DNA from: a virus
IMG/VR virus record: IMGVR_UViG_3300044956_000293
Span: 1 to 29,044 of that record
DNA: 29,044 nt
Reading direction: 5' to 3' (one strand)
Part shown: one piece after another, positions 1 through 29,044 of the stretch
Layout: each line of letters opens with the position of its first letter
Numbering within the stretch: the first letter of the stretch is position 1
The notes under the pieces: generated by a model
Database searches by the model: none
What the model saw: the letters and a program-made list of their open reading frames with translations, nothing else
Told to the model about the DNA's origin: nothing
Translations under genes and position numbers: made by a program

Positions 1-4
1 GATG

Positions 5-20
5 TGCTAAGATGCGCCCC
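5..20 (+). promoter_or_regulatory. Probable -10 region of the tRNA-Leu promoter
   Basis: An extended -10 element, TGC followed by TAAGAT (5-13), lies 16 bases before the tRNA and is followed by a GC-rich discriminator (14-20). This arrangement is typical of stable-RNA promoters under stringent control. The -35 box would fall outside the window, so only half of the promoter can be seen. Confidence 0.4.
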
Positions 21-29
21 TGCTATTGG

Positions 30-114
30 GCCTCTGTGGCGGAATTGGTAGACGCACTTGACTCAAAATCAAGCGCCGAAAGGCGTGCCGGTTCGATTCC
101 GGCCGGAGGCACCA
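30..114 (+). tRNA. tRNA-Leu, anticodon CAA
   Basis: A full cloverleaf can be drawn. The acceptor stem GCCTCTG (30-36) pairs with CGGAGGC (104-110), then comes discriminator A and an encoded CCA. The anticodon stem CTTGA/TCAAG closes a CTCAAAA loop with anticodon CAA, read as leucine UUG. A GCGCCG-type variable arm and the GTTCGATTCC T-arm are present, as expected for a class II tRNA of 85 nt. A phage integrase starts 180 bases downstream on the same strand, so the 3' half of this gene is the likely integration target and the left attachment core. This cannot be proven without the right end. The gene itself looks intact. Confidence 0.95.
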
Positions 115-145
115 AGCATACCCAACGCAGCACACCGCATTTCCC

Positions 146-179
146 CGCTTCCTGAGTAAAAACAATCACTTAGGAAGCG
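146..179. other. Inverted repeat in the attachment region
   Basis: Arms of about 12 bases (146-157 and 168-179, GCTTCCTGAGT against ACTTAGGAAGC) pair with one G-T mismatch around an A-rich 10-base loop. No T run follows, so it is a poor rho-independent terminator. It lies between the tRNA 3' end and the integrase, where binding sites for integrase or excisionase are expected. It may equally be a weak terminator for the tRNA. Confidence 0.45.
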
Positions 180-238
180 CGGCAGGCCGGAAGGCTCTCC
201 ACACCTTCCCGCACTTCACCGCTTTATCTCCCCACTCA

Positions 239-267
239 TTACGCACGTTTTACGCAATAATTACGCA
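239..267 (+). repeat. Three TTACGCA direct repeats, 11-bp spacing
   Basis: TTACGCA starts at 239, 250 and 261, exactly one helical turn apart, and ends 27 bases before the integrase start codon. Tandem short repeats on one helical face beside int are what arm-type integrase sites look like; lambda P'1-P'3 is the known precedent. The integrase here has an N-terminal region of the arm-binding kind. An operator controlling int is the alternative. Confidence 0.5.
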
Positions 268-293
268 CGGAACACTCAGCAGGAGTTTAAAGC

Positions 294-1304
294 GTGGCTT
301 CATATGCAAAGCGAGCGGGCGGCTGGCGGGCCCAGGTGGCGATTCAAGGCGTCCGAGACTCAAAAGTAATGTCAACGAAAGCCGAGGCGATCGCCTGGGC
401 GACGGCACGCGAGGCCGAAATCCGTGCCGGGAAGGCGAGCGGAATCCAGGTAGGGCGAACGGTTGGAGATGCCTTCGACCGCTACGAAAAGGAGGTCTCA
501 GCCACGAAGCGCGGACATCGGTTCGAGCTGCTTCGCCTCGCTGCGATCGGCAACTGGAAGATCCAGGAGAAGCCGTTCCGCGACATGAAACTCGTCGACG
601 CCACATCCGAGGTGCTGGGGAAGTGGCGCGACCACCGGCTAAACGCTGACAAGGTCAGCGGCTCAACGGTCAATCGCGAGCTCAACTTGCTGTCGAATGT
701 TTTTACAGTCGCAGCCAAGGAATGGAAGTGGATCTCAGCCAGCCCGACTACGGACGTGCGCCGCCCTAAGGATTCGGAGGCGCGCGATCGCCTGTACACC
801 GAGGACGAGATCGAGCGCATCTGCCTCGCCCTGGGCTTCGACCTGGACAACGAGCAGCTGGCCGCCACGGTCAGCCAGCGAGTTGCCGTCGCGTTCCTGT
901 TTGCGATCGAGACCGCCATGCGTGCCGGGGAAATCTGCGGCCTGCTGCCGCGTGACATCATCGGCCGCGTTGCCACGCTGACCGAGACGAAGAACGGAAC
1001 AAAGAGGAGAGTGCCGCTATCAAAGCGCGCGGTCGAGCTGCTCGAGCTGCTCCCTACTCCAGCGGAAGGCGCGACCATATTCGGGATTACGACCAAGTCG
1101 CTCGATACCCTGTTCCGCAAGGCGAAGACTCGCGCCGGGATTGAGGACGCTACCTTTCACGATTCACGCCACCTGGCCATCACCAGGCTGGCAAAGAAGC
1201 TGCACGTGCTCGACCTGGCGCGCATGGTCGGGCACCGCGATCTCAAACAGCTGCAGGTGTACTACAACGAAACCGCAGATGAGATTGCCAGCCGGCTAGA
1301 TTGA
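294..1304 (+). CDS. int: Prophage tyrosine integrase
   Basis: A 336-residue tyrosine recombinase that would insert and excise the prophage at the adjacent tRNA-Leu. Residues 1-45 (SYAKRAGGWRAQVAI, then a helix) fit an arm-type DNA-binding domain, 55-150 the SAM-like core-binding domain, and 165-336 the catalytic domain. Catalytic residues visible are R210 in TAMRAGEICGLL, a hairpin lysine near 233, H289 and R292 in HDSRH, H314 in MVGHRD and the nucleophile Y323. The length is normal and all active-site residues are present, so it should be functional. The start is GTG, chosen because AGGAG lies at 281-285, 8 bases upstream. It is read away from the tRNA, the usual arrangement for tRNA-integrated elements. 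No excisionase is recognisable nearby. Confidence 0.95.
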   Translation: MASYAKRAGGWRAQVAIQGVRDSKVMSTKAEAIAWATAREAEIRAGKASGIQVGRTVGDAFDRYEKEVSATKRGHRFELLRLAAIGNWKIQEKPFRDMKLVDATSEVLGKWRDHRLNADKVSGSTVNRELNLLSNVFTVAAKEWKWISASPTTDVRRPKDSEARDRLYTEDEIERICLALGFDLDNEQLAATVSQRVAVAFLFAIETAMRAGEICGLLPRDIIGRVATLTETKNGTKRRVPLSKRAVELLELLPTPAEGATIFGITTKSLDTLFRKAKTRAGIEDATFHDSRHLAITRLAKKLHVLDLARMVGHRDLKQLQVYYNETADEIASRLD

Positions 1305-1705
1305 GTTCTCCACAATCAATCCACACCAAGATATGGCGTGACGCCCCGAACTGCGTAAATTTTAAGCATTCAATAAAACCAGAGTTAGTGGTAGCTCACC
1401 GCATACTTCCGGTCAATTCAGGCGTGCGGGCTTGTCAACCCTGCGCACCAAAAAAAACAGAGAAAATTGAGAAGTTAATTACTTGCCGTGACCTACCTCA
1501 GGCCCTACAATTTGTGCCTAACTCTTGTGCAGGCACTAGATCTTGTGGTGTATTGCAGAAGGGAAAGGCGGGAGCAGTATGGTCGGCAAACCAGTACCTG
1601 CTCCCTAATCGACCCCGACCGCTTGAGAGGCGGCCCAGCATTTAGCTAGAAAGGTAGGGATCAGATATGACGAAAACTCATATAACCAGAAGAGTCTAGA
1701 GTTTC

Positions 1706-1734
1706 GTCCTGAAAACGGCTTGCGATTTCAGGAC
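1706..1734 (+). other. Hairpin 1 in the leader of the DUF2622-like gene
   Basis: GTCCTGAAA (1706-1714) and TTTCAGGAC (1726-1734) form a perfect 9-bp stem with an 11-base loop. No T run follows. With the next hairpin it makes a structured leader about 100 bases upstream of the small gene at 1806. Confidence 0.5.
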
Positions 1735-1751
1735 TCCATTCTATGCGATTC

Positions 1752-1781
1752 ATTTGTTCATTGGTATGCCGGTGAACAAAT
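1752..1781 (+). other. Hairpin 2 in the leader of the DUF2622-like gene
   Basis: ATTTGTTCA (1752-1760) pairs perfectly with TGAACAAAT (1773-1781). The inner bases TTGG/CCGG extend the stem to 13 pairs with two G-U wobbles and a 4-base loop. It ends 13 bases before the AGGGAG ribosome-binding site, so it could influence translation or stabilise the message. Confidence 0.55.
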
Positions 1782-1805
1782 CCACACACATATAGGGAGT
1801 TTAGA

Positions 1806-2087
1806 ATGACTATGTACAATGTCCGTGTTGTATTACATGAGGCTAGCTGGGCCGACTACGTTAAGCTCGCCGACAACCTCGCCCTTCAAGGTATTACCGA
1901 TGTGCTTGTTGCTGATGATGGCCGTCGTTATAAGATGACTCCAGGTGATTACAACTACACTGGGACCGCTACCCAGCAGCAGGTATTCAACTCGGCACAG
2001 ACCGCGGCAAACTCAACCGGGAAGCGTAACGCGGTTGTAGTTAGCCAAGTTATAAGCCGTACGTGGGCTGGGCTACCTCTGGCTTAA
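1806..2087 (+). CDS. Small DUF2622/GhoS-like protein
   Basis: A 93-residue soluble protein. Its plan, MYNVRVVLHEASWADYVKLA then a GITDVLVADDGRRYKM strand pair, a YNYTG turn, an alanine-rich helix, TGKRNAVVVS and a closing RTWAGL, matches from memory the DUF2622 family of small enterobacterial and prophage proteins. These are often annotated as GhoS-like, after the type V antitoxin GhoS, an endoribonuclease that cleaves ghoT mRNA. No GhoT-like small membrane toxin is visible beside it, so a toxin-antitoxin role is not supported here. The start is ATG with AGGGAG at 1794-1799, 6 bases upstream. It stands alone between a structured leader and a strong hairpin terminator, the typical form of a moron gene. 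Gene call firm, family moderate, function unknown. Confidence 0.75.
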   Translation: MTMYNVRVVLHEASWADYVKLADNLALQGITDVLVADDGRRYKMTPGDYNYTGTATQQQVFNSAQTAANSTGKRNAVVVSQVISRTWAGLPLA

Positions 2088-2098
2088 TGCAGATACTC

Positions 2099-2126
2099 AA
2101 GGGCGCTTCGGCGCCCTTGCCGTTTA
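2099..2126 (+). terminator. Hairpin terminator after the DUF2622-like gene
   Basis: AAGGGCGC (2099-2106) and GCGCCCTT (2111-2118) form a perfect 8-bp stem capped by a TTCG tetraloop, followed by a short T-containing tail (GCCGTTT). The stem is strong and the T tract weak. It begins 12 bases past the stop codon. Confidence 0.7.
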
Positions 2127-2208
2127 AGCGGCAATTCTTCTGGAACAAACTGATTGCTTTGACATTAATACCAGATGATGACAACTCAACCGACACATCA
2201 AGCAACCC

Positions 2209-2571
2209 ATGTTCATCGAGAGACTGCAACATCCCACCATCGAGTTTGATCCTGATGCTGGCCAGGAGCTACCGACCCTGGTGCATTACTTCAGCGACCG
2301 GGCCGATCCATTCAAGACGGTGCTGCCGCTGCTGATCGAGGGCTCCGGCCAGGATCAGGAGCGAGTCCTTGTCATCGCTTCGCCGCTCAGCGAGCTCATC
2401 GATGAGACGCTTCGGCTGCACCGTCAGCCCGACTTCGTTGACCAGGTAGTCGTCGACCGCAAGCACCGGCCCTTCTTCGAGGCAGTCAGGCTCTCGTTGA
2501 CTGAAGCGATAGCGAAGATTGACCAGATCCAGTTCGCAGCCATCGAGGACGAGGAAGAGGACGACGCCTGA
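2209..2571 (+). CDS. Hypothetical acidic protein
   Basis: A 120-residue protein that I do not recognise. It has a predicted mixed alpha/beta body (VLPLLIEGS, ERVLVIASPL, a helix from SELIDETLRL, VDQVVVDRKHRPF, then a long helix) and ends in a very acidic tail, EDEEEDDA. There is no signal peptide or membrane segment. The ATG at 2209 has no clear Shine-Dalgarno sequence, so the start is uncertain. It lies between the terminator of the previous gene and the promoter-like sequence of the PH-domain gene and looks like an independent accessory gene. Its codon use resembles the GC-rich prophage genes more than the preceding small gene does. Confidence 0.6.
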   Translation: MFIERLQHPTIEFDPDAGQELPTLVHYFSDRADPFKTVLPLLIEGSGQDQERVLVIASPLSELIDETLRLHRQPDFVDQVVVDRKHRPFFEAVRLSLTEAIAKIDQIQFAAIEDEEEDDA

Positions 2572-2632
2572 CCGGGTCGGCGTGATCCGTTGTAAGGATG
2601 CTATGCGAGCAGTATGAAGCCCTTGATGTTAG

Positions 2633-2660
2633 TTGTTGCCTTCAGTTAATCATGTATGAT
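2633..2660 (+). promoter_or_regulatory. Candidate promoter of the PH-domain gene
   Basis: TTGTTG (2633-2638) and TATGAT (2655-2660) are separated by 16 bases in an AT-rich stretch, 31 bases before the chosen start codon. This is a reasonable sigma-70 match and would give the following gene its own transcription unit, closed by the terminator at 3129-3158. Confidence 0.4.
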
Positions 2661-2691
2661 TTTCGGCATTACAACTATTAGGGGTTTTGAA

Positions 2692-3123
2692 ATGGGATCG
2701 TACGTTAACCGCAACTTGGCCGGCGATGAGAAGGTAGTCTACGAAGCGAAGGTTTCGTGGGTCTCTCAGTGGTTCTTGTTCTTGCTGGGCCTGCTCACCA
2801 TTGGCCTCATGGGCCTTGGCTTGGTATTTATCGCTGTCGCCGTGATCAACGTTATCACGACGGAACTGGTCATCACCAACAAGCGCGTGATCGCGAAGTT
2901 CGGCCTGATCAGCCGCAAGACGGTCGAGCTCAAGAACAGCAAGGTTGAGAGCGTCCAGGTTGACCAGTCGATCATGGGTCGCCTGCTGAACTTCGGCAGC
3001 ATCGTTGTTTCCGGCGCCGGCGGCCCGCAGGCCCCGATTCCGAACATTTCGGCACCTTTGCAGTTCAGGTCAAAGCTGAACGAGATGACTGAGGAGCGGG
3101 AACCTCAGCGCGCTGCAGCGTAA
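2692..3123 (+). CDS. Membrane-anchored bacterial PH-domain protein
   Basis: A 143-residue protein of the bPH2 (YdbS/YdbT-like) type. Residues 24-53 form one long hydrophobic hairpin or paired membrane segment (WVSQWFLFLLGLLTIGLMGL onward). Residues 56-130 show the family pattern: TELVITNKRVIAKFG, then GLISRKTVELKNSKVESV and a DQSIMGRLLNFGSIVV strand-helix-strand end. Such domains sit at the cytoplasmic membrane; their ligands are mostly unknown. The start at 2692 is preferred over an in-frame ATG at 2656 because AGGGG lies 7-8 bases before it and the family begins near here. It has its own promoter-like sequence and a perfect terminator, so it behaves as a single-gene moron. A role in host envelope physiology or superinfection is possible, but nothing in the sequence shows it. 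Confidence 0.8.
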   Translation: MGSYVNRNLAGDEKVVYEAKVSWVSQWFLFLLGLLTIGLMGLGLVFIAVAVINVITTELVITNKRVIAKFGLISRKTVELKNSKVESVQVDQSIMGRLLNFGSIVVSGAGGPQAPIPNISAPLQFRSKLNEMTEEREPQRAAA

Positions 3124-3128
3124 GCAAA

Positions 3129-3158
3129 AAGGGCCAGCACTGCTGGCCCTTCTCTTTT
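3129..3158 (+). terminator. Rho-independent terminator after the PH-domain gene
   Basis: GGGCCAGC (3131-3138), loop ACT, and GCTGGCCC (3142-3149) form a perfect GC-rich stem extended by A-T pairs, followed by TTCTCTTTT. An A run precedes the stem, so it may work in both directions. Confidence 0.9.
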
Positions 3159-3268
3159 GGGCAGGCAATGACGGGCTGCTGATCCAGCTGAGCCCTATTC
3201 TTGACGCCAGATAACTTGCAGTAAACCCAACCCTGCGACGATGCCCCAACAACCATATAGGAGGCATC

Positions 3269-3763
3269 ATGGCAACCGACGCATATCTGCAAATCGACGG
3301 CATCAAAGGCGAATCGGCCGACAGCGGCCACCAGGGCTGGATCGAGCTGACGTCAACCCACTGGGGCGTCACCCAACCCACAATCAACAGCAAATCCACC
3401 GGCGGCGGCCACACGGCCGGCCACTGCGAACACCGCACCATGTCGCTTACCAAGTTGGCCGACATGGCCTCGCCGCTCCTCATGCAGCACTGCTCGATGG
3501 GCAAGACCATCCCGAAGGCCAAGCTGGAATTCATGCGCGCCGATGGCGACGGCAAGCGGGTGAAGTATTACCAGGTCGAACTGGAGAACGTACTGGTGTC
3601 CCACATGGACCAGATCTTGCAGGACGGCGGTGGCCTGCTCCAGGATGAGATCGGCCTGTGCTTCTCGAAGGTCAAGTGGACCTACACCCACCAGGCGATT
3701 CGCGGCGGCGCCAATGGCAGCACGTCTGGCGGCTGGGATCTCGCGGCCAAGAAATGCGCGTAG
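3269..3763 (+). CDS. hcp: Hcp-family type VI secretion protein
   Basis: A 164-residue Hcp1-family protein. Hcp hexamer rings stack into the T6SS inner tube and carry small effectors in their lumen. The N-terminus MATDAYLQIDGIKGESADSG, the WIELTSTHWGVTQP strand, the central LTKLADMASPLLMQHC segment and IPKAKLEFMR are characteristic, and the length is that of a plain Hcp without C-terminal extension. An ideal AGGAGG (3259-3264) lies 4 bases before the ATG. TTGACG at 3201-3206 could be a -35 box, though its -10 is poor. No other T6SS structural genes are in the window, so this is an orphan Hcp that would need a host T6SS. It begins a three-gene unit with an endopeptidase and a secreted protein, the standard carrier, effector and immunity order. 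A phage tail-tube origin is possible through the shared fold, but the family match is to Hcp. Confidence 0.9.
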   Translation: MATDAYLQIDGIKGESADSGHQGWIELTSTHWGVTQPTINSKSTGGGHTAGHCEHRTMSLTKLADMASPLLMQHCSMGKTIPKAKLEFMRADGDGKRVKYYQVELENVLVSHMDQILQDGGGLLQDEIGLCFSKVKWTYTHQAIRGGANGSTSGGWDLAAKKCA

Positions 3764-3772
3764 GGGTCGGCC

Positions 3773-4285
3773 ATGGTCGTACCAATTCAGCCAAGGGGCG
3801 AGAAGAGGTGGTTCATGCTGCCTCAGGCGCCCGAGCAGGCGGGCTATTATGTATACGGGAACGTGAGAGGCGTCGCCGGCACCGGCCATCTAGCGCAGTA
3901 CGCACACGCCAACATGCTGTCGGTGATCTTCTGGGTCGAGCGGGAGTGGCAGGCGGTCGATGACCGTAAATTCGGAATCGGAAACATCAGCGTCTCCGAT
4001 GGATCGAAATACGACCACGGCACGCATATGAACGGCATCGAAATGGACATCCGGCCGGTTCGTCGGGACAAGATGGTTGGCCAAGCCGCCACATGCGACT
4101 ACCGGGACAAGCCGATCTACGACCAGGCCGCCACCATCAAGCTGGTCAAAATCTTCCTGCAGCATCCCAAGGTGCTGACCATCCTCTTCAATGATGTGGA
4201 AGTCCAGAAGGCTTGCGGGCCGCGCGTTAAGTCCTGGAAGAAGCATAACGACCATCTACACATCAAAGTCTTGGAGCACCCATGA
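3773..4285 (+). CDS. MepA-like murein endopeptidase, probable T6SS effector
   Basis: A 170-residue protein with the zinc-binding pattern of MepA-like (peptidase M74/LAS) murein endopeptidases. H85 and D92 form HxxxxxxD in DHGTHMNGIEMD, and H161/H163 form HxH in HNDHLHIKV; H85, D92 and H163 are the likely zinc ligands. Such enzymes cut peptidoglycan peptide cross-links. There is no signal peptide, so it would reach the periplasm only by injection through T6SS or by lysis. It starts 9 bases after hcp with AGGGG before the ATG and overlaps the next gene by ATGA. The Hcp gene upstream and an exported small protein downstream argue for an interbacterial effector with cognate immunity. A second phage endolysin is the alternative, less likely because a complete lysis cassette is present elsewhere. 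Toxicity is inferred. Confidence 0.8.
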   Translation: MVVPIQPRGEKRWFMLPQAPEQAGYYVYGNVRGVAGTGHLAQYAHANMLSVIFWVEREWQAVDDRKFGIGNISVSDGSKYDHGTHMNGIEMDIRPVRRDKMVGQAATCDYRDKPIYDQAATIKLVKIFLQHPKVLTILFNDVEVQKACGPRVKSWKKHNDHLHIKVLEHP

Positions 4286-4659
4286 ACCCTCGCCTAATGG
4301 CCCTTATTAGCGCGCTCGCCCTGCTGCCGGCACACGCTGCCGATGGAACGAAGGAGAACCGCCGGTATCTGGCAAAGCCGCTGACAGGCGACTACTACGT
4401 GTACGGTGGAAGCCCCGGCGACTCTACCCCGCCCACGGCGAACGACCGAAAGGTCTCGTTCATGCTGACAGGGCCGCTGGCAAAAGAACTGTTTGACCAT
4501 ATCGGCAGGGATGCCAAGACCGAATGCAAGCCCAGCCCCGACTACCGGGAAAGGCGTCGAGGGGACCTTACCTGCTCCTGGACCAAAGTGCACGGCCATT
4601 CTTGCTACTTCGGCCTCGATGGGAAAAACGGGAAGAGCATGGACGACTACGACTGCTGA
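4282..4659 (+). CDS. Periplasmic immunity protein, probable
   Basis: A 125-residue protein with a clear Sec signal peptide (MNPRLMALISALALLPAHA, cleavage after AHA). The mature part has four cysteines (C82, C98, C108, C125) suited to disulfides in the periplasm. The first part carries GDYYVYGG and DRKVSFMLTGPLAKELFDHI; the second ends in SCYFGLDGKNGKS. From memory, proteins of this pattern recur beside endopeptidase-type T6SS effectors, though I cannot name the family securely. The start overlaps the effector stop by 4 bases (ATGA), which couples the two products as expected for toxin and antidote. Its periplasmic address matches the compartment where a murein endopeptidase would act. Gene and export are well supported; immunity is inferred. 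Confidence 0.75.
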   Translation: MNPRLMALISALALLPAHAADGTKENRRYLAKPLTGDYYVYGGSPGDSTPPTANDRKVSFMLTGPLAKELFDHIGRDAKTECKPSPDYRERRRGDLTCSWTKVHGHSCYFGLDGKNGKSMDDYDC

Positions 4660-4666
4660 TCCTCCA

Positions 4667-4694
4667 GCTGCTGTGCAGACGTCTGCACAGCAGC
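4667..4694. repeat. 28-bp perfect palindrome between convergent genes
   Basis: GCTGCTGTGCAGAC (4667-4680) is followed at once by its exact reverse complement (4681-4694). It fills the 43-base gap between the convergent immunity and methyltransferase genes. No T run follows on either strand, so it could be a bidirectional rho-assisted terminator or a protein-binding site. Its centre contains the 13-base word GTGCAGACGTCTG (4673-4685), also found at 11346-11358 and 20348-20360. Confidence 0.65.
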
Positions 4695-4702
4695 ATCCAG
4701 CC

Positions 4703-5491
4703 TTAGAACAGCCCAGCCGGCTCTGCAGCCCTATCCCAGCTATAAATGATCACCTCGGAACGGTCAACGCTCTTCCCCGCTCCACCTACGATGTAGGTGA
4801 TCGGTACAGTGTCCATCTGGAAGCGCGCAAAGATGCGCCGGATCTCGGGGTGGTCGTTGAGGCTGATAATCGCCTTGCCCTTGAGCCGGCCGAGCAGCTC
4901 GGCCATCTTTTCGTACTCCTGCAGCGGGAAGTCGACGCCGTACCCTTCCGTCTCCCAGTACGGTGGATCCAGGTAGAAAAGCGTGTGCGGCCGGTCGTAC
5001 CGCTCCATCAGCTTGAACCAGTCCATGTTCTCGATGTAGGTGCCGGACAGCCGCAAATGGGCGGCCGACAGGTTCTCCTCGAGGCGCAGCAGGTTGACCG
5101 GCGGTTGCGTCGTCGCCGTGCCCCAGTTCTGCCCGTCGACCTTGCCACCAAAGGCATGCTGCTGCAGGTAGAAGAACCGAACCGCTCGCTGGATGTCGGT
5201 CAGCGTATCCGGCGGCGTCGCCTGGTGCCACTTGAACACCTCGCGGCTGGACAGCGCGTACTTGAAGTGCCGCACAAACTCCTCGAGATGGTTTTGCACC
5301 ACGCGATACAGACGCACCAGCTCGCCGTTGATGTCGTTGATGACCTCGACGCGGGCTGGCGGCCGCAGGAAGTACAACGCGGCGCCGCCGGCGAAAACCT
5401 CGACGTAGCACTCGTGCGCTGGGAATTGCGGGATGATGTAGTCGGCCAGGCGACGCTTGCCGCCGAGCCAGGGAATGATTGGGTTTGCCAT
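4703..5491 (-). CDS. D12-class DNA adenine N6-methyltransferase
   Basis: A 262-residue Dam-like (MT-A alpha group, D12) enzyme that would transfer methyl from S-adenosylmethionine to adenine N6 in a short DNA site. Motif X is PWLGGKRRL (7-15), motif I FAGGAALYF (33-41), and the catalytic motif IV is DPPYW (175-179). The length is normal for the class. It is the last gene of the leftward late block, after Rz. No restriction enzyme is adjacent, so it is probably an orphan phage methylase that protects phage DNA or alters regulation. The ATG at 5491 has TAAGG 7 bases upstream. The recognition site cannot be read from the sequence; GATC is only the commonest for the family. Confidence 0.93.
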   Translation of the reverse strand: MANPIIPWLGGKRRLADYIIPQFPAHECYVEVFAGGAALYFLRPPARVEVINDINGELVRLYRVVQNHLEEFVRHFKYALSSREVFKWHQATPPDTLTDIQRAVRFFYLQQHAFGGKVDGQNWGTATTQPPVNLLRLEENLSAAHLRLSGTYIENMDWFKLMERYDRPHTLFYLDPPYWETEGYGVDFPLQEYEKMAELLGRLKGKAIISLNDHPEIRRIFARFQMDTVPITYIVGGAGKSVDRSEVIIYSWDRAAEPAGLF

Positions 5492-5597
5492 TTGTAAACC
5501 TTAGTTTTACTTTTGAGTAATCGCTGTGCTAGACTCAGCCCGCCTTCCGGAAGGTGGCAGAGCCTTGCTCGGTTCACTGGCCTGTTCAGTGGATTGA

Positions 5598-5631
5598 GGC
5601 CGGCGTTGGTTGTTCGCGCAACCGGCGCCGG
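5598..5631. other. Long hairpin between Rz and the methyltransferase
   Basis: Arms 5598-5612 and 5619-5631 can form about 13 pairs, two of them G-T, around a TTCGCG loop, within the 160-base gap 5492-5650. The minus-strand transcript has no T run after it; on the plus strand TCTTTTT follows about 8 bases later. It may slow or process the late transcript before the methyltransferase. I see no other gene in this gap. Confidence 0.45.
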
Positions 5632-5650
5632 CGCCCTGTCTTTTTGCGCG

Positions 5651-6196
5651 TTATTGGCCTACTTCGTAGAAGCCGTGGGTGCGCGCCCACTCTTGTATTG
5701 CCGCTAGTTTTTTGCTGAGCCGCTCTACTTCGCGGTCGGCGTCTTCGGCGAGGTCTCGAAGACCCCGCTCAATCTGGATTGGTAGCTCGATTTCCTCGGC
5801 GGTTCCGGCTCCATCAGCTCGGATGGCACCTGGGGCTTCGGCGCCTCCGGCAAGGGTGCACACACGAGCTGGGATTGCGATCCGCAGCCGGAGACGGTCA
5901 GCAGCAGCGCGCTCAGCAGTAATGCGTTGTTCAGCTTCATTGAGATTCCTTTTGTAGGCGGTCAGGGTGGCGCGGGTCGCGGCGAGATCCTGCTGTCGCT
6001 TCTCTTCGTTTCGTGCCACGGCGCCAAGGACCGTGCGCAGCTCGACGTCTGCTCGAGCGATCTTCTCCTGGTTCCAGTCAGCCTCGACGGCCATTGCGCC
6101 GACCTGGTAGCCGGCGCCGCCGGCTGCGGCCAACGCTGCCAGGAGCGCGAGGGCAACCAGCGGGAGCTTGTACTGATCGGCGATCAGTCCGATCAC
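5651..6196 (-). CDS. Rz: Rz-like inner-membrane spanin
   Basis: A 181-residue protein with one N-terminal membrane segment (residues 10-31, LPLVALALLAALAAAGGAGYQ) and a long helical, coiled-coil periplasmic part rich in Glu, Arg and Ala (ADWNQEKIAR to LRLRIAI, and again ERGLRDLAEDADREVERLSK). This is the i-spanin plan: with Rz1 it spans the periplasm and fuses the two membranes at the end of lysis. I chose the GTG at 6196, which overlaps the endolysin stop (GTGA), because it puts the membrane anchor at the N-terminus; longer forms read through the lysin gene. A separate Rz1 gene lies wholly inside it in another frame. The family is defined by structure and position, not by conserved residues. 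Confidence 0.85.
   Translation of the reverse strand: MIGLIADQYKLPLVALALLAALAAAGGAGYQVGAMAVEADWNQEKIARADVELRTVLGAVARNEEKRQQDLAATRATLTAYKRNLNEAEQRITAERAAADRLRLRIAIPARVCTLAGGAEAPGAIRADGAGTAEEIELPIQIERGLRDLAEDADREVERLSKKLAAIQEWARTHGFYEVGQ
5725..5940 (-). CDS. Rz1: Rz1-like outer-membrane spanin lipoprotein, nested in Rz
   Basis: A 71-residue lipoprotein encoded entirely within Rz in a different frame. The signal peptide MKLNNALLLSALLLTVSGC ends in a lipobox with acylated Cys at 19. The mature part is short and proline-rich (LPEAPKPQVPSELMEPEPP), the hallmark of o-spanins that join Rz from the outer membrane. Embedded Rz1 genes are well known in lambda-like phages. The pair shows that the host has an outer membrane. 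Confidence 0.88.
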   Translation of the reverse strand: MKLNNALLLSALLLTVSGCGSQSQLVCAPLPEAPKPQVPSELMEPEPPRKSSYQSRLSGVFETSPKTPTAK

Positions 6197-6669
6197 GCCA
6201 TCACCTTCGCGGGAACATCGTACTGCGCCATGTTCCGGCCGCCAGGACGATTGCCCATTACGGCGATCAGTTTGTCCGCGTAATCCGGGTCGGTGGCGTA
6301 GCCGGCAGCGGCCAACGCGCGCGCCCAGCCTTCGCCGGTCGTCTCGCGGAAGCACTTTGCATAGCGCGGGTTCGCCTTCAGGAAGCGCGCCCGGTCCATG
6401 ACGCATTCGGCCCAGCTGTCATAGGCGCGGAACTTGTCGACCACGAACACGCGCTGGCCCCTGATGACTTCATGAGTGGGCACGTCGACGGTCTTGCCTT
6501 TCCAGGCCTTGTCGGCCTTGATGCCGAACAGGTTGTTGCCACGCACGCGCTCACCCCAGCCCGACTCCAGCGCGGCCTGGGCGATGGTGACGCTGGCCGG
6601 GATGCCGGTAGCGCGCTGGCATTCCTGGGCGCCCGCCAGCAGCAGTGCAATGAACGAGGTCGGCGGCAT
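6193..6669 (-). CDS. Endolysin, GH73 N-acetylglucosaminidase (FlgJ-like)
   Basis: A 158-residue single-domain murein hydrolase. IPASVTIAQAALESGWGE carries the probable catalytic glutamate E35, and GNNLFGIKADKAWKGK is the conserved loop of GH73 glucosaminidases such as the FlgJ C-terminal domain. It would cut the glycan backbone after the holin opens the membrane. There is no signal peptide or N-terminal anchor-release segment, so release depends on the holin. The ATG at 6669 shares its A with the holin stop (TGATG) and has GGAGG 7 bases upstream, a strong reason for this start. The stop overlaps the Rz start. Gene order holin, lysin, Rz/Rz1 is canonical. Confidence 0.9.
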   Translation of the reverse strand: MPPTSFIALLLAGAQECQRATGIPASVTIAQAALESGWGERVRGNNLFGIKADKAWKGKTVDVPTHEVIRGQRVFVVDKFRAYDSWAECVMDRARFLKANPRYAKCFRETTGEGWARALAAAGYATDPDYADKLIAVMGNRPGGRNMAQYDVPAKVMA

Positions 6670-7061
6670 CACATCACCTCCTTCACATCCTTGATGATCT
6701 CGGCAATATCGGCGTCCTTCTTCTTCTCCATGTACTTGAAGAGCGCGCGAACTAGCAACCACGCCGGCAGGCCGCACGTAAAGATAATGCTGCCCATGCC
6801 CACCAGGCCGATGATTTCGTTCGACCAGTGTTCGATGCCCAGGTACTTGATGGCGGCCGCGCCGCCACCCAGCGAGCCTACGAGCGTGCACGCGATGGTT
6901 GGACCGAATTCTTCATCCTTCGGCTTCGTTCTCATCATCACGACGTAGGTGGCGATCGCCGCCGCGATGCCACCCACGCCGGCCAGGCCGCCGATAATCT
7001 TCCAGCCTGCTACGCCGGCAGCCGTGCCGGAAATGGGTTCGCTCATTTGTTTTGCTTTCAT
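6669..7061 (-). CDS. Phage holin, three membrane segments
   Basis: A 130-residue protein with three hydrophobic segments, about 20-43 (WKIIGGLAGVGGIAAAIATYV), 53-74 and 83-107 (IIGLVGMGSIIFTCGLPAWL), and a charged C-terminal helix (YMEKKKDADIAEIIKDVKEV). Three segments, a charged tail and a position directly before the endolysin are the class I holin pattern. Two starts are possible, ATG at 7061 and ATG at 7046 (MSEPISG). Neither has a strong ribosome-binding site, and such dual starts sometimes give holin and antiholin. The repeated hairpin at 7102-7131 lies just upstream. Confidence 0.8.
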   Translation of the reverse strand: MKAKQMSEPISGTAAGVAGWKIIGGLAGVGGIAAAIATYVVMMRTKPKDEEFGPTIACTLVGSLGGGAAAIKYLGIEHWSNEIIGLVGMGSIIFTCGLPAWLLVRALFKYMEKKKDADIAEIIKDVKEVM

Positions 7062-7101
7062 AGTCGGTAAGTATCCGGAGGCTCACAGTGTCTCGTTCGC
7101 C

Positions 7102-7131
7102 TAGTCCCATTTCTAGGGAGAAATGGGACTA
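7102..7131. repeat. Repeated hairpin element, copy 1
   Basis: Perfect 13-bp arms (AGTCCCATTTCT at 7103-7114 and AGAAATGGGACT at 7119-7130, plus a closing T-A pair) enclose a 4-base AGGG loop. It lies in the gap between the 139-residue gene and the holin. The same element recurs at 23660-23687 and 25555-25582. No T run follows on the minus strand, so it is not an ordinary terminator. Confidence 0.85.
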
Positions 7132-7149
7132 ATTCCGGATCGTTCCTTT

Positions 7150-7569
7150 CTATGACACAGGCGGCGCCGGTTCATCATCGCCAGCAAGTGGATCGTCGGG
7201 CGCCGACCATGCGGGGGCCTCAACTGCCGGCGGCAGTGCGCGCAACTCTGCGAGGGCAACCACCTCTTCAGCGGCCGCCGCAACCAGCTGCTGGGCGGCC
7301 TCAAAGTCGAGCACCTTGGAAAGGAGAGCCATGTCCGCGCGGGCCGCATCGCCGGCCTCACGTGCTGCCAGGCACACAGCGTTGTAGCGGCTTACGTCTG
7401 CCAGCTCTTCGTCCGTCAGCTGATACATGCCGGCGGCGGCAGCAGTGACGATCCGGTTGATGATCGCGACCTGATGCGGCGGGAACTCCGCGGCGATCAT
7501 CGCCTCGGTACGGTTGATAATGTCGGCTTCCGACCAGCGATCGCTGGCCATCATGTCGATAAAGCTCAT
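7150..7569 (-). CDS. Hypothetical protein after the tail fibre, possible fibre chaperone
   Basis: A 139-residue mostly helical protein that I do not recognise. The N-terminal half (FIDMMASDRWSEADIINRTE to TDEELADVSRYN) is followed by alanine- and glutamate-rich helices and a proline-rich acidic C-terminus. It starts 3 bases after the fibre gene stop, with AGGAG within the end of that gene. A small protein placed right after a receptor-binding gene is often a fibre assembly chaperone, but no sequence feature proves this. The gene is well supported by its spacing and coding character. Confidence 0.7.
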   Translation of the reverse strand: MSFIDMMASDRWSEADIINRTEAMIAAEFPPHQVAIINRIVTAAAAGMYQLTDEELADVSRYNAVCLAAREAGDAARADMALLSKVLDFEAAQQLVAAAAEEVVALAELRALPPAVEAPAWSAPDDPLAGDDEPAPPVS

Positions 7570-7572
7570 GAG

Positions 7573-10473
7573 TTAGATGCTCCTGTTGGCGGTGATTTGA
7601 ACCCAGGTCGCGCCTGGCGATACGCCGAACACGACCGTTTCGCGATAGCCGTCGAAAGTGACGGTGTAATCCTTGGTATTGCCACGACGCTTTTTTGAGC
7701 CGGCGATAAACACACCTTTCACCGCGAAGCCGATCGGCAGCGGGAACCGCGTCTGTGCGACAAGGCCGTCGAAATCGAAGGGAATGTCCTCGCGAGCCAT
7801 TGCGCGGCGCACCTCCAGACGGCGCCGCAGCTCATCGCGCACTCGAAGGGCTGGTTGATACAGGCCGGTCTTCGCCGAGCCCCCAATCAACACGGTGCCG
7901 CCACTTGCCGCCAGCTTGTTAATGCCGCCGAGTGGATCGCCTACCCATTGGCTTTCGACGCGCTGCAGGCCGTGAAATGCGCTGCGGAATCCCCAGTTCG
8001 TCCCCACATGCAGCAGGTCAGTCACTTCGTCATGTGCCAGCGAATCCACGCGCTGCTCCACGTTACCGTTAATCGTGCATTGCGCACCAGGTTGGAAAAG
8101 GACCAGCTCGTCGTAGTAAATCTTTGCGATCTGGTCGGATGTCGGCGCGGTAGCCGATGCGCGCAATAATGCAACTCCGTTCGGATGAACGGAGCCGGTA
8201 AGGTGGCGGCCAACCCGCAAGAGGGCTCCCACCTGCGAGATATTTATGCTATTTGGCCGGCTGTCGATCAGCTTTTTGTTGAGCCAAACCTCCAGCATGC
8301 CGGCGCGTCGTGTGTAGACAAAAAAGGAGAATCCGCGCAGTGGCTGCTTTTCACCCAAGATATAACCGTTGTACCCGTCGGCACCGATGTACGGGTTGAT
8401 TGTTCCGTCGCTGAGAGTTTCAAAGCCAACAACGCCACCACTGGCGCCACCGGGCAGCGCGCGAGAGAACGGCACGGAATCTACCTCTGCCCACCACATA
8501 AAGCAGAAATCCCCAGTTCCGAAATCCAGCCTTGGATTGTGCGGCTGCTCCAGATAGGAGAATTCGCTGAACCCGGTAAATGCCGCCAGTTGCGCACCCG
8601 GTGCAACTGGCGCCTTCACGACATCGCCTATGACCGCAAGGGCCGTAGTAGCTGTACTTGTGGATCCGCGATCTTCATCAGCCAACTTGATGCTGACTTC
8701 ACCGAAGAATGCTGTACCTACACCCTGCTCAGTCCTGAGTCGAACCATGCAGCTATCGGAGCCGCCTGGCAAAGTAAACAGAACGGTTTCCTTCTGCTGC
8801 TCAGTAGTGCTGACGATTCGCGCTACCAGCGATACCGTTGCCGTCTCAACTAGGACCGTGGCACGCGGCGCGGTCCCAAGGCGAGCGGAATAAGTAAGCG
8901 AGTACACTCGGCCGGGGATCATCCTGGCGATAAGCTCCTGCTGAGCTTGCTGGATAGGGTTCGACGCGTCGTTGCACGCCACCACAAGCTCGCCGCCTAT
9001 TACGCTCAGCCCAGCCCCGTTGACAACTTCCCAGTGGGACGCATCTACCCTGGCTTTGCCGTTGAGCACTACTTCCGGCGATGCAATGGTGGACCCGGCA
9101 GCGGTATCCGCAAGCCAAGCACCGCGCGTGTCACCCACCTGCCAGCCGCTGCTGTAAGTGTTACTGATGACTGCGACCATGCTGCCATCGGCCGAGTCGC
9201 CCAGCTTGAACCGGGTTAGCGCACCGAATTCACCAGCCGCCGCATCCTTCACGACCTTGTCCGCGTAATGGATCGGGTTCGGAATGTACTTGTTAGAACT
9301 GTTGAAGCCGGTCGAATTGCCGATGAGTACGTGCGAGCCGAAGCCGTCAAGCAGTTCGCGGACGTGGAGCGTGCGGCCTACGTGACCGTAGTAGGTGTAC
9401 TCCAGGCAGTCGCGCTCGGTAAACCGGATGGACTTGAAGGGAATGCCTGGCCCCGCCGACACAACGGTACCGTCGTCGCGCAGCGCGCAAACCCCTTGTG
9501 CGGTCGCGACGGCTACAGTCAGTTTCGGCAAGCCGGTGCGTGGATCCACAGGGGCATCCGGCAGGACCGTTACTGCCACGTCGGCAACGTCCACACCTGG
9601 GATACCGGGCAAGCCAGACGGATTGCGGCCGAGATAGCCCTCGTATCCCTCCCGAGATGCAATACCCGCGCGCCAAGCTCCGTTCGTGTTCGGGTACGCG
9701 TGATAGTGGCCTGGCAGCGTATACATAAAACCGTCGTCTGCAGGGAAGTTGATGGTGGAAAGTGCATCGACATGGCCGCCGATCGTCGCATGGCCGGCCA
9801 GTAGCACGCCGTTACGCGCCCTCACGCACGAGACAGCCGTGTATCCAAGCATGCGAGATGACTCGTTGACTCCTTCAAAGCCGAGTGTAAACACCATCCA
9901 CATCGGCAGATCGGTCGTGGTGGCGTCGTAGATCACAACGCGCCGGTCTTCCGCCACGATGGCGGCGATCGCTGGAAACTCGCGCCTGCTTCCACGGAAA
10001 ACCTCTACAGCAGCACCGTTTGGAGCATCGACAATTTTCCAAAAGGTTCCGTTGACGGTGAACTGGAAAAAATCGCCATTCATGCCACCCGCTGCAACGG
10101 CTGCAACGGTGTCGGCATGTTGCCCCAGCCACTTCCCCGGCACGAGGGGTTCGCTCTCCCAGCTGGTATGCCGGCAGCGTTGACGCCATGCGCCGCCGTC
10201 GCTGTCCTTGCTGGTGTCGTACAGGAACACATCGACAACAGCGCCGGCGTGGATGGTGCGCGCAACTGCAGCGAGCTGCTCGGCTGGCGCGGTGCTAGCG
10301 CCCCAGGCTTGGAGCGCAGCATCGCGCGCTGCAACTGCTTGCGCGGCGCTCTGTGCCACACTTGCGACGCCAGCAGCGGTAGCTTCCTTCGCCGCCTGAA
10401 CGTCATGGTTCAGGCCATTGAGCTGGCCGATTGCGTCGGTGGCTTTCATCCCCCGGTAAAAACGATCTGACAT
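7573..10473 (-). CDS. Large tail fibre / receptor-binding protein
   Basis: A 966-residue structural protein at the distal end of the tail gene block. Residues 1-60 are an alanine-rich helical stretch (AAKEATAAGVASVAQSAAQAV) typical of trimeric fibre N-termini. The middle is rich in beta strands with recurrent sequences such as RRVVIYDATTTDLPMWMV and PKLTVAVATAQGVCALRDDG, which may be a propeller-like repeat. About 648-758 (FCFMWWAEVD, LEVWLNKKLIDSR, LRVGRHLTGS) resembles a concanavalin A/LamG-like sugar-binding sandwich. The C-terminus is basic (KKRRGNTKDYTV) and beta-rich. Binding of host surface glycan is the likely role. It starts right after the stop of the preceding gene. The specific family is uncertain. 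Confidence 0.8.
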   Translation of the reverse strand: MSDRFYRGMKATDAIGQLNGLNHDVQAAKEATAAGVASVAQSAAQAVAARDAALQAWGASTAPAEQLAAVARTIHAGAVVDVFLYDTSKDSDGGAWRQRCRHTSWESEPLVPGKWLGQHADTVAAVAAGGMNGDFFQFTVNGTFWKIVDAPNGAAVEVFRGSRREFPAIAAIVAEDRRVVIYDATTTDLPMWMVFTLGFEGVNESSRMLGYTAVSCVRARNGVLLAGHATIGGHVDALSTINFPADDGFMYTLPGHYHAYPNTNGAWRAGIASREGYEGYLGRNPSGLPGIPGVDVADVAVTVLPDAPVDPRTGLPKLTVAVATAQGVCALRDDGTVVSAGPGIPFKSIRFTERDCLEYTYYGHVGRTLHVRELLDGFGSHVLIGNSTGFNSSNKYIPNPIHYADKVVKDAAAGEFGALTRFKLGDSADGSMVAVISNTYSSGWQVGDTRGAWLADTAAGSTIASPEVVLNGKARVDASHWEVVNGAGLSVIGGELVVACNDASNPIQQAQQELIARMIPGRVYSLTYSARLGTAPRATVLVETATVSLVARIVSTTEQQKETVLFTLPGGSDSCMVRLRTEQGVGTAFFGEVSIKLADEDRGSTSTATTALAVIGDVVKAPVAPGAQLAAFTGFSEFSYLEQPHNPRLDFGTGDFCFMWWAEVDSVPFSRALPGGASGGVVGFETLSDGTINPYIGADGYNGYILGEKQPLRGFSFFVYTRRAGMLEVWLNKKLIDSRPNSINISQVGALLRVGRHLTGSVHPNGVALLRASATAPTSDQIAKIYYDELVLFQPGAQCTINGNVEQRVDSLAHDEVTDLLHVGTNWGFRSAFHGLQRVESQWVGDPLGGINKLAASGGTVLIGGSAKTGLYQPALRVRDELRRRLEVRRAMAREDIPFDFDGLVAQTRFPLPIGFAVKGVFIAGSKKRRGNTKDYTVTFDGYRETVVFGVSPGATWVQITANRSI

Positions 10474-11307
10474 TCAAACTTCCTCAAGGTCAAGGGTGGT
10501 CGCATACCGCTGGAAATGCGGCGTGCTCATTGGGCCGATGGTCGAGAATTTGCACCAGAGCTGGTACGCCTGCTCAAGCCTCGGGTCCTGGTGGTTGGGG
10601 TATAGACTGAACAGCAGAGGCACGCGCATGCCGTTGCGCCGCACGATGTCCCACAGCGTCGCCCTATCGGCTGGGCTCATCGTGGACAGATTGATCGAGT
10701 GCTTACGAGTGCGAGTACCCGCCTCTGTAACCAGGTCGCCAGCCTCCGTCCGCACATGCTTGCTGTTGTCGACGGCCGTCATCGGTGCGCCGTAGTCGGC
10801 GTTGTCACTCGGCTCCCAGTAGTCGCCGCACACCAGGCGCGACACCTCCAGGTAGCCAGCCGGGTTGGTTGGGTCGACCAGGTCGATCACCAGCTTGGCG
10901 ACGGCGCTAGGCGTCGGGATCCAGACGCGACCGTACGTGCCCCCGCCGTAGGCGAAAGCATTCGAGCCAAGGCGCTCGACGCCCCAGCCCCAAAGCTCGA
11001 GTGGCGGAGCTGGGCACGCTTCGACGGCGCCGGTGTCGAAGAACGGAGCAGCGTCGCCAACGTTGGCAAAACCACGCACGCGAATCGTCGCGGCCTCGGT
11101 CAGATTGCAGAACGGGAGCAGGACGCCGCCGATCGCTTCCCGGCTCGGCCAGGTTGCAGTCACCGTCGCGCTCCTCCCCACGCTGCGCCAAACGTCGGCT
11201 TTCGTGTTCGTCAGCAGGTTGTTGACACCCATCGTGCCGGCCGTGCTCGAGGCGACGAGCGCGGCGCGATCGGCGGCGTTGTCAAAGATAATTCGGAGGT
11301 TCGCCAT
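10474..11307 (-). CDS. Tail tip-associated protein, unnamed
   Basis: A 277-residue beta-rich protein. The first 170 residues (MANLRIIFDNAADRAALV, VWRSVGRSATVTATWPS, IGGVLLPFCNLTEAATIRVR) look like a discoidin/galactose-binding jelly roll. The remainder (KHSINLSTMSPADRATLWDI) resembles domains found in minor tail proteins. I know similar proteins only as phage hypothetical proteins between the fibre and the tip genes. It overlaps the upstream gene by TAATG and abuts the fibre gene, so it is made together with both. The role is most likely structural, at the tail end. Confidence 0.75.
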   Translation of the reverse strand: MANLRIIFDNAADRAALVASSTAGTMGVNNLLTNTKADVWRSVGRSATVTATWPSREAIGGVLLPFCNLTEAATIRVRGFANVGDAAPFFDTGAVEACPAPPLELWGWGVERLGSNAFAYGGGTYGRVWIPTPSAVAKLVIDLVDPTNPAGYLEVSRLVCGDYWEPSDNADYGAPMTAVDNSKHVRTEAGDLVTEAGTRTRKHSINLSTMSPADRATLWDIVRRNGMRVPLLFSLYPNHQDPRLEQAYQLWCKFSTIGPMSTPHFQRYATTLDLEEV

Positions 11308-13109
11308 TACGCGCCTTTCGATGGGTTCAAGGTGAGCTGCACCAAGTGCAGACGTCTGTAAAGTTCTTGGACCGCCTTGATTAGCGGGGCAATGAGCTCT
11401 TCGTAGCGCAGCGCTTGCTGGGAGTGCGGATCATTCTTGTCCGCGAGCACCCACATAGCCGCGTCCGGCACACCGTGCTTCTCGAGCACCTGGCGCACCT
11501 GTTGCGCCGGCAGCCCGAAGTGGACACGCACCCCAGGACGGTCCTCGACGATCCTCTCGTTCTCCATCACCGCCTGCAGGTGGACTTCGTTCCCATAGTC
11601 GTCGATGATCACCTTGGCCGGCTCGACCTCGACCCAGTTGTCGCGGACGATCCGCTCGGCCACCTTCTGGCGGTATTGAATGGTGCGCAGGTCGTTAATG
11701 AAGGCCAGGCCCAGTTGGGAGTCCGCGATATCCTTCTTGGTGCGCTCGTCCGACGTGGTGATGGTCGAGCTGCTGGCATAGATCGCGCTCCACAGGAAGC
11801 TTGCGGTGCCCAACGAGTAAGCGTTGCTACTCGACGGATTGAGCCCCGACAGCCAGTTGGTGCCGCCTCCAGACTGGACGATGCCGTTGCTGCCGCCGAT
11901 GATGTTGATGCCGTTTCCGCTGCCACCACCATTGGCCTGCAGTGCAGGACCTGATCCAGTGGACGTTGTCGACAAAGCCGGGAGCGGGCTGACGTCGGCG
12001 TTATCGCAAACTCCCCGACGGATCGTAGGGGCATGGATGAAGGTCGACGCCGTACCGCCGCTCAGGCTTACCTTGAACTGGTTGGAGATGTTGATGCTCA
12101 CGCCACTCAGCTCGCCACCGCTGACCTTGTTGGCCGACAGTGTGCCGTTGACCAGCATGTTGCCGTTGACGTACGCAGCGATCGTCAGCCAGCTCAATCC
12201 GTCTCGGAACCGCGTCTCGGCGAAGCTCGGACCGTACAGGGTCACGCGGTCGCGGTTTTGCGGATACCCGTAGCCAGCTGCGATCACCGCGTTCGTCGCT
12301 GCCGAGTCGTCCCAGTAGTTGTAGCCCCCTGCAGCGATATCGACGGTACCTCGCCCGCCGTCATACCCGCGCGGGCCCTGGGAGCCTGGTGGCCCCTGCA
12401 CGCCCTGGTCACCCTTGAACTTGCTCCAGACGTAATCGCCAGGCGTGGTCGACTCGGCCGCGGTCGACTTGTTTGTCGCGATGCCGATGTACAGCGTCGA
12501 GGCGGTCGGGACGTCGTACAGGCCGGCGCCGTTCGGGTTATCGGAGTACTTGATCCAGGTGTAGCCCTGCGGTCCCTGCACGCCCTGCTCGCCCTGCTCA
12601 CCCTTGATCAGCGTCCACGAGTAATCTCCTGGCAGGTTCGACTCGATGGGCGTGCTCTTGTTGTAAGCGAGACCGATGTAGCTCTTTCCCGTCGGGTCGT
12701 TCGAGATCCCGGCGCCGGCGGCCGTATCCGCGTATCGGATCCAGGTATAGCTCACCACGCCATCGGAGACCCGGACTACGGCCTGAGCGGCCTCGTACGT
12801 CACCCCATCCTTGACGATCTTCGCCTTGACAACCACCGACTGGCCGTTAAACGCGGCGGCCGCAATGGTTGCCGTGTTCCCGTTAATGGTCATATCGAGT
12901 GCCGGCACCGCACTCCAGGTCACGTCGCCGGTCATATTCAGCAGCTGCGCGGTGAAGGTCACTGCAGCCGGCGCCGGCGCACTTCCGTCGCTGGCCGAGC
13001 GAATCACCGACGTGCTCGAGGAGAGTAGCAGCGCGCGATCCTGGGCGGGGGTGGTGCGGCCGCCGGCGCTGCGCAGCCGGACGTCACGGTCGTTGACGAT
13101 CGCACTCAT
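11307..13109 (-). CDS. Tail tip fibre with collagen-like repeats and S74 chaperone
   Basis: A 600-residue trimeric-fibre type protein. Two related segments near 118-182 and 184-254 each run from YTWI(R/K)Y through YIG(L/I)A and PGDY(S/V)W into collagen-like Gly-X-Y stretches (GEQGEQGVQGPQG and GDQGVQGPPGSQGPRG). The C-terminal 150 residues begin with TTSDERTKKDI near residue 450, the sign of a peptidase S74 intramolecular chaperone that directs trimerisation and then cuts itself off before the Ser. A coil near the end (LIKAVQELYRRLHL) fits the family. Lambda-like central or side fibres share this design. It overlaps both neighbours (ATGA upstream, TAATG downstream). Self-cleavage is inferred. 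Confidence 0.88.
   Translation of the reverse strand: MSAIVNDRDVRLRSAGGRTTPAQDRALLLSSSTSVIRSASDGSAPAPAAVTFTAQLLNMTGDVTWSAVPALDMTINGNTATIAAAAFNGQSVVVKAKIVKDGVTYEAAQAVVRVSDGVVSYTWIRYADTAAGAGISNDPTGKSYIGLAYNKSTPIESNLPGDYSWTLIKGEQGEQGVQGPQGYTWIKYSDNPNGAGLYDVPTASTLYIGIATNKSTAAESTTPGDYVWSKFKGDQGVQGPPGSQGPRGYDGGRGTVDIAAGGYNYWDDSAATNAVIAAGYGYPQNRDRVTLYGPSFAETRFRDGLSWLTIAAYVNGNMLVNGTLSANKVSGGELSGVSINISNQFKVSLSGGTASTFIHAPTIRRGVCDNADVSPLPALSTTSTGSGPALQANGGGSGNGINIIGGSNGIVQSGGGTNWLSGLNPSSSNAYSLGTASFLWSAIYASSSTITTSDERTKKDIADSQLGLAFINDLRTIQYRQKVAERIVRDNWVEVEPAKVIIDDYGNEVHLQAVMENERIVEDRPGVRVHFGLPAQQVRQVLEKHGVPDAAMWVLADKNDPHSQQALRYEELIAPLIKAVQELYRRLHLVQLTLNPSKGA
11346..11358. repeat. Palindromic word GTGCAGACGTCTG, copy 2
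   Basis: The same 13-base word as in the palindrome at 4667-4694. Here it lies inside the coding end of the S74 fibre gene, read as YRRLH, with a perfect 10-bp palindromic core (11349-11358). Confidence 0.7.
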
Positions 13110-14575
13110 ACGACGAACCTCACTTTCACGCGGCCGGTCTTCCAGTCGCGCCCGAGCATGACCACCATTCCGCTGACGCCGCCCTGCATCCCGTAGCGCG
13201 GGTGGTAGACGCGGATCGCCTGGCCCAGCTCGAGCAGCAGCAGCTCGGGCAGACCCTCGAACTCATAGGTCATGCGCGGAACCTTCCACAGGTCCAGGCG
13301 CCGTTGCGCCTCGGCGCTGGCGTCGACACGACGCAGCAGCATCGTGTCCTCCTGCTTCGGCTCACCGTTGAGGCGATGCGCAGCCTGCACTGCGGCGTCG
13401 GCCTGCGTTGTCGTCAGCCACTCGCTGGCGAACATGTCCTTGTGCTCTTCAGGGATATTGGTTACCAGACCGCGCTGCACCGTCCAGTTCTTGTTGAACC
13501 CGAGCTTCACCGCGCCCACGACGACTGTACGGCCAGTCGGTACCAGGGAGCGCTCAATCATGTGCTGAGGCCGCACCTCGACCACAGGTCCAGGCGCTGG
13601 CAGCGCGAGCTGAATCAGGCGCAGCTTCCCAAGGCGCGACATCGAGAGCTGTGCGCCGACACTGCCGGCCAGCATCTGGCACGCGGCCAGGACGTTCAGG
13701 CGATCAGGCGCATACAGGCCGACGGGAGCCGGATGCTGCGCATCGAATGCGGCCAGGGTGGCCGTGTCGAGGTCTGCCTCGGCAAACCGCTCAGTGGGCT
13801 TGCCGTAACCCGTCACGAGGCGACGCACCAGGCCGGCTACCGTGTTGACGTAGGCGCCCGCCTTGTCGCCCTGCAGCGACACGGTCACCGCGCCCCTCGA
13901 CTCGTAGCGCAGCGTGAAGGTGCCGGTAGCGTTGTCGACATCCACGTCGATCGGGATCCCGTTGTCGCGCACTTCGAAGATGCCCTCGACCGCACCACCA
14001 TGCACCTGGAACTGCCGGGTTGCCGGGTTGACCAGCAGCGGCGTGACATTGTGCAGCTCGCCGAACGCAAGCGGGATCGGCGCATCAGCATTCTCGGTGT
14101 TGCCCCCGAGCTTGGCTTCGCTCAGCGGAGCGTTGAGACGCTGCAGCTTGTCGCGCAGCTTCAGCAACAGCTTCTCCCGCCCACCTGGTGCGATGTCGGC
14201 GACGATGCCGTCGAAGATCGGCCGGAAGCTGGCACGTGGCCAGCGCACGTCGCCGATGAAGGCCTTGAACGGCCGGTTGGTCCAAACGTAGTCGAGCCAG
14301 GCGTCGCGCTCGCCGTTGTAATTGGCCACCTCGATGTCGCCGGCGGACAGTGCTCCATCGCCGGTCAGCGACAGCTCCTCGGTGAACAGGACACCGACGC
14401 TGGCGATCGGCATGTAATGTGTGTTCGAAGGGACGTCGGTAGGCGCCGTGTTATAGGCGACGGTCGACATGTAGACGGTCGTCTCGACGCCACCGATCAT
14501 GGCCACGGCCTCGATTAGAACCGTGCGGACGGCCGCCGGGTCTGTCAACCAGGTCAAAAATTGTTGGTCGGTCAT
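13106..14575 (-). CDS. Baseplate / tail hub protein
   Basis: A 489-residue protein between the tape measure gene and the tip fibre, where the hub and distal tail proteins of long-tailed phages lie. It is rich in beta strands (VETTVYMSTVAY, FKAFIGDVRWPRASFRPIFDGIVADI, LLLLELGQAIRVYHPRYG) and has no enzymatic motif that I can see. The closing part, with GQAIRVYHPRYGMQGG, VVMLGRDW and KVRFVV, is typical of the barrel that ends hub proteins. It overlaps both neighbours by ATGA, so stoichiometric production with them is likely. The exact family is not recognised; a hub or tail-attachment role rests on position. Confidence 0.75.
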   Translation of the reverse strand: MTDQQFLTWLTDPAAVRTVLIEAVAMIGGVETTVYMSTVAYNTAPTDVPSNTHYMPIASVGVLFTEELSLTGDGALSAGDIEVANYNGERDAWLDYVWTNRPFKAFIGDVRWPRASFRPIFDGIVADIAPGGREKLLLKLRDKLQRLNAPLSEAKLGGNTENADAPIPLAFGELHNVTPLLVNPATRQFQVHGGAVEGIFEVRDNGIPIDVDVDNATGTFTLRYESRGAVTVSLQGDKAGAYVNTVAGLVRRLVTGYGKPTERFAEADLDTATLAAFDAQHPAPVGLYAPDRLNVLAACQMLAGSVGAQLSMSRLGKLRLIQLALPAPGPVVEVRPQHMIERSLVPTGRTVVVGAVKLGFNKNWTVQRGLVTNIPEEHKDMFASEWLTTTQADAAVQAAHRLNGEPKQEDTMLLRRVDASAEAQRRLDLWKVPRMTYEFEGLPELLLLELGQAIRVYHPRYGMQGGVSGMVVMLGRDWKTGRVKVRFVV

Positions 14576-17500
14576 TCTGGGAACACTCTCGTTTCACGTG
14601 TTTGCGCAGCCACCCTGGCCAGCTCAGCGGTCGCGGCAGCAATCTTCTCTGCGGAACTATCAGCGGCCACGGCGTTGGCCTGGATCGCGTCTCCGGTCTG
14701 CCGCTCGGCATCCGAGCGCAGCTTCGCCACCTCTGCCCGCAGCTCCTTGATCTCGGTGACCAGTGGGACCATGTCGACCGTCCCCATGCGGCTGAAGTCG
14801 GGCAATGCCGCCGGCGCCGCGAAACCAGGCGTGCCGAGCGCCTCGCTGCTGGAACTGAAGGCCTTGGCGATATCGCCAATCGACACGCCGGCCGCCATTC
14901 GTTCCTGCCAATACTTCAACCCTTCGACGTCCGGCGCCCGCCCGAGGATCGACTGGTAGAGGGACGCCAGAGCGCTCGTCTGCGAGGAACCCACTACCGA
15001 CGACCCGGCCGCGCCCATGGTTGCGGCCAGCGCCTTGATCGCCTCGGTGACGGTCAATACGGCCTTCTTAACCTCGACCTGGCCAGCGACTTGCGCCTTG
15101 AGAGCATCCAGGCTGGCCTGGCCGACATCGACCTGACGCTCCGCCCACCGGATCGCCTCCTCGGTCGCTGCTTGCGCGTACGCGAAGTCGCGTTGATATT
15201 GGGCGCCCGATGCATTGACCAGCTGCGACGCCTCAAGGAAGGCCTGGTACGCCTCCGCATAGCGGCCCTGCGCCGCCTCATCGCCGCCGCGCGCCGCAGC
15301 GAGCGTGCGCTCGTACTGCGCCCGCGCTTCGAGATACTTCTGCTGCGGAGTCAGAGGCGACAGGCTGCCGAGGAGAGCGCTATCGCGTAGCGTGCGCAGG
15401 CTGCCTGCGAACGAACGCATCCGGCCCATGGTCGCCTCGATGGCTTCCCTCTCCGCGTCATACGTTTCAGTGAGAACGGAACGCGCCTCAGCCTGCGCAT
15501 CTGCTGCCGCCTTCGCGGCATCGGTGATATCGATCGTTGCGTCAGCCAGCTTGGAGGCTTCAGGGTGCAGATCTGCGAACACCTGCTGTACTCGCAGCAA
15601 GGCCGCCACGGCCGGCACTCCGGCCTCGCCAAGGGCAAGCTGCGCTTCCAGCAGCTTGCGGTACTCTGCGCGGTTTGCGGGCACCTGCAGGCTGACAGCG
15701 GCCAGGGCTGCGGTCATCTGCTTCGTTACGGCTTCGGCCTTTTCGGACTCGGTGTAGTAGTTCTGCATGAACGAGCCGGCGCCGCTGGCCAGGGCCTCGA
15801 TGCCGCCCGTTGCCTTCATCAGCGCGGAGACCGCGGAGTCGCTCAAGCCTGCGAATCCGACCAGCTGCTCGCCGAGCATTTTCAGCGCGCCCTGCGTAGC
15901 GTTGATGCTGTCGACCACCTTGGCCAGCTCTTCCAGACCAGCCCCCTCGCCTACGGCGTCAAGCATCTGCTTGGCCCAAGACGGCAGGCCGATACCGTCG
16001 AGCGCGGTGCGGACGGACTTGCTCAGCGCCTCGAGGTACTGCTTCTGGCCGGCCTCGCCGTTGGCGAATTCCTTCGGGGCCCAGCGGGAGGTGCGGGTGT
16101 CCTGCCAGTCGACGATCTTCTCGCCAAGCTTTGAGATCACCAGCGCGCCCCAGGCGCCGTCCTTGCTGGTGTCGTCGGCAAAGGCGGTCGCGGCCGTGTA
16201 GCCGGCGGATTTCCCGAACGCCAGGGCAGCAGAGTCGAGGATGCTGACTACGCCGCCGGCAAGCGCGCCGACGAACTTCTCAGTCTCGGTGTTCGTGCGG
16301 GTGCGCTCGAAGCGCAGCGATTCCGCCTGAATGGTCGATACCGTGCCGCCGGTAGCGGATGCGGCGCCGCCAGTGTGATAGGTGCCCGAGGTGTCGAGCT
16401 TCTTCCAGATCGCCACAGCTGCGGCGAGCGCGATCCCGATCGGGCCCATGGCACCGGCGACCATGCCGAGGCCGGAAGCGATGCCGCCCAATGTGCCGGT
16501 GGCCATGAGCGAAGTCGCGGCCGTGAGCGAACCGGTCAGGGTCGTTGCACCCGTCAGCCAGCCGGCGCCGGCCATCAGCGAGCCCGACAAGCCGCCGGCA
16601 CCGAAGAGCGAACCAGTTGCGCTCAGCACATTGCCTGCGACACCACTACCGCCACCGCCGCCCGCAGCAGCTGCAGGCGTGGAAACTCCCAACATACCGT
16701 TGACCGCCCCAGCGACCGGATTGATCACAGCGGAGATGACTGGTCGCAGCACGAGTGTGCTGAACATGTTCTTAAGCGTGTTGATGAGGTTCTTGCCGAT
16801 CGACTGCCCCGACTCGAAGCCGCGAAGCAAGGCGTCGGTCAGAAACCTCTCGATGCTCTCGGCGCCGCGCTTCCATTCTTCCTCGGCCGACTTGGCTTCG
16901 TCGGCGGCGATCTTCTTGCGAGCACCCTGCCGCTGCTCGCCGGCGAGCGCGCGCAATGCTGCAGCCTCGTCGCGATACTGCTGCGCGAGCTGGCCGCTCA
17001 GGTCCAACCCTTCCGCGATATCAGCGTTTTCTTCCGCACGCGCTGCGCGGCTCTCCAGTCGCACGGCGTTGAGCTCGGCCAGTTCGATGGCGTTCAGCCC
17101 GATTGCTTCGTTCTCGTCGCGCTGTGCCTGCAGGCCCGACAGCGCGCGTGCCTTCGCCTCCGCAGCCAGATCGTAAGCATCGGCGAACTGCACCGCCGCA
17201 TCGGTCATCGCTTTACGATGCGCGATCTCCTCGTCCGCTGCGGCCTTTACTGCCGGCTGCTTGGCCAGCAGATTGGCCTGCGCCTTCGTCAGCTGCTCGA
17301 GCGAGATCCGGCCCTTCGCATATTGGACGCTGAGCTGGTCCCATTCCTTGGCGAAGGAGCCAGTCAGGCCCGCGACCTCGGCCAGCACCTTCGCCTCTTC
17401 CTCGCGCGCCTTGGTTGCCTTGTTGGCTTCGTCGGCGAGCTCGGCCGCACTTTTCCCGACGACGGTCGCGTGCCGAGTGTAATTCGTCATTGCCACTACA

Positions 17501-18498
17501 GACCCGTCGGCCGTAGACGACCAGGCCGCCTCGATGGAAGCCAGGGTCGCCTTCCAGCTATCGCCCACGTCGGCCTGCCACTGCCGACCGATCTCGGCCG
17601 CCTGGCTGAAGTTGCCCTGCAGGAGCGAGACGATCTGAGCGCCGGCTGCGCCGACCGTCTTGCCGATGGTCGAGAAAACCTCGACGACGCCGACAGCGAC
17701 GGTGTACAGGATTTTCAGCCCGGTGGCCAGGAAGCTCGCCGTGTTCTTGAGCCGGTCGCCGCTCGTCATGGTGGTCAGGAACTGGCCGGTGAGGTTGCTC
17801 AGCGTCGGCAGCAGCTCGGCGGCGATCCCTCGGGCAACGCCCTGGCTGCCGAGGACCAGCAGGTCGAGCGTATCGTTGAAGTCGCCCGCCTTGTCGACAG
17901 CCTCCTGGCTCAGCGTCAGGCCGAGCTTGCGCGCCATTTCGTCCATCCCGCGCAGGCCTTCGGCACCTTCGTTCAGCATAGGTATCATTGCGGCGCCCGA
18001 TTTGCCGAAAATCTCCTGCGCGAGCGCGGTCTTCTGGACGCCGTCCTCCATGTTGGCGAACTTGTCGGCCAGCTCGTAGAGCATGTCCTTGTTGGTCTTC
18101 AGCTGGCCGGTCGCGTCCTTGGTCTTGACGCCCAGCTTGTCGAACGCGTCATTCCCGTCGACGATCTGCTTGGACAGCTTCGACATGCTGCCCTCAAGGG
18201 CACCTGCTTCCATGCCCCCTTTCTGGAAGGCCAGCTCGAGGCCGGCCAGGTCCTCGATGGCAATGCCGGTCTTTTGGGACAGATCGCTTGCCGCGTCGGT
18301 GGCGTCGATCGCAGTCTTGATCCAGCCGGTGAATGCGGCGATCGACAGCGTCGCACCGATGCCGCCGAGGACGCCGCCAATGATCCCGCCAGCCTTGGAC
18401 ACCTGGTCGAGGGCGCCGACTGCCTGGGTGCGGAATCGCTGGAATTCCGTGACCGCGCGGTTGGCGTCGGCTGTAATAATTACTCGGGATTCGCTCAT
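14572..18498 (-). CDS. Tail tape measure protein with C-terminal DUF4214-like segment
   Basis: A 1308-residue protein, the longest in the window, which sets tail length and fills the tail lumen. Residues 1-560 are mainly helix (ANRAVTEFQRFRTQAVGALD and long Ala/Glu/Lys runs). About 585-697 is a Gly/Ala-rich hydrophobic stretch (GGGGGSGVAGNVLSAT to AMGPIGIALAAAVAIW), suited to membrane insertion during DNA entry. Helices follow to about 1170. Near 1177-1225, LYQSILGRAPDVEGLKYWQE and IGDIAKAFSSSSE match a DUF4214-type repeat. The ATG at 18498 overlaps the stop of the chaperone extension frame (ATGA); an in-frame upstream extension to 18708 is shadow. At about 3 residues per 4.5 angstroms, the length suggests a tail near 190-200 nm if fully helical, a rough inference. 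Confidence 0.93.
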   Translation of the reverse strand: MSESRVIITADANRAVTEFQRFRTQAVGALDQVSKAGGIIGGVLGGIGATLSIAAFTGWIKTAIDATDAASDLSQKTGIAIEDLAGLELAFQKGGMEAGALEGSMSKLSKQIVDGNDAFDKLGVKTKDATGQLKTNKDMLYELADKFANMEDGVQKTALAQEIFGKSGAAMIPMLNEGAEGLRGMDEMARKLGLTLSQEAVDKAGDFNDTLDLLVLGSQGVARGIAAELLPTLSNLTGQFLTTMTSGDRLKNTASFLATGLKILYTVAVGVVEVFSTIGKTVGAAGAQIVSLLQGNFSQAAEIGRQWQADVGDSWKATLASIEAAWSSTADGSVVAMTNYTRHATVVGKSAAELADEANKATKAREEEAKVLAEVAGLTGSFAKEWDQLSVQYAKGRISLEQLTKAQANLLAKQPAVKAAADEEIAHRKAMTDAAVQFADAYDLAAEAKARALSGLQAQRDENEAIGLNAIELAELNAVRLESRAARAEENADIAEGLDLSGQLAQQYRDEAAALRALAGEQRQGARKKIAADEAKSAEEEWKRGAESIERFLTDALLRGFESGQSIGKNLINTLKNMFSTLVLRPVISAVINPVAGAVNGMLGVSTPAAAAGGGGGSGVAGNVLSATGSLFGAGGLSGSLMAGAGWLTGATTLTGSLTAATSLMATGTLGGIASGLGMVAGAMGPIGIALAAAVAIWKKLDTSGTYHTGGAASATGGTVSTIQAESLRFERTRTNTETEKFVGALAGGVVSILDSAALAFGKSAGYTAATAFADDTSKDGAWGALVISKLGEKIVDWQDTRTSRWAPKEFANGEAGQKQYLEALSKSVRTALDGIGLPSWAKQMLDAVGEGAGLEELAKVVDSINATQGALKMLGEQLVGFAGLSDSAVSALMKATGGIEALASGAGSFMQNYYTESEKAEAVTKQMTAALAAVSLQVPANRAEYRKLLEAQLALGEAGVPAVAALLRVQQVFADLHPEASKLADATIDITDAAKAAADAQAEARSVLTETYDAEREAIEATMGRMRSFAGSLRTLRDSALLGSLSPLTPQQKYLEARAQYERTLAAARGGDEAAQGRYAEAYQAFLEASQLVNASGAQYQRDFAYAQAATEEAIRWAERQVDVGQASLDALKAQVAGQVEVKKAVLTVTEAIKALAATMGAAGSSVVGSSQTSALASLYQSILGRAPDVEGLKYWQERMAAGVSIGDIAKAFSSSSEALGTPGFAAPAALPDFSRMGTVDMVPLVTEIKELRAEVAKLRSDAERQTGDAIQANAVAADSSAEKIAAATAELARVAAQTRETRVFPE

Positions 18499-18899
18499 TT
18501 CTTCTTTTCTCTCCACGCTGCCAAGGTCGCGCGCTCCATCGCCTGAACTTCCGAAAACAGCCTGGGCCATTCCTTGCGCCGTATACCCTGCGCATCGCGA
18601 ACCACGTCCACGCCGGCGTAGTTCAGGCCGACGGCGCCGCCTGGGCCGACATGCCACTGGGTCGATACAGCCTGGAAGAAATTCCAGGCCTTCACGTTTT
18701 CGGGCCACAGGTAGATCGGCTCTACCTGCTCCTGCTGGAAGACCGGCATCAGGCCGAATGCAGCAGCAGCCTCGTCGACCACTGCCTGGTCCTCCTCAAG
18801 CTGCTCGGGGCTGGCCAGCTGACCAAGCGCCGCACAGCGCGCGACCTGCGCTAGTTTTTTTCGTTCGCGCTCGATTCCTTGGCGAAGGCGTTGAAGCAC
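18495..18899 (-). CDS. DUF1799-like tail chaperone extension (GT-type frame)
   Basis: The frame is open from 18899 to 18495 and its useful part starts at 18854. It encodes a DUF1799-like domain: a helical start (ASPEQLEEDQAVVDEAAAAF), then YLWPENVKAWNFFQAVSTQW, a GGAVGLNYAGVD segment and KEWPRLFSEVQAMERATL. In lambda-like tail clusters this product is usually made by a -1 frameshift from the preceding chaperone gene. Here the upstream gene ends in GAA AAA AAC TAG, and a slip on A AAA AAC (18860-18854) continues as CTA GCG CAG in this frame. The fusion would have about 235 residues. The local ATG at 18899 lies in the overlap, has no clear ribosome-binding site, and is probably not used. It overlaps the tape measure start. 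Confidence 0.82.
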   Translation of the reverse strand: MLQRLRQGIERERKKLAQVARCAALGQLASPEQLEEDQAVVDEAAAAFGLMPVFQQEQVEPIYLWPENVKAWNFFQAVSTQWHVGPGGAVGLNYAGVDVVRDAQGIRRKEWPRLFSEVQAMERATLAAWREKKK

Positions 18900-19201
18900 A
18901 CCAGGGCCATGCCGCTGATGTCCAGCAGCGCATCGAAGGCTTCAGGGCAGAACTCCGCCGGCTGGTTGTTTTCCTGGTCGATGATCAGGCGCTGGCCCTT
19001 CCAGTCGGTCGTCACTTCCTTCATGACTTCCTTCATGTCGAACTCGCCGCTGTTGATGCGGTCCTTCAGGTTGCTCGCCGGCAGGCGGTTGCAGGTCAGG
19101 GTGAACTTGAACGGCACAGGCTGGCCGGCGGCGTCCTTGGTGGAACCCTTGACGGTCACGAGCACAGTCGCGCTGATGACGGGGATAAAACGCTTGTTCA
19201 T
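18851..19201 (-). CDS. Tail assembly chaperone (gpG-like)
   Basis: A 116-residue protein (MNKRFIPVISATVLVTVKG, a beta-strand start, then a helical C-terminal half) between the tail-tube and tape-measure genes. That is the position and size of tail assembly chaperones, which coat the tape measure during tail assembly. Its last codons contain a canonical -1 slippery heptamer (see 18854-18860), giving a G plus GT pair as in lambda. The ATG at 19201 has GAGAG upstream. I chose it because the in-frame extension to 19294 overlaps the tube gene and has a basic shadow-like composition. Confidence 0.85.
   Translation of the reverse strand: MNKRFIPVISATVLVTVKGSTKDAAGQPVPFKFTLTCNRLPASNLKDRINSGEFDMKEVMKEVTTDWKGQRLIIDQENNQPAEFCPEAFDALLDISGMALVCFNAFAKESSANEKN
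18854..18860 (-). other. Programmed -1 frameshift site, A AAA AAC
   Basis: On the minus strand the heptamer A AAA AAC sits in the correct phase (GAA AAA AAC TAG), directly before the stop of the chaperone gene. The -1 frame downstream is the DUF1799-like frame. A short GC hairpin (18846-18851 with 18832-18837) could assist, but its 2-base spacing is shorter than usual. This matches the G/GT rule of tail chaperone genes. Confidence 0.8.
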
Positions 19202-19218
19202 GTTGTCTCTCGAAATGC

Positions 19219-19232
19219 GGGCCCGCAGGCCC
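19219..19232 (-). other. Hairpin after the tail-tube gene
   Basis: GGGCC (19219-19223) and GGCCC (19228-19232) pair around CGCA, 7 bases past the tube gene stop. No T run follows. It may protect the 3' end of the message of an abundant protein. Confidence 0.35.
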
Positions 19233-19238
19233 TGGTTA

Positions 19239-20225
19239 TTAAGCGAAGCTGGTGAAGATGCGGAATTCGTCGTTGCCGGCGACCGGCAGCGCACGCAGCT
19301 TGTAGCCGTTGAGGCGCTCGCCGTTGAGCTCTTCCTTGGTCGGCTCCTTGAACTGCGCTGCCGGCAGGAAGACGCCGACCTTGTCGTGGGCGACGGTGCC
19401 GTGGATCAGGCCGATGCTCTTCTTCGCGGCGCTCTTGACGTCGGCCATGAACGCGACTTCCTGCGCTGCGGTCAGCTTCAGCTTCACTGCAGCGGTGACT
19501 TCGCGATCAGTGATGGCGATCGACTTGCCGCCCAGGAGCTTCTGGAAGGTTGCAGTGATGCCGAGGTCGACCGTCAAGCCCTGGCTCGGATAGGCCTGGC
19601 CGCCAACAAATGCCGGCGCCGCCGCTACCGCATGGGTCGCGCCGATGGTGATGTCGCCCGAGTTATCGTCCGTGACGATCTGCGGCACGCGCCAGGCAGT
19701 AAGCGTGGTGGTCGGGTTCGCCAGCTCGGCGAGGCCACCGTCGACGCCCATCATCTTGAAGCTGATGATCGGCTTTTGGCCGACGGTCAGATCCAGCGTG
19801 GCAGTGCCGCGCACGCCAAGCAGCTTGTGCAGGACGCCGTCATCGAAGTAGTAGATCGTCGAGGATTCGAACGCGCCCGAGATCGGGGTGTAGTCGACGC
19901 GCTGGCCGGCGGTGATCGTTTCCGCAAAGCCGATGGAGCGCATCAGCGGGCCCCAGGCCGGCGCCGTAGCGACAGCTCCGGCGCCGACGAGCTCGATGTC
20001 GAAGCCGCACTCGACGTAGCTCGCGCCTGGCAGCTCCTCGGAGGCGCCGAGGTAGTCGCGGATGATGTCGCGCTTGATGTACTCGGCATTCAGCGGATTG
20101 ATCGAGACGTTGCTAACGACCAGCGCGTTGGCGGCGCCGGTCGGTGTTGCGTCTTGGCCATAGATCGCTTCCAGCTTGGCCAGGATCACAGTCTTGCGAA
20201 TGAGACGTTCGGTAATTGCCGGCAT
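19239..20225 (-). CDS. Major tail tube protein
   Basis: A 328-residue protein directly before the tail chaperone pair, where the tube subunit lies in lambda-like clusters. The N-terminus (MPAITERLIRKTVILAKLEA, then TGAANALVVSNVSINPLNAE, IKRDIIRDYLG) is typical of large tail-tube proteins annotated from Mu- and lambda-like prophages. The centre has alternating strands (GTATLDLTVGQKPIISFKMMG, LTVDLGITATFQ). The fold class shares ancestry with Hcp, encoded elsewhere in this window, but the two sequences are not similar to the eye. It is followed by a short hairpin. The ATG at 20225 has GGAGTAAGG upstream. Confidence 0.88.
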   Translation of the reverse strand: MPAITERLIRKTVILAKLEAIYGQDATPTGAANALVVSNVSINPLNAEYIKRDIIRDYLGASEELPGASYVECGFDIELVGAGAVATAPAWGPLMRSIGFAETITAGQRVDYTPISGAFESSTIYYFDDGVLHKLLGVRGTATLDLTVGQKPIISFKMMGVDGGLAELANPTTTLTAWRVPQIVTDDNSGDITIGATHAVAAAPAFVGGQAYPSQGLTVDLGITATFQKLLGGKSIAITDREVTAAVKLKLTAAQEVAFMADVKSAAKKSIGLIHGTVAHDKVGVFLPAAQFKEPTKEELNGERLNGYKLRALPVAGNDEFRIFTSFA

Positions 20226-20228
20226 GCC

Positions 20229-20420
20229 TTACTCCTGCTCGGGTTGTTCTTCGTCCGGCTCCTGCTTGACCAGGTCGCCGGTATCGGGGTTGCGGATATA
20301 GCTGCCGCCCAGGGCAGGCTCTTGGTGCACCACTTCGGGCGAGGCCCGTGCAGACGTCTGCAATTGGCCTTTGCCGGTGGTCTGCAGCGCTTCGTCGGCG
20401 CCGTCGATCTCGTCGTTCAT
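20229..20420 (-). CDS. Small acidic hypothetical protein
   Basis: A 63-residue acidic protein with a probably disordered, Glu/Pro/Gln-rich sequence (EALQTTGKGQLQ, VHQEPALGGSYIRNPDTGD, KQEPDEEQPEQE). The ATG at 20420 overlaps the stop of the tail completion gene (ATGA), which decides the start and supports it as a real gene. It ends 3 bases before the tube gene. Similar short genes occur between tail terminator and tube genes in related prophages, with no assigned function. The GTGCAGACGTCTG palindrome lies inside it. Confidence 0.65.
   Translation of the reverse strand: MNDEIDGADEALQTTGKGQLQTSARASPEVVHQEPALGGSYIRNPDTGDLVKQEPDEEQPEQE
20348..20360. repeat. Palindromic word GTGCAGACGTCTG, copy 3
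   Basis: Third copy of the 13-base word, here inside the small acidic gene (read as LQTSA). The surrounding TGCAGACGTCTGCA (20349-20362) is a perfect 14-bp palindrome. Confidence 0.7.
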
Positions 20421-20866
20421 AACTTCAGGGTTCTCCCGTTTGTTTGGTGTTTCACTACGAAGCGCGCGCTCACGCACGCCATGCTGTTGTCCAGCTCATC
20501 AAAGTCCCATGCCAGCGTGTCGCCGGCGACGGGCTCGATGTCCATTACGCCGTAGCCGAGGCCGGTGCCGGCGTCGAGGTTGTCGAAGACCGACTCGAGC
20601 ATCTGGTCCGCGGCAGTGCCGGGAACGTCGTCGGCGCCGTCGCGGCCGTAGCACTCGATCTCGATCAGCGTGTGCCAGGACGTGCGACCGCCCAGCTGCT
20701 TGTTCTCCTGCGACAGCGACCGGCCGAGGCGGACCACGACTGCGCGGGCTTTGTCGGCTGGGATCGCACGCCGGCGGTTGACGTAGAACTTGGCGGCCGC
20801 AAGGGCCGGGTCCTCCTGCAGGCGCTGCGCGATCGCCTGGACGATGATCAGGTGCTGCGTGGTCAT
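20417..20866 (-). CDS. Tail completion / terminator protein (gpU/gpZ-like)
   Basis: A 149-residue protein whose start overlaps the head-tail joining gene (ATGA) and whose stop overlaps the small acidic gene (ATGA). MTTQHLIIVQAIAQRLQEDP followed by RAVVVRLGRSLSQ, TLIEIECYGRDG and VSARFVVKHQTN gives a helix then a four-stranded sheet, the plan of tail terminator proteins that cap the tube and join the head. The position between head-joining and tube genes agrees. Exact family membership is uncertain. Confidence 0.78.
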   Translation of the reverse strand: MTTQHLIIVQAIAQRLQEDPALAAAKFYVNRRRAIPADKARAVVVRLGRSLSQENKQLGGRTSWHTLIEIECYGRDGADDVPGTAADQMLESVFDNLDAGTGLGYGVMDIEPVAGDTLAWDFDELDNSMACVSARFVVKHQTNGRTLKL

Positions 20867-21165
20867 GCCTTCTCCAGCAGGGCCACGCTGAGACCCGCCT
20901 GATCGCCGTCGGGCTGGCAGTCCGCAACCCTCCAAGCGGCGCCGTTGACGGTGATGCGCATCTCGTTGAAATCGTCCGGCACCCGGTCGCTGGCGATCAC
21001 CATCTGCGGCGCCGAAGCCCCCATGCCGAGGCCGACCATGCCTGCCTTGTACTCGGCGTCGAAGATGACGGGGATGTCGCCCTCGACGCCGGGAATGCGC
21101 GCGATGGCATTCGCCAGGCGCTGCATCACCAGCCGGTTGCCCCGAGCCTCAAGGTCAGCGAACAT
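20863..21165 (-). CDS. Head-tail joining protein (gpFII-like position)
   Basis: A 100-residue protein. MFADLEARGNRLVMQRLANA is an N-terminal helix; VIFDAEYKAG, APQMVIASDRV, EMRITVNGAAWRVADCQPDG and GLSVALLEKA form a small beta barrel, as in head-tail attachment proteins of the lambda gpFII kind. The start shares its A with the stop of the DUF2190 gene (TGATG). The order decoration protein, joining protein, tail completion matches lambda D, FII, Z/U with gaps. The assignment rests on size, strand pattern and position. Confidence 0.75.
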   Translation of the reverse strand: MFADLEARGNRLVMQRLANAIARIPGVEGDIPVIFDAEYKAGMVGLGMGASAPQMVIASDRVPDDFNEMRITVNGAAWRVADCQPDGDQAGLSVALLEKA

Positions 21166-21494
21166 CAGGCGTTGATCTTGATTTGGACGGTGGCAGCACC
21201 AGGTCCTGCCGGCGCCGCAGCATAGCCGGCCACATTGAGCGCGCCGGCAGTTTCGGTGACGCGGTTGTTGGCCGGATCCCAATACAGCACCTCGCCCACG
21301 GCCGTGTCGTCGGTCGTCAGACGCGGAACGCTCCAGACACCCGTCACGGACACAGAGCCGGTGCTGCCGGTCGGGATGTCGGTCAGGGCGATACCGATGC
21401 GCTTGCCCATCGCCACGACGGCGCCGGAAGCAATGGCAGCCCCGGCGTTGGTGAAGTTGAGCACGTCGCCTTCGCTCACGTAATTCTTTGCCAT
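21165..21494 (-). CDS. DUF2190 capsid decoration-like protein
   Basis: A 109-residue DUF2190 protein. MAKNYVSEGDVLNFTNAGAA, SGAVVAMGKRIGIALTDIPT, a VTGVWSVPR segment, GEVLYWDPANNRVT and the final ATVQIKINA are the family pattern of small beta-barrel proteins encoded next to major capsid genes, thought to cement or decorate the capsid. The ATG at 21494 has AAGGAG upstream. A GC-rich hairpin (21520-21537) separates it from the capsid gene, so its translation is not coupled to capsid. Confidence 0.85.
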   Translation of the reverse strand: MAKNYVSEGDVLNFTNAGAAIASGAVVAMGKRIGIALTDIPTGSTGSVSVTGVWSVPRLTTDDTAVGEVLYWDPANNRVTETAGALNVAGYAAAPAGPGAATVQIKINA

Positions 21495-21519
21495 TACTGG
21501 CTCCTTTTCGATTCAGGGA

Positions 21520-21537
21520 GCGCCGCTCGCGCGGCGC
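21520..21537 (-). other. GC-rich hairpin after the capsid gene
   Basis: GCGCCGC (21520-21526) and GCGGCGC (21531-21537) form a perfect 7-bp stem with a TCGC loop in the 62-base gap between the capsid and decoration genes. There is no T run on the minus strand. It may stabilise the capsid message or act as a partial attenuator. Confidence 0.4.
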
Positions 21538-21556
21538 CGTGGTTGGATGGTTGGGA

Positions 21557-23602
21557 TTAAGCGGTGCCTGGGTTCTTGGCCAGGGTGCGGAAGTCGAGCG
21601 CCTTGACGCCGGCGTCCATGCGCACCTTGAATTCGACGCCGTCGCGGGTCCAGCCGTCCTGCTGCTCGAGCGTAGGCGTCTGGTTGCCGTCCAGGTACTG
21701 CACCTCGACGGTGTCGTGGGCGTTCTGGTCGGCGGCACCGTACCAGTCGTCCGCCGAGGCTGCGTCGAGGCGAGCGTCGCTGATCACTTCGAAGGTGCCG
21801 CGGACCGAGTTCGGAACAGTGTTGTTCTTCGCAGCGGAGCCGACCTCGAACTCGCTGTCGCGCACGACCTTGGCGGTGCCTTCCAGAGCGACCGGGACCA
21901 GCAACTTGGCCAGGCGGATGTTCAGCGTCGCATTGCCGTCGGTCTGCTTAGCCATGGCCACGCGCATGGCGTCGATGGCTGCGGTGTTGATGCCGCTGCC
22001 GGCCAGCAGGTTTTTGTGGCCGTTGTCGAACAGGGCGACGCCATCTGCCATCAGCGGGTTGCCGGTCAGGATTGCGTACACCAGGTCACCGATGGTACGG
22101 ATCGCCGCGCGGCCCATGCGACGCGGGATCTTGGTGAAAGCGTCCAGGTCATCGTTGATGATGGTCTGGCGGGTCATCGAGAACATCTTGCCGTAGGTGG
22201 CCAGCTGCACCGTCTCGCCGCGCTCGCCCACGGTGGCGTACTTGTACTCACCGCCGTCGGCGACCTTGTCGAGCGATGGGAAGGTATTCAGGTCCAGGCG
22301 CTTGCCCGGCTTGAAGTCGCCCAGGGTGCCGGTCGAGGTCCACAGCTGGAAGGTTTCGTCCGCTTCCTCGTAACCTTTCAGCATCGCCTTATTGGCGACG
22401 TTAGCCAGCAGCAGCGGGAAGTCCGAGCTGGTGTGGGTGAAGGCGGCAGCGACCACATCCATCTTGCCCATACCACGTGCGTTCACGCCAGCGTGCGCCA
22501 GGCACTCGCGCGCCAGGTCCATCAGTGAGAAGCCGCGGTAGTTGTTGGCACCATCGTCCTTCGCCAGGTTGCCGCGCGCCAGGATCGAGGCCTGGGCGCC
22601 GGCACGGAACTTGTCACGCTCGTCTTCCAAGGTGACGATGTAGCTGCCGGCCACCGGGGTGGAGCCCTTGCCCAGATGGGCCAGCAGCTTGGTGTTTGCC
22701 TGCTCGACGGTACACTCGTGGTCGTCTGCGCAGGCGGTCTGCAAGGCGGCCACACCTTCGTGCTTGGTGAACGCGGCGAATGCCGTGGCAATGCCAGCGC
22801 GGCGGGTCTTGTCAGCGTCCAGGGCGGCTTTCGCTGCAGCCTGGGCGGCTGCCTTCTTCTCTTCTTCGGTCATCGGATTGCTTTCTTTCGATTGTGGTTG
22901 AGGCGCGGCAGCTGCCGCCGGGGGAGTCGGCTGCGGAAGCGATGCATACCGCGCCTTGATTGAATCTTTCATGTGGGCCATGGCCGCGATCGGCAGGCCA
23001 GTGATGACCGCGTCGACGAACTTGGCTTCGAGCGCCTGCTCGGCGGTGTACCAGTGGTCTTTCCCGTCCGTGAGCAGGGCCAGCATCTCGGCCTTGTCGG
23101 TGCCGGTCTTCGACGCATAGGTGGTCGACATCGCATCAGCCCAGCTGTCGAGCATGTCCGCGTACTCGCGCATGGCCGTGCTGTTGCCCGAGTTCCAGCC
23201 CCACGGCGCATGGATCATCAGCTGCGCGTTCTCAGCCATCTCGACCGTGTCGCCGGCCATGGCGATGAGGCTGGAGATCGACGCGGCGATGCCGTCGACG
23301 ACGGTGGTGACGTGCGCCTTGTGACGCTTGAGCGCGTTGTGGATGGCGATGCCGTCGGTGACCGAGCCGCCGTAGCTGTTGATACGAACCGTCAGCTCTT
23401 CCACGTCCAGCGCGGCCACGTCGCGCACAAAGTTGCTGGCGGCGATCGTGTCGCCGTACCAGCTTTCGCCGATGTCGCCGTAGATCAGGATCTCGGCCGC
23501 TGCTGCCAGCGCGGCGCCGGACGCGCTCACGCGGGCTCCCGCTTTGGCACGGATGGTGTACCACTGCGGCGTGTTGCTCTTGTCGTCTGTCGGTGTTGCC
23601 AT
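21557..23602 (-). CDS. ClpP-like prohead protease / major capsid protein fusion
   Basis: A 681-residue fusion. Residues 35-205 are a ClpP-type serine protease with S108 (DGIAASIS), H131 (MIHAPWG) and probable D182 (GKDHWYTAEQ), plus the INSYGGSV strand. A Pro/Ala linker (224-237) leads to a Lys/Ala-rich helix (245-275) that could serve as scaffold. From about 350 the major capsid follows (LLLANVANKAMLKGYEEADE, GEYKYATVGERGETVQLATY, SMTRQTIINDDLDAF), most like Mu gpT-type HK97-fold capsids. Fused protease-capsid genes are a known annotated class, so processing by self-cleavage near the linker is expected. The ATG at 23602 has AAGGA upstream. An in-frame ATG at residue 244 could give a scaffold-capsid form, although its binding site is weak. 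Confidence 0.92.
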   Translation of the reverse strand: MATPTDDKSNTPQWYTIRAKAGARVSASGAALAAAAEILIYGDIGESWYGDTIAASNFVRDVAALDVEELTVRINSYGGSVTDGIAIHNALKRHKAHVTTVVDGIAASISSLIAMAGDTVEMAENAQLMIHAPWGWNSGNSTAMREYADMLDSWADAMSTTYASKTGTDKAEMLALLTDGKDHWYTAEQALEAKFVDAVITGLPIAAMAHMKDSIKARYASLPQPTPPAAAAAPQPQSKESNPMTEEEKKAAAQAAAKAALDADKTRRAGIATAFAAFTKHEGVAALQTACADDHECTVEQANTKLLAHLGKGSTPVAGSYIVTLEDERDKFRAGAQASILARGNLAKDDGANNYRGFSLMDLARECLAHAGVNARGMGKMDVVAAAFTHTSSDFPLLLANVANKAMLKGYEEADETFQLWTSTGTLGDFKPGKRLDLNTFPSLDKVADGGEYKYATVGERGETVQLATYGKMFSMTRQTIINDDLDAFTKIPRRMGRAAIRTIGDLVYAILTGNPLMADGVALFDNGHKNLLAGSGINTAAIDAMRVAMAKQTDGNATLNIRLAKLLVPVALEGTAKVVRDSEFEVGSAAKNNTVPNSVRGTFEVISDARLDAASADDWYGAADQNAHDTVEVQYLDGNQTPTLEQQDGWTRDGVEFKVRMDAGVKALDFRTLAKNPGTA

Positions 23603-23659
23603 CGTCAGTTCCTTCGTCAGTTGATGGTCGTGTTGAAGCCTGTAGTGTGTTTGTCCGGC

Positions 23660-23687
23660 AGTCCCATTTCTAGGGAGAAATGAGACA
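23660..23687. repeat. Repeated hairpin element, copy 2
   Basis: Arms AGTCCCATTTCT (23660-23671) and AGAAATGAGACA (23676-23687) with the same AGGG loop as the other copies. The one internal change makes a C-A mismatch in plus-strand RNA but a U-G wobble in minus-strand RNA, the strand transcribed here, so pairing is kept only there. It lies 58 bases upstream of the capsid fusion start and 20 bases after a terminator. On the plus strand TTTTT follows. Confidence 0.85.
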
Positions 23688-23699
23688 GTTTTTGCATCG

Positions 23700-23731
23700 G
23701 CCGCCCAAAGAAAAAGCCGCCCAGGGGCGGC
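23700..23731 (-). terminator. Rho-independent terminator after portal, with duplicated arm
   Basis: On the minus strand GCCGCCC pairs with GGGCGGC (23731-23716) and is followed by TTTTTCTTT (23715-23707), a classical terminator 21 bases past the portal stop. A second GGGCGGC (23706-23700) just after the T run could pair with the same 5' arm in place of the first. This is a strong terminator in the middle of the head gene block. Confidence 0.85.
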
Positions 23732-23752
23732 TCGTGTTGACACTCCGGTCGA

Positions 23753-25285
23753 CTACTCGTCCTTCGTGTCTTCCGGTGGCGGAGCTGGCGGCGCCCCCTT
23801 GTTCTGGTTGGCAAAGTTGGACTTGAACACCAGCCCCTTCTCCGCGCATTCCTTGCGGTGGGCCGTGATCTGCTCGAGCACGTCGCGCGGGTTGACGCCG
23901 CGTTTGCGCATGACCTCGACCTCGCTGGCGAAGCCGGCCTCGACGAGCGCTTGCCATGCCATGGCTTCCTTGAGCGGATCGATCCAGGGCATGGACTGGC
24001 CGACAAAAAGCGCGTCGTCGGCCGTGTCCGGATCCACGTCCGCCGGCATGGGTACGACGCCGGAAAGGCGCGCGGCCAGGACGAAGTCGTTCCAGGTCGG
24101 CTGCACGAACTGCCCAACGAACTCGTCGCACAGCACCGCGTAGTGGATCCACTGCTCCACCAGCTCCTGCCGCTGGGACGAATACGTGCCGCTGTAGTCG
24201 CGCGAGATGCTTGAGTAGCTGCCGCCCAGGCCGGCCGCTACCGCACGCAGCTGACCCTGGCGAAACGTGACCAGATTGGGGTTTGGACGGTTGGAGTCGA
24301 TCATGCCGATTTCCTCGCCCACCGCCAGGCTGTCGATGATCATGCCGGGTGACAGGTTCAGCTCTCGCGGCTGGTCAGCCGGCGCGTCCGGGTCCGCACC
24401 GAAGTTATCGGGCGATCCCTTCTTGACGTACGCGGTCAGGGAGGCCGCGACCTTCGCGGCGATGCGCTCGGATTCTTCGTAGTCCTTGATGTCCTCGAGG
24501 CGTGTGATGACGCTGGCGAATTCGGAAACGCCGCGCAGCTGACCGATGCGGTCGAGCGAAGCGATATGGTGCATGCGACCTGCCTCAATCCGCTTGAGCT
24601 CGTAGCTGCGCTTCGTCCACGTATCTCCGCCTGGGAATTCCTTGTAGGCCCAGTAGCCGGTCGGCTTGCCCCAGGTGTTGCGCTCGATCCCCTGCTGGAT
24701 CCCGCGCGCGGCATCGTGGTGATCGAAAGGAATCAGGTCGGGCTCGATCAGCTCTAGCGAATATGGAACTTTGGTGCCGTGGTCCAGCAGTGGCACGGCG
24801 CCGATCAGCCGCTGCGCGAAGCACTCGCCGTCACGCAGCCAGGTCTTCGCCACCAGGCGCTGCACCTTGCTCCAGTGGTGCCGCTGCGTCACCTCTGGCG
24901 TCTGGGCCCAGTCACGGTAAGCCGTGCGCAGCGCGGCCGCGTACTCGACGTGGATGGAGCCATCACGGCGACGCGGCTGCGGCTCGATCCCGATGCCGCT
25001 TGCGCCTACCACGTTGTTCACCAGGGTACGCAGCGCACCGCGCGCGATGTCGTGGTTGGCCTCGAGGTTGCGGGCCAAGCCACGCAGGCCGACAGCGCCC
25101 ATCTGCGGGCCAGCGTTCGGGGAACCATTGGCCTTGCGGCCCTTACGCAGACGGGAGGGCTTGGCCGCCTCGTAGTGGCTCAGCACGTTCCGCGCGGCCA
25201 GGCGGCGCACGCCGGCACCGGGGAAGAAGAACGCGATCGCCTGGTCGATGAAGTTGAGGTGCACCTTCGGGTCGGCTTTCATCAT
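23753..25285 (-). CDS. Portal protein (lambda gpB-like)
   Basis: A 510-residue portal protein, the dodecameric ring at the unique capsid vertex through which DNA enters and leaves. The first third (NFIDQAIAFFFPGAGVRRL, LRGLARNLEANHDIARGALR, VNNVVGASGIGIEPQPRR) and YRDWAQTPEVTQRHHW are typical of lambda-class portals, as are RGVSEFASVITRLEDIKDYE, the MIDSLAVGEEIGMIDSNRPN segment and SYSSISRDYSGTYSSQR. A proline-rich acidic tail ends the protein. Two adjacent ATGs (25285, 25282) are possible; the first shares its A with the gpW-like gene stop (TGATG). It is followed by a terminator, not by coupled translation into the capsid gene. Confidence 0.93.
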   Translation of the reverse strand: MMKADPKVHLNFIDQAIAFFFPGAGVRRLAARNVLSHYEAAKPSRLRKGRKANGSPNAGPQMGAVGLRGLARNLEANHDIARGALRTLVNNVVGASGIGIEPQPRRRDGSIHVEYAAALRTAYRDWAQTPEVTQRHHWSKVQRLVAKTWLRDGECFAQRLIGAVPLLDHGTKVPYSLELIEPDLIPFDHHDAARGIQQGIERNTWGKPTGYWAYKEFPGGDTWTKRSYELKRIEAGRMHHIASLDRIGQLRGVSEFASVITRLEDIKDYEESERIAAKVAASLTAYVKKGSPDNFGADPDAPADQPRELNLSPGMIIDSLAVGEEIGMIDSNRPNPNLVTFRQGQLRAVAAGLGGSYSSISRDYSGTYSSQRQELVEQWIHYAVLCDEFVGQFVQPTWNDFVLAARLSGVVPMPADVDPDTADDALFVGQSMPWIDPLKEAMAWQALVEAGFASEVEVMRKRGVNPRDVLEQITAHRKECAEKGLVFKSNFANQNKGAPPAPPPEDTKDE

Positions 25286-25512
25286 CAATCCCCGAACCTG
25301 GCCACGGAGTACGACATGCCGCCGATCGACGGGCTGCGGCTGGCACCGCGGTTCTCTTGGGCGACGCGCGCCTCCCACTCGCGGCGGCCTGCGCGGATCT
25401 CCTGGAGATTTTCCATGCCCATCGAGCGGCCCTGGAAGGTGATGGTCTTGCCGGCCAGGACGGCCTGCTCGGCCTCGAGGTACTTGGCAAGCATTTGTGC
25501 TGATGTGGTCAT
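25285..25512 (-). CDS. gpW-like head-tail joining protein
   Basis: A 75-residue protein. TTSAQMLAKYLEAEQAVLAG, KTITFQGRSMGMENLQEIRA and GRREWEARVAQE give the helix, beta-hairpin, helix plan of lambda gpW, which plugs the portal and provides the tail docking site. Its position right before the portal gene is the same as in lambda (W then B). The ATG at 25512 has AAGGAG 7 bases upstream; a longer form from 25542 lacks a binding site. The gene is preceded by hairpin copy 3. Confidence 0.85.
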   Translation of the reverse strand: MTTSAQMLAKYLEAEQAVLAGKTITFQGRSMGMENLQEIRAGRREWEARVAQENRGASRSPSIGGMSYSVARFGD

Positions 25513-25554
25513 TGGACGCTCCTTAATCTGAGCGCCCAACACTACCGCTGAGGC

Positions 25555-25582
25555 AGTCCCATTTCTAGGGAGAAATGAGACT
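25555..25582. repeat. Repeated hairpin element, copy 3
   Basis: AGTCCCATTTCT (25555-25566) and AGAAATGAGACT (25571-25582) around AGGG, differing from copy 1 by one base that is a U-G wobble in minus-strand RNA. The stop codon of the HEPN-motif gene (25581-25583) lies within the hairpin arm. Like copy 2 it is followed on the minus strand by GCC. Confidence 0.85.
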
Positions 25583-26564
25583 ACAGATATGACATTGGTT
25601 CGAACGAGGAAAGCCAGTCTTCGATGTCACGTTCTCTGGCTGAGTACACCCGCTCCCTGGCAGTGTATCCCACGAGGCGACGCATCGACCCCATACCGTA
25701 GTCCTCAACTTCCCATCGCGCCCACTGCTCAGCATATTGCTTCCATACGCGGTGGAGCCGATAGAACTCTTGTTGGCGATTCCTTTTTTTTGCGTACTGA
25801 CGGGCCAATCGAAGTGACTGAGCAAGACGATGCCTTGATTCGCCGTAACGTTTTGCAGCATCATCCCGCATTTCAACTTGCGTTAGCGGCTGTTCTTTCC
25901 ATACCGTTTCCCATAGCAACGCATCGATTGCCATTGCTAGAGTAGTCACACAGTCGACGGCGGTGAGCGCTTGAGCGGGTGTTACGACATAAGTCGTTGC
26001 AGCCTCATGAGCCAGAATGTGACGCCTTTCGAATGTCTCTGCCAAGTCTCGCCATAATGTGTTGATGTCTTCAACGATGGGGGAGCACTCTATTTCGCGC
26101 CTGACGCAAAAAGGATCGCAGACCGCAGCGAGGATCTTTTTGAAGTCACCTCCCAGCAAAGCTCCAATAGGATCCTCAATACTTGCAACCGAGTTGAATG
26201 GAAGCTGATGGGCTATTAGTTCCCCTACGGTTATGGTCTTGCGGTGTAAGCTCGGGAGGATTTCCGAAAATGACTTGAAGCGATCTTTCGTTAGGACGAG
26301 CCCCCGCTCGAGATACGGCGAACCGGCGTCTACGATAGCTTGAACAGTCGCCTTAAAATGTGTCTCAAGTACAGCAATCGCTGCTACAGGAAAGTATCTG
26401 TATAGCTCGGTGCTCTTGATCTCATCGATCGCTTGGATGGCTTTTCGTAAATCCTCCAGGCGGACAAGGGCATCGGCCAATGCACCTTCCATTTGCCCCC
26501 CTAGGTGTCTTGCCCGTGCTGCAATCAGCTGACCTTCAATTGACGTTGCACTAGCCTTTGCCAT
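25581..26564 (-). CDS. HEPN-motif accessory protein, possible phage defence RNase
   Basis: A 327-residue, mostly helical protein with no signal or membrane segment. Its clearest feature is ERRHILAHEAAT, with R181 and H186 forming the RX4H motif of HEPN domains, many of which are RNases in toxin-antitoxin, abortive-infection and CRISPR systems. Long helices precede it (EGALADALVRLEDLRKAIQA) and follow it (TAVDCVTTLAMAIDALLWET); the C-terminal 90 residues are rich in Arg, Trp and Tyr. GC content is visibly lower than in its neighbours. It has its own strong GGAGGG binding site and a TTGACA box upstream, and ends inside the repeated hairpin. It interrupts the usual terminase-gpW-portal order, so it is a moron insertion. 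RNase activity and defence are inferred; no partner nucleotidyltransferase is adjacent. A non-enzymatic role remains possible. Confidence 0.75.
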   Translation of the reverse strand: MAKASATSIEGQLIAARARHLGGQMEGALADALVRLEDLRKAIQAIDEIKSTELYRYFPVAAIAVLETHFKATVQAIVDAGSPYLERGLVLTKDRFKSFSEILPSLHRKTITVGELIAHQLPFNSVASIEDPIGALLGGDFKKILAAVCDPFCVRREIECSPIVEDINTLWRDLAETFERRHILAHEAATTYVVTPAQALTAVDCVTTLAMAIDALLWETVWKEQPLTQVEMRDDAAKRYGESRHRLAQSLRLARQYAKKRNRQQEFYRLHRVWKQYAEQWARWEVEDYGMGSMRRLVGYTARERVYSARERDIEDWLSSFEPMSYL

Positions 26565-26594
26565 TCACCCTCCATTCAGAATTTCGCATTAGTA

Positions 26595-26623
26595 GGATGA
26601 TTGAAAGCGTGCACGTCTGTCAA
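26595..26623 (-). promoter_or_regulatory. Candidate promoter of the HEPN-motif gene
   Basis: On the minus strand a perfect TTGACA (26623-26618) lies 54 bases upstream of the start codon in the AT-rich gap 26565-26639. No good -10 hexamer is found at 16-18 bases (TCATCC is the nearest), so it may need an activator or be weak. Expression from the prophage independent of the late operon is the implication. Confidence 0.35.
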
Positions 26624-26639
26624 ATATGCAACTACAGTT

Positions 26640-26915
26640 CTAGTCGCCCTTGATGAACCTGTAGAACTGCGATCGGCTGATGTTGTACTCGAGCATTAGC
26701 TCCTTCCGGTTGCGGCCGTTGTACTTGGCCTTGATCTCCAGAGCTCGCGCCTCGGGGTCGACGTTGTGCTTCTTCACATAGACCTCCTGGCCACCCCACT
26801 GCGTGCGGAGCATGGTGTCGACCATTCGCTGCTTCTCGGGGGTGAAGACCCCGAGGCCGAGCGTGGCGCCCACCAGGCTGACGAAGGCGCCGACAATGTC
26901 GTGTTCGTTTTGCAT
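26640..26915 (-). CDS. Mor-like helix-turn-helix protein after terminase
   Basis: A 91-residue protein. The C-terminus KAKYNGRNRKELMLEYNISR followed by SQFYRFIKGD is a helix-turn-helix like the one ending Mor/C-type phage activators and many small prophage regulators. The first half (IVGAFVSLVGATLGLGVFTP, EKQRMVDTMLRTQWGGQEVY) is not recognised. The ATG shares its A with the terminase stop (TAATG), so it is made together with packaging proteins. It could activate late genes or bind DNA in packaging; a small terminase role is less likely since a candidate precedes the large subunit. No ribosome-binding site independent of coupling is evident. Confidence 0.75.
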   Translation of the reverse strand: MQNEHDIVGAFVSLVGATLGLGVFTPEKQRMVDTMLRTQWGGQEVYVKKHNVDPEARALEIKAKYNGRNRKELMLEYNISRSQFYRFIKGD

Positions 26916-28993
26916 TAACTAAATCCCCTACTGGACCAATCATCGGACGCGAATCGGTTGCCCGCGCTCCTGTTCTGTGCCGGCGCCGGTGGCGTAGCCG
27001 GTGCTGGCGGTTTCTGTTGCTGCCTTGGCGGCGCCGGCTTCACGGGCTCTGGAGTTGCTGCAGCCGGCTGGCTGAAGAGGTCGCCGATCGCTGGCTGGAC
27101 TTCGGCCTCAAGTGCGTCCCACCACTTGGCCGGCTTCTTGGGCAGCTCGAGGTGGACTTCGAGCCAGACCGCGTAGACCGTGCAGTCCCACGCTTCCACG
27201 CGCTTGCGCAGCGCCGTCCAACGCGATTCCTTTCCGCCGGCGGTAGCCCGCTCAACCCGAGCCTCGCCAGCCATTTGCGCGTAATACTCATCCGTCGACT
27301 CCTTCGAGAAGTGCATGTAGCCGGGTCCCGGCTTCGTGATCTGCAGGCGGCCGTAGATCAGGTCCTTGGCCAGGTTGGTACCGACCTGCCACAGATGCAG
27401 GCCGCGCTTCTTCGTCTTGCCACGCCAGTCGATGTCCACCTTCGTGACGCCATCCTTGATATGCTTCTCCCGCCCCGAGCGGCCCTTCACAGCGAAGATC
27501 TTCCGGCCCAAGGCCGCGTGCTTGTGCACGAAGGCGTAGACCGCCTGGGTGTGGTGGCCACCGGTGTCGATCGACGAAGCGAAGATCTGCAGCTGCTTGC
27601 CGCACGCGTGCGGGAATTCGGTTTCGAAGAGGTACTCGGCCACGTCCTCCCACACCTGGTCCTCACTCGGGTTGCCATACAAAATCCGGTGATCGACTTT
27701 CCAGGTCTCGCACCCGCGCCCGTAGCCGCGCACCGTGACCTCGATGCGGTTGTCCTGCGTGTCACAGCCGGCCAGCAGGCGCACACACCCCATCGGCACC
27801 GTGCCGAGCTTGTAGGGCTCGGCACGTTCCTTCAGCTGCTCGGCGTCGCTCTTCTCCTGCTCCAGCGCCCAGACCTCACCCAGGGTCGTGTTCGTAAACG
27901 CCTTGAGCTTGGTGATGTCGCCGCCCTGGGCCGCCTCGTAGGCTTCCAGGAATTCCTCGACCAGCCGCGACCAAGTAACCAGTGGGCTGTACGCCGTCCA
28001 CACGTGAAACGCGATGTGCTCGAGCGTCGGGATTTCCTCGCCGGCCGCGTTGCGGAACACGCCAGCAGCATCGACGGTGATGCTGCCGTCCTCGTTCTGC
28101 CAGCGGCCCTGGTCGGCTACCGCCAGGTACTGCGCCTGGGAGATCAGGCAGCCGTTGTGCGGACACATGTGCAGCACCGTCTCGGGATCGCCGTTGATCC
28201 ACCTGAAGCCGTGCTTGTCGTCCTTCTTCCCCCATGACAGCGCATGGAACTCGCCGCACGATGGGCATGGGATCGCGTACTTGAGGCGGACATCGGCCGC
28301 CCGGTACCGGTCATCGATAAGCGAGAAGCCCTGCAGCTTCGGCGTCGAACCGGTGATGATCTTCGGGAAGGTCGCCCCTTCCACCCGCTTGGCTGCCAGC
28401 ACGTCCGGCGAGCCTTCCTTCTCAACGTCGCGGTCGAAAGCGTCCAGCTCGTCGAGCAGGGCAACGTCGACCGAGATCCGGCGGTACGCGCGCGCGGTGG
28501 TGCCACCACGCGTGTGCAGCAGGCAGCCGAGGAACTTCTTCTGCGCGAGCGTGTTGTCCTTGTGCCGGGACACGTGCGCCGGCATTGCCTTGCGCATGAC
28601 CTTCACGTCGCGCAGCATCGGGTCGAGCTCGGTCTTGACGAACTCGTCGCTGTCACCGTCGGTCGGCTGCCAGAGTGCCTGGTTGCGGCGCTTGTGCTCG
28701 GCGAAGTAGCCGACGGCCGCCAGCAACATCTTTGTGTAGCCAACGCGGGCAGACTTCTTGAAGTCGATTGCGCGGATGTCGTCGTTGCTGATGCATGCCA
28801 GGATCGCGCGCTGGAAGGGCCACGGGCGCCACGCCTGCTCGACGTAGGACGACTCTGCCGACAGGTAGAAGTGCTGCGCCGCCCACTCCTCGAGCGTCAT
28901 CGGCGGCGGCACGCCGAAGGTGCCGAGGCCACGCGAGACGGTCTTGGCCAGCGCCGGCGAGTCCCAGTTCAGGACTTCGTGCATCGCGGTCAT
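26915..28993 (-). CDS. Terminase large subunit (GpA family)
   Basis: A 692-residue terminase that cuts concatemeric DNA and drives it into the prohead. The N-terminal ATPase has a Walker A variant KSARVGYTK (80-88, the lambda gpA form) and Walker B VALLDELDAF with D181/E182. A CPSCG and a CPHNGC pair suggest a zinc-binding insertion. The nuclease domain shows LLAGCDTQDNRIEVTVRGYG and IDTGGHHTQAVYAF with acidic metal ligands. The Pro/Ala-rich C-terminus (PPRQQQKPPAPATPPAP) likely contacts the portal. The family includes lambda gpA, which makes cohesive ends, so cos packaging is plausible. The ATG at 28993 overlaps the stop of the preceding gene (ATGA). Confidence 0.96.
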   Translation of the reverse strand: MTAMHEVLNWDSPALAKTVSRGLGTFGVPPPMTLEEWAAQHFYLSAESSYVEQAWRPWPFQRAILACISNDDIRAIDFKKSARVGYTKMLLAAVGYFAEHKRRNQALWQPTDGDSDEFVKTELDPMLRDVKVMRKAMPAHVSRHKDNTLAQKKFLGCLLHTRGGTTARAYRRISVDVALLDELDAFDRDVEKEGSPDVLAAKRVEGATFPKIITGSTPKLQGFSLIDDRYRAADVRLKYAIPCPSCGEFHALSWGKKDDKHGFRWINGDPETVLHMCPHNGCLISQAQYLAVADQGRWQNEDGSITVDAAGVFRNAAGEEIPTLEHIAFHVWTAYSPLVTWSRLVEEFLEAYEAAQGGDITKLKAFTNTTLGEVWALEQEKSDAEQLKERAEPYKLGTVPMGCVRLLAGCDTQDNRIEVTVRGYGRGCETWKVDHRILYGNPSEDQVWEDVAEYLFETEFPHACGKQLQIFASSIDTGGHHTQAVYAFVHKHAALGRKIFAVKGRSGREKHIKDGVTKVDIDWRGKTKKRGLHLWQVGTNLAKDLIYGRLQITKPGPGYMHFSKESTDEYYAQMAGEARVERATAGGKESRWTALRKRVEAWDCTVYAVWLEVHLELPKKPAKWWDALEAEVQPAIGDLFSQPAAATPEPVKPAPPRQQQKPPAPATPPAPAQNRSAGNRFASDDWSSRGFS

Positions 28994-29044
28994 ACCTCGA
29001 GCTCCTCGTCGTCGCCCTCTTCCTCCCCACCCTCCTCGTCCGGC
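28990..29044 (-). CDS. 3' end of the gene before terminase (partial), probably small terminase
   Basis: The last 17 codons plus stop of a minus-strand gene cut by the window edge. The reading is an acidic tail (PDEEGGEEEGDDEELEV, stop TGA) overlapping the terminase start by ATGA. The coupling and position match the small terminase subunit that precedes GpA in lambda-like phages, but the visible part has no diagnostic motif. Confidence 0.6.
   Translation of the reverse strand, partial: PDEEGGEEEGDDEELEV

Follow-up and report, generated by a model that had tools for sequence, protein, structure and literature searches.

What is a gene for a putative HEPN-type RNase doing between the packaging and head genes of a phage, and could it serve the defence of a lysogen? 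The question is raised by a locus in a virus record of 29 kb, the whole of which was analysed here and is called the window. On its minus strand the terminase gpA gene is followed by a Mor-family HTH gene, the gene under study (the HEPN-LprI gene) and a gpW-like adaptor, and flanking-gene annotation thus bears out the position between terminase/HTH genes and gpW that had been given in a first-pass annotation. The reading frame which it had called is real and intact (327 codons), and the lower GC content it had pointed to was confirmed, with 51.8% in the gene versus 62.3% across the whole window. The features of the locus are as follows, in positions of the window.

25285..25542, minus strand: gpW-like head-tail adaptor (phrog_118), the 3' flank of the slot
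25555..25582, minus strand: backbone hairpin with a 12-bp stem and a 4-base loop, overlapping the stop codon and forming the 3' boundary of the slot
7106-7125, 23663-23682 and 25558-25577: copies of the hairpin core
25581..26564, minus strand: HEPN-LprI gene (327 aa)
25583..26640, no strand: inserted cargo segment, replaced by ~10 bp at this point in the sister phage G008
25629..25886, minus strand: LprI/DUF1311-like domain (residues 227-312), without disulfide cysteines
25893..26489, minus strand: HEPN-like domain (residues 26-224; AlphaFold2 pLDDT 91.4, pTM 0.88)
26007..26024, minus strand: RX4H motif (R181-H186), RHxxxHE being invariant in the family, at the end of helix 167-186
26352..26366, minus strand: Ex3K motif (E67-K71) in helix 52-79; Ex3[KR] is a secondary HEPN signature
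26568..26573, minus strand: ribosome binding site GGAGGG, 3 bases ahead of the ATG
26618..26623, minus strand: TTGACA box without a supported -10, of a frequency expected by chance
26640..26915, minus strand: Mor-family HTH gene, the 5' flank of the slot
26915..28993, minus strand: terminase large subunit gpA

At the left end of the window a tRNA-Leu(CAA) is followed by an integrase-like gene (30-1304), which is likely the prophage end with its attachment site. In searches for the host of the phage group, the Mor-like protein was matched in none of 399 Burkholderiales genomes (a search without positive control) and a close terminase was found in none of 369 genomes of the class.

Cargo slot between the Mor-like gene and gpW

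Related phages were fetched with the hairpin core CCCATTTCTAGGGAGAAATG as the query, and the terminases of the 12 contigs obtained were 80-99% identical to that of the window in 11 cases and 47% identical in one. In the sister phage G008, with a terminase 99% and a gpW 100% identical to those of the window, homology ends with the stop of the Mor-like gene (window position 26641) and picks up again where the hairpin has its foot (25582). Three phages have 10, 36 and 47 bp between the Mor stop and the hairpin, and nine, the window counted among them, have 678-1476 bp. A second search, made with the Mor-like protein and independent of the hairpin, yielded six further contigs: two with empty slots (near-duplicates), one with cargo of the membrane-protein type, one with a response-regulator-like ORF and two sharing one 141-aa ORF. 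Altogether, other AT-richer cargo occupied the slot in 12 of the 17 scorable related contigs and the slot was empty in five, counts that are small and partly non-independent and that omit G009, which was too distant for scoring.

The GC content of the cargo was 40-54% versus about 59-64% in the flanking phage genes; in the phages of the hairpin search alone, it was 40-52% for the inserts and 63-64% for the backbone. Its content varied among the phages, i.e., an antisense pair of uncharacterised genes (G001, G011), a membrane protein (G002), a secreted-looking antisense protein (G003), an acyltransferase of PF01757 (G004), an antisense PIN_8 protein (G006), an antisense DUF4062 protein (G007) and an antisense pair (G012). 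Since much of this cargo runs against the direction of the late genes, the slot admits genes that need transcription of their own. The interval between the Mor-like gene and gpW is an exchangeable cargo site, and the HEPN-LprI gene, which has no partner gene beside it inside the slot, is a moron or cargo insertion, as shown by its precise absence in close sisters and its atypical composition. A moron-like insertion had been suspected before, and the empty alleles of the sister phages now establish it.

Morons occur in the head genes of other phages, e.g., the lambdoid HK97 and HK022, and these are likewise lower-GC genes inserted between late genes; the present case differs in that an own promoter is not demonstrable and the stem-loop is a backbone element. 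P2-like phages and P4 satellites have defence hotspots (PMC9122126), which share with the Mor-gpW slot a fixed site near packaging functions and swapped, partly defence-like cargo. However, phage type and site are different here, the boundary is a conserved hairpin, and the cargo includes genes without a known defence role.

The hairpin at this boundary deserves separate treatment. In the first-pass annotation the stop codon of the gene was placed in a repeated hairpin; the overlap, with the outer stem, and the repetition both hold (three exact copies of the 20-bp core in the window, 0.02 expected), but the hairpin is not the gene's own. The 28-base element (loop AGGG/CCCT) recurs in 18 related phage contigs, at sites between late blocks (Mor/gpW, portal/protease-capsid and tail/lysis), and one copy in the window lies just beyond the tail genes, ahead of a lysis-like cassette. 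Sister phages without the HEPN-LprI gene have it at the same position, and the hairpin or a one-base variant of it stood at the 3' edge of the slot in all six contigs of the Mor search. The hairpin is part of the phage backbone and not of the HEPN-LprI gene, with the stop codon overlapping its outer stem because the insert ends there.

The transcribed strand of the hairpin folds well (z -3.0), with no U-tract 3' of it, so that it is not an intrinsic terminator; a role as the gene's own terminator was rejected on these grounds, i.e., a backbone element and an absent U-tract. A role as HEPN substrate was unsupported, since phages lacking the gene retain the hairpin. Covariation within the first 14 copies was not above that of shuffles; at a position that is C-G in most of the first set, all six phages obtained independently of the hairpin have a T-A pair. 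The hairpin may function in the processing of RNA, in regulation or in recombination. Between the portal gene and the second hairpin of G010 lies a small ORF (L069 2841-3134), and the hairpin may therefore flag a second insertion site.

The signals that had been read upstream as the gene's own binding site and promoter box did not withstand counting. The CGTGCACG palindrome occurs twice in the window with 1.55 expected, and TTGACA ten times with 9.2 expected; TTGACA was absent upstream of four close homologues, and no candidate passed a sigma-70 promoter scan upstream of the gene. With both motifs at chance level and no promoter from the scan, expression in the lysogen is plausible, if unproven. 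The direction of the gene is that of the late operon, and late expression is therefore possible.

A two-domain HEPN-LprI family

As a single query sequence, the protein had no match in viral or genome contigs, nor in phage records by tblastn, and no family for it was found in PADLOC, NCBIfam or PHROGs. It was a tblastn search of plasmids that first opened the family, with relatives in Sulfuricurvum, Neorhizobium, Ensifer and Paracoccus; alignment-based scans, which came after, added 14 more genomic loci and several loci on viral contigs. In the resulting alignment of 18 rows, with 19-44% identity to the window protein, G114, R181, H182, H186, E187 and G292 were invariant and E67, H119, L136 and F178 nearly invariant. 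The window protein clustered with Burkholderiales proteins (support 100/100). Members are rare, 2 of 399 Burkholderiales genomes having a full-length match, and come from alpha- and gammaproteobacteria, with Burkholderiales among them, and from Campylobacterota. These proteins constitute a two-domain HEPN-LprI family, unmatched by PADLOC-DB and unnamed in the literature searched, in which no paper combined HEPN with LprI or with DUF1311. The earlier interpretation had recognised the HEPN-type motif correctly, but neither the protein family nor its LprI/DUF1311 domain at the C-terminus had been noticed, nor the hotspot with its empty and alternative alleles.

The RX4H motif is present at R181-H186 as had been reported, within an RHxxxHE block (R181, H182, H186, E187) that is the same in 18 of 18 aligned members; because these residues are invariant at such low identities, the motif is more than a chance occurrence. 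AlphaFold2 gave a confident all-helical model of the whole protein (pLDDT 85.9, pTM 0.78), with helices 28-45 and 52-79, an insert at 84-160, and helices 167-186 and 196-219. By the published definition, helix 2 of a HEPN domain carries an acidic Ex3[KR], and helix 3, which comes after an insert, closes with RX4H and is followed by helix 4 (PMC3710099). Judged along the chain of the model, the helix order and the insert between helices 2 and 3 agree with it; Ex3[KR] is found in helix 2 as E67-THF-K71 in the window protein and as ExxxR in most relatives, and the polar residue (N, D or H) expected after the arginine is the invariant H182.

Profile and structure searches, which had been proposed as a check, came out in part for HEPN and in part against it. 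HEPN_RiboL-PSP (PF18735) matched 6 of the 18 members below threshold (E up to 0.1, best 1.4e-4; 1e-4, also below threshold, for the Sulfuricurvum member), and several of these matches extend over the whole domain. The PF18735 score was 12.2 bits for the window protein and 22.7 for the best relative with a Pfam cut-off of 28.4, and no member reached the Pfam cut-off for any HEPN family. In hhalign, the N-terminal domain was related to eight RiboL-PSP proteins with a probability of 0.5%. Among the PDB matches that Foldseek listed for the full model and for the HEPN domain alone there was no HEPN, which is not decisive because the fold is all-helical; among viral structures (BFVD), the second match was a HEPN_MAE_28990 protein (prob 0.54, the highest listed; TM 0.48).

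From sequence and model together, the N-terminal domain very probably has the HEPN fold, and it is not filed in any named HEPN family. It shares the RX4H, the helix order and weak profile matches with HEPN_RiboL-PSP and HEPN_MAE_28990 (PF18737); however, the members fetched of these two families mostly have R[ND]xxxH, where the present family has RHxxxHE, and the LprI fusion was not seen in them. The weak profile scores and the lack of a solved HEPN structure among the Foldseek matches listed could also be accounted for by a non-enzymatic, all-helical accessory protein, with a structural RHxxxHE and a fold other than HEPN. This is distinctly unlikely, as the motif, Ex3[KR], helix order and insert all agree with the HEPN definition and the weak HEPN_RiboL-PSP matches arose independently in several members.

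The C-terminal domain is, from sequence and predicted structure, assigned to LprI/DUF1311. Matches to LprI (PF07007) were obtained in 17 of 18 members (best 1.3e-11, several over the cut-off), the window protein itself scoring 16 bits with a cut-off of 22. The probability in hhalign versus stand-alone LprI proteins was 99.4%, and over 90 columns the model fits the DUF1311 structure 3gi7 with an rmsd of 1.7 A (TM 0.78). Domains of this type are usually found in bacterial lysozyme inhibitors. LprI proteins have been linked to lysozyme resistance or the control of peptidoglycan hydrolases, and ScwA is a periplasmic LprI protein with two disulfides (PMC7933661). The C-terminal domain resembles the LprI/DUF1311 proteins (M. 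tuberculosis LprI, Salmonella ScwA; 3gi7) in fold and in the blocks TQxeMN, AW, GGSxxP and R..L, but the window protein is fused to HEPN and differs in two further respects: no signal peptide was found in its sequence, and the four disulfide cysteines, each column of which holds cysteine in 7-8 of 9 stand-alone proteins, were retained in 0 of 18 fused members. The fused LprI domain therefore looks cytosolic.

These differences bear on the possibility that the protein is a late phage factor, in which LprI tunes endolysin or peptidoglycan hydrolases for lysis timing or superinfection exclusion and the HEPN-like part is a scaffold. Such a role would suit the known ties of LprI proteins (PMC7933661) and the orientation of the gene in the late operon. 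It is nevertheless very improbable in view of the missing signal peptide and cysteines, the invariance of a catalytic-type RHxxxHE, and the occurrence of members away from phage late operons, on chromosomes and plasmids.

Neighbourhoods of the relatives and a proposed function

Several relatives are found in defence-like surroundings: one near GajA and a UvrD helicase (L008), one adjoining an AAA ATPase related to Septu/HEC-04 (L006), one within a restriction operon with DUF4062 (L002) and one near RnlAB toxin-antitoxin genes (L005). Others have phage neighbours, i.e., terminase small subunit and HNH (L015, L027), terminase gpA, in a copy with a broken frame (L025), the portal gene (L014, L022), the minor-tail region (L021), a terminase downstream (L026), a portal/capsid contig (L020), or an integrase (L007, and L024 by sequence only). 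The location had been called unusual, a description which is too strong, as relatives recur in packaging and head modules of unrelated phages. Several relatives have neighbours without a visible tie to defence, and most loci of the family are a single gene without a conserved partner.

We consider it probable that the gene is cargo of a temperate phage encoding a cytosolic HEPN-type RNase, gated by its LprI domain, for defence of the lysogen. The protein would be made in the lysogen and held inactive until infection by another phage switches it on; the HEPN dimer would then cut RNA, and growth or phage production would be halted (abortive infection), with the LprI domain restraining the RNase or sensing the trigger. 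The RNase activity, the gating role and the anti-phage effect are each predicted here. A defence or exclusion function had already been suggested, and the present results point the same way: sister phages have empty alleles or unrelated cargo at the same point, and relatives adjoin Gabija (GajA/UvrD), Septu/HEC-like, restriction and RnlAB genes. The lack of a PADLOC model match and of a recognised promoter counts against it.

There is also a precedent in Tha, a tail-activated HEPN anti-phage system of S. aureus prophages (PMC11087260). Both are prophage-encoded single effector genes for proteins of about 300 aa that have HEPN with RX4H, and Tha waits in the lysogen and cuts RNA upon infection, as is proposed here. 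However, in Tha the HEPN domain is C-terminal with the motif RNSIMH, the gene has int and the Ith inhibitor as neighbours, and an LprI domain is absent; no sequence relation between the two was detectable, and hhalign was negative.

HEPN domains are also common as toxins (PMC3710099), and the protein could be a selfish or growth-regulating RNase, toxin-like and restrained by its own LprI domain, that is not aimed at phages and persists as a passenger of the slot. The solitary gene in most loci and the one relative near RnlAB would be consistent with this. It is unlikely, as no antitoxin lies next to the HEPN-LprI gene, most of the named genes around relatives belong to defence or to phages, and the other cargo of the slot is, as a class, not toxin-like.

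HEPN RNases often serve as effectors in the immunity of bacteria and prophages, with the trigger set by the fused domain, and under the defence reading the HEPN-LprI family offers a testable class of trigger. One speculation, to which we give little chance of being right, is that the LprI domain, made cytosolic by losing its signal peptide and disulfides, senses the endolysin or other muramidase of an invading phage as it accumulates before lysis, and that binding frees the HEPN RNase. If true, this would be a defence that detects the lysis enzyme.

Some minor observations concern individual loci. The copy with the broken frame (L025 7944-8909) is present as two ORFs and represents a decayed or mis-assembled member. 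In two alphaproteobacteria a conserved uncharacterised gene, with the signature CxLTGxxGxxVKSHxIP, lies directly upstream of the HEPN-LprI gene (L010 6922-7752 and L017 6979-7854; 37% identical) and is a possible partner. DUF4062 was encountered twice, as slot cargo (L066 923-2128) and directly upstream of the HEPN-LprI gene on the Sulfuricurvum plasmid (L002 5048-5947). The other cargo between the Mor-like gene and gpW (L060-L071 and L117-L122) provides candidates for lysogen-encoded functions, and the hairpin-bounded slot is in this respect a source of more such genes, including PIN_8, DUF4062 and several uncharacterised ones.
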